This document shows positions 1 to 64,000 of a stretch of 64,000 nt of DNA, in pieces (the stretch's first letter is position 1; each line of letters opens with the position of its first letter). Under the pieces are notes generated by a model. It was not told the DNA's origin. It made no database searches and saw only the letters and a program-made list of their open reading frames with translations. The stretch comes from an uncultured Oleispira sp. (GTDB lineage: Bacteria > Pseudomonadota > Gammaproteobacteria > Pseudomonadales > Oceanobacteraceae). The DNA lies in assembly GCA_913061415.1 (NCBI GenBank), contig CAJXUD010000009.1:62001-126000 (forward strand), in the 5' to 3' direction. Position numbers and translations under genes: made by a program.

Positions 1-866
1 AATTATTAGCAGAAGCTGAATTTTTACGCGCAGCTCAAAATGCCGAACTCATCGAACAAGAGCATATTGATCAAGCATTACGCGCCAAAGAAGAACGTAC
101 AGGTCGGATTTATGATCGCATCCACCAGCAAATGCTGGATAACGTTATTTTGATCGAAACAGAAGGCGAAGCCATCGGCAAGGTCAACGGTTTAACCGTT
201 ATGACTGTTGGTGATACGCGTTTTGGCACCCCTGCCCGAATCAGTGCAACGGTATATCCTGGTTCACGCGGCATCGTTGATATCGAGCGCGAAGCCAACC
301 TAGGACAAGCAATCCACTCAAAAGGTGTGATGATCCTATCAGGGTATCTGGGGCACAAGTACGCACAAGACTTCCCTCTCGCCATATCGGCCAATTTGGC
401 CATGGAGCAATCCTACGGCTACATCGATGGCGATAGTGCCTCACTGGGTGAGTTGTGCTGTTTGGTATCGGCCTTAATTCATCAGCCCTTAAAACAAACA
501 TTTGCGATTACAGGCTCAATTAACCAATACGGTGAAGTTCAAGCTATTGGTGGGGTAAATGAAAAAATCGAAGGTTTCTTCCGCTTATGCAAAGAACGCG
601 GTTTAAATGGTGAGCATGGAGTTATTATTCCTTTTGCCAACATACGTAACTTAGCGCTTAAACAAGAAGTGGTCGATGCGGTAGAAGCAGGTCATTTCTA
701 TATTTACGGCATAAACAAGGTCGATGAAGCCTTAGTTTTATTAATGGGCCGAGAAGTAGGTGAAGCCTGTGAAGATCATTACTTCAGCAAAGGCAGCATT
801 AACTTTGAAGTCATCAACCGCTTAAAACAAATTGCCGACATGGCAAACAAAAAAATAGATGATTAA
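1..866 (+). CDS. Lon-family (LonB/AsrA-like) ATP-dependent protease, C-terminal part
   Basis: The gene enters from the left edge. The frame that contains the methionine at 132 is already open from base 3, so the true start lies outside. What is visible is the Lon proteolytic domain. The catalytic serine lies in GDSASLGE and the catalytic lysine in GGVNEKIEG, with the usual spacing. The segment before it (ERTGRIYDRIHQQM) fits the helical linker that joins the AAA+ and protease modules in the proteobacterial family that includes Pseudomonas AsrA. Such enzymes are expected to degrade unfolded or regulatory proteins in the cytoplasm; the substrate cannot be inferred. The gene converges on the hybrid kinase with a 28-base gap that holds a 14-bp duplication. 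Confidence 0.9.
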   Translation, partial: LLAEAEFLRAAQNAELIEQEHIDQALRAKEERTGRIYDRIHQQMLDNVILIETEGEAIGKVNGLTVMTVGDTRFGTPARISATVYPGSRGIVDIEREANLGQAIHSKGVMILSGYLGHKYAQDFPLAISANLAMEQSYGYIDGDSASLGELCCLVSALIHQPLKQTFAITGSINQYGEVQAIGGVNEKIEGFFRLCKERGLNGEHGVIIPFANIRNLALKQEVVDAVEAGHFYIYGINKVDEALVLLMGREVGEACEDHYFSKGSINFEVINRLKQIADMANKKIDD

Positions 867-888
867 AAACAGACGATTATAAACAGAC
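861..888. repeat. 14-bp tandem duplication over the Lon-family stop codon
   Basis: GATTAAAAACAGAC at 861-874 is followed directly by GATTATAAACAGAC at 875-888, with one mismatch. The first copy contains the TAA stop at 864-866. Confidence 0.85.
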
Positions 889-894
889 AGTTAA

Positions 895-2499
895 TTAAGC
901 AAGTTTACTTAAAGCCATTCTCAGTGACTGCAAGGTCACGGGTTTGGTTAAAATGTGGCCCATGCCAATTTCGAAGCACTCCTTGCGCTCGTCATCAGTA
1001 ACTCCCGCAGTCAAAGCAAAGATAGGGGTCTGCACGCCCCTCGCTCGTAATTGACGCGTTGCATCAAATCCGTCCAAAACGGGCATATGGCAATCCATCA
1101 AGATCAGATCAGGATTAACATCATCAACACAATCCAATAATTGTTGGCCATCGTTCACCATAACCGAGTTGGCTAATAGCTTTTTAAGCAATTTTTCAAT
1201 GACTTTGCGATTAGTTACATTATCCTCAGCCACCAATACATTCATCCCTTCAAATAACAAAGAAGAATCATTATCTAGCGTCGTAGTTTCAACCCTTTCA
1301 CCCTGCTGAACCATTACGGTAGCAGTAAAGGTTGACCCTTCCTCCAATACACTCGAAACGACAATATCCCCCGACATCAGTTCGACTATTTGACGACATA
1401 GAGATAAACCCAAGCCCGTCCCGCCATAAATTCTAGAAGTACTAATTTCCGCCTGCTGGTAAGGATCGAATATTTGGCCTAGGCGCTTTTCATTAATTCC
1501 AATACCAGAATCAGAGACCGCAAGCACAAGCTGCAAGCCATCATCTGTTTTATCAGAGACCGTCATAGTAAGCGTGATGTCACCACCATCAGCAGTAAAC
1601 TTAAGCGCATTACCCAATAAATTCATCATCAACTGCTGCAGTCGCGTACTATCAGCAATCAGATAGTCCGGCACAGATTCATCAATAAATTGTTGAAAAT
1701 TAATGCACTTATTTTTCATCGGTGCGTGAAACATAGAGATCACTTCAGCGAGAAAATCGTCTAATTTAAACAAGCGTGGATCAAGCTCTAACTTACCTGC
1801 TTCGATCTTAGAAATGTCCAAAACGTCATTCACGATACTTAATAACGCTCGACCAGAATTATGGATATCTACAAGATACTCTTGCTGCTCTTCACTGAGC
1901 TCGGTATCGGCCAAGATATCAGTCATACCAATAATTCCATTTAAAGGCGTTCTAATTTCATGACTCATGTGCGCCAGAAATGCAGATTTAGCTTGAGAGG
2001 CATTAAAAGCTTGCTGCTGCTGTAATTCAGCCTGACTGACACGTTGAGCAAAATACTCAGCACGCAAAATATCGCGGTAAGACCTTAGTGCATTGATCAG
2101 CGAGAGATTCAAACGATCGGTCGTCGCTTCTGTTTTAGCGATGTAATCATTAATGTCGTAGTCTTGAATAACTTGACGCTCTGGGGCTAATCCAGGCTGC
2201 CCAGTGCGTAATAAAATACGAGTACTGTGATTATTCAACTGGTCACGAATAAAGCTGACAACTTTAAATCCGCTATCATCAGATTCCATAACAACGTCAA
2301 GTAAGACAATTGCAATGTCATCACGCTGAGATAATATTTCTATGGCCTCGGCACCAGAATACGCACAAATCAGCTCTAAAGCGTGATTGTCGAATCGAAA
2401 ACGAGAGAGTACCAAACGCGTTACCTGAATAACGGTCTCATCATCATCTACTATCAATACCGGAATACGGTCCGGTAAAAGATTGATGACTTCATCCAT
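895..2499 (-). CDS. Hybrid histidine kinase with receivers at both ends
   Basis: 534 residues without an obvious membrane segment, so probably cytoplasmic. Order of domains: an N-terminal receiver (about 12-135, acidic cluster VDDD, acceptor D68 in LLDVV); a helical linker; a HisKA dimerisation domain with phospho-acceptor H180 in SHEIRTPLNG; an HATPase domain with N box (LLGNALKF), G1 (DSGIGI) and G2 (GGTGLGLSL); and a C-terminal receiver (EDN, acceptor near D469 in MDCHMP, conserved KP). The first receiver carries the RTGQPGLAPE motif common in receivers that precede sensory modules. No sensor domain follows, so the N-terminal receiver is probably the input. The ATG has GGAG seven bases upstream. 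It is divergent from the thiamine operon. The partner is unknown. Confidence 0.9.
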   Translation of the reverse strand: MDEVINLLPDRIPVLIVDDDETVIQVTRLVLSRFRFDNHALELICAYSGAEAIEILSQRDDIAIVLLDVVMESDDSGFKVVSFIRDQLNNHSTRILLRTGQPGLAPERQVIQDYDINDYIAKTEATTDRLNLSLINALRSYRDILRAEYFAQRVSQAELQQQQAFNASQAKSAFLAHMSHEIRTPLNGIIGMTDILADTELSEEQQEYLVDIHNSGRALLSIVNDVLDISKIEAGKLELDPRLFKLDDFLAEVISMFHAPMKNKCINFQQFIDESVPDYLIADSTRLQQLMMNLLGNALKFTADGGDITLTMTVSDKTDDGLQLVLAVSDSGIGINEKRLGQIFDPYQQAEISTSRIYGGTGLGLSLCRQIVELMSGDIVVSSVLEEGSTFTATVMVQQGERVETTTLDNDSSLLFEGMNVLVAEDNVTNRKVIEKLLKKLLANSVMVNDGQQLLDCVDDVNPDLILMDCHMPVLDGFDATRQLRARGVQTPIFALTAGVTDDERKECFEIGMGHILTKPVTLQSLRMALSKLA

Positions 2500-2577
2500 G
2501 TAGAAACTCCATTATTGCAATAACCATTTTAGTCCCATTCCAATAGCACGTTAAAACATACGAATTCAATATAACTA

Positions 2578-2606
2578 TTGTTGATTTAATCACTTCAACA
2601 TACACT
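2578..2606 (+). promoter_or_regulatory. Candidate sigma-70 promoter of the thiamine operon
   Basis: TTGTTG at 2578-2583 and TACACT at 2601-2606 are separated by 17 bp and lie about 50 bp upstream of the TPP aptamer, where a promoter is expected. Each box matches the consensus only partly. Confidence 0.45.
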
Positions 2607-2657
2607 ATGCGTACTTACTCGCTCAAAAGCAAAATTTTGCTGTGCTAAGTAAGAATG

Positions 2658-2747
2658 TCTTGTCGGGGTGCCTCATTTTAGAGGCTGAGATCACAAAAGT
2701 GGATCCCGTTGAACCTGATCTGGTTAATACCAGCGTAGGAAACAAGA
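2658..2747 (+). ncRNA. TPP riboswitch (THI element) aptamer
   Basis: The conserved core is readable. It has GGGGTGCC, a P3 arm GCCTC/GAGGC, CTGAGA at 2685-2690, CCCGTTGAACCTGATC, GGTTAATACC, and GCGTAGG. The closing P1 helix pairs TCTTGT (2658-2663) with ACAAGA (2742-2747). It is known to bind thiamine pyrophosphate and switch off downstream thiamine genes. Here it precedes thiC by about 280 bases on the same strand. Confidence 0.96.
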
Positions 2748-6181
<3,434 letters not shown>

Positions 6182-6185
<4 letters not shown>

Positions 6186-6412
6186 AACCTATTAATATCC
6201 AAATTAACGGCAAACAGATCAATATTGGCCCGCGAGGAACTCTGAAAGAGGCACTCGATTCATGGATCAGTAATGCACCTGCACAATTGCCTGCGCATTC
6301 TAACTTTACCGTAGCGCTTAATCATCAGTTTGTACCCCGTACTCAATATGAAGCCACCACCCTGAAAGCCGGTGATGAAATTGAACTACTTGTTCCTATG
6401 TCGGGAGGCTAA
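6182..6412 (+). CDS. thiS: Sulfur carrier protein ThiS
   Basis: 76 residues with a ubiquitin-like beta-grasp pattern and the diagnostic C-terminal Gly-Gly (VPMSGG). ThiF-type adenylation and sulfur transfer convert that tail to a thiocarboxylate, which donates sulfur to ThiG. Slightly longer than the usual 65-70 residues. The ATG overlaps the thiO stop by four bases (ATGA), which suggests translational coupling, and thiG follows after two bases. No thiF homologue is in the window, so the activating enzyme must be encoded elsewhere. Confidence 0.95.
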
Positions 6413-6414
6413 CC

Positions 6415-7275
6415 GTGGCCAATTTAGATGTACCAAGCACTTTATTAAGCAATTCATCAAGCAACTTATCAATGAATGCGCCTCACAACAGTGATGACCT
6501 ATTACTTTACGATCAACCCTTTCAATCGCGTTTATTAGTAGGAACCGCTCTTTATTCTTCTCCCGAGGTCATGGCACACGCCATTGATGCATCAGGCAGC
6601 GAAATGGTCACCCTGTCATTGCGCCGCCAAGATCCAACAAATAAACAAGGGCAAGCGATTTGGCAGCACATTCAACAAAGCCAGTGTGCCTTACTCCCCA
6701 ATACAGCAGGCTGCCATAGCGCCCAAGAAGCCATCACACTGGCCCAAATGAGCCGAGAAATATTCGAAACTGACTTCATTAAACTCGAAGTTATAGGCGA
6801 CGATTACAATCTTCAACCCGACCCCTTTGAAACCGTAAAAGCCGCTGAGATATTAATTAAAAGTGGATTTAAGGTATTGCCATATTGCACTGATGATCTT
6901 GTTTTTTGCCAACGTTTATTAGAAGCAGGTTGCCAAGTACTCATGCCTTGGGGCTCACCCATAGGAACCGGTAAAGGCTTAATGAACCCTTATAATTTGC
7001 AGGCCATTAGAGATCGCTTTTCGTCTACTCGCTTAATCATTGACGCAGGCATTGGGAAACCCTCACAAGCCATGACGGCAATGGAAATGGGGTTCGATGG
7101 AATACTGCTTAATACCGCCATCGCCAAAGCACACGACCCTATCAACATGGCCCAAGCTTTTGCACACGCCGTTACCGGTGGTCGCCAAGCGTATCTTGCG
7201 GGTCTGATGCAAACTCGCCAAACCGCTAGCCCATCGACCCCCGTACTAGGAACGCCTTTTTGGCAGCATAAGTAA
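6415..7275 (+). CDS. thiG: Thiazole synthase ThiG
   Basis: 286 residues. ThiG builds the thiazole phosphate from deoxyxylulose phosphate, dehydroglycine and ThiS thiocarboxylate. The Schiff-base lysine is K123 in [27 protein letters not shown] and [10 protein letters not shown] are the expected phosphate-binding and barrel motifs. The start is GTG with GGAGG seven bases upstream, inside the end of thiS. The first 30 or so residues are an extension relative to the usual 255-residue protein and contain three 12-bp tandem units, so this part is probably disordered. The stop TAATG overlaps the next gene by one base. Confidence 0.96.
6436..6471 (+). repeat. Three 12-bp tandem units in the thiG N-terminal extension
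   Basis: AGCACTTTATTA, AGCAATTCATCA and AGCAACTTATCA run head to tail in frame and encode STLL, SNSS and SNLS. Confidence 0.85.
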
Positions 7276-8906
7276 TGAAAGCAACCGATTCAATCTCTCA
7301 TCCCTCAAGACCTATTCTATGGAGCATCGCCGCGTCAGATTCAGGCGGTGGCGCTGGCATACAAGCCGACCTCAATACCTTTCATAGCCTGAACAACCAC
7401 GGCTGCACCCTCATCACCGCCATTACGGCGCAAAACAGCTTATCCGTCGATAAAATCATTCCCATCGATGAAGCAGACCTTGAAGCGCAGTGGCAAGCAC
7501 TGGCAAACGACATGCCGCCCGCCGCGATTAAAATTGGCTTATTAGCGCAACCTAGCGCATTACAATGGTTGAGCAATCGATTAAAAGACATAAGACCTGT
7601 TTTTTGCGTATGGGACCCTGTTTTGAAAGCCAGTACAGGGGCTACGTTACTGGGACAGGCTAATGAGGAAATAAGCGCCGAACTCATCAATCCCCTGCTT
7701 CGCCAACTTGATTTAATCACCCCCAACTTATCAGAAGCACGCATTCTTACAGGCATGGCCATCAACAGCTACCGCGACATAGAACAGGCCGCACATCAAT
7801 TACTTGATCGTGGGGTTGGCAGCGTCTTAATCAAAGGCGGACATTCTTTTGATACTGAAGCCAAGTCTAAGTATTGCCGCGACTACTTTGCCAGCCAAGA
7901 GCGTTCTTTTTGGTTATCGCATAAAAAACAACATCAACCCAATAATCATGGTACGGGCTGCACGCTGGCTTCGGCCATTGCCAGCTTCGTCGCTCAGGGT
8001 CACTCCCTCTGCGATAGCATTGTACTGGCCAATCGTTTTATTCAACAAAGCCTCAGACTCGCGGCCCCCCAAGGCCAAGGAGCTGGGCCTGTTTGGCAAG
8101 CCCCCTTAGAAAACAACCCGATCGACTTTTCAGAATTAACGACTTCTGCACAGCACTTTCACAGTGAAGCTACTCGTAAGACCCCAAGCTCTCAATTCCC
8201 AAGTGCGCTTTCATTAGATCAAAAGCCACACACTAGCGACCGAAAAAGCCTAGGGTTGTATGCCATCGTTAATAACTTAAACGACTTACAACGCTTACTC
8301 GAACAGGGGGTTGATACTTTACAATGGCGAGTCAAAACCAATGACTCCGATTCAACGCTAAATCAAGCGCTAGACCAATCGCTAAACCAAGCAGCCAAGA
8401 CAAAACACAAAGAAGATTTACAACACGCTATTCGGCTTTGTGCTCAGTACAAAACCCCACTTTACATCAATGACGATTGGCAATTAGCCCTAGAGAGCAA
8501 CGCCTACGGTATTCATCTTGGCCAAGAAGACTTGGCAACCATTAGCCATACACAACTAATGCAGATAAAGGAACAAGGCTTACGTTTGGGCATCAGCTGC
8601 CATAACGAAGCTGAGCTGGCGTTTGCCCATAGCCTAAAACCCAGCTACCTCGCGTTTGGCCCAGTCTTCACCCCAAAATCAAAAGTAGTCGACCATCCGC
8701 CATTAGGGCTAAAGACCTTACAAGAGTGGCAAAACAGTTATGGCCAAATTTACCCGACCACCTGTATTGGCGGTATTGAGCTTGAGAACATGCAAGCGGT
8801 TTTAGCCACCGGCATTAAGTCTATTGCTGTCATTTCAGCACTCGGCGGCCCGCAGAAAAGTACCCTATTCATAAATACTTTTGCTAAATCGATACCGCGT
8901 GAATGA
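7275..8906 (+). CDS. thiDE: Bifunctional HMP-P kinase / thiamine-phosphate synthase (ThiD-ThiE fusion)
   Basis: 543 residues with two full domains. Residues about 14-270 are ThiD (ASDSGGGAGIQADL, WDPVLKAS, and the anion-hole motif GTGCTLASAIAS). This half phosphorylates hydroxymethylpyrimidine and its monophosphate. Residues about 325-543 are ThiE (LYAIVNN, YINDDWQLAL, GIHLGQEDL, LAFGPVFTPKSK, CIGGI), which couples pyrimidine pyrophosphate with thiazole phosphate to thiamine phosphate. The join is a polar linker with three 12-bp tandem units. The ATG overlaps the thiG stop by one base, and it is the last gene of the operon. Together with thiC, thiO, thiS and thiG it completes the core route to thiamine phosphate. 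Confidence 0.96.
   Translation: MKATDSISHPSRPILWSIAASDSGGGAGIQADLNTFHSLNNHGCTLITAITAQNSLSVDKIIPIDEADLEAQWQALANDMPPAAIKIGLLAQPSALQWLSNRLKDIRPVFCVWDPVLKASTGATLLGQANEEISAELINPLLRQLDLITPNLSEARILTGMAINSYRDIEQAAHQLLDRGVGSVLIKGGHSFDTEAKSKYCRDYFASQERSFWLSHKKQHQPNNHGTGCTLASAIASFVAQGHSLCDSIVLANRFIQQSLRLAAPQGQGAGPVWQAPLENNPIDFSELTTSAQHFHSEATRKTPSSQFPSALSLDQKPHTSDRKSLGLYAIVNNLNDLQRLLEQGVDTLQWRVKTNDSDSTLNQALDQSLNQAAKTKHKEDLQHAIRLCAQYKTPLYINDDWQLALESNAYGIHLGQEDLATISHTQLMQIKEQGLRLGISCHNEAELAFAHSLKPSYLAFGPVFTPKSKVVDHPPLGLKTLQEWQNSYGQIYPTTCIGGIELENMQAVLATGIKSIAVISALGGPQKSTLFINTFAKSIPRE
8357..8392 (+). repeat. Three 12-bp tandem units in the ThiD-ThiE linker region
   Basis: GCTAAATCAAGC, GCTAGACCAATC and GCTAAACCAAGC lie in the loop after the first strand of the ThiE half and give LNQA/LDQS/LNQA-like repeats in the protein. 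Confidence 0.88.
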
Positions 8907-9060
8907 GCAATAAAGACACCCTAACTGACGATGACATAACCCAATCTTACTTTTTTATCACTTATTTACTAAAAACAAAGATTTAGTCTGGCAAGGACTG
9001 CCTGCTTATGGAAGTATGTCCGCCTAATTTAATACCTCATTCCTAGATAGAAGCATCCTC

Positions 9061-9873
9061 ATGTCAGAAGCTCGCGTACTGCTCGAAATCAAAAACAAAA
9101 TTGCCTATGTCAGCCTAAATCGCCCTGAAAAACACAACGGTTTAGACATGGCGATGTTCAAAGAAATGATCGCAATGGCCAAGAAAATCCGCAAAGACCG
9201 CACCGTTCGCGCAGTGATCATGCACGGCAACGGTCCTTCTTTTTGTGCTGGCCTAGATTTTGGCGCGCTAAGCAAAGACCCAATGATGATTCCTAAGGTT
9301 TTTCTAAAAATGCCTTGGTCAAAATTAAACGTCGCACAAGAAATTGCTCACATCTGGCGTGATCTTCCCATCCCAGTAATTTCTGCAATTCATGGCAACT
9401 GCTTTGGCGGCGGCATGCAGATTATTTTGGCGACGGATTACCGCATCGCGACCCCTGATAGCAAGATGTCTATTTTAGAAATGAAATGGGGTTTGATCCC
9501 CGACATGAGTGGCATGGTGACACTGTCACGCTTAACCCGTATCGATATCGCCCAAGAGCTGACCATGACAGGTCGTTTCTTCTCGGGTCTCGAAGGGGCG
9601 GAATACGGTTTAATCAGCAAGGTTAGCGAAGATCCATTAGCGGCCGCAGAAGCCTTAGCTAATGAGATCGCCAGTAAATCACCCGATGCCATTGCCGCGA
9701 CTAAATACTTGTTTAAAAAGACGTGGAAAAAAGACACTTGGGGCGCACTGCTTTGGGAACGTTGGGTTCAAGCACGTTTATTGGGCCGTAAAAACCAGCG
9801 CATTGCGATGGCCAATGGATTAGCGAAAGATGGCAAGGTAAAACCTTTCCAAGATCGTACTTCTTTTAAGTAA
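9061..9873 (+). CDS. Crotonase / enoyl-CoA hydratase-isomerase family protein
   Basis: 270 residues with the crotonase fold. The oxyanion-hole motifs are SFCAGLDFGAL and HGNCFGGGMQI. The acidic pair in ILEMKWGLIPDMSG matches the Glu/Asp positions of dienoyl-CoA isomerase-like members better than the two-Glu pattern of classical enoyl-CoA hydratase, so isomerase activity in unsaturated fatty-acid oxidation is possible, but the substrate is not proven. It is monocistronic: the thiamine operon ends 154 bases upstream and the next gene has its own leader. The stop codon is part of a 15-bp duplication. Confidence 0.88.
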   Translation: MSEARVLLEIKNKIAYVSLNRPEKHNGLDMAMFKEMIAMAKKIRKDRTVRAVIMHGNGPSFCAGLDFGALSKDPMMIPKVFLKMPWSKLNVAQEIAHIWRDLPIPVISAIHGNCFGGGMQIILATDYRIATPDSKMSILEMKWGLIPDMSGMVTLSRLTRIDIAQELTMTGRFFSGLEGAEYGLISKVSEDPLAAAEALANEIASKSPDAIAATKYLFKKTWKKDTWGALLWERWVQARLLGRKNQRIAMANGLAKDGKVKPFQDRTSFK

Positions 9874-9908
9874 TCTAGTTTTAAGTAATCTAGCTTTAAA
9901 TAAGCTGG
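9864..9908. repeat. 15-bp tandem units over the crotonase stop codon
   Basis: TTTTAAGTAATCTAG occurs perfectly twice (9864-9878, 9879-9893), followed by a third copy with four mismatches. The unit keeps the frame, so each copy repeats an in-frame TAA. Confidence 0.92.
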
Positions 9909-9962
9909 CTGACAAAGTCGTCATTGTCGACCATTGTGTAACAAGTTAATCCGCTGACTAAA

Positions 9963-9984
9963 GTGCCACCGTATTTTGTGGCAC
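9963..9984. promoter_or_regulatory. GTGCCAC/GTGGCAC hairpin
   Basis: A perfect 7-bp inverted repeat with an 8-base loop lies between the crotonase gene and the phosphatase-kinase gene. There is no T run after it, so a classical terminator is doubtful. An operator or processing hairpin is possible. Confidence 0.4.
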
Positions 9985-10014
9985 ACTAAGCTTATTAATG
10001 CATTCACTTGTATC

Positions 10015-10040
10015 CACGTGCCCCCATAAAGGAGCACGTG
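10015..10040 (+). promoter_or_regulatory. Hairpin covering the ribosome site of the PP2C-kinase gene
   Basis: CACGTGC (10015-10021) pairs with GCACGTG (10034-10040), and after one mismatch CC (10023-10024) pairs with GG (10031-10032). The 3' arm contains GGAG and the candidate GTG start at 10038, so a folded leader would hide them. Confidence 0.5.
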
Positions 10041-11903
10041 CACGGTATCCTAATGACGACATCTTTTGACAATGACTCAGATAAACGCGAGCCAGAAAAT
10101 AATAATTCAGACACTGTTGAAAAAGAACGGATAGATCTAGAGCAACAAGAACAAGAGCAATGGCACCTTCAATCTGAACAACAGTTAACACTGGGCCAAA
10201 CCTCTTTCAAAGGACTTAAAGCGCAAAACGAAGATGCCATCGGTATCCGTATTCCCACCGGTATTATTCAAAGCCATAAAGGTTCTGTAGCGATAATTGC
10301 AGACGGCGTCAGCGCCGCCGAAGCGGGCAAAGAAGCCAGCGAAACCTGTGTCCGAAATTTTCTTAGCGATTATTATTCCACCCCCGATACCTGGAGCGTA
10401 AAACAAAGTACAACAAAAGTACTCACTGCCCTCAATCGATGGTTATACAGCCAAGGCCAGCGCTTTAGTGACGCACAAAAAGGATATATCAGCACACTAA
10501 GCTGCATTATCTTCAAGTCCAATACTGCTCACATCTTCCATGTAGGAGATAGCCGCATCTATCGCCTACGCGATGGCGACTTAGAACAACTCACCCGAGA
10601 CCATACAACTGCGGTCAGCGCCACCCAGAGCTACCTATCACGGGCAATGGGGCTAGACGTTAAACTCGACGTCGATTACCGCAGCACCGACCTTGAGCAA
10701 GGCGACCTCTACTTTCTATCAACCGATGGCATTCATGATTTCATCAGCGATCAGCAATTACGCGCTCATCTCAAACCACTTAAATCTCTAAAAACCGATA
10801 ACTTTGAAGAAAACTGCCAACAACTGGTCGAACTCGCACTGCAGCAAAAAAGTAACGATAACGTAAGTTGCCAGATCATTCGTATTGATCAACTGCCGTG
10901 TCAAAGCTTGAACGACGTGCATCAAAAACTCACCGACCTGCCTTTTCCACCCGACCTCGATATCAGCATGTCGATTGATGGGCTGCGCATTGAAAAGGTA
11001 CTGCATAGCAGCAACCGCAGTCAGCTTTATAAGGTTGTCGATATTGAATCTGGGGAAGCGTTTTGCATGAAAACTCCCTCGGTGAATTACAACGACGACG
11101 CGGCCTATATTGAACGCTTTATTCTTGAGGGCTGGATTGGTCATCGCATAAACAACCCCCACGTGCTTAAAATTGCAGGCTTTAACCGCCCTAAAAAGTA
11201 CCTGTATTATTTAACCGAATACATTGATGGCATTACTCTAGAACAATGGATTAAAGAAAACCCAAAGCCGCCAGTCCAAGACGTCATTGTGATTATTCAG
11301 CAGGTTCTGAAAGGATTACGCGCCTTTCATCGCCGCGAAACGATCCATCAAGACCTAAAGCCTGGCAATATCATGCTAGACAGATACGGCGAAGCTAAGA
11401 TCATCGACTTTGGTTCTTGTCATGTGAAGGCCATCGCCGAAATCGCCACACCATTGGAGCGCGATGGTATTTTAGGCACAGCGACCTATGCAGCCCCCGA
11501 AGCGGTTTTAGAAGGTCAAAGTTTGCAGCAAAGTGATATTTTTTCTGTGGCGGTGATTCTGTTTGAAATGCTCACCAACAAATTGCCCTTTTCAGGCAAG
11601 TTAGAAGAATGTCGTAGCAAGAGTGCCTACTTAAAAACGCGCTATACCCCAAGTTACGAATTGAACCCGCTGGTACCGGTATGGCTAGATGGTGCGATAA
11701 AAAAAGCGCTCAGATTCGAACACAATCAGCGCCATGGTGACGTATCAGAGCTTCTGTATGAGATTGAACATCCCAACCCTAAATACAAAAAAACATACAG
11801 TACGAGTTTATTAGATGAAAACCCGAGCCTTCCTTGGCAAGTATTATCGGGGGTTTTGTTTATTGGCTTTTGCGTTTCGGTTTATTTTAACCTCAATCCA
11901 TAA
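10038..11903 (+). CDS. PP2C phosphatase - Ser/Thr protein kinase fusion with C-terminal membrane anchor
   Basis: About 620 residues. The N-terminal half is a PP2C phosphatase with metal-binding residues in QNEDAIG, IIADGVSAAEAG, HVGDSRIYRL, STDGIHDF and KSNDNVSC. The C-terminal half is a eukaryote-like kinase with lysine in CMKTPS, catalytic loop HQDLKPGN (Gln replaces the usual Arg), DFGS and AAPEA. A single hydrophobic helix (VLSGVLFIGFCVSVYF) ends the protein, so both domains would face the cytoplasm. Related fusions are often found near nitrate-assimilation genes, but none are here. The start is uncertain: AAAGGAG (10028-10034) is only three bases from GTG 10038, and ATG 10053 and TTG 10008 are in the same frame. 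Confidence 0.9.
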   Translation: MHGILMTTSFDNDSDKREPENNNSDTVEKERIDLEQQEQEQWHLQSEQQLTLGQTSFKGLKAQNEDAIGIRIPTGIIQSHKGSVAIIADGVSAAEAGKEASETCVRNFLSDYYSTPDTWSVKQSTTKVLTALNRWLYSQGQRFSDAQKGYISTLSCIIFKSNTAHIFHVGDSRIYRLRDGDLEQLTRDHTTAVSATQSYLSRAMGLDVKLDVDYRSTDLEQGDLYFLSTDGIHDFISDQQLRAHLKPLKSLKTDNFEENCQQLVELALQQKSNDNVSCQIIRIDQLPCQSLNDVHQKLTDLPFPPDLDISMSIDGLRIEKVLHSSNRSQLYKVVDIESGEAFCMKTPSVNYNDDAAYIERFILEGWIGHRINNPHVLKIAGFNRPKKYLYYLTEYIDGITLEQWIKENPKPPVQDVIVIIQQVLKGLRAFHRRETIHQDLKPGNIMLDRYGEAKIIDFGSCHVKAIAEIATPLERDGILGTATYAAPEAVLEGQSLQQSDIFSVAVILFEMLTNKLPFSGKLEECRSKSAYLKTRYTPSYELNPLVPVWLDGAIKKALRFEHNQRHGDVSELLYEIEHPNPKYKKTYSTSLLDENPSLPWQVLSGVLFIGFCVSVYFNLNP

Positions 11904-11918
11904 GCCTGATGTATTCAT

Positions 11919-11954
11919 TTATTCTTGAACTTATTCTTGAACTTATTCTTCAAC
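11919..11954. repeat. Three 12-bp tandem units over the rlmJ stop codon
   Basis: TTATTCTTGAAC occurs at 11919-11930 and 11931-11942, and TTATTCTTCAAC at 11943-11954. On the minus strand each unit ends in an in-frame TAA, so the gene has the same stop three times. Confidence 0.95.
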
Positions 11955-12830
11955 GAGCACTTTACTGACGCTGAACGCTTTACCATCACCGCGGTCAAGT
12001 TCTTTAACCAGTTTTGGTAATACCTTATCAAGCTTAGCTTTTAGCGTCCAAGGCGGATTGATAACCATCATTCCCGCCGACGTCATGCCCGATTCTAAAG
12101 AGTCTGGCGCTAGCCCCAACTCATATTGATGAATATTTTTAATCCCAGATTGTTTCAGCTTACGCAGCATAAAGTCGATACGCTTACGATCAACCACCGG
12201 ATACCAAATCGCATAGGTGCCTGTATTAAATTTCTTATGGGCTTTAATGACGGCTTCGATAACATCGCCATAATCCGCTTTCATTTCATAAGAAGGATCA
12301 ACCAATACCAGCGCACGACGGCTAACTGGCGGGACTAAACTCAACAACCCTTTCAGACCATCATCTTGCTTAATACGAATCTTGCGTGCCATCGCTTTAG
12401 AATCCGTCGCCATGGATTCTGACAAAATACGGAAGTCGCTTGAGTGCAGCTCGAACAACCAGGCTTTATCTTTTTCACGTTCAGGGCGCGTTACATAATG
12501 ATGCGCAATCGCTGGTGAACCTGGGTAAAACGTTAAGCTCTTCTTTTTAAGATCAATGCCCTGCTCGGCATTTAAGGTATCAATCACATTGAAGTACGTT
12601 TCCAATTCAACAAAATCAATACGCTTAAGCTTGGCGATCCCTTCTTTGTATTCAGCCGTTTTATTCGCATTGACAGAGCGCAGGTCATATAAGCCGGCTC
12701 CAGAATGAGTATCAATATAATCAAACGGTGCATCTTTCTTATTGAAATGCTCTAAACATTCAACCAATACAATGTGCTTTAACACATCTGCGAAATTACC
12801 CGCATGATAAGAGTGACGATAGCTAAGCAA
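11943..12830 (-). CDS. rlmJ: 23S rRNA (adenine-2030 N6)-methyltransferase RlmJ
   Basis: About 295 residues. RlmJ methylates A2030 of 23S rRNA using SAM. The N terminus YRHSYHAGNFADVLKH is diagnostic; VLVDPSYEMK and the catalytic NPPW are present. The open frame extends up to an ATG at 12902, but the canonical family start (M-L-S-Y-R-H-S) is reproduced exactly if the TTG at 12830 is used. This removes 24 unrelated residues and the overlap with the upstream gene. The ribosome site before this TTG is weak, so the start is not certain. The stop lies in a 12-bp tandem repeat. Confidence 0.93.
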   Translation of the reverse strand: MLSYRHSYHAGNFADVLKHIVLVECLEHFNKKDAPFDYIDTHSGAGLYDLRSVNANKTAEYKEGIAKLKRIDFVELETYFNVIDTLNAEQGIDLKKKSLTFYPGSPAIAHHYVTRPEREKDKAWLFELHSSDFRILSESMATDSKAMARKIRIKQDDGLKGLLSLVPPVSRRALVLVDPSYEMKADYGDVIEAVIKAHKKFNTGTYAIWYPVVDRKRIDFMLRKLKQSGIKNIHQYELGLAPDSLESGMTSAGMMVINPPWTLKAKLDKVLPKLVKELDRGDGKAFSVSKVLVEE

Positions 12831-12885
12831 AATTAAACTCGATCTTTTACAAGAGAATGTGAAGTATAAGGGGATTTTCGACGAT

Positions 12886-13272
12886 TTAAGGCAGTGAAAC
12901 AAGCTGCTTTTGATATTCGATCAATATAGCACTGAAATCCGCTAACATCGCGGCACGATTGTCTAAACTGTCGTGATACATTTCAGTGTTCAGATAATAG
13001 GACTTTGGCGTCGCCATATAGCGTTTCAGCACCGGCATAACTTTACGCAAATGCTGCCCTTGCTTTACTAGGGTATCGGCTTTTGTCTGCTCCGAATCTT
13101 GATCTTGAAGCTTTTGTAACGCAATTTTGTGATGCATCAAAATCAACAGGTAATCACTATGCCCTACATGTTCCTCATGGCTGTCGCTTTCGCCGGCCAA
13201 AGCCGAAGAAAGCGGTGCAGCAGCTAATGACGCCACTGCTAACAAACACACCAGACGAACAGAATTGAACAT
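12886..13272 (-). CDS. Small exported hypothetical protein
   Basis: 128 residues from the ATG at 13272, which overlaps the upstream gene's stop by one base (TAATG) and gives a clean Sec signal peptide (VRLVCLLAVASLAAAPLSSALA). An alternative ATG nine codons earlier would place extra residues before the signal. The mature part begins with an acidic, His-containing stretch (ESDSHEEHVGHSDY) and is predicted mainly helical. I do not recognise the family. The coupling with the neighbouring lipoprotein gene suggests the two work together in the periplasm. Confidence 0.7.
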   Translation of the reverse strand: MFNSVRLVCLLAVASLAAAPLSSALAGESDSHEEHVGHSDYLLILMHHKIALQKLQDQDSEQTKADTLVKQGQHLRKVMPVLKRYMATPKSYYLNTEMYHDSLDNRAAMLADFSAILIEYQKQLVSLP

Positions 13273-14024
13273 TATTCGTTTAATAAACAGTTGCCCCATT
13301 CACAGCGAACCAAAATATAGCTGTTATCTGGGCATTGCACATCATAAACCTCGTGAGGCCAGTCACTCTTAATCACTTTCACATTGGCACCAGGGCAACC
13401 TGAGCGCTTGGCTAATTTTTCTACAACATAGAGTGAACGGCCAAATTTACGCTGTTTATTGATAGCCAAGGTCGCTGACTTTTCTTGTAACTCTTGACCA
13501 TTTTGCTGCGCACGACGCTGCAGATCGACCAAGGTTGGATAGAATTGATTATTATCACGTAAGTCGTAATCTCCATCGTTAAACTTAGAAAGCATGTTTA
13601 AACACAATTTTTCCTGATTACCGCTTTCGTCAAGAATCAGCTTCATTTCAGCTTCTGCATCTTGAACGGCCTGAGCCGTAATGCCCAAAGCAATATTTGC
13701 ACCGGTCACATCACGATCACCTGAAACCAGCATAATCTCACGGGTTAGGCCATAATCAGCACCTTCTACAAACGCACCATTACGACGCCACCAGTTGCTT
13801 TTAGCTTGCCAAGCAACCTGCTTTAATTTACCACTCATATTCTGGCAATGATCAACCCACAAGCGTAATTGCACATCGGTTTGTAGAGCATAATAAACGG
13901 CTTGCCCAGTTGATGATTGTGGCGCTGATGAACAACCCACTAAAAGAGATAATAAAAGCGCAGATATTAAAACTCGAAACTGAGCTTTAATATTTAGAGA
14001 ATGAGTTTTAAACACGGAGGACAT
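13272..14024 (-). CDS. Hypothetical lipoprotein
   Basis: 250 residues from the ATG at 14024, which has AAAGGA about eight bases upstream; a further ATG at 14042 is less well placed. A lipoprotein signal ends in LLVGC, so the mature protein should be lipidated at that cysteine. The body is helical and rich in Gln, Asn and charged residues, with several cysteines near the C terminus (SGCPGA, VQCPDN, VRCEWGNC). I do not recognise the family. It is coupled to the exported protein downstream. Confidence 0.75.
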   Translation of the reverse strand: MSSVFKTHSLNIKAQFRVLISALLLSLLVGCSSAPQSSTGQAVYYALQTDVQLRLWVDHCQNMSGKLKQVAWQAKSNWWRRNGAFVEGADYGLTREIMLVSGDRDVTGANIALGITAQAVQDAEAEMKLILDESGNQEKLCLNMLSKFNDGDYDLRDNNQFYPTLVDLQRRAQQNGQELQEKSATLAINKQRKFGRSLYVVEKLAKRSGCPGANVKVIKSDWPHEVYDVQCPDNSYILVRCEWGNCLLNE

Positions 14025-14091
14025 AGATATTCCTTTTAACACACGATCGTATTGGGATTAATTGCATAGCTGTTAATAGTAATAGTAGAGC

Positions 14092-14385
14092 TTATGCGGG
14101 ATTGAGGCCAGTATTTGAGATGATTTTTTCTAACCAGATGACGACTTCAGTCGCATTAAATGGCCACTCCAAAGTTAGGTTTGAAGATTCATCCAATAGC
14201 ACAGGGATTTTTTCACCATATAGATCAAGCCAAAGCGGTTGATCTATAATATCTTGCAGGTAAATTTGAAGGTCGTTCTGCTGAGCCAACAGCATCACAC
14301 TTGGCTGACTAAAAGCCTGCTGCAACTCAATTTGGGCAAGCTCGCACAAATGGCAAGCTTCGGTAGACAATAATAAAATAGCCAA
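14092..14385 (-). CDS. Glutaredoxin-like (DUF836-type) protein
   Basis: 97 residues with a thioredoxin-fold start and a dithiol motif STEACHLCELAQ near the N terminus, followed by the cis-Pro region KIPVLL. This matches the small glutaredoxin family formerly called DUF836; its partners are unknown. The start appears to be TTG with AAGAG eight bases upstream. It is one of three glutaredoxin-like genes in the window and differs from the two paralogues at 35.4 and 40.6 kb. Confidence 0.85.
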   Translation of the reverse strand: MAILLLSTEACHLCELAQIELQQAFSQPSVMLLAQQNDLQIYLQDIIDQPLWLDLYGEKIPVLLDESSNLTLEWPFNATEVVIWLEKIISNTGLNPA

Positions 14386-14398
14386 AACAATTACTCTT

Positions 14399-14422
14399 AG
14401 CGCTTATTAATAATAAAGCGCT
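14399..14422. other. AGCGCTT/AAGCGCT hairpin
   Basis: A 7-bp inverted repeat with a 10-base AT loop lies between two leftward genes. There is no T run. It could be a weak or Rho-assisted end for the upstream gene. Confidence 0.3.
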
Positions 14423-14434
14423 AGTATAAAGCAA

Positions 14435-15583
14435 TTATTCCAATACGTTGGACATCATCTCTGCCCTATTTTCCATCACGTTATTTAAACCTTGATTATA
14501 CGCTTGAAAAATATCCTTTAAGTGATCATCAGGAAACATCTGATCAACCAAATCATTCAATAGCTGCTGAGGATCAGCAAAGGATTTTGCCTGATCCAAT
14601 GCCGATAAATAATCATCGTTATAGCCCAATAAAGACGAAGATAGGTTTTCTAATCCTGGCGTTGGTAATTTAGGCTGCACAGAGTTATATGCACGACTAA
14701 CCGAACTGAAAGATTCTTGACGCAAATTCAAACTCATTGATGCCAGCTCATCACCATCAAAGCCTAGCTGCATCGCTTCTTCCAAAGCGCCACCAAGATC
14801 CCCTGAGAAAAACGTACCGCTGAGCTTCTCAACATCACGCAGCAGATTGGTGAGGGCTTCTTGCTCACCTTCATCGAGACTGCCCATGACATCCATCTGC
14901 CACTCCAATCCCTGCTCAAAACCCGCCGCGGCGATGTATTGATGCCCTTGCTTCTCGGCATACGAAAACGATTCTGCAGACTGCATAAAACTCAGTGAAA
15001 TTTTATCACCATCTTTCGTCATTAATTCTAATGACATTGAATTCTTTTGACTCACTTGGCTGCTATAACGATTGGCTTCAAAGGCGGGCATTTTAGTATT
15101 GAGTGCGACATCGTTACTGCTATTGTTAGACTTTTTACTATAGTCACCACTTTCAATATCTTTCAAACCCGCATTGATCAAGTCTCGGCCTTGATCAATT
15201 TCGGCTTGCAAGTCATCACTCATCAAGCCCATATCTTTTAATTGCTGCTCAGCTTGATCATAACCTTTGGCGATGCCTTCTTTAGCGGCCTCTAAACGCT
15301 GTTGAATACGACCATCATCAGCACCTCGCGCACGTAATTGATCCAAGCCCCGCTGCACATGATCAAGCATGGTTGCTGCGACTTCGTCTGCGCCTTTTTT
15401 ATCACTCAGCTGCAAACCAGATGACGATGTTCCGGTGGCTTGACCCACACCCCTCTTCACATTCTCATTTAGAACATCAGCCGCTTTAGCCTCATGGCGC
15501 CCACCTTGGTGCTCATGAGTTGACTGAGAGCTACTCTGATAGGAATTAGATTGAACATTGATAAGATTGGGATTGAAGTTCAT
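14435..15583 (-). CDS. Hypothetical protein, possibly DUF5610-type
   Basis: About 382 residues from ATG 15583 (a GTG three codons earlier is possible). No signal peptide. The N-terminal 60 residues are polar and probably disordered (Ser, Gln, His rich). Then comes a helical block (LDHVQRGLDQLRARG, AAKEGIAKGYDQAEQQLKDMG) that resembles proteins annotated as DUF5610 in marine gammaproteobacteria; this is from memory and unverified. The C-terminal half looks like a globular alpha/beta part ending in helices. Function unknown. It lies between the glutaredoxin-like gene and a solute-binding-like gene, all leftward. Confidence 0.65.
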   Translation of the reverse strand: MNFNPNLINVQSNSYQSSSQSTHEHQGGRHEAKAADVLNENVKRGVGQATGTSSSGLQLSDKKGADEVAATMLDHVQRGLDQLRARGADDGRIQQRLEAAKEGIAKGYDQAEQQLKDMGLMSDDLQAEIDQGRDLINAGLKDIESGDYSKKSNNSSNDVALNTKMPAFEANRYSSQVSQKNSMSLELMTKDGDKISLSFMQSAESFSYAEKQGHQYIAAAGFEQGLEWQMDVMGSLDEGEQEALTNLLRDVEKLSGTFFSGDLGGALEEAMQLGFDGDELASMSLNLRQESFSSVSRAYNSVQPKLPTPGLENLSSSLLGYNDDYLSALDQAKSFADPQQLLNDLVDQMFPDDHLKDIFQAYNQGLNNVMENRAEMMSNVLE

Positions 15584-15604
15584 AGCAGTCACCGGATTAA
15601 TTTG

Positions 15605-15621
15605 CGCTATAGGTTATAGCG
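15605..15621. other. CGCTATA-GGT-TATAGCG inverted repeat
   Basis: A perfect 7-bp inverted repeat with a 3-base centre lies about 20 bp upstream of the hypothetical gene ending at 14435 and downstream of the solute-binding-like gene. It could be an operator or an RNA hairpin. Confidence 0.4.
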
Positions 15622-15670
15622 GCCAATTCATCCAGTGCTTTAATTTTTTATTCTATTATTTACGATAACA

Positions 15671-16831
15671 CTACTCAACAGGATTTGGGCATTCAAACCT
15701 TGTGGCATCAAGCTTACAGCGAACTTTACGCTGTATTCTCAACATTACTCCGTCATAATAGTCAGCTTCTCTAAGCTCAATTCTCGCTTGTTGCATTAAT
15801 ACTTCATAATCTTGCTTTTCTTGATCCGGAATCGGGATCCACCAGCGAGACGGAATATCACCGGTTTGAACTTTTAACTGTTTAATCACATGATCAAACC
15901 CTTTGAAAAAACTCTCTCGTATTATCTGTGCAACTTCTCTAGGAAATTTATCTTTTAAGCCTATCATCTGCATGCTAGCTTGCGAAAATGGGTAATCAAT
16001 AATCCCACCATCTGGCTCCATCCCTCGATACAACTCCATAAATCCATAAGCCACTAGCGGCGCAGGCAGCACATCAACCGCGCCATTGTTAAATTTATTA
16101 GGTGCGCCAACTAAACTAGAAGGAATAGGTGTAGCCCCTAGCTTCAATACCATCTTTGCTTGGGTTTGATCATAGTCTAAGACCGCAATGCGCTTACCTG
16201 CCGCCTTAGTTAACGAGTTGATTTTTCGGTCGTTAACAAAAATGTAAGCAGCCCCCGCTGGGGCAACACCTAATACAATATAATGATCGTTCTCAAACTT
16301 TGGGGCCAACCTAGAATCCATTAGCGCCTTTAATAAAACTTTAAAATGTTTGGTTGAAGGCAGAGCGCCAACAGAATCTATAGTGCCACTGAATTTGTTA
16401 AACGTTCTCGCTTTTAGCCCCGTCATCAACGCAGCGTCACAACGACCGGCCTTTAAATCTTCGGTTAAGATAGATTCACTGGTATACGCTTCCATCTCTA
16501 CCTGAACACCCATTTGCGAGAGCTCAGCCTTTTGATCTTGAGCCAAAGAAAAAATAGGCCCAGAACGCCCAGCAATATCCCAAATACAGATGCGACGCTT
16601 AACCTGAGTTGAATCCCCCCATTGCTCAGGGTACAGCTGCTTGATGGCCACAATACGCTGCTCGAACGATAGCTTTTGATTCATTGCACGCTGCTGCAGT
16701 GATTTTTTATCACTATTTTTATCACTATCGGATGACGCTAATTGGGGCTCAGTCGCTACGGATGCTTGCAATGGCATAATTGAAAAAACAAATACGCCGC
16801 AGATAAACATTTTCTTTAGATAAAATCGCAT
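15671..16831 (-). CDS. Periplasmic solute-binding-like protein
   Basis: 386 residues with an N-terminal signal (FICGVFVFSIMPLQASVA). Domain order resembles type-2 periplasmic binding proteins: a first beta strand RRICIWDIAGRSGPIF, DLKAGRCDAALMTG, and a hinge/second lobe AAGKRIAVLDYDQTQAKM. I associate this pattern with putative solute-binding proteins (DUF6091-like) that are not linked to a transporter. No permease gene is adjacent, so a sensory or stand-alone role is possible. The start ATG has AAAGGT about six bases upstream. Ligand unknown. Confidence 0.7.
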   Translation of the reverse strand: MRFYLKKMFICGVFVFSIMPLQASVATEPQLASSDSDKNSDKKSLQQRAMNQKLSFEQRIVAIKQLYPEQWGDSTQVKRRICIWDIAGRSGPIFSLAQDQKAELSQMGVQVEMEAYTSESILTEDLKAGRCDAALMTGLKARTFNKFSGTIDSVGALPSTKHFKVLLKALMDSRLAPKFENDHYIVLGVAPAGAAYIFVNDRKINSLTKAAGKRIAVLDYDQTQAKMVLKLGATPIPSSLVGAPNKFNNGAVDVLPAPLVAYGFMELYRGMEPDGGIIDYPFSQASMQMIGLKDKFPREVAQIIRESFFKGFDHVIKQLKVQTGDIPSRWWIPIPDQEKQDYEVLMQQARIELREADYYDGVMLRIQRKVRCKLDATRFECPNPVE

Positions 16832-16904
16832 TGGGTGACCTTTATTATTATTTTTATTACTTTTTTATTACTGGTTTTTAATGCTGGGCTTTCGTTTTTA
16901 AACC

Positions 16905-16931
16905 AAAAAAAAGCCGCAAAGCGGCTTTTTT
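16905..16931 (-). terminator. Rho-independent terminator after the chalcone-isomerase-like gene
   Basis: Stem AAGCCGC-AAA-GCGGCTT (16911-16927) is flanked by A and T runs on both sides. The only gene running into it is the leftward one ending at 16974. Confidence 0.9.
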
Positions 16932-16970
16932 AACAGTACTGATTTAACAGTACTAGTTTACAGTTCTAAA
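16929..16970. repeat. Three 14-bp tandem units after a stop codon
   Basis: TTTAACAGTACTGA, TTTAACAGTACTAG and the more diverged TTTACAGTTCTAAA fill the gap between the stop at 16974 and the terminator. Confidence 0.85.
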
Positions 16971-16973
16971 CGA

Positions 16974-17537
16974 TTAATCTTCGTCTAGCATATCTTCTTT
17001 TAGATCGTCTTGAACTGGATCTTCAGACAACCAAATACCAAACAATGCTTGCTTAAACGCAAGACCTGGTACAACAACCTTTACTTCACCGTTACGAATA
17101 ACGCTCACACCTTGACCCGGTACATATTGAAGATCGAACACATCTTTGTCTTCAACAGCATCACGGAAAGCACTGATCAATGAATCAACTTCTTTTTGGA
17201 TCGGTGCTAGATTACCGCCCGTTGATTTAACAAAACCGTCAAGAGTCGCGGCGCTCATCTTTTCGCCATCAATTAGAGAAGACGTAATGTATAAACGAAT
17301 CGTCATGGCTTCATCAGCGGCGATCACACTCGCAGAATCGCTGCTTTTTGCATTTAGGTATAATGCACCCACGTACAAATCTATGAAAAACTTAGAGCGA
17401 ACACCAGCACCATTTAACGTCAGTGTTTTTGCAGCAACTTGAATGCTATCGGCTACTTCAATATCGTTAACTTCTTTCGCTTGAACGGCTGGCATAAGCG
17501 CCAAGCCAATTATGAAACTTGCTAGAATGCGTAACAT
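16974..17537 (-). CDS. Exported chalcone isomerase-like protein
   Basis: 187 residues with a signal peptide (LRILASFIIGLALMPAVQA). The pattern LTLNGAGVRSKFFIDLYVGALYL near the N terminus of the mature part is the hallmark of bacterial chalcone-isomerase-fold proteins, and FKQALFGIWL near the end is also typical. Members in bacteria are exported, and their ligand, probably a fatty acid or similar lipid, is not established. The very acidic tail (DPVQDDLKEDMLDED) is unusual. The ATG has AAGGG six bases upstream. Monocistronic, with its own terminator. Confidence 0.88.
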   Translation of the reverse strand: MLRILASFIIGLALMPAVQAKEVNDIEVADSIQVAAKTLTLNGAGVRSKFFIDLYVGALYLNAKSSDSASVIAADEAMTIRLYITSSLIDGEKMSAATLDGFVKSTGGNLAPIQKEVDSLISAFRDAVEDKDVFDLQYVPGQGVSVIRNGEVKVVVPGLAFKQALFGIWLSEDPVQDDLKEDMLDED

Positions 17538-17689
17538 GTACTTACCCTTTATTAATTTTTATTAGGTCGATCAGAATGAATGATCTTTTATATTGATCTA
17601 GTGATGTAAAAGCAAGTACTTTAGGCTATTTCAGGCCAAATTTAATAATTTATTCGGCCTAAAAATGCTTAACTATGTACCACACACTT

Positions 17690-17711
17690 TATCGTATAAA
17701 TATCGTACAAG
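17690..17711. repeat. 11-bp tandem duplication just after a stop codon
   Basis: TATCGTATAAA (17690-17700) and TATCGTACAAG (17701-17711) lie five bases from the stop of the DUF4375 gene at 17716. Confidence 0.75.
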
Positions 17712-17715
17712 ACGA

Positions 17716-18180
17716 TTATTTAAATTGACGAACGTTCTTTGCAACAAACTTAAGAGTCAATTCAACAAGATTTTCACCGGCGTCATGGAAGCGATCATCG
17801 CACTCTGCGATTTCATCGACTAAATCCAAAGCAAACAGATCAAAAGCCTCAATGCGCTCATCTTCGTCGGCAGGAACAATACTATTAGGGAAATAATCAA
17901 CGATTTGCTGCACAACGGCATGAGTATTCTTAGCCCGGATCTTTTCAAGTGCTTCAAGCATGTCGTGAATTAACGCGCCGCTATCATGATGAAACAGCTG
18001 GCCAAAGCCGCCATTTTCCATCTCTCGTGAGAGGCTATCTATGCAATAAACAGACTTCTCCGCGTCACTTAAATTGGAATATCCTAAATCAGCTTCTTTA
18101 TCAAAAATTACATCTGTAATTTGTAAAAATGCGTCGGTCTCATCGGCAACTTCTAAAGCGGCCTGAATCTCCATGTTCAT
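17716..18180 (-). CDS. DUF4375 / DMP19-like acidic protein
   Basis: 154 residues, cytoplasmic, strongly acidic. The segment YCIDSLSREMENGGFGQLF followed by HHDSG is the signature of the DUF4375 family, whose Neisseria member DMP19 mimics DNA and binds a transcription factor. Whether this protein is a DNA mimic cannot be told from sequence alone; many family members have no known function. The ATG has AGGG five bases upstream. It is a single leftward gene between the chalcone-isomerase-like gene and a divergent flavodoxin-like gene. Confidence 0.75.
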   Translation of the reverse strand: MNMEIQAALEVADETDAFLQITDVIFDKEADLGYSNLSDAEKSVYCIDSLSREMENGGFGQLFHHDSGALIHDMLEALEKIRAKNTHAVVQQIVDYFPNSIVPADEDERIEAFDLFALDLVDEIAECDDRFHDAGENLVELTLKFVAKNVRQFK

Positions 18181-18432
18181 CTGTGCCCTACTCGTTATTT
18201 GAATGAATGTAGTAATACAACTCTTACCAACAGTAATGTAGCCTACCTGACTTAATTTGACAAAAGTTTAAATTAAGGAACGGATGTTCTTTTTATAATG
18301 TAATAATTTTTTATACCAATCGCGCCATTATGGCTCTTTTAATGAAAAACCAAGAGTCCAAGAAATAGGCGTGCTTAATATGCTTTAATGGCTAATCAGT
18401 CATAACTATTAGTCATTCGGAGTTCGTTAATT

Positions 18433-18906
18433 ATGGCCATTCAAAAGAAAAAACTCCTCATCATTGCTCATGCACCCTCCACTAATACAGACCGCATGCG
18501 ACAAGCGGTTATCAAGGGGGCTATGCATCCAGAGCTCACTGATGTAGTCGTTCAGTGCCTTGCCCCACTAGAAACTCAAGTCGAAGACATTATCTCTGCG
18601 CAAGCGATCATCATTGGTACAACAGAAAATCTGGGTTATATGGCCGGTTTGATAAAGGACGTCTTTGACCGCTGTTATTACGGCTGTTTAGAACAAACTC
18701 AAGGCCTCCCCTTTAGCTATTATATAAGAGCCGGGCACGATGGCACAGGAACACAAAGAGCTCTCGATACAATAACCACAGGCTTACGCTGGAAACTCGT
18801 TCAAGAACCATTAATTTGTCGCGGTGATTTTGATGAGCGCTTCATTTCTCAATGCGAAGAACTGGGCTTAGCCATGGCGGCTAGCCTTGACGCAGGCATA
18901 ATCTGA
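18433..18906 (+). CDS. Flavodoxin-family / NAD(P)H-dependent FMN oxidoreductase-like protein
   Basis: 157 residues with a Rossmann-like flavodoxin fold. The phosphate-binding loop follows strand one (LLIIAHAPSTNTDRM), and IIGTTENLGYMAGLIKDVFDR and IRAGHDGTGTQRAL sit where the isoalloxazine-contacting loops are expected. It is probably a small cytoplasmic FMN-binding reductase; the electron donor and acceptor are unknown. Single rightward gene with a long upstream gap. The ATG at 18433 has GGAG about 11 bases upstream, a little far. Confidence 0.85.
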   Translation: MAIQKKKLLIIAHAPSTNTDRMRQAVIKGAMHPELTDVVVQCLAPLETQVEDIISAQAIIIGTTENLGYMAGLIKDVFDRCYYGCLEQTQGLPFSYYIRAGHDGTGTQRALDTITTGLRWKLVQEPLICRGDFDERFISQCEELGLAMAASLDAGII

Positions 18907-19173
18907 TACAAACACTTGCACAATATTTCAAACTGACAAATTGTGTCACAAGATGCCCAAACCCCTTAACAATCATTGTCTTACACGCCTTTCTTCTATT
19001 TTTATTATGCTTAACATCAGCTCCTAACCCCCTATTCATAACGATTTCTAAAGTATTTTAGACCTTGGTACGGTTCTTGATATGTAAAGAGTTAGACAAA
19101 CTGATAACTATAAAAATCGACATCTAATAATAGTTAGCGTTCAGATGACATATTAGAATTAAAGGGTAAAACA

Positions 19174-19416
19174 ATGAGTAACTTGCAGGACTCAAACGTT
19201 GTTCACATTGATTTTCAGGATAGAAAAGCGCTTAGAAAAAGGAAAGGAACCCAGACATTTTCGCAGTTGATTGATCACGTCGTTAAGCCCTCAAAAGAAG
19301 GCTTCGATGAATGGCCAGAAGATCTTTCACCCCGTGAGCGTCGCGAGCAATTAAAGCGCGATTTAGATTTTTTACGTCAAATGAGTGATATCCCACCTTC
19401 GTCTAAGAAGTACTAA
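19174..19416 (+). CDS. Small hypothetical protein
   Basis: 80 residues starting at an ATG with a good ribosome site (AAAGGG, seven bases). No signal or membrane segment. It is highly charged: a basic N-terminal patch (DRKALRKRKG) and a charged helix (SPRERREQLKRDLDFLRQM). I do not recognise the family. A strong terminator follows 35 bases after the stop, which supports it as a real, separately transcribed gene. Confidence 0.7.
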   Translation: MSNLQDSNVVHIDFQDRKALRKRKGTQTFSQLIDHVVKPSKEGFDEWPEDLSPRERREQLKRDLDFLRQMSDIPPSSKKY

Positions 19417-19447
19417 TTTTATCGTATTTTTGTAAATAACAGACATT

Positions 19448-19488
19448 AAAAAGCCCGTAGTGATTAATTTCAGTACGGGCTTTTTTTA
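19448..19488. terminator. Bidirectional terminator between convergent genes
   Basis: GCCCGTA (19453-19459) pairs with TACGGGC (19474-19480), with an A run before and TTTTTTT after. It serves both the 80-residue protein gene and the leftward YgiQ gene. Confidence 0.92.
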
Positions 19489-19500
19489 TGCCAGCTCAGA

Positions 19501-21885
19501 TTATTTGCGCTTCTTAAACGCTGGTTTACCTGATTTTTTAGCACCTTCTTGCTTCACGCCGGCTTTTTCAGCAATCGACATTTGCTTCTTAATGGGTTTT
19601 TTACCCCCTAATTTACCTGCAGGTTTTGCACCTGGCTTTCCAAAAGCTTTACCGGCCGGTCTGGTTGGCTTCGCGCCAGTTTTCGCGCCTGCTCCGGCTG
19701 ACTTAGCACCCGGCTTAGTCGTCGTACGATTGATCGCACCGTTACCGCCTTTACCACCTGGACGGCCACGAACACTTTGCCCTAGCTTATTCTGCAGACG
19801 CGCCTGCCTGTGATCTTCCGGCTCCGGATGTGGAATCAAGGCATTCTTACCTGCGCCAATCATGTCTTCGCGACCCATGTCTTTTAGGGCTTCACGTAGC
19901 ATTGGCCAGCTCTTTGGATCGTGATAACGCAAGAAGGCTTTCTGCACACGACGAGATTTCAACTCGGTATGCACCTTCATCTTCTTCGATTTGTAACTGA
20001 TGCGCTGCAACGGGTTATGACCCGAATGATACATCGCCGTCGCTAACGACATTGGCGATGGATAAAAGGTCTGGACCTGATCAACCCGGTATTTATTACG
20101 CTTAAGCCATACCGCCAAGCCCAGCATGTCTTCATCTTCACACCCAGGGTGAGCGGCGATGAAGTACGGAATTAGATACTGTTTTTTGCCCGCTTCTTTC
20201 GAGTACTTTTCAAACATATGCTTGAATTTATCGTACGTCCCCATACCCGGCTTCATCATCATATCCAAGGTATTCTTTTCGGTATGCTCAGGGGCAATTT
20301 TCAAATAGCCGCCTACGTGATGCGTTACTAACTCACGAACGTATTCTGGATCTTCTACCGCAAGGTCATAACGTAAACCAGAAGCAATGGCGATACGTTT
20401 AATACCCGGTAAGGCGCGCGCACGGCGGTATAGAGAGGTTGTCTGCGAGTGATCTGTCACTAAGTTCGTACAAATGCTCGGGAATACACACGATAGACGA
20501 CGGCAGCTGGCGTGGATCTTCGGGTCCTTACAGTTTAGGTGATACATATTGGCCGTTGGCCCACCTAAATCTGAAATCGCGCCAGTAAAACCTGGAGCAT
20601 GATCTCGAATATCTTCAATTTCTTTAAGAACCGATTCTTGGCTACGGCTTTGAATCACGCGGCCTTCGTGCTCGGTAATCGAACAGAAGCTACAGCCACC
20701 AAAGCAACCGCGCATGATATTGACCGAAAAACGGATCATATCGTACGCTGGAATTTTGGCATCGCCATAAGAAGGATGCGCGACACGCTGATACGGCAAT
20801 GCAAAGACCGCATCCATTTCTTCTGTTTCTAGTGGAATCGGTGGTGCGTTAACCCAAATTTCTTTATCGCCATGGCGTTGAATCAAGGCATGGGCGTTTT
20901 GTGGATTACTTTCTAGGTGTAAAATACGCGAAGCATGGGCGTATAACGCCGCGTCAGCACGTACTTTTTCGAACGAAGGCAAACGAATCACAGCGGTCGC
21001 ATGATCAATATTCAGCTTTCGGTGCAGCGGCATAGGTACGATTTTGACCACGCTTTCGTGCTCTTCCATACCCTCATCAGAGCCATCTTTATTGGTCGAA
21101 CACGTCTGGTTCTTGGTATCCTTCATTTCATAAGGATTCGGAATTTCGTCTAAACGCCCAGGCCAATCGATACGCGTTGAGTCAATTTCTGTCCAGCCCG
21201 CAGGCGTTGCGTTACGAATAACTGCGGTGCCTCGTATATATTGAAGCTCCTTCATCGTTTTACCAGAAGCAAGTTCATGGCTCACTTCAACAATGGCGCG
21301 TTCAGCGTTACCGTATAATAGAATATCGGCGCCTGAGTCGATTAATACCGAGCGACGAATCTCATCACTCCAATAATCGTACTGCGCAATACGACGTAAG
21401 CTAGCCTCAATACCGCCAATCATTAGAGGAACGTCTTTATACGCTTGCTTACATTTTTGACTGTAAACAATCACCGCACGATCAGGACGCCCACCAGACA
21501 CACCATGAGGCGTATAGGCATCATCATTTCGAACTTTAAGGTCGGCGGTGTATTTGTTAATCAGGGAATCCATGTTCCCCGCGCTGACAGCAAAATACAA
21601 ATTCGGCTTACCCAATGCCTTAAACGCGTCTAAATCATTCCAATCAGGCTGACAAATAAGCCCTACTCGAAATCCTTGCGACTCCAATAGACGCCCCATG
21701 ATCGCCATACCGAAGCTTGGATGATCGACGTACGCATCACCACAAACGATAATAATGTCGCAAGAATCCCAGCCAAGCTCATCCATTTCAGCGCGCGACA
21801 TAGGCAAAAATGGCGCCGTGCCATAGCATTCCGCCCAATATCTTGGGTACGAGAAAAGTTCAGGGGCTTGAGTAACAGTTAACAT
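19501..21885 (-). CDS. ygiQ: YgiQ-family radical SAM protein
   Basis: 794 residues. Four regions are visible: an N-terminal part ([18 protein letters not shown]); a cobalamin-binding-like Rossmann region; the radical SAM core with the cluster motif CFGGCSFC in [18 protein letters not shown]; and a C-terminal tail. The tail, the last 90 residues or so, is almost entirely Gly, Ala, Lys and Pro (many GAK/KPAGK repeats) and is probably disordered and nucleic-acid binding. YgiQ proteins are widespread, but their reaction is not established. Single leftward gene. Confidence 0.95.
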
Positions 21886-22074
21886 TGGGAGCTCACTAAA
21901 AAGGCAGGCTTAAATTCGATGAATCTAAGCGGGGTAAATCTGAGTATTCTGATCGGGTATTATCTATTGCTGCATTTTCGCAAAATTAGCCCCAATGATC
22001 AAAATTACTTTCACTTTATTCATATTGATGATGAATAATTTACATGTCATTACATAAAGTGAGCAAATACGCGC

Positions 22075-22332
22075 TTATTCTTCGAGTTCTTGAACCCGCT
22101 TTTTAATGCTTTCTAGACAATCACGACATAAGCAACCCGTCTGCGTGGCGCTAAAACCTTGGGATTTTAAATAAGAAAACTCTTTTTCTCCAAGTCCTAC
22201 CCCCCAACACTGACATTGCTGAATATTAGCGGCATTACATAGAAAATCAGCAAAGCAGCGTGGGCACGTCGTTACAGCGACTTTCAAGTCACTTTCCTTA
22301 CGTTTCTCTAAGTCTTTTTGGGAGTCGACCAT
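22075..22332 (-). CDS. Cysteine-rich CWC-family protein
   Basis: 85 residues with paired cysteines that suggest zinc binding: CPRCFADFLC, then CQCWGVG with the conserved C-W-C core of the family, then CLCRDCLESI. Function unknown in any organism that I recall. The ATG overlaps no neighbour; the ABC-F gene starts divergently about 100 bases away, so the two may share a regulatory region. Confidence 0.85.
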   Translation of the reverse strand: MVDSQKDLEKRKESDLKVAVTTCPRCFADFLCNAANIQQCQCWGVGLGEKEFSYLKSQGFSATQTGCLCRDCLESIKKRVQELEE

Positions 22333-22437
22333 TTAAGTACTCGTTCAAAGGCTGTATAATTTGGCCTCAATTTTATAGGTCGCAGGCTTTCAGAGCCAGC
22401 GCTTAAGCCACGTAAGTTTTTGTTCAAGGGTCATCAA

Positions 22438-24030
22438 TTGATTTCAACCGCTAATATCACCATGCAATTTGGCGCTAAGCCATTGTTTGAAAACATCTCC
22501 GTAAAATTCGGCGATGGCAACCGCTATGGCCTAATCGGAGCCAACGGTTGTGGTAAATCTACGTTCATGAAAATTCTTGACGGTAGTCTTGAGCCTTCTG
22601 CCGGTAACGTTTCTATTTCTCCAAACGAGCGCTTGGGCAAACTGCACCAAGATCAGTTCGCTTTTGAAGAGCAGATCGTTATCGATACGGTCATGATGGG
22701 CAACAAAGAACTTTGGGCAATCAAAGAAGAGCGTGATGCAATTTACGCAAACCTTGAAGCAACTGAAGATGAATACATGCGCGCAGCTGAGCTAGAAAGC
22801 GAATTTGCCGACATGGATGGCTATACAGCTGAATCTCGCGCAGGCGAATTATTACTGGGTGCAGGCATCGACTCAGAATTGCATACTGGTTTAATGTCAG
22901 GTGTTGCTCCTGGCTTAAAAGTACGTGTACTTTTAGCCCAAGCACTTTTCTCTAACCCAGATATTTTGCTATTAGATGAGCCAACGAACAACTTGGACAT
23001 CAATACCATTCGCTGGTTAGAAAGCTTATTAGACGACATGAAGTGCACCATGGTCATCATCTCGCACGATCGCCACTTTTTGAATTCTGTGTGTACGCAC
23101 ATGGCCGATATCGATTACGGTGATATCAAGATCTTCCCAGGCAACTACGATGACTACATGATTGCTTCGACGCAAGCGCGCGAGCGTCAGCAAGCAGACA
23201 ATGCCAAGAAGAAAACTCAGATTGCTGAATTGCAGCAATTCGTTAGCCGCTTCTCTGCTAACGCATCCAAAGCAAAACAAGCAACGTCTCGTCAGAAACA
23301 ACTGGATAAAATCCAATTAGATAAAATCCAGCCTTCGAGCCGTCAAAACCCATTCATGCGTTTTGAGTTTGAGAAAAAACTTCACCGTACCGCCCTTGAA
23401 ATTGAAAACTTGGGCCACGCGTACGAAGATGACAACATGCTGTTCAAAAACTCCAGCTTAATGATTCCTGCTGGCGAAAAAGTTGCCATCATTGGTTCTA
23501 ACGGCGCGGGTAAAACCACACTCATGAAATGTTTAGTGGGTGAAATAGATCCAAAAGAAGGCATGATCAAATGGTCTGAAAACGCTTCTTTAGGGTATTA
23601 CGCACAGGATCACGAATACGAGTTCCCTGCTGATATGCCAATGTTTGATTGGATGTCTCAGTTCCGCACTCCTGAACATGACGATCAGGAAGTTCGCGGC
23701 ACATTAGGACGTTTACTATTCAACCAAGACGATATTAAGAAAAACGTTAAGGTATGTTCGGGTGGTGAAAAAGGTCGTTTATTATTTGGTAAGTTGATGA
23801 TGCAAAATCACAACGTACTATTATTAGATGAACCAACCAACCACATGGACATGGAATCGATTGAATCGATCAACATGGCACTTGAGATGTTCGAAGGGAC
23901 TTTAATCTTTGTATCTCACGACCGTGAGTTCGTAAGTTCTTTGGCAACACGCATCATCGAAATTAAAGATCACGAGATCGTTGATTTCCACGGTACGTAT
24001 GACGAATACCTTCGTTCACAAGGCATTTAA
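22438..24030 (+). CDS. ybiT: ABC-F family ATPase, YbiT type
   Basis: 530 residues, the same length as E. coli YbiT. Two ABC modules: Walker [10 protein letters not shown] and GSNGAGKTT, each with Walker [12 protein letters not shown] / [11 protein letters not shown], and the signature [10 protein letters not shown] in the second. No membrane domain, so it is a translation factor of the ABC-F class that acts on the ribosome. The open frame begins at TTG 22420, but TTG 22438 gives [12 protein letters not shown], which aligns exactly to the family start and has AAGGG seven bases upstream. A terminator follows. Confidence 0.94.
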
Positions 24031-24083
24031 TCTGCCTTAACGGGAAGTGCTCTTGAAGCACTCGCCAGCATGGATCGAAGTAT

Positions 24084-24128
24084 AAAAAATAGCGCGACTG
24101 AGTTTAACTGAGTCTGCGCTATTTTTTT
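24084..24128. terminator. Bidirectional terminator after ybiT
   Basis: ATAGCGC (24089-24095) pairs with GCGCTAT, extended by GACT/AGTC past one bulged T, with an A run before and TTTTTTT after. It can also stop the leftward glycosyltransferase gene. Confidence 0.88.
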
Positions 24129-24187
24129 GTCTGTCACTTACATTAATGCAATAAGCAGACGATATTTAAAAACCAACAATACTAAGT

Positions 24188-24220
24188 GCTTAACTTTTAA
24201 CTTTTAACTTTTAACTTTTT
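24188..24220. repeat. 7-bp tandem array over a stop codon
   Basis: TTTTAAC is repeated three times perfectly (24195-24215), with partial copies on both sides. The stop of the glycosyltransferase-like gene (24204-24206) lies inside. Because 7 is not a multiple of 3, gain or loss of a unit within the coding part would alter the last codons. Confidence 0.93.
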
Positions 24221-25460
24221 CTACTAAATAGCTCTGCTCTATTAAAGCAAGCTGTAATAACAGCTCGTTATGCGCACTGGCGGCTTGATACTTTTCTTCA
24301 AACAAACCCGCGGCTATTTTTTTCTGTCGGCTGTTCACTCTCTGTAAGCCCTGCAAGGCAGAATCAACATCCGTTAAATTTAATTGCAACCCCGCATTCA
24401 ACGCCTCAACCCGCTTCGCCATCAAAAACTGTTCGATATGCAAAGGAAAAAGCGCCACAGGGATTCCCGCTTTCATAAACAACGATACCGAATTAATACC
24501 GCCATTTAAAATAGCAAACGTCGATTGCGATAATACGTCTTGCATATTTACTGGTTTATCGACATATAAAATATGCCGAGATTGATGCGCGTTAATAATT
24601 GCACTTGGAATACCATCGGCTAAAACAATGGCACTGCACTCAATCGCTTGTAATGTTTTTAATAAGACCGGAGTTTCAACGGTGCCTTTCACATGACAAT
24701 ATATTTTAGGCCCACGAAAATGAGGAAAAAGTGCGGGCTCAGTAAAATCAGGAACGACTGTGCCGACATACGTTGTTTTATCACGCTGCACATGGCTTCG
24801 ATAGCCATAGTGATCCAACTCAGAATACGTTTGAAAAATGCACTGATCAAAATCAGATAACAGATCAGCTAGATTATTAATACAAGGAACAGAGAATTCG
24901 ATACAGACTTTATTAATGACCTTAACGATATCATCTTCGTATCGCACAATATCACTTTTAGCCAAATCACCTGCAAAGAAAACCCCCGCAGGTCGATTAT
25001 CATCAGGCACAGAAAAAGGCATACCCACGGCTATTTTTGCCACGGCCTTATTATGATCTTGCCCATGCTGACCGCCGCGCATTAACCCTCGTGCAGCCAA
25101 TAATGCAACGGGGGCGTGATCACACAATAACAAATCAGGCTTAATAAAAGAAAACACACTACGCCACGCACTGATCAAGCCAGAAAGCGCATCTGAATGA
25201 TGAAAACCACAGCGGCGTAAAAAATCCGCATAACTTCTTGGCGCTTGTTTCTCGACACCCAACTCAGCCGCAGAATCTGAATGCGGAGCTTGAATAACAT
25301 GAATTTTAACATCAGAAAAAAGACGTCTTAATTTAGTAACATCTCTACCCGCGACCCAAACCTCATGGCCTTTGCCTTGATAAAAACGAGCGACGGATTG
25401 CAACGATAATAAATGCTGATAATCAGTACCTATTTCCCAACATAATAAGATTCGCGACAC
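24204..25460 (-). CDS. Glycosyltransferase-like protein (GT-B, UGT/MurG-like)
   Basis: 418 residues. The N-terminal strand-helix RILLCWEIGTDYQHL is the GT-B entry, with a second-lobe pattern (AILNGGINSVSLFMKAGIPVALFPLHIEQFLMAKRV) like the nucleotide-sugar-binding block of UDP-glycosyltransferases. The acceptor is unknown. The open frame runs up to an ATG at 25502, but GTG 25460 has AGGAG five bases upstream and starts right at the first strand, so it is preferred. Single leftward gene. A short tandem array overlaps the C terminus. Confidence 0.8.
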   Translation of the reverse strand: MSRILLCWEIGTDYQHLLSLQSVARFYQGKGHEVWVAGRDVTKLRRLFSDVKIHVIQAPHSDSAAELGVEKQAPRSYADFLRRCGFHHSDALSGLISAWRSVFSFIKPDLLLCDHAPVALLAARGLMRGGQHGQDHNKAVAKIAVGMPFSVPDDNRPAGVFFAGDLAKSDIVRYEDDIVKVINKVCIEFSVPCINNLADLLSDFDQCIFQTYSELDHYGYRSHVQRDKTTYVGTVVPDFTEPALFPHFRGPKIYCHVKGTVETPVLLKTLQAIECSAIVLADGIPSAIINAHQSRHILYVDKPVNMQDVLSQSTFAILNGGINSVSLFMKAGIPVALFPLHIEQFLMAKRVEALNAGLQLNLTDVDSALQGLQRVNSRQKKIAAGLFEEKYQAASAHNELLLQLALIEQSYLVEKVKS

Positions 25461-25640
25461 ATTCACTCCTAACATCAGATATTTTGAGCCCGCACACTTC
25501 AAGTACGTTTCAGCGACTCTGACCTTGTTATTTTTCTTATAGATTGACTGTTTTTATACGGATAATCAACAACTGCAGCTACCTAACCGCACGAACGTTA
25601 ATCAGCACAGAAATAAATTCTATTATATAAACCACAGGCA

Positions 25641-25667
25641 TAAAAAAAGCAGCCAAAAGGCTGCTTA
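25641..25667 (-). terminator. Terminator after the small protein at 25.7 kb
   Basis: On the minus strand AAGCAGCC-TTTT-GGCTGCTT is followed by a T run. It lies about 20 bases past the stop of the gene ending at 25688. Confidence 0.9.
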
Positions 25668-25687
25668 TTAAATACAAGATGCAAAGA

Positions 25688-25978
25688 TTAATAACAAATA
25701 GCGCCCTGCTGAAAATCAGCGTCGAGATCAACCGTCCAAGCAACATGATGCTTTTCAATCTCAGTCAATAAACGCTCTACACGCAACCCTTGAAATTGCA
25801 CCGCAAGCATCGTGCGATAAGATAGAGTGAGACTCGCATCATCCAGAGCCATAACCTGCTCTGTCGAAAAGGCACCACTTTGTACCAATTCCTTACGCCA
25901 GACATGAACGTCTTTTTCGTTAGTAATCATCTGCTCAACTAAAGGTTGGATTAAGCTCGCTTTATCGAGTTTACTCAT
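25688..25978 (-). CDS. Small hypothetical protein
   Basis: 96 residues from the ATG at 25978, which has AGGGG nine bases upstream (a longer frame to 26026 exists). No signal peptide. Helical and amphipathic, with a single region of hydrophobic and charged alternation (SKLDKASLIQPLVEQM) and an acidic end (VDLDADFQQGAIC). I do not recognise it. It has its own terminator and lies downstream of an AraC regulator on the same strand. Confidence 0.65.
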   Translation of the reverse strand: MSKLDKASLIQPLVEQMITNEKDVHVWRKELVQSGAFSTEQVMALDDASLTLSYRTMLAVQFQGLRVERLLTEIEKHHVAWTVDLDADFQQGAICY

Positions 25979-26128
25979 CGTTTCGCCCCTCTTTAACTGT
26001 TCAAGTATTAACCACACTGAACCCAATTCGGTTAAATTACTAGTACTGAGTCATATAATGAGAGTTAAAACACCCTTTCCTTAAAGTAAACACACTCAAT
26101 CAAATGCGTTGAACGAGCACCTATTAAT

Positions 26129-27151
26129 CTAGCTTCTTTTCTTTTGATTGCGATATTCAATAGGGGTTACTTGAGTCCAGCGCTTAAAAGCACGGTAAAA
26201 CGTACTCGGCTCAGAAAACCCAGTGAGGTAGACAATTTCATCAATACTTTCGGCGGTATTCGCCAATAATCTCTTAGCCAAATTACAGCGATAATCAGCC
26301 AGCAACTGATTAAAGTTGGTATTAGCCTCAGCCAAGCGTGTGCGTAAGGTTCTTGGCTTAATATCTAGCTTAGCGGCCACTTGCTCTAAATTAACTTGGC
26401 CCGTCTCAAGGATCTCACCAATAACACGATTTACTCGTACTACGACATCTTGGCGTTCTAATTTAGCGACATGTTCACTGGCCAATTTTTCGTGCAGCTG
26501 AAGTAATTCAGGCTCTGCATGCAACGAAGGAATATCTAAGATATCGGAGTTAAAGAAAATACGATTTTCATCTTCACCAAAAGAGACATCACAGCCATAT
26601 ATACGCACATGCTCACTATCATCCCCTTCAAGCTGATGAGTAAAATGAACACGATTTAAAACAAATTTACCATCAGTGACGTAACTAAAGAACCGCAGCA
26701 AGCCAACGGCTACCGCTTCTGACAAGTGCCTTAGCTCAATCACTTTTTCACTCGAAGAGGAAACTCTGATAGATGCCTCATTGCCGACCATTTCGAAGGT
26801 CGCCAAAGTTGCGTCACTTAATAAGCGCTGATAATTAAGGGCACGGTTTAAGCCATCACCAAATGTTGGGCTGCTTAAAAATAGATACTGAAGTACCTGC
26901 CCCTTATAAACGGGCATTTTTTCAGCAATGTGCAAACCTATGTGCGGGTCTCCACTCACTTCTTCTAATACTTGCCAAAATAAATTTTGAGCGTCATGAG
27001 GCGTTCGAGCATTACGATCTTGTAATATCTCGGCTTTAACACCACACCGTTCAAAAATTAATGGAATATCAAGTTTCAACTCTAGCATCGCCTGATAGGC
27101 CAATTGCAAGAGAATACCTGAGTCTCGAAGTTCCGCTATTCCGCCTGACAT
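26129..27151 (-). CDS. AraC-family regulator (Arabinose_bd-type N terminus)
   Basis: About 340 residues from the ATG at 27151; the frame continues to an ATG at 27214, but the shorter form matches the usual family length. The N-terminal two thirds fit the effector-binding region of the OruR-like AraC group (LLQLAYQAMLELKLD, GDPHIGLHIAEKMP). The C terminus has two helix-turn-helix units, the second being GFSEPSTFYRAFKRWT followed by TPIEYR. It is divergent from a MaoC-like dehydratase gene, a typical arrangement of regulator and target, and the shared region contains several repeats. Confidence 0.92.
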   Translation of the reverse strand: MSGGIAELRDSGILLQLAYQAMLELKLDIPLIFERCGVKAEILQDRNARTPHDAQNLFWQVLEEVSGDPHIGLHIAEKMPVYKGQVLQYLFLSSPTFGDGLNRALNYQRLLSDATLATFEMVGNEASIRVSSSSEKVIELRHLSEAVAVGLLRFFSYVTDGKFVLNRVHFTHQLEGDDSEHVRIYGCDVSFGEDENRIFFNSDILDIPSLHAEPELLQLHEKLASEHVAKLERQDVVVRVNRVIGEILETGQVNLEQVAAKLDIKPRTLRTRLAEANTNFNQLLADYRCNLAKRLLANTAESIDEIVYLTGFSEPSTFYRAFKRWTQVTPIEYRNQKKRS

Positions 27152-27312
27152 AAACTCTAATTTTTTATGAGATAAGTCATGGATTTTGCCAGAACATACA
27201 CGGACTGCAAGCATTCATTGACCAAACTGACGTTATTCACCGGGGATACAAGCCAATGGTCTAAAGCCCAAGCCGTTTAGACTGCCAGCTAATTATAATT
27301 TTAAACTCACCA

Positions 27313-27356
27313 CGTACAGTCACATCGTACAACATTGATCAAATTTACAAGATCAA
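27313..27356. promoter_or_regulatory. Candidate operators between the AraC regulator and the MaoC-like gene
   Basis: A direct repeat CGTACA at 27313-27318 and 27326-27331 is followed by an inverted repeat TTGATC (27335-27340) and GATCAA (27351-27356) with a 10-bp centre, ending 23 bp before the dehydratase start. AraC-family proteins often bind direct repeats of this kind. Confidence 0.45.
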
Positions 27357-27378
27357 TTTTAATAGATCAGGATAGACA

Positions 27379-28251
27379 ATGAGCCAATCTTCACGCGTAT
27401 TAATATCTAAATCCCCCGGCACTCTCGACCAATACCGCCGCGCACTGCTATCAAAAGGAAGCAAAACCAAAACTCCAAAACTTCCCTCTACACGCATAAC
27501 GCTGCGTGATACGAACGTCGACCCTAAACGCATTGCGCAATATGCCGACGTATGTGGTTTTGAAAAAGACTCAAATGCATTACCTATCACGCTTCCACAC
27601 TTATTGGCATTTCCACTGCATTTAGAACTCATGCTGCAACGTGATTTTCCATTTGCCGTCATGGGCATGGTTCATGTGCGTAATGAAATCACCCAATATC
27701 GCGCCATCAAATCTCACGAAGTAATGGATGTGACCTGTTTCTTTTCTGACATTAGAAAAACAGATAAGGGCTTCGATATTGACATTAAAACTCAGATTCA
27801 CATTTCAGGCTCCGTCGTTTGGGAAAGCATTAGCACAAACCTCGTTCGCCAAAAAACAGATATAGCCCCCTCAGAAAAAAGCAAAGAACCTTCGACGCTG
27901 CCAGAGCAACCTTACAAAGAATTTTGGCAGCTAGCATCGGACCTTGGTCGTCGCTATGCCCTAGTATCAGGAGATTCCAACCCGATTCATTTATTTTCGT
28001 TAAGTGCAAAGCTGTTTGGTTTTAAAGGGCACATTGCTCATGGCATGTGGAGTAAGGCCCGCATTGCAGCAGCATTGCATAGCAAAATTGAAAGTGACGC
28101 GTGCACGGTTACCGTTGAGTTTAAATTGCCCGTCTTCTTGCCTTCGACCGTGCAATTGAATTACGACATGAAAGATAAAGAAATTGAATTCGATTTACGT
28201 GATGAAGCAGGCATCAAACCTCACTTAAAAGGTTCGATCAAAGCGCTTTAA
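27379..28251 (+). CDS. MaoC-like acyl dehydratase
   Basis: 290 residues, built as two hotdog halves. The C-terminal half carries the hydratase signature RRYALVSGDSNPIHLFS (catalytic Asp and His) and then GFKGHIAHGMWSKAR. The N-terminal half is diverged, which fits the HTD-Y/R-hydratase subgroup rather than single-domain MaoC. It probably hydrates or dehydrates an enoyl/3-hydroxyacyl thioester in lipid metabolism. Adjacent and divergent to the AraC regulator. A hairpin terminator follows. Confidence 0.88.
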   Translation: MSQSSRVLISKSPGTLDQYRRALLSKGSKTKTPKLPSTRITLRDTNVDPKRIAQYADVCGFEKDSNALPITLPHLLAFPLHLELMLQRDFPFAVMGMVHVRNEITQYRAIKSHEVMDVTCFFSDIRKTDKGFDIDIKTQIHISGSVVWESISTNLVRQKTDIAPSEKSKEPSTLPEQPYKEFWQLASDLGRRYALVSGDSNPIHLFSLSAKLFGFKGHIAHGMWSKARIAAALHSKIESDACTVTVEFKLPVFLPSTVQLNYDMKDKEIEFDLRDEAGIKPHLKGSIKAL

Positions 28252-28263
28252 TCGCGTTCATAG

Positions 28264-28306
28264 AAGACACTGCCAACCACGCTCGTTGGCAGTGTCTTTG
28301 ATTTTC
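28264..28306 (+). terminator. Long-stem terminator-like hairpin after the MaoC-like gene
   Basis: AAGACACTGCCAAC (28264-28277) pairs perfectly over 14 bp with GTTGGCAGTGTCTT (28285-28298). The T run after it is interrupted (TTTGATTTT). Confidence 0.8.
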
Positions 28307-28440
28307 ATGAGTAAAGATTAAGTAAAAGAACAAGGCGCAAAGCGCTATTTACCTCATGTATCACTTTAGGGCTGTGCCAAGCTCATCATTTCTGGTTAAA
28401 TAAACAAAAAAATAAATCTAAAAGACTGGACGACTCACCC

Positions 28441-29187
28441 ATGCTTGCACGCGATCAAAAATCTATTACTCGCCATCGCCTACTATCCATACCTGCGGCC
28501 TTATTTGCGTTAACACTAAGTAGCCATGCATTGGCAAGCGAAGGCGGCTTTATTGGGCTACACACAGGCATATCCAGTTCTTTAGATGCCGACAAAACAA
28601 GCTCTAGCTTTAAAATCCTAACCGGCGCCCACATTACCTCACGCATTACGCTTGAGTTTGCTTATGTAAACTTTGGCGCAACCAGCTATAACGACCCTGA
28701 AGCCATCAACGTTGATTACAACAAAAGCAATATTTCGTTTCGGGGTGCAGATCATGGCACTGTTAGCCCTGGCCAAATAGGCGACGCAACGCCCGATGCT
28801 AACGGCAAGAACGAATACAGAGATAAAAGCCCCAGCAACTTCACTGGCATTAGCGAATTCACACCTGAAGGCGCTTTGATCAACTTACGCTACCGCTTTC
28901 CAATCATGGATAATTTCGACTTCTTTGTAAAAACGGGCTTTTTCGCTTGGGCTGCACATTATAAAACAGTGAAAATTACCGCCGACAAAGACGGTGGTAT
29001 TACTAAAATTGACGAAGATGAAGGCCAAGCATCAGCCGTCAATGCCATTTCCGGCGGTGGCTTTATATACACCCCAATTCCACAGCTGTCCTTGCGTGCA
29101 GAATTAGAAAGTACCGCGATCAGTAGTGGTGACATGCCTCGTACTCGTATTCAAAACATTACCTTTGGGGCAAACTGGGAGTTCTAA
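28441..29187 (+). CDS. Outer-membrane beta-barrel protein
   Basis: 248 residues with a signal peptide (LSIPAALFALTLSSHALA). The mature part alternates hydrophobic and polar residues in strand-like segments (ITLEFAYVNFGATSY, ALINLRYRFP, FFVKTGFFAWAAHYKT, LSLRAELES) and ends in a terminal Phe (TFGANWEF), as expected for BAM-assembled barrels of the OmpA-N/OmpW size class. Substrate unknown. It lies between a MaoC-like gene and a second AraC regulator, all rightward, which suggests a lipid or hydrophobic-compound context; this is inference. Confidence 0.82.
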   Translation: MLARDQKSITRHRLLSIPAALFALTLSSHALASEGGFIGLHTGISSSLDADKTSSSFKILTGAHITSRITLEFAYVNFGATSYNDPEAINVDYNKSNISFRGADHGTVSPGQIGDATPDANGKNEYRDKSPSNFTGISEFTPEGALINLRYRFPIMDNFDFFVKTGFFAWAAHYKTVKITADKDGGITKIDEDEGQASAVNAISGGGFIYTPIPQLSLRAELESTAISSGDMPRTRIQNITFGANWEF

Positions 29188-29606
29188 TTTTACTCCAACG
29201 CAACACCCAAAATGTCAGCTCTTAGGTTTCATCACCAAAGAGCTGATTACCGCTACCGCACTGCCCATAGCCGTATCAACCTTTAACCAGCACCATTGGT
29301 ACACCACATCAGCCACTCGTCGTAAAATATCCATTTCTGTCTAATAATATCCAGATTTACGCCTCAAATGTGTTACTCCTTAACAATCTTTGTTACTCGC
29401 AGTAACACCTGCAGGGTATAAAATGACAGAAATTTTAAAGCTGCTAACCCTAAAATTAACCAGAACACAGCATAATCCTAATTTTTCAACGGTTAAGCGA
29501 TGGTCTTGATAAATCCCAGTGTTAAAATGTCACATTAAAAATCTGGCACTTTAATTGCTTAGAAAACATACAAATAAAAATAATAACAGCGAACCGGTAA
29601 GTCACT
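29188..29606. other. Gene-free region between the barrel gene and the second AraC gene
   Basis: In 419 bases I find no supported gene. It holds the TGTTACT sites (listed separately) and AT-rich sequence before the AraC regulator. The short frames in it lack ribosome sites. Confidence 0.6.
29371..29407. promoter_or_regulatory. Two TGTTACT operator-like sites 20 bp apart
   Basis: TGTTACT begins at 29371 and again at 29391, two helical turns apart. Each site has a downstream inverted partner: TAACA in the first, and AGTAACA at 29401-29407 in the second, which gives the palindrome TGTTACT-CGC-AGTAACA. This suggests regulator binding upstream of the AraC gene. Confidence 0.55.
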
Positions 29607-30668
29607 ATGATTCAAAGTTCAATTTCAGTAGCACTTATTCGCCCACTCATTGATGCCGTTAGCAGTAAAGCTCCGGTAACCGAGCCTGAGTCGGCCATTG
29701 ATGTGCGCCTTGTAAAGTTACTGAAAGATCCTGATGCAAGAATTTCCATGCAGGATGCCGATGAGCTAATAAACAGTTTAGTGCGCACCAGTCGCTCTAA
29801 TTCTCTATGTGTTTTCTCTGCTCAAAAAGCCGTTACTCAAAGCAGCTGCCAGTTACAGCATTTGTTTTTATGCTCAAATACCCTGCGCGAAGCGCTTTAT
29901 TACCTAGAAAAATACTCAGCCTTACTCAGCGATAACCTTGAAGTAAATGTTACCCGTACTCGCGACAACATCATTAAAATTAAGCTGCCGGTTAGCGAAC
30001 AAAGCTTTTTGTCACAAGAACGTTATCGCAGTGAATTATTAATTGGCATCATACTGGGTTGGATTAAGCAGCTATGTGGTGCAGATATGGAAATTAATGG
30101 TATCGATCTACCGTTTCCACAGCCAAGCTATTCTGCGGATTATTCGCATCTGTGGAAAACAAACATCACCTTCAATTCAATGGAATGCTCCATTCAGTTT
30201 CAAGCGCGCTATTTAGATCAAGGGCTGCATAATACCAACCCTCATATCCTGAATATGATTAAGCGTGATGTTGAAGAACAATATAAGAAGCTAACGCGCT
30301 CTGGCTCTCTCGCCGATCGAATTAAACGCGCCTTAGAACAAGATAAGTTAAGCCTTAAAGCCAATCAGCAAATCGTGGCTGAACATTTTCACATCAGTGC
30401 GCGCACGCTGAATAGACACCTGCAAAAAGAGAATACTTCTTTAAAGCAAGTTGTTACCGATTGCCGCGTTCACAAGGCAAAGCAGTTATTATTAGAAAGT
30501 GACTTAAGCATCGAGCAAATAGCACTTCAGCTTGGTTTATCAGGACGTAGAACCCTTGATAGAATTTTCATCAAACAGACTAAAGATAGCCCAGCTCAAT
30601 ATCGTAATCGCCAAAGACAGCATTCGCCTCACGAGGCCCCTACTATGCTGTCGATTGTTGCAGGCTAA
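29607..30668 (+). CDS. AraC-family regulator (second copy of this type)
   Basis: 353 residues. The N-terminal region again fits the OruR-like effector domain (LREALYYLEKYSALL, GSLADRIKRALEQD at the linker). The C terminus has two helix-turn-helix units: VAEHFHISARTLNRHLQKE and IALQLGLSGRRTLDRIF, followed by SPAQYRNRQ. Same family as the regulator at 26.1-27.2 kb but clearly diverged. It may control itself or the upstream barrel gene through the TGTTACT sites. The effector is unknown. Confidence 0.92.
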   Translation: MIQSSISVALIRPLIDAVSSKAPVTEPESAIDVRLVKLLKDPDARISMQDADELINSLVRTSRSNSLCVFSAQKAVTQSSCQLQHLFLCSNTLREALYYLEKYSALLSDNLEVNVTRTRDNIIKIKLPVSEQSFLSQERYRSELLIGIILGWIKQLCGADMEINGIDLPFPQPSYSADYSHLWKTNITFNSMECSIQFQARYLDQGLHNTNPHILNMIKRDVEEQYKKLTRSGSLADRIKRALEQDKLSLKANQQIVAEHFHISARTLNRHLQKENTSLKQVVTDCRVHKAKQLLLESDLSIEQIALQLGLSGRRTLDRIFIKQTKDSPAQYRNRQRQHSPHEAPTMLSIVAG

Positions 30669-30713
30669 GTTTACAAACTAAACCTTATAAACCTAGGCTT
30701 ACTCAACAAAGTA

Positions 30714-31253
30714 TTAAGCCAACCCCAGCAATCGCACCTTCATAACCGATGCCACCGTCATGGCATCGGTTATTTCACCCGACATAACACGGTCAAATAC
30801 TGCTTCAAATGGCAGACGCTGACACACAATATCTTCCGTATCTTCTAATTCCATCTCGCCGGCTTTCAAACCTTCAGCTATAAACGTAAAGCCTTGCTCT
30901 TGAGTGATTGAATTACTCAAATGCATCGTCAAAATCTGCTGCCACCTTTCGGCACTAAAGCCCGTCTCTTCCTGCAACTCTCTTTCTGCACAGGCCAAAA
31001 TGGACTCACCTTCAGGGGCACCACCCATCGGCAGTTCCCAGTGGTATTCCTGCAAAGGATAACGGTGCTGACCCACCAGCAAGGTATCGCCATTCTCAAA
31101 CAAAGCGACAATAGCGACCGCGCGATTCTTAAAGCTAACCGTACCGTAAATACCCTCTCCACCTGCAGGATTGATGACCTGATGCTCCTCTACACGAATC
31201 CAAGGGTTATCATATTTCACTTCACGACTCAGGGTTTTCCAAGGGTTTGTCAC
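30714..31253 (-). CDS. NUDIX hydrolase, ADP-ribose pyrophosphatase-like
   Basis: 179 residues with a complete Nudix box: GGAPEGE followed after seven residues by RELQEETGF. Other features fit ADP-sugar pyrophosphatases, with an N-terminal dimer strand (NPWIRVEEHQVINPAGG) and ELPMGG before the box. It probably hydrolyses a nucleoside diphosphate-linked compound in the cytoplasm; the substrate is not determined. Leftward. The rhombosortase gene upstream of it in the same direction is separated only by a tandem-repeat region. Confidence 0.9.
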   Translation of the reverse strand: MTNPWKTLSREVKYDNPWIRVEEHQVINPAGGEGIYGTVSFKNRAVAIVALFENGDTLLVGQHRYPLQEYHWELPMGGAPEGESILACAERELQEETGFSAERWQQILTMHLSNSITQEQGFTFIAEGLKAGEMELEDTEDIVCQRLPFEAVFDRVMSGEITDAMTVASVMKVRLLGLA

Positions 31254-31303
31254 TGTCTCTTCCTATTAACATTCGTAAATAAACTTTAAAAAGGCTCTCA
31301 AAC

Positions 31304-31387
31304 ATCGACATCTATTCAAATGACACCTATTTAAATCGACACCTATTCAAGCAGCCTTTCCAGCTTATTTATTCACTCATTTATTCG
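31304..31387. repeat. Two small tandem arrays at the rhombosortase stop
   Basis: Three 15-16 bp units (ATCGACATCTATTCAA, ATGACACCTATTTAA, ATCGACACCTATTCAA) occupy 31304-31350. A 12-bp pair CTTATTTATTCA / CTCATTTATTCG (31364-31387) spans the stop codon at 31377-31379. Confidence 0.85.
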
Positions 31388-31979
31388 TTATTTTTTGCCC
31401 ATTACCTAAATTACCTTTTACATAGCCCACCAGGTAATAAGCCAGTAAAAATAACAGACCCGCAATGGTTCCAAGCAAGTGCGCATTAGCTTCCACACGA
31501 CCACCAATCATTCCGACCATGGCCATGTCATCATAAAAGGATGATTGCTCCCACAATACCTTAGCAACAATCAAAACAAGAAAGCACGCAGCAATACGAC
31601 GACTGTAAAAAGGCGATACAAACGGTGCGACCAATATCAAGCCATGCAATACACCCGACAGCCCAACATAACGCTCAAGATAATCCGCAAAGACATACAA
31701 ACCCAGACCGACAACCGATAAACACCAGACCAACAGAGTCACGCCTAGAGCATTACTTAAACTTCGGCCAGCAATATAGCCTAACAAGATGACACCCATG
31801 GCATTACCAAGCAGGTGCATAGGGGAAAGGTGAACAAAATGAGCGGTCAACACACGCCATAATTGACCGTCATCGATAGCGCTACGATCAAACATCAACC
31901 ATTGAGAACTTACAGGCTCGGCCAGCATAAGCAAAACAATCGTGACCAATAAGAAAAGATACAACACATAATCGCGCAT
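31377..31979 (-). CDS. rrtA: Rhombosortase (rhomboid-family GlyGly-CTERM processing protease)
   Basis: 200 residues, six or so hydrophobic helices. The rhomboid catalytic pair is readable: Ser108 in VGLSGVLHG and His167 in EANAHLLG, with the helper motif HLSPMHLLGN near residue 50-59. The short length and sequence fit the rhombosortase subgroup rather than GlpG. Such proteases cut the C-terminal GlyGly-CTERM anchor of secreted proteins in the inner membrane. The adjacent upstream gene on the same strand encodes a metalloprotease with exactly such a tail, which strongly supports the call. Confidence 0.9.
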   Translation of the reverse strand: MRDYVLYLFLLVTIVLLMLAEPVSSQWLMFDRSAIDDGQLWRVLTAHFVHLSPMHLLGNAMGVILLGYIAGRSLSNALGVTLLVWCLSVVGLGLYVFADYLERYVGLSGVLHGLILVAPFVSPFYSRRIAACFLVLIVAKVLWEQSSFYDDMAMVGMIGGRVEANAHLLGTIAGLLFLLAYYLVGYVKGNLGNGQKITNK

Positions 31980-32053
31980 CCTGCGCTCCTAAAATAAAAA
32001 CATTATAAGCCAACGCTCGACTTGGCTTCTAGCTTTATTCCTCTAGCTAAACA

Positions 32054-34042
32054 TTAACGACGACCACGAATACTCAATAATAAGAAGAACAAAGCAAAAA
32101 TCGACAAAGCATTACCACCCGTAGGAACCTTACGCTCCAATCCACGAGCGCCTGTTGCCGCCGTTACACCTTGTGGCGCTTTATAATCAAAAGACTGCTC
32201 TTGGCCAGCAACCAACAAACGCTGGTTAAAATCAAAACCCGCCTTCTGGTAAGTGCCATTTGATTCAACATAGCTAAAGCCGCTTGATTGACTCTTATTA
32301 TCGATACCAAAAGGACGAGCCGAATCAGACTTTACCGCAACCTGCATATGAACCTGGCTCAAGCCACTCAGATCAATACGCTGATCAAAAGTAATACGAT
32401 TCCAACCTTTAACAACCGAATGCCCTAGGCTCGAATAAATCTCATCATCCAGCTGACCCGCTGATAGAGAAGAATACAAGGTAACCTCCAACTCAGCCGC
32501 ACCAGGGCTATAAATATCAATACCATGAGCCCAAGGTAAATCGTTATTTAACGGCAAAGTCACCAAGCTATTAACCTGCTTGCCTTTAGCCCCCCAAGAA
32601 GCCGCTACTACACTGTCGTGTCCCAAGTTATCACCCAACGTCGCATAAGGAAGGCTGATATCACCCTGAACACGCTCACCAATGCGAATATTAGAAATCT
32701 CAACACCACTCACATTACCCTGATAATCAAGACTCGAAGGAAGCGAAGAAGCACCAAAATAGTCTTGACCATAAGCATCATTGAAGACATCTAGATTATC
32801 GCCACGATTTTCTTGCTGATCCAAGTCGTTACGACCATCAGCCTCTTCAATATCAACCAACTTATGTTCAGCCACATCATTTTGAGAACCGGTAGCGCCA
32901 TAACCCACACGATCATCAATGTGCGTAATAACCAAACCCTCACCAGGCAAAGCACTATCAAGCTGAGACTGCTGACGATACTCTAATAAAAAATGCTCAC
33001 CATGACGGAATGGATCAACCCAAACACGCATTGCTTCAGGCTCATGAGTCGCACTGCCTAGATCAAACTTAACTTCATTACCAATAATATCCTGCGGCTT
33101 TAAAAACCCAGCTTTCTCTTTTGACCAAGCCATCATATGAGCAGGAGAACTACCTGAATGGCCGCCATTAGCATTCCAAGTACCTAACCCCATCAAACCC
33201 CAACGACCAATGCCATTTGACTTACCTTGACGATCATAAAGGTCAGGCAACGCAAATAACAAATGACCCATTTCATGACTAATAATACCAATGGTTGCCA
33301 AGTGATTCTGATGCTGCTCACCAAACATCGCAAAACTCGTTAATGCCACACCATCAAATGCCACACCCTGCATGTCAGACTTATGCGCCCAAACTCTTGG
33401 CTCAGGTGCAGAACTGCCACCATACGCATTTTCAAAACCTGCAACCATCAATACAATCGCCAACTCACTTGAACTCAACGTATTGTCGCCGTTTTGGTCA
33501 AAAGCTGATAAATCGATAGAATCCTTTGCTTGCGCTAATGCATCACTTACCAAGGCTTGGCTTCTTGATCCATAAGCATTACCAAAGTTTGGGTGAGCAT
33601 AAGGAAGACGAACATCAATGATACCGTCATTAACATCACCCTGAGATTCTTGAGCAGGCTCAATATGGAATTGCTGGTAAGAATTTTCTAAATAATAACG
33701 AGCCACACTGCTAGCGTCGGCAGACTTAGAGAACATTAGGTGTTCAAACTCAGCGCGAGAATGAGAGAAATCTTGATCGGTAAAAGAAACGCGCAATAAC
33801 AATACTGGCTGCACCGTTTTGTTAGTCGTTGATGCTGATAACGCTGAAAGTGTCGACGTATTCGTCGTGGCCCGAGACATACCCTTAACTTGGAAGCTCT
33901 TATTCTGGAAGCTATTAGTTTCAAAGCCCTGAGTCTGAAAAGAGTCAACCTCAAAATCATCCATTGGAATTGCAAGAGTGGTTGCATTAGCGCCAGAGGC
34001 TAGAAAAAACATAACGATGATAACGCGAGAAATAAACAACAT
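32054..34042 (-). CDS. Secreted M6-family metalloprotease with GlyGly-CTERM tail
   Basis: 662 residues. Signal peptide (SRVIIVMFFLASGANA); a propeptide with five Phe-spaced repeats; an M6/immune-inhibitor-A-like catalytic domain with zinc motif SHEMGHLLFALPDLYD; an immunoglobulin-like or carbohydrate-binding-like region; and a C-terminal sorting signal made of GG, a hydrophobic helix (LSIFALFFLLLS) and a basic end (IRGRR). This is the GlyGly-CTERM layout recognised by rhombosortase. It is expected to be exported through type II secretion and surface-processed. Encoded directly upstream of the rhombosortase gene. Confidence 0.92.
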   Translation of the reverse strand: MLFISRVIIVMFFLASGANATTLAIPMDDFEVDSFQTQGFETNSFQNKSFQVKGMSRATTNTSTLSALSASTTNKTVQPVLLLRVSFTDQDFSHSRAEFEHLMFSKSADASSVARYYLENSYQQFHIEPAQESQGDVNDGIIDVRLPYAHPNFGNAYGSRSQALVSDALAQAKDSIDLSAFDQNGDNTLSSSELAIVLMVAGFENAYGGSSAPEPRVWAHKSDMQGVAFDGVALTSFAMFGEQHQNHLATIGIISHEMGHLLFALPDLYDRQGKSNGIGRWGLMGLGTWNANGGHSGSSPAHMMAWSKEKAGFLKPQDIIGNEVKFDLGSATHEPEAMRVWVDPFRHGEHFLLEYRQQSQLDSALPGEGLVITHIDDRVGYGATGSQNDVAEHKLVDIEEADGRNDLDQQENRGDNLDVFNDAYGQDYFGASSLPSSLDYQGNVSGVEISNIRIGERVQGDISLPYATLGDNLGHDSVVAASWGAKGKQVNSLVTLPLNNDLPWAHGIDIYSPGAAELEVTLYSSLSAGQLDDEIYSSLGHSVVKGWNRITFDQRIDLSGLSQVHMQVAVKSDSARPFGIDNKSQSSGFSYVESNGTYQKAGFDFNQRLLVAGQEQSFDYKAPQGVTAATGARGLERKVPTGGNALSIFALFFLLLSIRGRR
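33881..33955 (-). repeat. Five 15-bp tandem units in the metalloprotease propeptide
   Basis: On the minus strand five consecutive 15-bp units each begin with a Phe codon and encode FEVDS, FQTQG, FETNS, FQNKS and FQVKG. Confidence 0.9.
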
Positions 34043-34239
34043 ATTGCACCTGGATCAGAGTTCTTACATCCAATCTAGCGCAACACTTGTTCATTAATCT
34101 CGCGACATTACAATTCAAAACCAGACAGCAAAATAATGACAGTCGACACTCACAGAACCGTCAAAATACCCGACTGCCAAGTTTACGTTACTCCTTTGTG
34201 TCAGAAAAAATTACATTAATTACACAGTCGCACTCATTG

Positions 34240-35214
34240 TTACGAATGCTGTTTTACAAAATCGACCACCCGTCTTTCCATCCAATAAGCATGGCGATTA
34301 TTGACTTCTATAAAGCCAACGTGGCCACCCGACGAAGGAACTTCGAGTGATAACCAAGTACTTTCACGGGCTTCGTCATACGGAAAACACGCCTCGGGTA
34401 AAAAAGGATCATTCTTCGCATTCACCAATAAAGCAGGTATACGAATATTTTTTAAGACCGGCTTACAGCTGCTCTTCTGCCAATAGTCCGCTGCATTATC
34501 AAAGCCATGGATCGGCGCGGTATAGCGATCATCAAAATGCTGAAATGTGCGAATCTGCTCATAACCTTCAGTACTGACCTCCTCAGGAAAGGTCAGCGCC
34601 TTAGCCTCAACCTTCTCTCGTAAGTCCTTTAAGAAACGCCACATGAAGATTTTGTTTCTACGCTCGGCCAAACGATACGCACTGGCGGCCAAATCACACG
34701 GCACAGAAAAGGCGACCACCGATTTAACATACTCGGGTAAATCTCGCCCTTGGCGACCAACGTGTAACAGGCTTAAATTTCCACCCATACTGAACCCCAC
34801 CAAATGAATCTGCTGGTAGCCCAATCCGTGCGCATGCTCAATTACCCGTTGCAAGTCGTCAGTTGCGCCACTGTGATAAAAACGCAGAGTCTTATTCATC
34901 TCACCCGAGCAAGAACGAAAGTTCCAAGCTAATGCATCCCAGCCCTGAGCATTTGCTTCTCGTGCAATCCCCGCAACATAAGGTCGACGTGAATGCCCTT
35001 CTAAGCCATGAGAAATAATCAGTAAGGTTTTACCAGCAATAGAAGACGATGCGCGACTCCAATCTAAGTCTAAAAAGTCACCATCATCAGTAAACAAGCG
35101 TTCGCGCTGAAAGTGCGCACAATCAATACGGCGAATTAACGTCGGAAGAATACTTTGAAGATAACCATTGGCTAATAAAAACGGCGGGCGGTAATGGCAA
35201 TCAATGACAGGCAT
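34240..35214 (-). CDS. yheT: YheT-family alpha/beta hydrolase
   Basis: 324 residues with the family block SHGLEGHSRRPYVAGIA and FRSCSGEMN, the nucleophile elbow GFSMGGNLSL, and late catalytic residues in NAKNDPFLP and SSGGHVGFIE. YheT proteins are putative esterases with no established substrate. The start ATG is 76 bases downstream of a striking 11-bp repeat array. Last gene of a leftward block that includes lepB. Confidence 0.92.
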   Translation of the reverse strand: MPVIDCHYRPPFLLANGYLQSILPTLIRRIDCAHFQRERLFTDDGDFLDLDWSRASSSIAGKTLLIISHGLEGHSRRPYVAGIAREANAQGWDALAWNFRSCSGEMNKTLRFYHSGATDDLQRVIEHAHGLGYQQIHLVGFSMGGNLSLLHVGRQGRDLPEYVKSVVAFSVPCDLAASAYRLAERRNKIFMWRFLKDLREKVEAKALTFPEEVSTEGYEQIRTFQHFDDRYTAPIHGFDNAADYWQKSSCKPVLKNIRIPALLVNAKNDPFLPEACFPYDEARESTWLSLEVPSSGGHVGFIEVNNRHAYWMERRVVDFVKQHS

Positions 35215-35289
35215 AGCACACTCTTTAGGCTTAAAAACAGAAACCTAGATTAACAGAGCGCGTAATAAGAGAACAACTTAAAGGACTAT

Positions 35290-35353
35290 CTAAAAGAGAA
35301 CTAAAAGAGAACTAAAAGAGAACTAAAAGAGAACTAAAAGAGAACTAAAAGAA
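35290..35353. repeat. 11-bp tandem array with phased A-tracts
   Basis: CTAAAAGAGAA occurs five times exactly (35290-35344), plus a partial sixth copy. Each unit carries AAAA, so the A-tracts recur every 11 bp, close to one helical turn, and would bend the DNA. It lies between the stop of the glutaredoxin-like gene and the yheT start. Confidence 0.97.
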
Positions 35354-35372
35354 TAACTAGAGGAAAAACAGA

Positions 35373-35741
35373 TTATTTATCGAAGCGGCGTTCGAGATAT
35401 TGCAGAATTTTAGTACTGGTATACAGCCAACGAGTATCTTGATCTTTACGGCCTTCAATGCGCAAACAAGGAACTCTCACCTCACCACCACCATGAATCA
35501 ACTCATTGCGGTAAGCATTCACACGACCCACATCTTTTTCTACAACCTTCAAACCCAACTTCTGACAGCGGCGCTTGATCTTAATAGACGATGGACAGGT
35601 TTTACAAAAGTACAATTGAATACGTCGAGATTCTCGGTCTAAAGAGCTTTGCTCTTCGCATGATCGCTTAATCGGTTTAACTTTAAACCAAGTATCAGCA
35701 ACCATAAAACACAAGCCTTGCATACGAACTTTAACAGACAT
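35373..35741 (-). CDS. Glutaredoxin/GST-N-like protein, second Cys missing
   Basis: 122 residues from the ATG at 35741 (the open frame extends to a TTG at 35762). One N-terminal hydrophobic stretch, then a thioredoxin-fold domain (IQLYFCKTCPSSIKIKRR, GGGEVRVPCLRIE, WLYTSTKILQYLERRF). Alignment by eye with the paralogue at 40.6 kb puts CPSS where that protein has CPFC, so the resolving cysteine of the dithiol pair is Ser here. It could act as a monothiol reductase or cluster/glutathione-binding protein. It lies downstream of lepB and the 41-residue CPFC protein. Confidence 0.85.
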   Translation of the reverse strand: MSVKVRMQGLCFMVADTWFKVKPIKRSCEEQSSLDRESRRIQLYFCKTCPSSIKIKRRCQKLGLKVVEKDVGRVNAYRNELIHGGGEVRVPCLRIEGRKDQDTRWLYTSTKILQYLERRFDK

Positions 35742-35823
35742 CAACAACAACCCAGCGGACAACGAGACAACAGGCGCGCTATTCTACGACTAATAAATTT
35801 AAAATCTAGCTCTTTCGTGAGTT

Positions 35824-35949
35824 TTATTGAGATACCGCAGGGGCCTGCTGAATTAACAGAATCAAGCCCGCCGCCATAAGGGCAGTAAAGATGAGCAATA
35901 CCCTCATGCGGCGACAAAAAGGACAGTCCTTTGCCCGTTTTTTAGCCAT
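35824..35949 (-). CDS. 41-residue membrane protein with CPFC motif, coupled to lepB
   Basis: A short frame from ATG 35949 to TAA 35824. The ATG is two bases after the lepB stop (TAA-TT-ATG), so translation is probably coupled. The protein has a basic N terminus (MAKKRAKD), then CPFCRRM, then a single hydrophobic helix (VLLIFTALMAAGLILLI). The CPFC is the same motif as in the glutaredoxin-like paralogue at 40.6 kb, and the next gene in this direction is another glutaredoxin-like protein. I do not recognise the family. The call rests on the start position, composition and spacing. Confidence 0.6.
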   Translation of the reverse strand: MAKKRAKDCPFCRRMRVLLIFTALMAAGLILLIQQAPAVSQ

Positions 35950-35951
35950 AA

Positions 35952-36782
35952 TTATTGAATCGCCTTGTTACGCGAAAATGAAGGCAAACTAGACACTTGA
36001 TCCCAATGCATCCATACCGCTTCGGCTTTACCCACAATATTTTCAGCAGGTACAAAAGGCATAACCTCACCCGTTGCAGCATTGCGCCACAAGCGACTGT
36101 CAGAACTACGTCCGCGGTTATCCCCCATCATAAAGTAATGACCTTCAGGCACGGTCCATTCACCTTCAGGGCCAAAGTTAGCCCCAGGCGTCCACTGCAC
36201 TTCATGTGCGCCAGTATCTAATGTTTCTTCCAACAAATACTTCACAGGGCGGTGCTTTGGCTCAGCAGAGGTAATCTCAATACTCTTTTCTTCACCATTA
36301 ATAATCAGCTGCCCACCTTTATACACAACATGATCGCCTGGCAAACCAATCACACGCTTAATAAAGTAACGCTTATCGTGCGGTGGAAAGAAAACCATCA
36401 CATCCCCGCGTTCAGGCTCATTAATGCCGACCAATAAATTGCGGAAAACAGGCATACGCAAGCCGTAATGAAACTTACTCACCAAAATGAAATCGCCTTT
36501 CACTAAAGTCGACTCCATAGAACCCGATGGAATCTGAAAGGGCTCTGCGATAAAAGAACGCAATACAAATACCACAACCAATACCGGAAAAAACGACTTA
36601 GATTGCTCAATCCACATAGGCTCTTTCGCAGCAGACTGCAAAGATTGCTTATCCGCCCCTTGGCCATCCAACAAATTAATACGCGCTAAACGTCTTGGTA
36701 AAAAATAAAACTTATCCGCAAGAGCAACCAAGCCCGTTACAACCGTAAGTACCATCAAGATCAAAGGAAAATCAATATCCAT
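35952..36782 (-). CDS. lepB: Signal peptidase I LepB
   Basis: 276 residues. An N-terminal membrane helix, a cytoplasmic loop, a second helix (FFPVLVVVFVLRSFIAEPF) and a periplasmic catalytic domain. Catalytic Ser88 lies in PSGSMESTL and catalytic Lys142 in YFIKRVIGLPGD; MGDNRGRSSDSR is the conserved box E. It removes signal peptides from exported proteins, of which this window encodes several. In a leftward block with dgt upstream, though a hairpin lies between. Confidence 0.96.
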   Translation of the reverse strand: MDIDFPLILMVLTVVTGLVALADKFYFLPRRLARINLLDGQGADKQSLQSAAKEPMWIEQSKSFFPVLVVVFVLRSFIAEPFQIPSGSMESTLVKGDFILVSKFHYGLRMPVFRNLLVGINEPERGDVMVFFPPHDKRYFIKRVIGLPGDHVVYKGGQLIINGEEKSIEITSAEPKHRPVKYLLEETLDTGAHEVQWTPGANFGPEGEWTVPEGHYFMMGDNRGRSSDSRLWRNAATGEVMPFVPAENIVGKAEAVWMHWDQVSSLPSFSRNKAIQ

Positions 36783-36848
36783 AATTTATTATTCAAATCA
36801 CTTCATTAAAGAAAAGGGGAATAACATCTGTTATTCATTCATTATCAT

Positions 36849-36876
36849 TGCGTGGCATTGTAACCACAGCCACGCA
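36849..36876. other. TGCGTGGC/GCCACGCA hairpin between dgt and lepB
   Basis: A perfect 8-bp inverted repeat with a 12-base loop lies just after the dgt stop. There is no T run, so it may be a processing or partial-termination hairpin. Confidence 0.4.
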
Positions 36877-36882
36877 GCAAGG

Positions 36883-38238
36883 CTAGCGCCCAGCAGGACT
36901 ATAACCCGAGAACTGCTGCGCAATATCCGCCGCGTAGTTATCCGTCATACCCCCCACATAATCAAGTACCCGCATATAGGCCTCATACAATGTCCAATCA
37001 GGCTTAGGAGCACTTGCCCCCATCATTTCTAATACACGGCTATTTTTAAACGTAGAACACCCGGTCTCAATCAACTCTTTGGCTGCTTCTAAAAACGCCG
37101 TCAACAAATTCGCCAAGGTCGAATAAGCCCCTACTTCAATCGCCGTTTTACGCGGGTCTTTAAAAATACGCTCTCGCGCCAACGACTTCGCGCCGTTAAT
37201 CGCCGCACGCACAACCTCAGGACAATGGTCAGATAACTCCCCCACCAGCGTGCCCGTCATAATCTGCTCTTCGTTATCTAAAAATGCCTGACTCGCCGCC
37301 GCCACTAAGCGCTCCATCGCCTTACCCCGTAACATCGACAGTCTTCGTCGCTGATTATCAGCACTGGCTAAACGACCCTGATAGCTTTCCCACTTATCCG
37401 CTAGCAAAGGTTTTAGAATATTCTCGACTTCAGAGTAATTCAAGATTCCCATTTCGATGCCATCTTCTAAATCGATCAAGCCATAACAAATATCATCGGC
37501 TATCTCCATTAAGTACACCAAAGGGTGACGGCACCACTTATTCTTTGCCTGTGGAATCAAGCCCAACGTCGTCGCAAGACTGTTTAAAATTTCTAGCTCG
37601 CTTTGGAAACAACCAAATTTATGCGCCTTATTACCCGTCGTTGCGGCATGCTCTACTGACCAAGGATACTTAACAAACGTTCCTAGCGTTGCCTGAGTTA
37701 AGCGCATACCGCCACTAAAACGATGATACTCAACCTGAGTAACAATTCGAAACCCCTGAGCATTACCTTCAAAAGTCTGCAAATCGGCCTTTTCTAAATC
37801 GGACAAACCAGTTAGCAAATAAGCATTTTGATCATCTTGAAACCAATGACGAATCGCATCTTCACCCGTATGCCCATAAGGCGGATTACCAATATCATGC
37901 GCCAAACACGCCGCTTGCAAAATGGCCCCAACATCCGCCGCAGTAATTTCGTCAGGAAAAGGCACCTTACCTTTGGCTTTCAATCCTTCTGCCACTCGAT
38001 AGCCCAAACTACGACCCACACAACTCACTTCCAAACTGTGCGTTAAGCGACTGTGTACATGATCGTTTTCCGATAACGGATGAACCTGAGTTTTACGATC
38101 CAAACGACGAAAGGCGCTGGAAAATACAATACGATCTTGATCTTTATGAAAAGGCGAACGCCCTTCTTCATGATATCGAGTCGTCTCGCCAATGCGTAAC
38201 GGCTGCAATAACTTTGTCCAATCCATTGCTTCTATCAA
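36883..38238 (-). CDS. dgt: dGTP triphosphohydrolase-like protein
   Basis: 451 residues of the HD superfamily. Metal-binding motifs: THSLEVSCVGRSL after HVHSRL, CLAHDIGNPPYGHTGEDAI, and MEIADDICYGLIDLEDG. The block ETTRYHEEGRSPFHKDQDRI is typical of the long dGTPase-like subgroup that includes EF1143-type enzymes. It hydrolyses dNTPs to nucleoside and triphosphate; the exact specificity is not visible. The start is TTG 38238, with AGGAG seven bases upstream; the ATG four codons later is too far from it. Confidence 0.93.
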   Translation of the reverse strand: MIEAMDWTKLLQPLRIGETTRYHEEGRSPFHKDQDRIVFSSAFRRLDRKTQVHPLSENDHVHSRLTHSLEVSCVGRSLGYRVAEGLKAKGKVPFPDEITAADVGAILQAACLAHDIGNPPYGHTGEDAIRHWFQDDQNAYLLTGLSDLEKADLQTFEGNAQGFRIVTQVEYHRFSGGMRLTQATLGTFVKYPWSVEHAATTGNKAHKFGCFQSELEILNSLATTLGLIPQAKNKWCRHPLVYLMEIADDICYGLIDLEDGIEMGILNYSEVENILKPLLADKWESYQGRLASADNQRRRLSMLRGKAMERLVAAASQAFLDNEEQIMTGTLVGELSDHCPEVVRAAINGAKSLARERIFKDPRKTAIEVGAYSTLANLLTAFLEAAKELIETGCSTFKNSRVLEMMGASAPKPDWTLYEAYMRVLDYVGGMTDNYAADIAQQFSGYSPAGR

Positions 38239-38282
38239 AGCTAAACTCCTATAACGACAACACTACAAAATCCGACTTACAG

Positions 38283-39182
38283 CTAAACAAAATCCGACTT
38301 ACGACGATATTTATGCGCGGGGTAACTGCCCAATATACGCACAGTCTTAGCAAAAAACTCGAGTTCTAATAACGCATTCTTCATACGCTGCTGATTTGGG
38401 TGTCCCGACAGATCAATATGAAAATGACTCGCCTCCATCGTACCGCCATCCATATAACTTTCCAGCTTAATCATATTCACGCCATTCGTCGCAAAACCAC
38501 CCAATGCTTTATACAATGCCGCAGGTATATGACGAACAGTAAAGAGTACGCTGGTAATATAGTCTTTCTGAGCATCATACTCTTCTATCCCAGCTTCTAG
38601 CCCAGCCTCTTTTGCCAAAACAATAAAACGCGTGGTATTACCACTCACATCTTGAAAATTCTCAGCGACGACATTCAAGCCATAAAGCTCAGCCGCCAAC
38701 GTTGAAGCAATCGCACCCTGCTGGCGATAAGACACCTCACCCTCAAGCAAATTAGGCTTCTGAGTCGCTAGCTGTTTCGCCGAAAGCGCCGTATCGGTCG
38801 CCGCAATGGCCTTAATATTATGGTCATTTAAACGATGAAAACACTGAGCCAACGCCTGGGGATGAGACGAAACCGTTTTTATATCTTCAAGCGCAACACC
38901 TGGCAGCGCTAACAAACAATGATTAACCGGTTCAAAATGCTCGCCCACAATTTGTAAATGGGTCTTAGGCAATAACCGATAGATCTCTTCGACCCGCCCC
39001 GCTGTTGAATTCTCTAAAGGAATCATCGCAAATTGGGCTTTATCCTCTTCGACCATCAAGATCGCCGTTCGAAAATCCTCGCAGGCCACAGATTTATATT
39101 CAGGAAATACCGTATTACACGACAAATGAGAATAAGCCCCCTCAACGCCCTGATAAGCCACTAAAACCGGTACTGTCGTCAC
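38283..39182 (-). CDS. pheA: Prephenate dehydratase (monofunctional, ACT-regulated)
   Basis: 299 residues. The catalytic domain starts VAYQGVEGAYSHLS, has IPLENSTAGRVEEIYRLL, and the active-site Thr-Arg-Phe in GNTTRFIVL. An ACT domain follows (ALYKALGGFATNGVNMIKLES), which is expected to bind phenylalanine for feedback control. There is no chorismate mutase domain, so this differs from the E. coli P-protein and resembles PheC-like or standalone enzymes. Catalyses prephenate to phenylpyruvate. First gene of the leftward block. Confidence 0.93.
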   Translation of the reverse strand: MTTVPVLVAYQGVEGAYSHLSCNTVFPEYKSVACEDFRTAILMVEEDKAQFAMIPLENSTAGRVEEIYRLLPKTHLQIVGEHFEPVNHCLLALPGVALEDIKTVSSHPQALAQCFHRLNDHNIKAIAATDTALSAKQLATQKPNLLEGEVSYRQQGAIASTLAAELYGLNVVAENFQDVSGNTTRFIVLAKEAGLEAGIEEYDAQKDYITSVLFTVRHIPAALYKALGGFATNGVNMIKLESYMDGGTMEASHFHIDLSGHPNQQRMKNALLELEFFAKTVRILGSYPAHKYRRKSDFV

Positions 39183-39347
39183 TGCGTAACCCCTTTAAAA
39201 CATGCCCACTGAAGCCCGTAGTGTACTCCAACAAGTGATTGATCTCTAAGAAAAATGCCAGCCTTGTCCTACAAAATTTTCACTCTAAGCATTGAACTCC
39301 TCAAACAATTACGGTACTTTTTGTCTATCAAGAAAAAATAATAATAA

Positions 39348-40532
39348 ATGAGTAGCAGTCCCTTGAATTTAAGCTATGAAATGGTATTAGAAAGGCTAGG
39401 AATTCGACCGATAAGTCATTTCAGCCACAGCCGCGAGAGCCTTTCGCCACAAGAACGCCTGAAACAAGTACAGTTTCAAGCAAAACACTTCGTGGAAGAC
39501 TTTAAAATGGTGAACCAACAGGTTGAGTATCTAGAAACCTTCGATCTCATTTCGGTTCCTTACCTAGTGCGCTCGGCATTTGGGAATGCAACAAGTCTGC
39601 TAAATCCATACTTGTACCAAACTACCCGCCTTATGGTCATTCAATTCAATACCGATGCGGGCACCAAAACACTGTTATTTTCGCCCTGTGATATTACCGG
39701 CAATGTAGAAACGCCCCATTTTCAAAATATGAGACGCCCATTTGGTAGATTGAAAGACCTACTTCAGCCCATCATTGCCCCTGTTCATAATACCGTCGAA
39801 GAGATTATCAGCCGCATTGGCTTAAAACCTGAAGACATCGACTTTATTTGTTACGACCACCTTCATACCCAAGACTTACGCAAATGGCTAGGCAGCTTCG
39901 AAAAGCCCGCCTACTTCCCCAATGCAAAACTACTGGTCATGCACCAAGAATGGGAAACCGTAAAAGACCTTCTACCAATACAAAGAAACTGGCACTGCCC
40001 ATTTGGCGTAGAAGGCATTGACCCTAATAAAGTAATCCCACTCCATAGCAGCATATTATTGGGTGACAGCCTGGCGCTTATTCATACCCCTGGCTACACA
40101 CAAGGCAGCCAGTCTTTAGTCGCCAATACTGAAAATGGATTATTAGTGTGCAGCCACAATGGAATATCGGTAGACAACTACAGCCCTGAATACTCAACAA
40201 TTTATGGTCTAGCAGACTTTGCCAAAGAACATGACATGGCCGTTATACCCAACGGCGCACAACCAGAATTACGTTTAGACCAATACATATCAATGGTTCT
40301 CGAAAAAACCATCGCAGACCCACACCCAGACGATCCACGTTTCTCATACATCATGCCGTCATCAGAACTGAGCGCGCGCTGGCAGCCCTTCGCACTAGCC
40401 CCCACCCTTTCGTTTGGTGAAGTTAAGTTTGGAGAGATCACTGTCGACCGAGACGCACTAGACGCCACCAGCCTCGAATTTGAAACGCCTCCTTCGTACC
40501 TAAAGCTTGAACGAGAACCTTTAAGGTCGTAG
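39348..40532 (+). CDS. Divergent metallo-beta-lactamase-fold hydrolase
   Basis: 394 residues. The metal motif HxHxxD is present as HLHTQD in YDHLHTQDLRKWLG, but the usual later histidine position reads HTPGYTQGSQS (Tyr where His is expected) and the following segment is VCSHNGISVDNYSPEYS. This may be a changed metal site. Around the core are long extra segments with no recognisable domain. Function unknown. The gene is divergent from pheA, and a bidirectional terminator separates it from the glutaredoxin-like gene. Confidence 0.75.
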   Translation: MSSSPLNLSYEMVLERLGIRPISHFSHSRESLSPQERLKQVQFQAKHFVEDFKMVNQQVEYLETFDLISVPYLVRSAFGNATSLLNPYLYQTTRLMVIQFNTDAGTKTLLFSPCDITGNVETPHFQNMRRPFGRLKDLLQPIIAPVHNTVEEIISRIGLKPEDIDFICYDHLHTQDLRKWLGSFEKPAYFPNAKLLVMHQEWETVKDLLPIQRNWHCPFGVEGIDPNKVIPLHSSILLGDSLALIHTPGYTQGSQSLVANTENGLLVCSHNGISVDNYSPEYSTIYGLADFAKEHDMAVIPNGAQPELRLDQYISMVLEKTIADPHPDDPRFSYIMPSSELSARWQPFALAPTLSFGEVKFGEITVDRDALDATSLEFETPPSYLKLEREPLRS

Positions 40533-40534
40533 AC

Positions 40535-40572
40535 AAAAAAAGGCCAATACTCATGAAGTAGTGGCCTTTTTT
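40535..40572. terminator. Bidirectional terminator between convergent genes
   Basis: GGCCA and TGGCC pair, with TACT/AGTA inside after one mismatch, flanked by an A run and a T run. It serves both the MBL-fold gene and the leftward glutaredoxin-like gene. Confidence 0.9.
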
Positions 40573-40602
40573 AAGTTTTCTTTGTGCTTGTACTGCGATT
40601 TT

Positions 40603-40992
40603 TTATACTGCGCTGGTCTCAGCATCTGCTGCGCCAAAACGCTGCTCTAGATAGTTGATGATGTCACCAGATTCATACATCCAACGGACTTCGCCATTGT
40701 CTTCTTCAATTCTTAGGCAAGGTACTTTTAGCTGGCCGCCGCCGTTTACTAATTCTTCTTTCGCTTGTTCGCTGCGTTTCGCATCGCGTGTTTCAATATT
40801 TAAGCCGTTGCGTTTCATGGCGCGGCGTACTTTTACGCAGAATGGGCAGGCTGCATATTGGTATAACGCGAGTTTTTGAGTCTGAGCATCAACTTCTGCT
40901 TGTTCTGTGGCTTCACGTTTGATGCTTTTTGGCGTGAATACCCAGTTAAAAAACAAGATTAAGGCGCCTAATATCGCTCGAACTATAAACAT
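40603..40992 (-). CDS. Glutaredoxin/GST-N-like membrane-anchored protein
   Basis: 129 residues: an N-terminal hydrophobic helix (IVRAILGALILFFNWVF), a short charged linker, then a thioredoxin-fold domain with dithiol motif YAACPFCVKVRRAM, GGGQLKVPCLRIE, and WMYESGDIINYLEQRFG. It is the paralogue of the gene at 35.4 kb and keeps both cysteines. The anchor suggests action at the cytoplasmic face of the inner membrane. Partner unknown. Confidence 0.9.
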   Translation of the reverse strand: MFIVRAILGALILFFNWVFTPKSIKREATEQAEVDAQTQKLALYQYAACPFCVKVRRAMKRNGLNIETRDAKRSEQAKEELVNGGGQLKVPCLRIEEDNGEVRWMYESGDIINYLEQRFGAADAETSAV

Positions 40993-41157
40993 GATGCTCT
41001 CCTGCGTTGGTTTGAACGCGTTCTGTATTCAGTGTGTCGGTATTTACTGTGTCTATATTTAATGAGACAGGCGCGCATTATACTTATCTGGCTGTTAGTA
41101 GCCAGTACACTGGCCAAGCTACTTGCCTGTACTACCTGTCTAGGGTATAAAGCGCTT

Positions 41158-42030
41158 ATGAAAACTCCAAAAAGAATCCAGCCTTTAGTTGATGATGGTG
41201 TTGTGGACGAAGTCCTCAGCCAGCTAATGAGTGGAAAAGAAGCTACTGTCTATGTTGTGCGCTGCGGCGATGAAATTCGTTGTGCGAAAGTTTATAAAGA
41301 AGCGGCTAAGCGCAGCTTCAAGCAAGCTGTGCAATATCAAGAAGGCCGTAAGAGCAAAAATAGCCGTCGCCAACGCGCGATGGAAAAAGGCTCTAAGTTC
41401 GGTCGCAAGCAACAAGAAGAATCTTGGCATAATGCCGAGGTTGATGCTTTGTATCGCTTAGCAGAAGCCGGTGTGCGCGTTCCTACGCCATATGGTTGCT
41501 TCGATGGTGTGCTATTGATGGAGTTGGTGACTTATGATGATGGGGATGTTGCGCCGCGCCTTAATGACGTTTCCATGACCGCTGAGCAAGCTCGCGAGGA
41601 TCATTTAACCGTTATTAATGATGTTAAGCGCATGTTAGTTGCTGGTTTAGTACACGGCGATTTATCTGAATTTAACGTATTGGTTGATGATTACGGCCCG
41701 GTGATTATCGATTTACCGCAAGCCGTTGATGCCGCTGCAAACAATCATGCTAAATCGATGCTTGAGCGTGATGTGAATAACATGACCGAGTATTACGGTC
41801 AGTATGCGCCTGAACTATTACGCACGAATTATGCTAAAGAAATGTGGGCCTTGTACGAAGATGGCGATTTAACCGCCGATACGATTCTGACAGGTCTGTT
41901 TGAAGAGGCTACCGAAAGCGCCGACGTTGATTCTGTGATGCACGAAATCAGAGAAGTTCTAGCAGAAGAGCGTAAACGTAAAGAGCGTGAAGCCAATGCG
42001 GATGACAACTATACCTACGAAGAACTTTAA
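41158..42030 (+). CDS. RIO-type serine protein kinase (PA4780-like)
   Basis: 290 residues from the ATG at 41158, which reproduces the known N terminus of the Pseudomonas PA4780-type proteins (MKTPKRIQPLVDDG). A frame continues to 41032, but that part has no similarity. The core motifs are KEATVYVVRCG, the ATP lysine in RCAKVYKE, the catalytic loop VHGDLSEFNVL and the metal-binding IIDLPQAVD. RIO kinases are known as ribosome-biogenesis factors in archaea and eukaryotes; the role in bacteria is unclear. Confidence 0.93.
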   Translation: MKTPKRIQPLVDDGVVDEVLSQLMSGKEATVYVVRCGDEIRCAKVYKEAAKRSFKQAVQYQEGRKSKNSRRQRAMEKGSKFGRKQQEESWHNAEVDALYRLAEAGVRVPTPYGCFDGVLLMELVTYDDGDVAPRLNDVSMTAEQAREDHLTVINDVKRMLVAGLVHGDLSEFNVLVDDYGPVIIDLPQAVDAAANNHAKSMLERDVNNMTEYYGQYAPELLRTNYAKEMWALYEDGDLTADTILTGLFEEATESADVDSVMHEIREVLAEERKRKEREANADDNYTYEEL

Positions 42031-42123
42031 TCTTCACTATCTCTGGCTAATTCTGCCCTTCTAAGTGTCATTTCAATAAATATTGTCTAGGCTTTTAATT
42101 AAGTTCTAGATGATATTTTTTAA

Positions 42124-44838
42124 ATGAAACAGTACTTGTCCGATACCAGCTTCAAGATATCGATAGGGTTCATTGTTGCAACAATGACTCTGCTGCTAAC
42201 GCTCGCCTACGTTTTACAGGGTGAACTGCGTCAAAAACTGGAACGTGATAGCTCAAAACAAGTAGAAGCCAATGGCAACGCTATTGTGGCCGAATTGGTA
42301 AGACAAACATCGCTGATTCATTCACTAGCCGAAAGCTTAACCGCTGCGGTTATCTCGATCCCTTATTCTGACGCTACTTACCGCCAAGTTCTCCCTAATC
42401 TTATTAATATTGATATTTCCAGTAACCTTGTTGCTGGGGGTGGTATTTGGCCAGAACCTAATGCTTTAGATCCCAATAAAGACAAGAACAGCTATTTCTG
42501 GGGCAAGAATGAGCTGGGGCAACTCGACTTTTATAACGACTACAACCTCCAAGGTGGCAAAGGCTACCGTAATGAGGAGTGGTATGTCCCAGCTAAGTTT
42601 TTGAATAAAACCTGTTATTGGTCACGCTCATACGTTGATCCGTTTTCGAAAGAGCCGATGGTAACTTGTACCCTACCTATTCGGAAAAACGGGCAATATA
42701 TCGGCGCAACGACCATTGATATGAAGCTTGAGGGTTTAAATACTTTTTTTAAGCAGCAGTCAGAAAAACTCGGCGGCTATGTCTTCCTAGTCGACCAGAA
42801 CAATAAATTCATCAGTTTTCCACAGTCTAAAGTACGCGTATCTGAAAAAGAACTCGATGAAAATCCAGAAGCTGAGCGCCTACACCAGATCTCAAATATT
42901 GCGGAGTTAGCGGCGACACAACCAAAGTTCAAACAACTGGCGGAACGCCTTTTGAACCTTTCTGACCGAATTTATCATACTCACCCCGAGTTCGAATCGC
43001 AGCACCAAACGATGGCCGCGTATTTTCACGATAACAGCTATCAAGTCACCCAAGAACAAGCGGAAATCATGGCCTCTTCCATCCTCAGTCACATTGATGA
43101 GACCTTGGACAATAGTTACTTATTGGAATACTTTCAATTAAATGATGATTTTTTGCTGCAAGAAAAAGTGAATGCTTCAATATTCCACATTCCGGAGTCT
43201 TATTGGAAGTTAGTCGTCGTAACGCCAACCTCTACTGACTTTACGGCTGTTTCTAATATTATTAAAGAAACCTCCAAGCAGCTATTTATTCCCATCATTA
43301 TTACTATGTCGGTATTCTTTTTCTTTATTCGCTATTACTTTATTCGCCCGCTTATTTTAATTAGTCGGCATATTCGTAAGTATGCTAATAATCCTGAAGG
43401 CGAAACACTGATTGAGGGGTTTAAAAATGGTGACTTCGGCAGACTTGCAACGCTTTATAATATCAAAACCGCTTTGGTTAAAAAGTATCTATTAGAAATT
43501 TCGCGATCTAATTCGCAACTGCAAATCTATGCGTCTTACGATGATTTAACGGGTACTTATAACCGCCGAGCATTTGATAATTTTATTGAAGAATTATTGC
43601 GTAAAGACAGTCGTAATGAACACGCTATTTTTTACTTGGATTTAGACCAATTCAAAGTTGTGAACGATACTGCTGGTCACTTAGCTGGCGACCAATTGCT
43701 TATTGCCATCAGTAAACGCATTGCTACCACATTAAGGGAAGGTGATATTCTTGCACGTATTGGTGGCGATGAGTTTGCTATGATCATTCAAGCCCCTTCT
43801 ATTGAATCGTCGTTGGCGATTGCTGAGCGTATTAAGCATTCAATTTCCAGCTACCGCTTTAACTGGGATGACAATACTTTCACCGTCAGTAGCAGTATTG
43901 GTATTTTGCATCTGAGCACATTAGAAGGCGATAAAGAAAAAATTCTAAGCTGTGTCGATTCAGCCTGTTACGCTGCAAAAGAAGCCGGAAGAAACAGGAA
44001 TCACCTTTATCTTCCTGAAGACAGCGGTCTATCTGAACGCTTTGGCGAGATGGAAAGTCTGGTTACGTTACGCAAAGCCCTCGATGACAAAAGACTATTC
44101 CTTGAGTATCAGCTTATAAAACATATCACCGGTGATTCTGCGTGTGGATTTGAAGCGTTAGTCAGAATGAAGGGCAAAGATGGTAAAACTATTTACCCCA
44201 ACAGTTTTATGCCCGCCGCTGAGCGATACAATGCAACTTGGGACGTTGATCAACGCGTTATTGATCGTGCGATTGCTCAGTTCAAAGCCATTAAAGATAA
44301 CTTTGATGTCGGTTTTTGTTCTATTAATTTAACCGCCGATGCGCTAAATCATGATCAACTTTTGAGCACCATTAAAAACGCGCTCACTAAACATGATATT
44401 GATGGTTCTAACTTTTGTTTTGAAATCACCGAAACGAATGCCATCGCTAATGTAGAGCTTGCGAGTAAAATCATTAGTCAGATAAGAGAGCTTGGCAGTC
44501 GAGTATCATTAGATGATTTTGGCACAGGCATGTCGTCCTACAGTTACCTTAAAGCTTTGCCTGTTGATTATTTAAAAATTGATGGCGCGTTTGTGAAAAA
44601 CATAGAAGAAGATATTGTTGATCATGCGTTCGTAAAATCAATCACCGACATTGCAACGGCTATGAACATTCAAACGGTGGCTGAGTGGGTTGAGCATGAA
44701 AATATTGTCTTCACACTAAAAGATATTGGCGTCGATTACGCTCAGGGATTTGGGATCTGTAAACCGATGTCGTTTGAGAATTTAATTCTAAACAAAGAGG
44801 CGATTAGCCTCTCTATTGCTAAGCGTTTTGACCGCTAG
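42124..44838 (+). CDS. Cache-GGDEF-EAL cyclic-di-GMP enzyme
   Basis: 904 residues. Two membrane segments (FIVATMTLLLTLAYVL and IPIIITMSVFFFFIRYYF) flank a periplasmic Cache-type sensor. The cytoplasmic part has GGDEF (GGDEF at 547-551, with inhibitory-site RxxD at 538-541) and EAL (E677 in FEALVRM, INLTAD, FEITETNAI, LDDFGTG, LKIDG, TVAEWVEH, QGFG). Both catalytic signatures look intact, so synthesis and hydrolysis are both possible; which dominates cannot be decided. The ligand is unknown. A 13-bp repeat follows the stop. Confidence 0.95.
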   Translation: MKQYLSDTSFKISIGFIVATMTLLLTLAYVLQGELRQKLERDSSKQVEANGNAIVAELVRQTSLIHSLAESLTAAVISIPYSDATYRQVLPNLINIDISSNLVAGGGIWPEPNALDPNKDKNSYFWGKNELGQLDFYNDYNLQGGKGYRNEEWYVPAKFLNKTCYWSRSYVDPFSKEPMVTCTLPIRKNGQYIGATTIDMKLEGLNTFFKQQSEKLGGYVFLVDQNNKFISFPQSKVRVSEKELDENPEAERLHQISNIAELAATQPKFKQLAERLLNLSDRIYHTHPEFESQHQTMAAYFHDNSYQVTQEQAEIMASSILSHIDETLDNSYLLEYFQLNDDFLLQEKVNASIFHIPESYWKLVVVTPTSTDFTAVSNIIKETSKQLFIPIIITMSVFFFFIRYYFIRPLILISRHIRKYANNPEGETLIEGFKNGDFGRLATLYNIKTALVKKYLLEISRSNSQLQIYASYDDLTGTYNRRAFDNFIEELLRKDSRNEHAIFYLDLDQFKVVNDTAGHLAGDQLLIAISKRIATTLREGDILARIGGDEFAMIIQAPSIESSLAIAERIKHSISSYRFNWDDNTFTVSSSIGILHLSTLEGDKEKILSCVDSACYAAKEAGRNRNHLYLPEDSGLSERFGEMESLVTLRKALDDKRLFLEYQLIKHITGDSACGFEALVRMKGKDGKTIYPNSFMPAAERYNATWDVDQRVIDRAIAQFKAIKDNFDVGFCSINLTADALNHDQLLSTIKNALTKHDIDGSNFCFEITETNAIANVELASKIISQIRELGSRVSLDDFGTGMSSYSYLKALPVDYLKIDGAFVKNIEEDIVDHAFVKSITDIATAMNIQTVAEWVEHENIVFTLKDIGVDYAQGFGICKPMSFENLILNKEAISLSIAKRFDR

Positions 44839-44875
44839 CTGCTCTATTAAGCTGTTCTATCAAACTGCTCTATCA
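44837..44875. repeat. Three 13-bp tandem units at the GGDEF-EAL stop
   Basis: AGCTGCTCTATTA, AGCTGTTCTATCA and AACTGCTCTATCA run head to tail from the stop codon (44836-44838). Confidence 0.9.
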
Positions 44876-44888
44876 ATACTGTCTCAAT

Positions 44889-46868
44889 CTATTCGCTAAT
44901 ACGCTGTCGTATATCGGCATAACGCAGCTGTTCACAACTTGCAAAGCCCGGTAGCTGCCTTACTTTATTACGTGCAAAAACGGGTACGCTGATACCCGCT
45001 AAAAACCGACACTGAATATCTAACGTCAACTCGACCTTTCCTTCTAGTGTCTTGGCCAGCCCAGTTAAGCTATGTTGAATGTCTTCATTCGTTGGCCAGC
45101 TCGGTTGCTGACTGTATTCCAATTTGGCCACCTGCCCTCGACAAACCGAGCAGTGGCCGCATGTTTCTGGCGCTTGTTGATCATCAAAGTATCGAGCAAG
45201 GTTAGAGCTTAAACATTTATCCAGCTCAAAAAAACGTACCAGTGATGCGATACGCTTTATCTCTTTTTCTTCTTTATCAACAAAATAGTGATGCAAGGTT
45301 GCAGCCAGTTGTGGCTGATGCAAGGCTTCTTGATGCACTTGAAAGACTTCCGTCATTTTTTTACTTTCAAGTTCAATGAGTTGTTTTTCAGCAAGGTAAT
45401 CGAGGGCAGTAATTACTCGTGCTCTGTCTGATTGATAGCTGCGAAATAGCGCGTCAAAATCAGGCGCACCCCATACTTTTTTGAATTGACTGGTTGAGAA
45501 TATGGCACTTAAGAAAGCTCGACGTTCTCCTTCAAACATGGCCAGTATCGATTCTTTGTCTCGCAGGTACTTATATTTGAATTCGGCAAAATAGGCATAC
45601 ATAGGTTTAATGACTTTCATCATCTCTAACTGCACTAATAATGTTTTTAAAGGCAGCTGTCGAATATTACTCGCATTCGATAATCCCACCACCTGAAGTT
45701 CCCATTCTGAAACGTCTTTTTCTCTCGCTGAAGGTTTACTTTCTTGGCGAATATTTTCTAATAAGTATTCAATGGCCGATAACTCGGGGGTATCACCATA
45801 GACAAAGTTTTCGACGGTATTTAAACCATCCAAGTTGGCTAAGGTTAGGCAATTGGAAGGCTGGCCATCGCGCCCCGCTCGACCAATTTCTTGGCTGTAG
45901 TTTTCTATCGATTTGGGTAAGTCGTAATGAATCACAAATCGAATGTCAGACTTATCAATGCCCATTCCAAACGCGATTGTCGCCACAACGACATCGGTAC
46001 GCCCTTGCATGAAGTCATTTTGAATCTGTTGTCGTTTGTCGGAATCAAAACCCGCGTGGTACGCCACCGCGTTAATCCCTGCGCCTTGTAAATAGGCCGC
46101 TACGCGTTCGGCGCTGTGTTGCAATGTGACATAAACAATGCCCGCAGATTGTAGCCCTGACGCGGTAAATATCTGTTGTTGCTGGCGAATACTTTGCACC
46201 AATACTTGCGATTTTTTATCTTCAGCAACGGGGACTACGGCCAAATCGAGGTTCGCGCGATAAAAGCCCGTTTGGATGACATGCTGTGGCTGAATATCGA
46301 ACTTAGCCGCCATGTCGTTTTTAACCTTTCGGGTCGCCGTGGCGGTTAATAGTAGCACTAAGGGAATATTCAGCTCTTGGCAATACACCGGAAGCTTAAG
46401 ATAGTCTGGGCGAAAGTTATGCCCCCACTCTGATATACAGTGCGCTTCATCGACCACCAGCATTGAAATGGGCACGGCATTAATGAACTGGCGAAAACGT
46501 TCATTTTTAAAGCGCTCAACAGATACCATTAAAATTTTAATCTTACCCGAGCGCACATCCGCCATGACCTGCTGACTTTCATCTCCGCTCAATGTCGAAT
46601 CAATACTCGCGGCAGGAATGCCTTTGCTCGCCAAAAACTCAAGTTGATCTTTCATTAAGGCTAATAAAGGCGATACGACTAAGGTGACATGGGGTAAATG
46701 CAGCGCAGTAAGCTGATAACACAAAGACTTACCCGAACCCGTAGGAAAAATCGCTAGCGACGACTGCCCAGCAATCAACTGGCGAATCGTTTGCTCTTGA
46801 CCGCCTCGAAATTGATCAAAGCCAAAGTACTGCTTTAAAGATGAAGTTAATTCCATGAGGGGGGCCAT
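44889..46868 (-). CDS. recQ: RecQ-family ATP-dependent DNA helicase
   Basis: 659 residues. Superfamily-2 motifs: FRGGQEQTIRQLIAG, Walker A PTGSGKSLCYQL, DEAHCISEWGHNFRPDYL, LLTATATRKV, AFGMGIDKSDIRFVIHYD and QEIGRAGRDGQ. A C-terminal zinc-binding set (CGHCSVC) is readable, but no clear HRDC domain. The C-terminal half differs from E. coli RecQ, so it may belong to the RecQ-like subgroup seen in marine bacteria. It would unwind DNA 3' to 5' in repair. Confidence 0.92.
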   Translation of the reverse strand: MAPLMELTSSLKQYFGFDQFRGGQEQTIRQLIAGQSSLAIFPTGSGKSLCYQLTALHLPHVTLVVSPLLALMKDQLEFLASKGIPAASIDSTLSGDESQQVMADVRSGKIKILMVSVERFKNERFRQFINAVPISMLVVDEAHCISEWGHNFRPDYLKLPVYCQELNIPLVLLLTATATRKVKNDMAAKFDIQPQHVIQTGFYRANLDLAVVPVAEDKKSQVLVQSIRQQQQIFTASGLQSAGIVYVTLQHSAERVAAYLQGAGINAVAYHAGFDSDKRQQIQNDFMQGRTDVVVATIAFGMGIDKSDIRFVIHYDLPKSIENYSQEIGRAGRDGQPSNCLTLANLDGLNTVENFVYGDTPELSAIEYLLENIRQESKPSAREKDVSEWELQVVGLSNASNIRQLPLKTLLVQLEMMKVIKPMYAYFAEFKYKYLRDKESILAMFEGERRAFLSAIFSTSQFKKVWGAPDFDALFRSYQSDRARVITALDYLAEKQLIELESKKMTEVFQVHQEALHQPQLAATLHHYFVDKEEKEIKRIASLVRFFELDKCLSSNLARYFDDQQAPETCGHCSVCRGQVAKLEYSQQPSWPTNEDIQHSLTGLAKTLEGKVELTLDIQCRFLAGISVPVFARNKVRQLPGFASCEQLRYADIRQRISE

Positions 46869-47031
46869 TCCAATTTAGAGCATTGAGTTCTGTGCAATCT
46901 ACCGACTTACTGCGTATTTGACCACCCTTAATCTCCTCAATCATTTAGCATTACAAAGAGAGTCTGATAGCCAATTTCGTCTATTTAAGATAAAATCCGC
47001 GCATTATTAGATCTACCTTGATGAGCCAACA

Positions 47032-48423
47032 ATGCCAGATAACACCCATTCGACTGATACACAGAATCCTAGCGAACTAATCGCTTCTAGTAAGCATGAT
47101 AGTAGCGGTAAAATTGGCTTCGTAAGCCTAGGCTGCCCAAAAAACAGCGTCGATTCTGAACGTATCCTTACGCAATTGAAAATGGACGGTTACGACATTA
47201 CCAATACCTACGAAGATGCTGACGTAGTGGTGGTTAATACCTGTGGTTTCATCGATGCGGCAAAACAAGAATCCCTTGATGCGATCGGCGAAGCCATGAC
47301 GGCTAACGGTAAGGTAATTGTTACAGGTTGCATGGGCAAAGGCGCAGACGCCGAGCTGATTAAGAAAGAAAATCCTGGTGTGCTGTCTATCTCTGGCGCG
47401 CACGCCTATGAAGAAGTCATGACAGCGGTTCACGAGTGGGTGCCACCCAATCCAGACTTCGACCCCTTCACCGATTTGATTCCGGCTCAGGGCGTTAAAC
47501 TGACTCCTCGTCACTATTCGTACTTGAAAATTTCTGAAGGCTGTAATCACAAGTGTACTTTCTGCATCATCCCAGATATGCGCGGCAAGCACGTGAGTCG
47601 CCCCATTGGTGATGTATTAGAAGAAGCAAAACGCTTAGTCGATGCCGGTACAAAAGAGCTGTTGGTTATTTCGCAAGATACCAGCGCGTATGGCGTTGAT
47701 ATGAAATTCCGCACCGGTTTCTGGAATGGTGCTCCGGTTAAAACCAACCTGCTTTCTCTTTGTAAAGAACTAGGCAATATGGGGGTTTGGGTACGTTTGC
47801 ATTACGTTTACCCTTACCCGCACGTTGACGACATCATTCCAATGATGGCTGAAAATCATATACTGCCGTATTTAGACATTCCGTTTCAACATGCAAGCCC
47901 AGCGGTTTTAAAGCTAATGAAGCGCCCTGCTCATGCTGAAAATACGTTAGCGCGCATTAAAAAATGGCGTGAAATTGCACCGAATATAGTATTACGTTCA
48001 ACCTTCGTAGTTGGCTTCCCGGGTGAAACGGAAGAAGACTTCCAGATTCTTTTAGACTGGTTAGAAGAAGCAGAATTGGATCGCGTTGGTTGCTTTAAAT
48101 ACAGCCCAGTTGAAGGCGCACGCGCAAACGCCCTGCCGGATCATGTGCCTGAAGATATTCAGCAAGATCGCTGGGAACGCTTCATGGCCAAAGCTCAAGA
48201 AATTAGTACTCGTAAATTGGCGCGCCGCGTTGGCCAGACCATGACGGTATTGATTGACGATGTAGACGAAGAAGGTGCAGTAGGCCGTACGGTTGCAGAT
48301 GCACCAAACATTGATGGCATGGTTTATCTTAATGAATACTTCGATTGCGCCCCTGGGGACTTTGTTGAAGTTGAGATCACGCACTCCGATGAGTACGATC
48401 TTTGGGCTGAAGTAAAAGCTTAG
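47032..48423 (+). CDS. rimO: Ribosomal protein S12 methylthiotransferase RimO
   Basis: 463 residues with an N-terminal UPF0004 domain ([33 protein letters not shown]) that holds the auxiliary cluster, a radical SAM core with CxxxCxxC in [19 protein letters not shown], and a C-terminal TRAM domain. RimO adds a methylthio group to Asp88 of ribosomal protein S12. The sequence is close to the gammaproteobacterial consensus. Single gene followed by a strong terminator. Confidence 0.97.
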
Positions 48424-48485
48424 GCTTTGTCTGAAGTTTTTAGCCAGTGCCTACTGGCTAAAATACAAATACAAATGTAAGTACA

Positions 48486-48525
48486 AAAAAAGCCTCGGTT
48501 ATCATTAACCGAGGCTTTTTTGTTT
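48486..48525. terminator. Bidirectional terminator between rimO and sbcB
   Basis: AAGCCTCGGTTA pairs with TAACCGAGGCTT across a 4-base loop, with an A run before and a T run after. Confidence 0.95.
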
Positions 48526-48541
48526 ATGGCTGATTAACCCC

Positions 48542-49993
48542 TTAAAACCCATCGGCCGGATAAATCGATTCGGCGTAAAGTTGCAGCTCTTGCAAGACGA
48601 ACATTTTATCTTGGTCGTGCTGATAGTCTTGGAACGCCTGCTGCAGTGCAATACCAAACTGTTCAAAGTTCAAACCTGGGCCATTGCCGAGTAGGCTGTC
48701 GGAGCAATGCTTTGCCCAACGTTCATGATCGTCTTCTTGCAAGCTTTCTGGGTAGTTACGAGCACGAAAGCGGAAGAACATTTCTTCTCCACGCGGATCT
48801 TGAAACTGGACCTTAAGACTGCCAAGCGTTTTAGGAGACGTTGCATGTATTTGCGCCATGGCTTTTTTATCCATGCCACTCCAAAAACCACCACTATAGA
48901 GCATGGTATCGACATCGGTTTTTTCAGCAAATTCTCGCTGGGTGTACACCCCATGCAAGTTTTGCAACACAGAGCTGTCTTGCGCTAAAAGTGTTTTTAG
49001 TGCGGCCAAATTGGCACGCAAGACATCACCCGATATTTCCCAGCGCGCTGCTTGATCTGGGGTTAATGTTGCTGCCGGTGCCAGCACAGGGCTTTTGTTA
49101 ATATGCACTTCTTTTAAGCCTAAACGCTCTATACCTTCGGGCAGATCGGCTTGCTTAGAAAACAATCGCTGCTGCATTTGCTCAATCGTTAAACCCGCTA
49201 AGGTATTCGGGCTTGTAGAAAGGTCAAAGGCGATAAAGGAGTTTTTATTGGTTGGATGCCAACACAAAGGTACGACAACAGCCATACAGCCACGGTCAAC
49301 GCCGTACATTCCTGAGACATGAACCAAGGGTTTATTATTATCAACATCCACCAACGAGGCTAGTTTGTGCTTAGCGCGATGTTCAAAAAGATAACGGTAT
49401 AACTTAGGTTGCTTTTCTAATAACAGTCTTGCCACAGCAATCGTTGCGCGCACATCAACCACAGCATCGTGGGCTTTACCCAGATCAATACCATTGGCGG
49501 CGGTTAAGTCTTCTAAACGAAAGCTGACTTTGCCTTCCGCATTTTTGGGCCAGTTAATGCCTTCGGGGCGCAACGCATACGCACAACGCATGACATCGAG
49601 AATGTCCCAACGAGAATTGCCGTTTTTATATTCACGTTCATAAGGATCATAAAAATTGCGATAAAGCGTATAACGCGTTACTTCATCATCAAACCGAATG
49701 CTGTTATAGCCCGCTGCGCAGGTGTCTGGCACTGAGAAAATTTGATTAATTTGATCGATAAATTCATTTTCAGGCAGCCCATCTTGCAAACATTGCTGAG
49801 GAGTAATGCCGGTAATCATGGCGGCTTGCGGATGAGGAAGGTAATCGGGACTGGGTCGACAAAACAGTTGCACCGGTTCGTCGATTTCATTTAAATTTTC
49901 GTCGGTGCGAATACCGGCGAATTGAGCAGGCCGATCAAAAGAAGGATCTGCGCCGAAGGTTTCGTAATCGTACCAAAGAATAGATTGACTCAT
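48542..49993 (-). CDS. sbcB: Exodeoxyribonuclease I SbcB
   Basis: 483 residues. The DEDDh exonuclease motifs are YDYETFGADPSFDRPAQFAG, YNSIRFDDEVTRY and HDAVVDVRATIAVAR. The SH3-like and C-terminal regions follow the E. coli pattern (VDRGCMAVVVPLCWHPTNKN, FFRFRARNYPESL). It degrades single-stranded DNA 3' to 5' and takes part in mismatch repair and recombination. Upstream lies a small hairpin, then an alpha/beta hydrolase gene on the same strand. Confidence 0.96.
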   Translation of the reverse strand: MSQSILWYDYETFGADPSFDRPAQFAGIRTDENLNEIDEPVQLFCRPSPDYLPHPQAAMITGITPQQCLQDGLPENEFIDQINQIFSVPDTCAAGYNSIRFDDEVTRYTLYRNFYDPYEREYKNGNSRWDILDVMRCAYALRPEGINWPKNAEGKVSFRLEDLTAANGIDLGKAHDAVVDVRATIAVARLLLEKQPKLYRYLFEHRAKHKLASLVDVDNNKPLVHVSGMYGVDRGCMAVVVPLCWHPTNKNSFIAFDLSTSPNTLAGLTIEQMQQRLFSKQADLPEGIERLGLKEVHINKSPVLAPAATLTPDQAARWEISGDVLRANLAALKTLLAQDSSVLQNLHGVYTQREFAEKTDVDTMLYSGGFWSGMDKKAMAQIHATSPKTLGSLKVQFQDPRGEEMFFRFRARNYPESLQEDDHERWAKHCSDSLLGNGPGLNFEQFGIALQQAFQDYQHDQDKMFVLQELQLYAESIYPADGF

Positions 49994-50009
49994 TACACCT
50001 ACTTTATAG

Positions 50010-50029
50010 GGGGCCGAACAATCAGCCCC
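50010..50029. other. GGGGC/GCCCC hairpin before sbcB
   Basis: A 5-bp GC stem with a 10-base loop lies about 17 bases upstream of the sbcB ATG. It could be a weak terminator of the upstream gene or an RNA structure near the ribosome site. Confidence 0.3.
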
Positions 50030-50034
50030 GCTTC

Positions 50035-50056
50035 TAGTATTTAGATAGTATTTAAA
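50035..50056. repeat. 11-bp tandem duplication after the hydrolase stop
   Basis: TAGTATTTAGA (50035-50045) and TAGTATTTAAA (50046-50056) lie nine bases past the stop codon at 50066. Confidence 0.8.
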
Positions 50057-50065
50057 ATTGTCTCT

Positions 50066-51031
50066 TTAAGGCGCTAGAACCAAAGGCTCTGCCAATGTTT
50101 TGCCTAGCGTAAAGAATGAATGTGCGTCACGAGACGTCTGAACCGGTAATTCTTCCATTGGCATATGGCCCACACCTTCGTAAACGATGGTTTGTGAGTT
50201 GGGTAATGCCTGATGGAATTTCTGCATAATACTCAGAGGTACCCATTCGTCCTCACTACCCCACATTAGTAGCGTCGGCGTTTCGACATTTTTAATGCGA
50301 TCGCCTAAGTGTTCGTTTTTACTCTGCTCTTTCATGGTGCGGAATACATTGACTAATGCTTCACGATTACCTTGGCGCATGGTCAAGTCAAAATAACGCT
50401 GCTGTAGCTTGTCCGTCACTTTGTCGCTATCACCAAAGGCTTGCTTAACGTTTCGATTAACAATGAACTTCGGCATCATAAAACCCGCCATTTCACCGAT
50501 TACCGGCAATGCTGCAAAATTCATGATAAAGGGCATGTCTTGTGGGAAACCCGCTGAATCTAATAAGACCATCTTTTTAACACGATCTGGGCGGTGCAGC
50601 GCATAGTTCCAGCCAATGTAGCCACCTAAAGAATTACCCGCCAAATAAATTTCGTCGATGCTGAGTTTGTTGAGGAATTTTTCGAGCTTATTAATCATAT
50701 AAGCTATCTCATAGCGCTCAATCGTTGGATCACTTCCGGTCAAGCCGTGGCCCGGTAGGTCAATGCGAATTATTCGATAATGAGGTGCTAAACGATTAAC
50801 CCAACCATCCCAAGTATGAAGCGATGACGCTACACCGTGAAGTAGTACTAGCGTTGGTCCGGTGCCTTCGTCGCGATAATGAATAATTAAATCATCTACC
50901 GCCATAAATTTTGAGGTTTCATCAGTATATTTTTCGGTCAACTCAGCCAATGGATAATCTGAGATGCCCATTGAGGCACAGCCTTGTAGAACGAGTAAGA
51001 GCGAAATTAGAGCGTATTTAAGCCACTTCAT
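50066..51031 (-). CDS. Alpha/beta hydrolase lipoprotein
   Basis: 321 residues with a lipoprotein signal (YALISLLLVLQGC), so it is probably lipidated and anchored on the periplasmic side. The hydrolase core is intact: oxyanion HGVASSLHTWDGW, nucleophile LAGNSLGGYIGW, catalytic acid WGSEDEWVP and His in YEGVGHMPMEE. The substrate is unknown; esterase or lipase-like roles are common in this fold. Start ATG with AAGGA seven bases upstream. Confidence 0.9.
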   Translation of the reverse strand: MKWLKYALISLLLVLQGCASMGISDYPLAELTEKYTDETSKFMAVDDLIIHYRDEGTGPTLVLLHGVASSLHTWDGWVNRLAPHYRIIRIDLPGHGLTGSDPTIERYEIAYMINKLEKFLNKLSIDEIYLAGNSLGGYIGWNYALHRPDRVKKMVLLDSAGFPQDMPFIMNFAALPVIGEMAGFMMPKFIVNRNVKQAFGDSDKVTDKLQQRYFDLTMRQGNREALVNVFRTMKEQSKNEHLGDRIKNVETPTLLMWGSEDEWVPLSIMQKFHQALPNSQTIVYEGVGHMPMEELPVQTSRDAHSFFTLGKTLAEPLVLAP

Positions 51032-51198
51032 TGAGTATATCCTTGTTATAGTTATTTAGTTTTAGGATGTCGAGCTATAGAATGTGGCGATATTAGCACA
51101 GCAATTGCTCTAACCCAATTCTATGATTGCTAAATTAGTAGTAGAATAGCCCTTATTTACATTTAAGCCTTTTGTGCATTTGTTCCAGGAAGAATTAC

Positions 51199-53964
51199 AT
51201 GGCGTTATTAGAAAATCTTTTTACACCTTCCATCTTTAAACCGAAGTGGCAGCACAAAGATCCGGCCGTTCGGAAGTTGGCATTAGCCAAACTCAGCGAC
51301 GAAAATATTTTAGCTCAAGTTGCCGAGCAAGATACTGATTTGAGCGTTCGCTCTAGCGCTTTAGCCTTAATCAAGTCACCTCAGCAATTGGCGTCTTTTT
51401 TGGTCTGCGATCATACCGAGCTGCGTCAGCAGGCTCAGCAGCAACATTTAATACGACTATTACCCAACCAAAGTATTGCAGATTTGGCTTCGGTAAAAAA
51501 TGATAACGACTTGGTCAATATTGCAACCTATACCCAAGATGACGAATTACGCTTAGCCGCGATTAATAAATTGGGCAGCGAAGATATCCGTCTTGATATT
51601 GCTAGTAATAACCCCGTATCAAAAGTACGCCTTGCGGCAGCGCATGGCTTAGAAAAAAGTGATTCTTTGCAAAAGCTCATGCTTATTGCTCAAGGTAAAG
51701 ACAAAGCGCTTTATCGTTTTTGCAAAGACCAGCTAGCCACGAGTAAAGCGGCTGAAGACAGTGAAAAACTTCGCCAAGAAAAAATTGCTAGCGCTATCAC
51801 TAATGCTCAACAGATTGGTAAAAGCGCTTACTCACCAGAATACAACGGCCGCCTGCAGCTACTAAAACAAAACTGGGCTGCGCTTAGTGGTCAAAGTCAG
51901 CAACAGCTGCAAGATTTCAATACGGCATTGGTTACGTGTGAAGACATTTTAGCGGCGCATGTTGCCGAAGAAAGAGCTGCTCAAGAAAAATTAGCGGCCA
52001 TTGCAGAAGCAAAAGAAAGCTATGTTTCTCTATTAGCACAGTTAGAAGCTCTTGAGCTAAACGAGCAACTGCCAGAGCAATTAGCCGAGTTAGAAAACAA
52101 CTGGAAAAGTGCACAAAAAATCACTAAACCAGAAACAGCTCAGACCAAAGCCTTTGAAACTACCTTACACGCCTGGCTTGCGCTCAATTCAACACGGTCT
52201 CAGTTGTCAGAGCAAAAAGAAGCGTTTGAAACACTTGTTGCTCAGTGCGAGTCGTTAGAAAAAACCAGTTTAAGCAAGAGCCAGAATCTTCAAAAAGAAT
52301 TAACCAAACTGGTAAAACAGCTTAGTTGGACATCCCCTGCTGCCCATATCGTATTAGAAACCCCGACCCTATTAGTTGCTCTTAATAACGCCTTACAGCA
52401 TGTCATCAAGCACAATCAAAACATCAGCGCTCACGAAGCAGACAGCTCTAAAAAGCTTGCTCAACTGTTAACAGAGTTAGAAGGTCACATTGCTGAAGGC
52501 CATTTGAAAGACGCTAACAAGTGTCATCAACATGCTGTTCAGGCAATGAAAAAAATCAGTCAGCAAGAATCTAAAAAATTCCAGCGTCAATATCAGAATC
52601 TAACCGCACAATTAACCGAGATTCGTGATTGGCAGGGTTATGCCGCCACGCCTAAAAAAGAAGCTTTGTGCGCAAGCATGGAAAACTTGGTCGATAGCGA
52701 GATGGACCCTTCTTTACTGGCCGACAAAATTCATACACTGCAAGAAGAATGGAAAACCATTGGCCCTATCGCCCGTCAAGATGACAAGGTGTTATGGAAT
52801 CGTTTCCGCAGTGCTGCCGACAAAGCTTACGAGCCTTGCAAAGCACACTATGCCGATATGGCAAAACAGCGCGAACAAAACTTAGTGAATCGACAGGCTT
52901 TAGTCGCTCAGTTAATTGATTACGAAGCCAACATGGATTGGGATACGGCCGATTGGGGGATTGTACAAAAAACCCTTGATGCCGCTCGTGAAACGTTCCG
53001 CAGTTTCTCTCCGGTTGATCGTAACGAACACAAAAATAGCCAAGCCAGCTTACAAGACATATCTGATAAAATTTACGCGCACATCAAAGCTGAATACCAG
53101 CGTAATATTGAAGCGAAAGAAGCGTTAATTGAGCAAGCAAAATCGCTACAAGATGTCGAAGAGTTGAGCCAAGCGATTGAAGAAAGCAAGCAGCTGCAAT
53201 CGTCTTGGAAAACCATTGGTATGACGCCAAACAAAGCTGATCAAAAGCTATGGCAAGAATTCCGCCTTGCGTGTGATGCGGTATTCTCTCGCCGTGATGA
53301 ACAGCGCCAACAAAATAAAGTACAAATTGAAGCAAATATTGAATCCGCACAAGCGATCATTATTAAAGCAGAAGCTGCGGCGAAACTGAGCAACGCAGAA
53401 AGCAAAGATATTCTACAAAACTGCAGTGCAGAGTTTGCTGAGCTATCTTTGCCTAAAGCGCTTTATGCGCAGTTACGCAAGCGTCTTAGCGATGCTCAGC
53501 AGCTGCAAGAGAATGTATTCTCTGAAGCAAAAGTTGCTAAGAAGCAGCAAGCTTGGGTTATTCTTGCCGACAAGCTTACCGCGATTAGCATCAAAGCAAG
53601 CGATACTGTACAGGCTGAATCATTGTATAAAGCCGATGAGACAGAGCTTAAACTACCGCAAGGTATTGATAAGTCATTGCTTGAAAGTAAGTGGAATGAG
53701 AATTCTACTGAATTAAGTAATAGCGATGATTTGCGTAATGCGTGTATTGCTTTAGAAATTGCCGCCGAGCTGCCGTCTCCTGCCGAAGATCAACAAGCGC
53801 GTATGGCGTATCAAGTGCAACGCTTGGCACAAGGCTTAGGTCAATCGGGTAGCTTGCAGCAACAGATCTGTGACTCTGTTAGCCAGTGGTTAACACTTAG
53901 CGCAGACCAAACTTGGCAGCAACGTTATAACCAGGCTCTTTTTGCTGCCGCTAAGCAGCTTTAA
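51199..53964 (+). CDS. DUF349-domain coiled-coil protein
   Basis: About 921 residues from ATG 51199, which has AGGAAG seven bases upstream (the frame continues to 51172). The N-terminal 200 residues look like HEAT-type helical repeats (DPAVRKLALAKLSDENIL, LSVRSSALALIKSPQQL). The rest is mainly long charged helices with repeated DUF349-type units (LHTLQEEWKTIGPIARQ, ESKQLQSSWKTIGMTPNK, LWQEFRLACDAVF). Function not established; members are widespread in gammaproteobacteria. A strong terminator follows. Confidence 0.92.
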   Translation: MALLENLFTPSIFKPKWQHKDPAVRKLALAKLSDENILAQVAEQDTDLSVRSSALALIKSPQQLASFLVCDHTELRQQAQQQHLIRLLPNQSIADLASVKNDNDLVNIATYTQDDELRLAAINKLGSEDIRLDIASNNPVSKVRLAAAHGLEKSDSLQKLMLIAQGKDKALYRFCKDQLATSKAAEDSEKLRQEKIASAITNAQQIGKSAYSPEYNGRLQLLKQNWAALSGQSQQQLQDFNTALVTCEDILAAHVAEERAAQEKLAAIAEAKESYVSLLAQLEALELNEQLPEQLAELENNWKSAQKITKPETAQTKAFETTLHAWLALNSTRSQLSEQKEAFETLVAQCESLEKTSLSKSQNLQKELTKLVKQLSWTSPAAHIVLETPTLLVALNNALQHVIKHNQNISAHEADSSKKLAQLLTELEGHIAEGHLKDANKCHQHAVQAMKKISQQESKKFQRQYQNLTAQLTEIRDWQGYAATPKKEALCASMENLVDSEMDPSLLADKIHTLQEEWKTIGPIARQDDKVLWNRFRSAADKAYEPCKAHYADMAKQREQNLVNRQALVAQLIDYEANMDWDTADWGIVQKTLDAARETFRSFSPVDRNEHKNSQASLQDISDKIYAHIKAEYQRNIEAKEALIEQAKSLQDVEELSQAIEESKQLQSSWKTIGMTPNKADQKLWQEFRLACDAVFSRRDEQRQQNKVQIEANIESAQAIIIKAEAAAKLSNAESKDILQNCSAEFAELSLPKALYAQLRKRLSDAQQLQENVFSEAKVAKKQQAWVILADKLTAISIKASDTVQAESLYKADETELKLPQGIDKSLLESKWNENSTELSNSDDLRNACIALEIAAELPSPAEDQQARMAYQVQRLAQGLGQSGSLQQQICDSVSQWLTLSADQTWQQRYNQALFAAAKQL

Positions 53965-53974
53965 GAAGATCTTG

Positions 53975-54000
53975 CTAGGCTACTACACTAGACTACAACA
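53975..54000. repeat. 13-bp tandem duplication after the DUF349 gene
   Basis: CTAGGCTACTACA and CTAGACTACAACA lie next to each other. The second copy forms part of the terminator's 5' arm. Confidence 0.85.
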
Positions 54001-54033
54001 GATGAGCACTGCTCAGCTGTTGTAGCCTTTTTT
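53993..54033 (+). terminator. Terminator of the DUF349 gene
   Basis: CTACAACAG pairs with CTGTTGTAG, and inside TGAGC pairs with GCTCA around a 3-base loop, then CCTTTTTT. One A-G mismatch separates the two helices. Confidence 0.95.
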
Positions 54034-54047
54034 ATCAAGGTTAAAAA

Positions 54048-54287
54048 TCAACAAGCCTTGCGAATCACGTAAAAGAAAACTCCTTCTCGCTCTTCATCTA
54101 ATACCAGTTCATGCCCTAAAAAACTGCAAAACTTAATAAAGTCACGTCGAGTTGACGGGTCTGTTGCCTGAATTTCAATCGCTTCACCAATGGCCATTTT
54201 GCGTATTTCATCATGCAACATCATGACAGGTTCTGGGCAAAATAAGCCTTTAGCATCCATCTGATGCTCAAATATAATTTCTGACAT
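54048..54287 (-). CDS. tusA: Sulfurtransferase TusA-like protein
   Basis: 79 residues. The hallmark CPxP motif is in DAKGLFCPEPVMMLHDEI, with the C-terminal strand FCSFLGHELV. TusA passes persulfide sulfur from IscS towards 2-thiouridine synthesis and other sulfur routes. It starts eight bases after the stop of the AmpG-like permease, so the two form one leftward unit. Confidence 0.93.
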   Translation of the reverse strand: MSEIIFEHQMDAKGLFCPEPVMMLHDEIRKMAIGEAIEIQATDPSTRRDFIKFCSFLGHELVLDEEREGVFFYVIRKAC

Positions 54288-54295
54288 TTTAAAAC

Positions 54296-55504
54296 CTACT
54301 GCTTAAAAAATTTAGTACGACTTAACAATAAAACCAGCACCGCCAACCCACACAAGGCGGCAGCAAAATAATAATGTAATACATAGCCAAATTGGGCGGC
54401 AAAAAAGCCGGCAACCGAACTGGCCACTAACGTAGATAAAACTACCAGACACGATTGTAATGCATAATCAGACCCTGCACTGGCTTCTCGGCAACGATCC
54501 ATCATGACGGTAAACAAGGCCACCGTCGCCATACCGCCGGTGATATGCTCGGTAATGATTAAGGTATAAATCAACGTCCAATCTAACGTGGTTAACAGCG
54601 AATAAAGCCCTATTGCAAGCCCTTCTAAGGCAACAAATACGATCAAGGCCTGAAGGCGATTAAAGACCTTCAGCAATAAGCCCCCCATTAGCGCCCCAAC
54701 CAATCCTGCAATCGTACCCCAAACACCTAATAATTCGGCAAATTCTGGCAGTGTGACACCTAAGTCGACAAGGTGCGGTCGTATCATGACCGTACCAAAA
54801 GCATCGCCAACTTTATAAGTGAGTAATAATAACAGCCACGCCCCTGCTCCTGGCAGTCGTAAAAAGCCCATCCAATGCTGAAGTACAGGTTCATTATTCA
54901 CTTTTACCGGCGCAGGTTGCCAAAACCATAACGGTATTAAACCTAATATCATCAGCCCCGCTAACGCCCATAACGTCCCTGTCCAGCCAAGCTGAGCAAA
55001 GATTGCTAACAATAAGCCACCGCCAATGATCATGCCGATGCGATAGCCCGCAACTTGTAGACTATTACCAAAGCCACGTTGGGCGGTTGGTATATTTTCG
55101 ACCGCGAGTGCATCCGTTGCGATGTCTTGGGTTACGACAAAAACCGTCAATACCAGCAGCGCACACGCCAAACCCACAGCCGCTTGGTTAATCCAGTATT
55201 CTAGAGGCATTGAGGCGATAAATATTAATACGAGCGCAGCAATGGCATTGGCTGAGATGATCCAGGTTTTACGAATATGACCATCGATGCACCCGCCTGT
55301 TAAACGCTTTAATGGTTGGTAATGGTCAAGCAAAGGCGCCCACAGAAACTTGAGCACCCAAGGCAAAGAAACCAATGACATTAAGCCAATCGCTTCAAGG
55401 CTCATGCCCTGCTGACGCAATAAGGTAGGTAAGGCTTGGCTGAAAAAACCGTGCGGTAAGCCCTGAGTCAAATACAGGGTTAAAAGAACCCACCACTTAA
55501 ACAT
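54296..55504 (-). CDS. AmpG-like permease (MFS)
   Basis: 402 residues, about 12 hydrophobic helices. The N-terminal motif TLYLTQGLPHGFFSQALP and LPWVLKFLWAPLLDHY match the AmpG/PAT family, which imports muropeptides (GlcNAc-anhMurNAc peptides) or acetyl-CoA. Other motifs include VVTQDIATDALAVE. It may serve cell-wall recycling, but the substrate is not proven. Leftward, with tusA right behind. Confidence 0.88.
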   Translation of the reverse strand: MFKWWVLLTLYLTQGLPHGFFSQALPTLLRQQGMSLEAIGLMSLVSLPWVLKFLWAPLLDHYQPLKRLTGGCIDGHIRKTWIISANAIAALVLIFIASMPLEYWINQAAVGLACALLVLTVFVVTQDIATDALAVENIPTAQRGFGNSLQVAGYRIGMIIGGGLLLAIFAQLGWTGTLWALAGLMILGLIPLWFWQPAPVKVNNEPVLQHWMGFLRLPGAGAWLLLLLTYKVGDAFGTVMIRPHLVDLGVTLPEFAELLGVWGTIAGLVGALMGGLLLKVFNRLQALIVFVALEGLAIGLYSLLTTLDWTLIYTLIITEHITGGMATVALFTVMMDRCREASAGSDYALQSCLVVLSTLVASSVAGFFAAQFGYVLHYYFAAALCGLAVLVLLLSRTKFFKQ

Positions 55505-55608
55505 AATACCGCCAATATAACCGAATAATTGGCGGTATTAAAACCTGAATGAGGCAATATTTGAAGGTGATTTAACAAATTACCCAAGTAGATGCTAGCA
55601 AGCTCTTA

Positions 55609-55663
55609 ATGACTCCCTTATGAATCTCTAATGAACCCATAATGAATCTCTAATGAATCCTTT
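55609..55663. repeat. Five 11-bp tandem units over the DsbA-family stop
   Basis: ATGACTCCCTT, ATGAATCTCTA, ATGAACCCATA, ATGAATCTCTA and ATGAATCCTTT follow without gaps. The last overlaps the stop codon at 55662-55664. Confidence 0.93.
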
Positions 55664-56369
55664 AAATTGAATCGGTAATCTGGCGTAGCCCTTGAACGAA
55701 TGCTTCGGGTGGCTGGCCACCTGATATCATGAATTTTTCATTAATGATAAACGTTGGAACAGCGGTCACACCGAGTTCTCGCCATTTGTTTTGAAGGGCT
55801 CTAACATCACCGCTATAAACTTGATCCTGCAGCAGCTGAATGGCAAAGTCAGCCTCTAGTCCAACCTCTTTGACGATTTCAGCGAGCACAGCTTCATCAC
55901 TGACATCGCGACCGTCGGTAAAGTACGCATGCAGTAACGCCATTTTCAGCGCTGTTTGGACTGTCGATGTCTCGCCTGCCCAGTGTAAAAGCTGATGGGC
56001 TTTAAACGTATTCAGAATTTTCTTACCTTCGGTAAAGTTAAAGGTAAAACCTAAGTTAGCGCCTAACTGAGTGATCTGATCTCTATTTTGCTGGCTTTGC
56101 GCTGGGGTGCTGCCGTACTTTTCAGCAATGTGCTCACCCAAGTCTTGCCCTTCTGGTGGCATATTCGGATTCAGTTCAAACGGCTGCCAATGAATATCGG
56201 CCTCAATTTCACCTTCTAACTGACTTAATGCTTGCTTGAGCCCTTGATAACCAATAACGCACCATGGGCACATGACATCCGATACGATATCAATGCGCAC
56301 TGTCTTAATGTCTGAGCGATTGATGGTGCTTTGAAGCGTCTTTTCATGCTGGTTTTCAGGCGTTGTCAC
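55662..56369 (-). CDS. FrnE-type DsbA-family oxidoreductase
   Basis: 235 residues with a thioredoxin fold and no signal peptide, so cytoplasmic. Active-site motif VSDVMCPWCVIGYQGL, a helical insertion, and the cis-Pro region in VTAVPTFIINEKFMISGGQPPEAF. This is the FrnE/2-hydroxychromene isomerase-like group of DsbA proteins, which can act as disulfide isomerases or glutathione-dependent enzymes. The ATG precedes no other gene closely. The stop is inside an 11-bp repeat array. Confidence 0.92.
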   Translation of the reverse strand: MTTPENQHEKTLQSTINRSDIKTVRIDIVSDVMCPWCVIGYQGLKQALSQLEGEIEADIHWQPFELNPNMPPEGQDLGEHIAEKYGSTPAQSQQNRDQITQLGANLGFTFNFTEGKKILNTFKAHQLLHWAGETSTVQTALKMALLHAYFTDGRDVSDEAVLAEIVKEVGLEADFAIQLLQDQVYSGDVRALQNKWRELGVTAVPTFIINEKFMISGGQPPEAFVQGLRQITDSI

Positions 56370-56659
56370 AGTCAGATACCTTTTTGTTTAAATACTCAAC
56401 AACGTATCTCACAAAGCCGATTCAGACACAAGCACAATACGCTGTTTTATGTCTAAGTACTTCTTTCATGCCCGCAAGCTCAATTCTTATCAGCACTCAT
56501 ACTTTTTAACGATGCAGATCAACATTAGAACCAATATTTTAACCCCTCTTCCTTCACTCTATAAAACTTGGTCTAAACTTTTTAACATACGATAAGGGTG
56601 AACAACTTGGCCGCTTATGAGTAGCGGTAGATGTGCAAACAACAATTGGATAAGTATTA

Positions 56660-57142
56660 ATGAATATTAATCTTATGGTATTAGATAATAATCCGGCATC
56701 TAGAGAAGCGATTATTACGTTAATTAATAGCATCAATAATTTTAGTGATGACGAATACGGTATCTCATCCCTTTATGATACGGATAACTTTCGTGATGCT
56801 GTTGATTATATTAGTCGTAATACGCTTGATATCATCATTGTAAACATCTCTTCGATCAACCTAGAAAGATACAAAGAAGATTGCATACAACTTAGAAGTA
56901 TCTATTCCTATGCCCCTATTCTTGCTTTATCAGAAAGCCCCAATCCGACAGATTTAAAGAACTTTGACTATGTAGGCTTTGATGACATTTTAGACATAAA
57001 TTTAATCACCCCCCGCATGTTATTACGCGTGATTGTCTCGGGAATCCAGCGTTCAATCAATTACCATTCATTTCATACATCGAACCAACGAAAATTAATC
57101 AGCAGCAGTTTATTAGAACTGTTATTAGATAAAAAAATCTGA
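56660..57142 (+). CDS. Pseudo-receiver part of the split kinase gene
   Basis: 160 residues as the sequence stands. It is a CheY-like fold in which the phosphorylatable Asp appears replaced by Asn, followed by a long helix (KLISSSLLELLLD) that leads into the GAF-like domain in the -1 frame. Start ATG 56660, with GGA about ten bases upstream. If the frameshift is real, this is a free truncated protein. Confidence 0.75.
   Translation: MNINLMVLDNNPASREAIITLINSINNFSDDEYGISSLYDTDNFRDAVDYISRNTLDIIIVNISSINLERYKEDCIQLRSIYSYAPILALSESPNPTDLKNFDYVGFDDILDINLITPRMLLRVIVSGIQRSINYHSFHTSNQRKLISSSLLELLLDKKI
57131..57137 (+). repeat. A7 homopolymer at the kinase frameshift point
   Basis: Seven A residues directly precede the premature TGA (57140-57142). 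Homopolymers of this type are classical sites of slippage and of sequencing indels. Confidence 0.9.
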
Positions 57143-57282
57143 CAGATGTTGCACAATCCGCTTGCCAAATAATCAATTCACAAAGCTCTAGGTCTAGCTG
57201 TAGCTCGGCGAGCATCTATACCGTTCATCAAGACAAGGTAGAGTGCATTGCTCATGCAGGAACGCATGATTCAGATGATGTT

Positions 57283-58743
57283 ATGTTTGAATTCCAAAAG
57301 GAAATCTTCACGATAAAACACTCTTTTAAAGAGAACGATACGTTTAAATACTATAAAAAGAAGATTGATGAACGAACGAGATTTACAATCCCTTTAAATA
57401 ATAACAATTCGATTTTTTCATTTTTAAAAATAGAGGTCGAAACACAAAATATCATGGTCCATCTATCAGAGGAGGAAAGTTACTACCAGAATATGTCACA
57501 AACCTTATCTGATATCTTTATTTTAGCGAAAGAAAGAGAGCACTTTGAACAGGTCTACCAACAAAATTTACGACTGATTAATGAGATGAGTTCTGCTGCC
57601 ATTGGCATTAACAAACATGATTGCATCACCCATTGGAACCATCAAGCTGAGAAATATTTTGGTTATTCCAGTCAACAAGCTCTTGGTAAGAGGTTATTTG
57701 ATTTAGGAATACAGTGTGATTGGCCTACCTTGATATCCAAGCTTTACGATAGCTTAAATCTGAACACAACAACCGACCGCTTTGATGTAATTTATAAAAG
57801 ATCGGATGCCGAAAAAGACCGTATTCTTTCCGTCGCCATCACCCCATTCTCTGAAGCTAATGGTATGTTTATGGGGTACTTATTGCTGATGGATGATATT
57901 ACAGAGAAAAAATACTTAGAGAAAAAACACCAGCAATCTATGTATCTAGAATCCATTGGCCAACTTTCTGCTGGGATTGCGCATGAAATCAATACTCCGA
58001 TGCAGTATATCAGCGACAATTTAAATTTTCTCAGAGACTCCTTTACCGATACTGCAAAAGCGCTTAACAAAATTCAAAAAAACTTAATCAATAAAACCCT
58101 CGATGAAGAGATGCTATCAGCCATCTTTGAAGCAGCAGACTTTGACTACTTGAGCGAAGAGTTACCCCTTGCCTTTAACCAAACCACAGAAGGCGTAAAC
58201 AGAGTGTGTAACATAGTAAAAGCCATGAAAGAATATTCACACCCAAACTCTGAACATAAAGTAGCTACCAATATTAATCACTGCATCGAAAGTACTATTA
58301 TCATTTCCAAACATACGTGGAAATACCACTCAGAATTAGACCTTGACTTAGACCCAGAGCTGCCACTTGTTATGTGTCATCCTGGCCCATTTAATGAAGT
58401 GATCCTTAATCTTATTGTAAACGCGGCTGATGCCATTAAAGAGGTCGTTGAAAACAACAGTGATTTTGATAAAGGAAAAATTCTTATTCAGACCTTGCGT
58501 AAAGAATCCTATGCAGAGATTCGAATCAGTGATACTGGGGGCGGTATTCCTGTGGAGATTCAAGAGAAAATATTTGATCCTTTCTTTACGACTAAAGATG
58601 TTGGCAAGGGTACTGGACAAGGTTTGGCTCTATCTTACCGCATCATTAAAGAGCGCCATAATGGTGAATTATTTTTTGAAACAGTCTCAGGCGAAGGCAC
58701 AACTTTTATTCTACAATTACCTTATGCAGATACAGAGTCATAA
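57283..58743 (+). CDS. GAF-PAS histidine kinase part of the split kinase gene
   Basis: 486 residues from the first ATG, but the frame is open from 57133 and its upstream part has GAF-like sequence. No membrane helices. A PAS domain (GINKHDCITHWNHQAEKYFG), HisKA with H in AHEINTPMQY, and a complete HATPase. It is followed after 15 bases by its probable response regulator. Confidence 0.85.
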   Translation: MFEFQKEIFTIKHSFKENDTFKYYKKKIDERTRFTIPLNNNNSIFSFLKIEVETQNIMVHLSEEESYYQNMSQTLSDIFILAKEREHFEQVYQQNLRLINEMSSAAIGINKHDCITHWNHQAEKYFGYSSQQALGKRLFDLGIQCDWPTLISKLYDSLNLNTTTDRFDVIYKRSDAEKDRILSVAITPFSEANGMFMGYLLLMDDITEKKYLEKKHQQSMYLESIGQLSAGIAHEINTPMQYISDNLNFLRDSFTDTAKALNKIQKNLINKTLDEEMLSAIFEAADFDYLSEELPLAFNQTTEGVNRVCNIVKAMKEYSHPNSEHKVATNINHCIESTIIISKHTWKYHSELDLDLDPELPLVMCHPGPFNEVILNLIVNAADAIKEVVENNSDFDKGKILIQTLRKESYAEIRISDTGGGIPVEIQEKIFDPFFTTKDVGKGTGQGLALSYRIIKERHNGELFFETVSGEGTTFILQLPYADTES

Positions 58744-58758
58744 CCAAGGGAGAGAGTC

Positions 58759-59940
58759 TTGACCATTCCAGAAAAAATATTGTTCGTTGATGATGAGCCT
58801 GACCTTCTTAGCTCTTTTAAACGACAATTCAGAAAGAAGGCCCATATCTATACAGCAACCGGCGGTCAGGAGGCTTTAGATTTAATGGCGGTCGAAAGCG
58901 AGTTTGCGGTAATCGTTTCTGACATGCGCATGCCTAACATGAGCGGCGCTGAATTTTTAGAAAAAGCCAAAGGTATTTCTCCTAATAGCATTAGGATATT
59001 ATTAACAGGACAAACCGATCTTAACTCAGCAATGACGGCAATTAATAAAGGGCAAATTTTTAGTTTTTTGACGAAGCCTTGCCCCAATGAGGTGCTGCAA
59101 GAAACACTCATTAACGCAGTTCGCCAATATCGATTGGTGCACAGTGAAAAAGAGCTGTTAGAGAAAACGGTTAAAGGTTCAATCGAGTTGCTCAGTGAAT
59201 TACTGGCCATGGTAAAGCCGAGTATTTTTAGTAACTTTAACCGTATAAAAAAATACATTCTTCACATGGCGACTGAGCTAGGCGAAATAGACACATGGGA
59301 TTTTGAAGTCGCAGGAATGCTATACAGTTTAGGCTACTTTACCTTACCCGATGAACTGTTGGAGAAAGCACTAGATCAGCAATGCAAGCTGACCTCTAAA
59401 GAGAAAAATATCGTGCAAGATATTCCATTGGTCAGTAGCAAATTGATTAAACATATTCCTCGCTTAGAATCGATTGCTGAAATGGTTAGACTTTCTGGCG
59501 ACCTAGGTAATTTACCCAATAAGAATAACAGTTATCATAAAAACAGAATTCAACTAGGCGCAGACCTATTAAAGCTGGCACTGCATTTTGATAAGCTATT
59601 AGAGTCTGGGCACAATAAAGCATCGGCTATTCAGTTGATGAAACAAGACTTAAATATCTATTCAGATCTCATAGAAAAACTCGCCACCCTTGACATCGAT
59701 GATGAGCTAGAAGGAAAAAATATTCGTACGGTAGATGTCGATGACCTGTTACCAGGGATGATACTCATGGAATACCTAAGAACCGATGGGGGCTCAACTT
59801 TGCTCGCTAAGGGTACGGAATTAACAGAGGCGCTATTGATTAGAATAAAACTGTATACCAAAAATCAAAAAATCACTCGCCCCCTTAAAATTACTACCCC
59901 ACTACTCAATGGTCAGCCTGATCCTACTGCGTCAGATTAA
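58759..59940 (+). CDS. Response regulator with degenerate HD-GYP-like domain
   Basis: 393 residues. The N-terminal receiver is intact (FVDDEPDLLSSF, phospho-Asp in VSDMRMPNMSG, TGQ, KP). After a linker comes an HD-GYP-like region in which the LHDIG-type motif is altered to MLYSLGYFTLPDELL, so the catalytic His-Asp is lost; no GYP motif is visible. It may bind cyclic-di-GMP or a partner without hydrolysis. Start TTG with AAGGGAG six bases upstream. It converges on norD and overlaps it by 17 bases. Confidence 0.85.
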   Translation: MTIPEKILFVDDEPDLLSSFKRQFRKKAHIYTATGGQEALDLMAVESEFAVIVSDMRMPNMSGAEFLEKAKGISPNSIRILLTGQTDLNSAMTAINKGQIFSFLTKPCPNEVLQETLINAVRQYRLVHSEKELLEKTVKGSIELLSELLAMVKPSIFSNFNRIKKYILHMATELGEIDTWDFEVAGMLYSLGYFTLPDELLEKALDQQCKLTSKEKNIVQDIPLVSSKLIKHIPRLESIAEMVRLSGDLGNLPNKNNSYHKNRIQLGADLLKLALHFDKLLESGHNKASAIQLMKQDLNIYSDLIEKLATLDIDDELEGKNIRTVDVDDLLPGMILMEYLRTDGGSTLLAKGTELTEALLIRIKLYTKNQKITRPLKITTPLLNGQPDPTASD

Positions 59941-61798
59941 CATAAAGGCGCGGTAGTTCTTTAGGCAGTTGGGCAGGATCTTTGATCACCACAAAACCGT
60001 TTTTGCCAAATAAGTGCGGCAAGTATTCATCCGCTTCTTCATCAATCGTCACACAAAATGGTTGTAAACCTGCCTGTTTGGCTTCAATAATTGCCATGCG
60101 AGTATCTTCTACTCCATAACGTCCTTCGTACAAGTCTAAGTCGTTTGGCTTGCCATCGGTAATAATCAACAATACTCGCTGCTGACTTTTTTCGGCAGAC
60201 AGAATCTTGATCGACTGCCGAATCGCAGCCCCCATACGGGTGTAATAACCAGGCTTAAGGTTCTGAATACGTCCACGAATATTCGCGCTGTAGCGCTCAT
60301 TAAAATTCTTAATCATGTTAAAACGAACATGCTCTCGCTTTAACGACGAAAATCCATAAACCGAAAAGCGATCCCCGGTGGCGGCCAAGGCTTCGCATAA
60401 TAACTGCAAACTGTCTTGGATTACGTCAATCACTCGCTGCTTATTATTAATGTAAGCATCCGTCGATAATGATAAGTCGGCCAGAATTAAACAGGATAAA
60501 TCTCGTGTTTGATTATTAAACGATCGATAAAAGCCCTGCTCTCCATTGCTAGCGCCCGCTCGTTTATCGGCCATAAAGTGCATCCAACTATCGAGGTCTA
60601 CTTCATCACCATCTTGCTGACGATTCAGCCACTGTCGCACAGGCTTTAACCCCGAAAACTGACGGCGTAATTTAGCTGCATCGGCGGTTAGGTGGGCTGG
60701 CAGAGTGCCATAACGAGCACTTTCTGGCTCATCTCCTAGGCCCAATAACTCAACGTCGGTTTTATCCAATTCATTAATCATCGGTAGCAAACAGCAAAAA
60801 TCTTGGCGATACTTTTGCTTACGATAATCCCACTCGGGTAATAATATGCCATCACCGAGCTGAAGATCGTCATGCTCACTTGATGGCAAATCTAAATCAA
60901 ATTTAATACTTGAAGACGCCGCTTGTCTGTTTTTAGAAATACTGATCACATCCAGATCGTCAGCAACACTCTCTGCATCTTCTTCGTCAGTATCGTCCCC
61001 TGCTCGATCAACAGGAACAAACTCGCTAAAGCTGAATAAGTTTTCTAAGCGAAATACCATTAAACCGGTATTTTTTTCGTAGTTTTCGACGCGTTCGGCT
61101 TTTTTGCGCTTACCCTTTTTCTTATTACTGGCACCTTTTGAGTGCTCATCGGCATCACCCACCGATTGATCGGCGGCTTCACAACTGCTCATATTGCCAG
61201 GGTATAACCAAAGATAAACGGGGCAAGGGGCAAACTCAGCACTGGGAAATTCAGTAATGCTACCAGGGTCCATTAATCCCTGACGAATCGCTACTTCTTG
61301 CTTTGCCGCTGCAGGGCTTAAACTATTGATGTCTGGGCGACTGTCTATAAAGGCATCGACTAACTGGCGATAAATCGCTTTCATGCCGGGATATGTCGTT
61401 AAAACTTGAAGGGTCAGCGTCTGGTTATCAACAAACCAGTTGCGAAAACCTTGAGCTTGCTGGGCAGCTAATGCGGCTAGCCAGAGGTATAAATACTGAT
61501 TCAGCTGCGCGGTAGCAAACAGGCTAATTTCTTCGGGTAAACGCAGGGCTTCTTGATCACGCCAAGCCAATTCAACCTGCTCGTGGGAACCTGCTATTTT
61601 CTGTAAAAGCGTTCGGCGCATATAATAATCACGAGGTGACGCGGCATCAATACGTAAGCCAGCCTCACCGCCTAATGCCCGAAACAAAACGCCGATCTGA
61701 AAACCTTGATCCTGCAAGCGCACGGTGGCGCTTTTATGATCGGTTGACGCTTTGCCCGTTATGTATTCGTGCCATTTTAAGCCTACATACTCTTCCAC
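59924..61798 (-). CDS. norD: Nitric oxide reductase activation protein NorD
   Basis: 624 residues. The C-terminal VWA domain has the metal-ion-dependent adhesion site DLSLSTD and IITDGKPNDLDLYEGRYG, followed by the typical NorD end. A Lys/Glu-rich segment (KKKGKRKKAERVE) lies in the middle. NorD works with the AAA+ protein NorQ to insert iron into NorB. norQ is not in the window between norB and norD, where it is often found. The 3' end overlaps the response regulator gene on the other strand. Confidence 0.93.
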   Translation of the reverse strand: MEEYVGLKWHEYITGKASTDHKSATVRLQDQGFQIGVLFRALGGEAGLRIDAASPRDYYMRRTLLQKIAGSHEQVELAWRDQEALRLPEEISLFATAQLNQYLYLWLAALAAQQAQGFRNWFVDNQTLTLQVLTTYPGMKAIYRQLVDAFIDSRPDINSLSPAAAKQEVAIRQGLMDPGSITEFPSAEFAPCPVYLWLYPGNMSSCEAADQSVGDADEHSKGASNKKKGKRKKAERVENYEKNTGLMVFRLENLFSFSEFVPVDRAGDDTDEEDAESVADDLDVISISKNRQAASSSIKFDLDLPSSEHDDLQLGDGILLPEWDYRKQKYRQDFCCLLPMINELDKTDVELLGLGDEPESARYGTLPAHLTADAAKLRRQFSGLKPVRQWLNRQQDGDEVDLDSWMHFMADKRAGASNGEQGFYRSFNNQTRDLSCLILADLSLSTDAYINNKQRVIDVIQDSLQLLCEALAATGDRFSVYGFSSLKREHVRFNMIKNFNERYSANIRGRIQNLKPGYYTRMGAAIRQSIKILSAEKSQQRVLLIITDGKPNDLDLYEGRYGVEDTRMAIIEAKQAGLQPFCVTIDEEADEYLPHLFGKNGFVVIKDPAQLPKELPRLYVNLTQ

Positions 61799-61857
61799 GA
61801 TGACACCCTGATTCTTCCGTATAAATACGATAGTTATTAATACAAATGCTCTAACGC

Positions 61858-61899
61858 TAACTATTTACGGTTAACAATTTACCGCTCACTATTTCATTT
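61858..61899. repeat. Three diverged 14-bp units over the polyferredoxin stop
   Basis: TAACTATTTACGGT, TAACAATTTACCGC and TCACTATTTCATTT cover the gap between norD and the polyferredoxin stop at 61889. Confidence 0.65.
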
Positions 61900-62842
61900 T
61901 GTTATTGTGCCTTTTTTTAGGCTCAATAGTTTTGACCGGTATCAAGGAGCTGTGCCTTGATTTTTCACCTTTACTCCAGTCGAGTAAGGTTCCTTCTGGG
62001 TTGTCTTTTTGCACTTCTTGGCAGGCACTTATGCACTGAGCGCATTGAGTGCAGGTAAACTTGGCGCGTTTAAAGCTTCTAACAGGCAAGCGCATCGGGC
62101 AAGCCGTTTCACAATCTTTATCACAGCTTTGGCAGGCCTTTGCACGATCGCGATCAAATTTCACCAGCATGGCCTTACTGTTCATCATCCAAAATAAACT
62201 CTGCATAACCCCAAATGCACAGCCGTACTTGCAAAATAAGTGGCGTGCAAGCACAAAATCGATGGTAAAAACCGTTGTCGCGACCACTAAAAAGATTAAT
62301 GGATAGAGATCGACTTCAAAATTAATTAAATCGGTATATAAGGGAATGGGCGGTAATAGATACGATAATAAACCCAGAGCCCATAAAAATGCGATGGTCA
62401 TAGAAACAAGTACGATGACGATCCAGTCAAAGACTTTACTGCGCTGAGCATCTTGCTCGTTATCAAACTTGGCATTTTCCCAAAGGGTCACGCGCCCGGT
62501 GCGACGACTCATTAAGCCGTTGATGTATTCGACTACCGAAAAATGAGGACATAACCAGCCGCAATACAATCGCCCCCACTTATAAAATACATAAATACCG
62601 GCTACTACCGTCAGTATAATTGGCAAAATAAAGTAACCTAAAATACGCAAGCCTGTATCCCAATAATCACTGGCCAGCAACCATTCTTTGCTTATTCCAA
62701 ACGACAAAACTTGATTAAAAACGATAAAATTAGTGGTAGTTAAGTCAAATCTAAAAATATTGAGCGCGGGGGCTAAGAGAAATAAAAGGAAGAATAAACT
62801 GCGTACGATTAAGCGAGACCGCTGTAATTGATTATCTGTCAT
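61889..62842 (-). CDS. 4Fe-4S polyferredoxin, NapH/CcoG-like, in the nor cluster
   Basis: 317 residues: several membrane helices, the motif YCGWLCPHFSVVEYING, and two ferredoxin-type cluster motifs near the C terminus (CQSCDKDCETACPM and CTQCAQCISACQ). Proteins of this type pass electrons at the inner membrane or help assemble metal centres. Located between norB and norD, so it probably supports nitric oxide reductase maturation or electron supply; this is inference from context. Confidence 0.88.
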   Translation of the reverse strand: MTDNQLQRSRLIVRSLFFLLFLLAPALNIFRFDLTTTNFIVFNQVLSFGISKEWLLASDYWDTGLRILGYFILPIILTVVAGIYVFYKWGRLYCGWLCPHFSVVEYINGLMSRRTGRVTLWENAKFDNEQDAQRSKVFDWIVIVLVSMTIAFLWALGLLSYLLPPIPLYTDLINFEVDLYPLIFLVVATTVFTIDFVLARHLFCKYGCAFGVMQSLFWMMNSKAMLVKFDRDRAKACQSCDKDCETACPMRLPVRSFKRAKFTCTQCAQCISACQEVQKDNPEGTLLDWSKGEKSRHSSLIPVKTIEPKKRHNNKMK

Positions 62843-62931
62843 GTGAACCTTAAGAGGTAATAAACTAAGGCTAAAAGTAAAAATAGCCAGAGCAACTTGC
62901 GCCGCCCTAGCTATTTCAAACTAGCAATCAC

Positions 62932-62947
62932 GTTAAGTGATTACTTA
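62932..62947. other. TTAAGT-GATT-ACTTAA inverted repeat after norB
   Basis: A perfect 6-bp stem with a 4-base loop lies just past the norB stop. It is AT-rich, so only a weak hairpin is expected. Confidence 0.35.
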
Positions 62948-62949
62948 AT

Positions 62950-64000
<1,051 letters not shown>

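Follow-up and report, generated by a model that had tools for sequence, protein, structure and literature searches.

We analyzed a 64,000-nucleotide stretch of DNA (hereafter, the window) of the contig CAJXUD010000009.1 from an uncultured Oleispira sp. and followed up a small open reading frame on its minus strand, denoted here gene X, with its product denoted protein X (41 amino acids, MAKKRAKDCPFCRRMRVLLIFTALMAAGLILLIQQAPAVSQ). The frame lies where the sequence-only reading had put it, with two bases separating the stop codon of lepB from the ATG of gene X. The genes considered below are the following:

31377-31979, minus strand: rhombosortase gene (TIGR03902, 133.8 bits against a cut-off of 84)
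32054-34042, minus strand: M6-family metalloprotease gene (TIGR03296, 163.5 against a cut-off of 110.8)
34240-35214, minus strand: alpha/beta hydrolase gene, which we take to be YheT-like (NCBIfam PRK10985.1, E 4.3e-66, below the cut-off of that model)
35373-35741, minus strand: glutaredoxin/GST_N-like gene, 82 bases downstream of gene X, with the ATG placed by alignment and the active site CPSS
35824-35949, minus strand: gene X, ATG start, encoding a predicted 41-residue bitopic membrane protein with KKRAKDCPFCRRMR followed by a single helix
35902-35925, minus strand: codons of C9 to R16 (CPFCRRMR) within gene X, the CxxC-x3-R element at the start of the helix (translation checked)
35952-36782, minus strand: lepB, signal peptidase I, directly upstream of gene X (PF10502, E 7.7e-50; TIGR02227, E 2.7e-41)
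36883-38238, minus strand: dgt, dGTP triphosphohydrolase, upstream of lepB
40603-40992, minus strand: second glutaredoxin-like gene, a paralogue of 35373-35741, with the active site CPFC and a hydrophobic N-terminal stretch

The two glutaredoxin-like paralogues are located about 5 kb apart. A perfect tandem array, 5.7 copies of the 11-base unit CTAAAAGAGAA, occupies positions 35290-35352, between the first of these genes and the hydrolase gene. Elsewhere in the window, the rhombosortase gene is found just downstream of the gene for the M6-family metalloprotease, at whose C-terminus a hydrophobic segment is accompanied by the tail RGRR; the two are likely a sorting pair.

In the searches described below, labels starting with G, f, or g are the groupings of the search tool, and f1 is the family to which the window belongs. 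A LepB search of relatives produced a match in 54 of 55 genomes, and the 30 loci returned were read. Of these 30 own-family loci, 27 have a short CxxC frame behind lepB and on its strand; measured from the end of the lepB stop codon, the longest start of this frame ranges from 13 bases upstream to 110 bases downstream. The exceptions, without an intact gene X, are G003, G026, and G004, the assembly of the last being of low quality and rich in N. The sequence-only reading had proposed precisely such a search behind lepB and had named the lack of conservation of the frame or its motif as fatal to the case; with three later family loci that carry gene X (G014, G019, and G008), the frame was found in 30 of 33 loci, and both cysteines are kept in the relatives. 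Among the named f1 loci that were fetched via alignment of the glutaredoxin-like gene, with labels including Oleispira, Thalassolituus, Oceanobacter, Bacterioplanes, and Bermanella, gene X adjoins lepB in 25 of 29, the remaining four being L090, L092, L097, and L105.

Purifying selection acts on gene X. Across four genomes of the genus, mismatches are distributed over the three codon positions as 50/13/92 and dN/dS is 0.07, and pN/pS is 0.18-0.45 in all six groups tested, where pairs within one group are not independent of each other. Gene X is very short and is missing from some relatives, both of which could point to a spurious or decaying reading frame; however, selection, the invariant motif, and the presence in every one of the 48 genomes of family f27 make this explanation barely credible, and gene X is almost certainly a real gene. 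The possibility that the site is an RNA element or a terminator instead of a gene was considered as well and rejected: no Rfam family passed the threshold across positions 34000-38500, and the promoter and terminator scan stayed at the level of shuffled sequence (1 versus 2.7 expected; 2 versus 2.1 expected). Start codons were picked mechanically or by eye, and the N-terminal lengths of the protein X sequences are accordingly uncertain.

Profile searches show how far gene X extends. There is one match per genome in all 48 genomes of f27 and one per genome in 16 of the 22 genomes of f6. In the own family, the profile matches 38 of 44 genomes, a figure that includes the match in G1069 located in a 171-aa frame that is probably DsbB; a second match in G002 overlaps the DsbB of that genome, and gene X of G008 escaped the profile but was recognized when the locus was read. 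In the order as a whole, 69 of 390 genomes match at E values up to 0.002, of which 64 are not flagged as doubtful; the matches in G161, G404, G071, G274, and G206 are in frames of at least 107 aa, one of them with a stop, and are probably due to chance. The 8 matches among 369 genomes of the class comprise the window's own genome, three f112 genomes, two weak short frames, and two long frames (G458 and G700), the last two again probably chance hits, and in the phylum 4 of 299 genomes match. Part of the order, f27, f6, and own-family matches were read as sequence. Gene X thus belongs chiefly to this order, with a few relatives beyond it, and the bacteria that carry it are mostly marine.

The conservation of protein X is concentrated in three residues. 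All 25 own-family sequences share C9, C12, and R16 at a mean column identity of 35%, and the same three columns show no variation in 40 of 40 sequences from nine families, both sets having been hand-chosen from lepB-locus frames and from profile hits; the lepB-locus frames had been selected on CxxC or length, not on the arginine. A further set of 70 sequences was extracted by the C..C...R pattern, so that these letters are invariant in it by construction. The commonest form is KKPCxxCxxxRW, followed by approximately 17 hydrophobic positions and then often N, Q, or D; the W is present in 54 of the 70 sequences and a P precedes the first cysteine in 45, whereas the first residue between the cysteines is K or R in 42 and P in 21. 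Thus, CPFC, which had been taken for the kept motif in the sequence-only reading, is the variant of this genus; other genera have CKFC, CRFC, CKRC, or CPYC, and the family keeps CxxC-x3-R. The interpretation of CPFC as a glutaredoxin site was rejected because neither its P nor its F is conserved.

Protein X of the window contains two cysteines only. AlphaFold2 predicts a single helix spanning residues 10-39 (mean pLDDT 77.1, 14 residues at 90 or above, pTM 0.43), in agreement with the one hydrophobic membrane helix initially read from the sequence. The net charge of the N-terminal side exceeds that of the C-terminal side in 70 of 70 protein X sequences (+6 versus 0 in the window). Under the positive-inside rule, the more positive flank of a membrane protein stays in the cytoplasm, so the cysteines are predicted to be cytoplasmic; this charge-based N-in topology is very likely. 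By prediction, protein X has the properties of small bitopic inner-membrane proteins, namely, fewer than about 60 amino acids, one hydrophobic helix, and a basic cytosolic end.

The neighborhood of gene X was compared by tblastn with the window's four proteins (LepB, glutaredoxin-like, YheT-like, and Dgt). Within the fetched stretches of the 29 named f1 loci, lepB and the glutaredoxin-like gene are present in all 29, the YheT-like gene in 13, and dgt in 21. Outside f1, lepB was detected near gene X in none of the 48 loci. The f6 loci have the YheT-like gene near gene X in 12 of 14 cases and the glutaredoxin-like gene in one (G115); a dgt relative lies upstream of gene X in 3 of 3 f38 loci; and none of the four neighbors was detected in 13 f27, 5 f47, 3 f29, 5 f46/45/17, and 5 f112-and-other loci. 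Because dgt and the YheT-like gene flank gene X in f1 and each recurs next to it elsewhere, an ancestral dgt ... X ... yheT neighborhood is likely. Elsewhere, gene X has secB, a DUF2489-like gene with the YheT-like hydrolase, dgt with SUI1, tmcA, or PhnA as neighbors (some of these identified by eye), and there is no partner gene that stays constant across families.

By eye, secB was found just upstream of gene X in 12 of 13 f27 loci, along with an upstream grxC that differs from the glutaredoxin-like gene of f1. In f47 (L139, L142 to L145), genes identified by eye as tmcA, a DUF3833-like lipoprotein, or dusC are located near gene X in some loci, and in f29 (L124, L131, and L141), PhnA and a SulP transporter were identified there in the same way. 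All three f112 loci (L173, L174, and L175, from G604, G707, and G473) contain opposite-strand genes near gene X that by eye resemble DsrC/TusE, and two of the three also contain genes that resemble sulfur-relay subunits. The thiol-related neighbors, that is, the glutaredoxin-like gene in f1 and one f6 genome, grxC in f27, and the DsrC-like genes in f112, are suggestive but may reflect chance.

Because lepB is absent from the vicinity of gene X in all 48 loci outside f1, protein X very probably has no LepB-specific role; LepB partnership was accordingly rejected as the main reading. The proposal of a partner of the secretion or redox system, put forward from the window alone, holds with respect to the shared strand with lepB, but the tie to secretion is weak.

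The gene that follows gene X is indeed glutaredoxin-like and has lost one motif cysteine, with CPSS where its paralogue at 40603-40992 reads CPFC. Its product scores above the cut-offs of two Pfam models, Glutaredoxin and GST_N_3, and its sequence profile matches the solved glutaredoxin 7c12 (E 6e-6). The predicted model has a glutaredoxin/GST-like order of elements (mean pLDDT 79.1, pTM 0.71), and GST and glutaredoxin structures come out on top in a fold search, none at E 0.001 or better. The gene is present in 30 of 30 own-family lepB loci, but in a degenerate form: the copies mostly have CPxS or CASS (CPYS in G019, CPYC in G008), and the active-site cysteine is gone from those of G023, G027, and G031, while protein X of the same genomes keeps both of its own. 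Outside f1, the 12 readable glutaredoxin-like loci are of the CPFC or CPYC type, and a further one, in G115, has CFAC.

These observations bear on the earlier suggestion that protein X partners LepB or the glutaredoxin-like protein, for example, by contributing the thiol now missing from the CPSS protein. The order lepB, gene X, glutaredoxin-like gene in 27 of 30 loci agrees with this suggestion, as do the glutaredoxin-like gene that follows gene X in the f6 genome G115 and the detection of a relative somewhere in 16 of 20 X-carrying genomes tested, albeit of the CPFC and CPYC types outside f1. However, all three own-family lepB loci that lack an intact gene X (those of G003, G026, and G004, the last poorly assembled) retain the glutaredoxin-like gene, and outside f1, gene X occurs without such a gene nearby in 47 of 48 loci and without lepB in all 48. 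We therefore consider a partnership of this kind quite unlikely; some tie between protein X and the glutaredoxin-like neighbor is possible.

The only Pfam family touched by many members of the protein X family is DsbB (PF02600), with 17 of 40 members matching at E values up to 0.1 (best, 6.9e-5). When 17 distinct members were scored singly, one reached 23.7 bits and one equaled the cut-off of 22.1; protein X of the window has no hit to PF02600. The matches always fall near positions 28-53 of the 148-position profile, about 25 positions that correspond to the CxxC and the start of the second transmembrane helix (TM2). The NCBIfam DsbB scores of five members do not exceed 23.0 against a cut-off of 138. 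Profile-profile comparison of protein X with DsbB gives a score of 26.5 (P 4.8e-5, probability 68); the probability is 48 when f27 is left out and 52 when f1 is the only family used. With the helix columns shuffled and the motif kept, the real score was equaled or beaten in 26 of 100 trials, whereas with the motif columns shuffled it was reached in 0 of 100, so the match rests on the motif (PCxxCxxxR before a helix). Full-length DsbB is retained in 17 of 18 relatives searched, and therefore protein X is not a stand-in for it; at the corresponding site, 15 of 17 DsbB proteins read from relatives have PCPLC or PCPMC followed by xxQR, one has PCSMCVFQR, and one PCELCVYVR. A DsbB remnant was likewise rejected, the likeness not extending beyond CxxC-x3-R and the full protein being present alongside.

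By these comparisons, protein X does not qualify as a member of the DsbB family, although it might work alike. DsbB has four transmembrane helices, and the cysteines of the E. coli protein are numbered C41 and C44. Protein X shares with the start of TM2 of DsbB the P-C-x-x-C-x3-R followed immediately by a membrane helix; unlike DsbB, it has one helix and one cysteine pair, so that three of the four helices and the second pair are missing, and its predicted topology is inverted, with the cysteines cytoplasmic by charge rather than periplasmic. A miniature DsbB-like thiol-quinone element that faces the cytosol and reads or uses the quinone pool, in the manner of C41-x2-C44-x3-R48, would account for the PF02600 hits, including the member over the cut-off and the one equal to it, for the profile-profile match, and for the detection of DsbB itself by the protein X profile in G002. 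Arg48 of E. coli DsbB is proposed to take part in ubiquinone binding (PMC6752827). Nevertheless, with the shuffle controls, the opposite predicted topology, the missing helices and cysteine pair, the lack of a PF02600 hit for the window protein, and NCBIfam scores far under the cut-off, we regard such an element as unlikely. Its fuller form, in which proteins of roughly 30-60 residues would show a DsbB-type CxxC-x3-R to the cytosol as a minimal thiol-to-quinone relay or quinone-pool sensor, encoded by a one-copy gene beside a normal DsbB through whole families, is a long shot.

No dedicated model in Pfam, NCBIfam, or PHROGs was matched over the cut-off (E under 0.001 for PHROGs) with 40 members scanned per library, the best E values apart from the DsbB hits being 0.0019, 0.018, and 0.013, respectively. 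Hits to GST_N_3 are sub-threshold only (E 0.085 for the window protein; 3 of 40 members). A sequence search of solved structures gave no relative of protein X (best E 7.3), and a literature search at the level of titles and abstract openings found no paper on the family.

The thiols are probably the working part of protein X, whether in redox or in metal chemistry, with redox somewhat likelier. In the metal version, two chains of protein X, or protein X and a partner, would join two CxxC pairs at the membrane surface into a clasp holding Zn or an Fe-S cluster, and the role of protein X would be that of a scaffold or an assembly factor, not of a redox protein. One invariant CxxC per chain and the variable, often basic residues between the cysteines suit such a clasp, but a Cys4 metal site needs no invariant arginine at a fixed distance, and on balance we find the clasp rather unlikely.

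Tentatively, we favor the view that gene X is inherited vertically and encodes a small bitopic protein of the inner membrane with a cytosol-facing dithiol that serves as a thiol switch or relay. The basic N-terminus would lie in the cytoplasm and the single helix would cross the inner membrane, placing the CxxC and the arginine four residues on at the cytosolic membrane surface, in the first turns of the helix. There, the two thiols would act as the switch or relay, perhaps with the dithiol shared between two copies of protein X or with a membrane partner, and R16 would hold a thiolate or a membrane cofactor. The position of gene X behind lepB in f1 would serve its expression and not an action on LepB. 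The thiol chemistry, the role of the arginine, the partner, and a shared transcript are the elements of this mechanism that we infer; against it stand the variable residues between the cysteines, which suit a metal site too, the changing set of neighbors with no fixed partner, and the absence of gene X from some genomes (G003, G026, and others). The original proposal of a small thiol- or metal-binding membrane protein survives as far as the conserved gene, both cysteines, and the predicted helix are concerned, but not in the secretion partnership.

Gene X, which occurs in every one of the 48 f27 genomes and in many genomes of several further families and whose product keeps three residues fixed, is very probably functional, yet it has no model of its own in Pfam, NCBIfam, or PHROGs. 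If the thiols act at the cytosolic face of the membrane, thiol chemistry and the membrane would be joined here by very little protein, small enough for full mutational testing. The family can also serve as a yardstick for small-gene annotation.

Compared with known systems, some members of the family carry the CPFC or CPYC of the glutaredoxin CPxC site (PF00462, PF13417), likewise with the CxxC at a helix start; protein X, however, is a single helix without the thioredoxin fold, has no Pfam or NCBIfam glutaredoxin hit over the cut-off, and has the P in 21 of 70 sequences only. In size, protein X resembles the small membrane subunits of the CydX type (PMC4325964), which are shorter than 50 residues and hard to annotate. 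CydX belongs to one enzyme complex, whereas protein X lacks a constant partner gene and carries the CxxC-x3-R.
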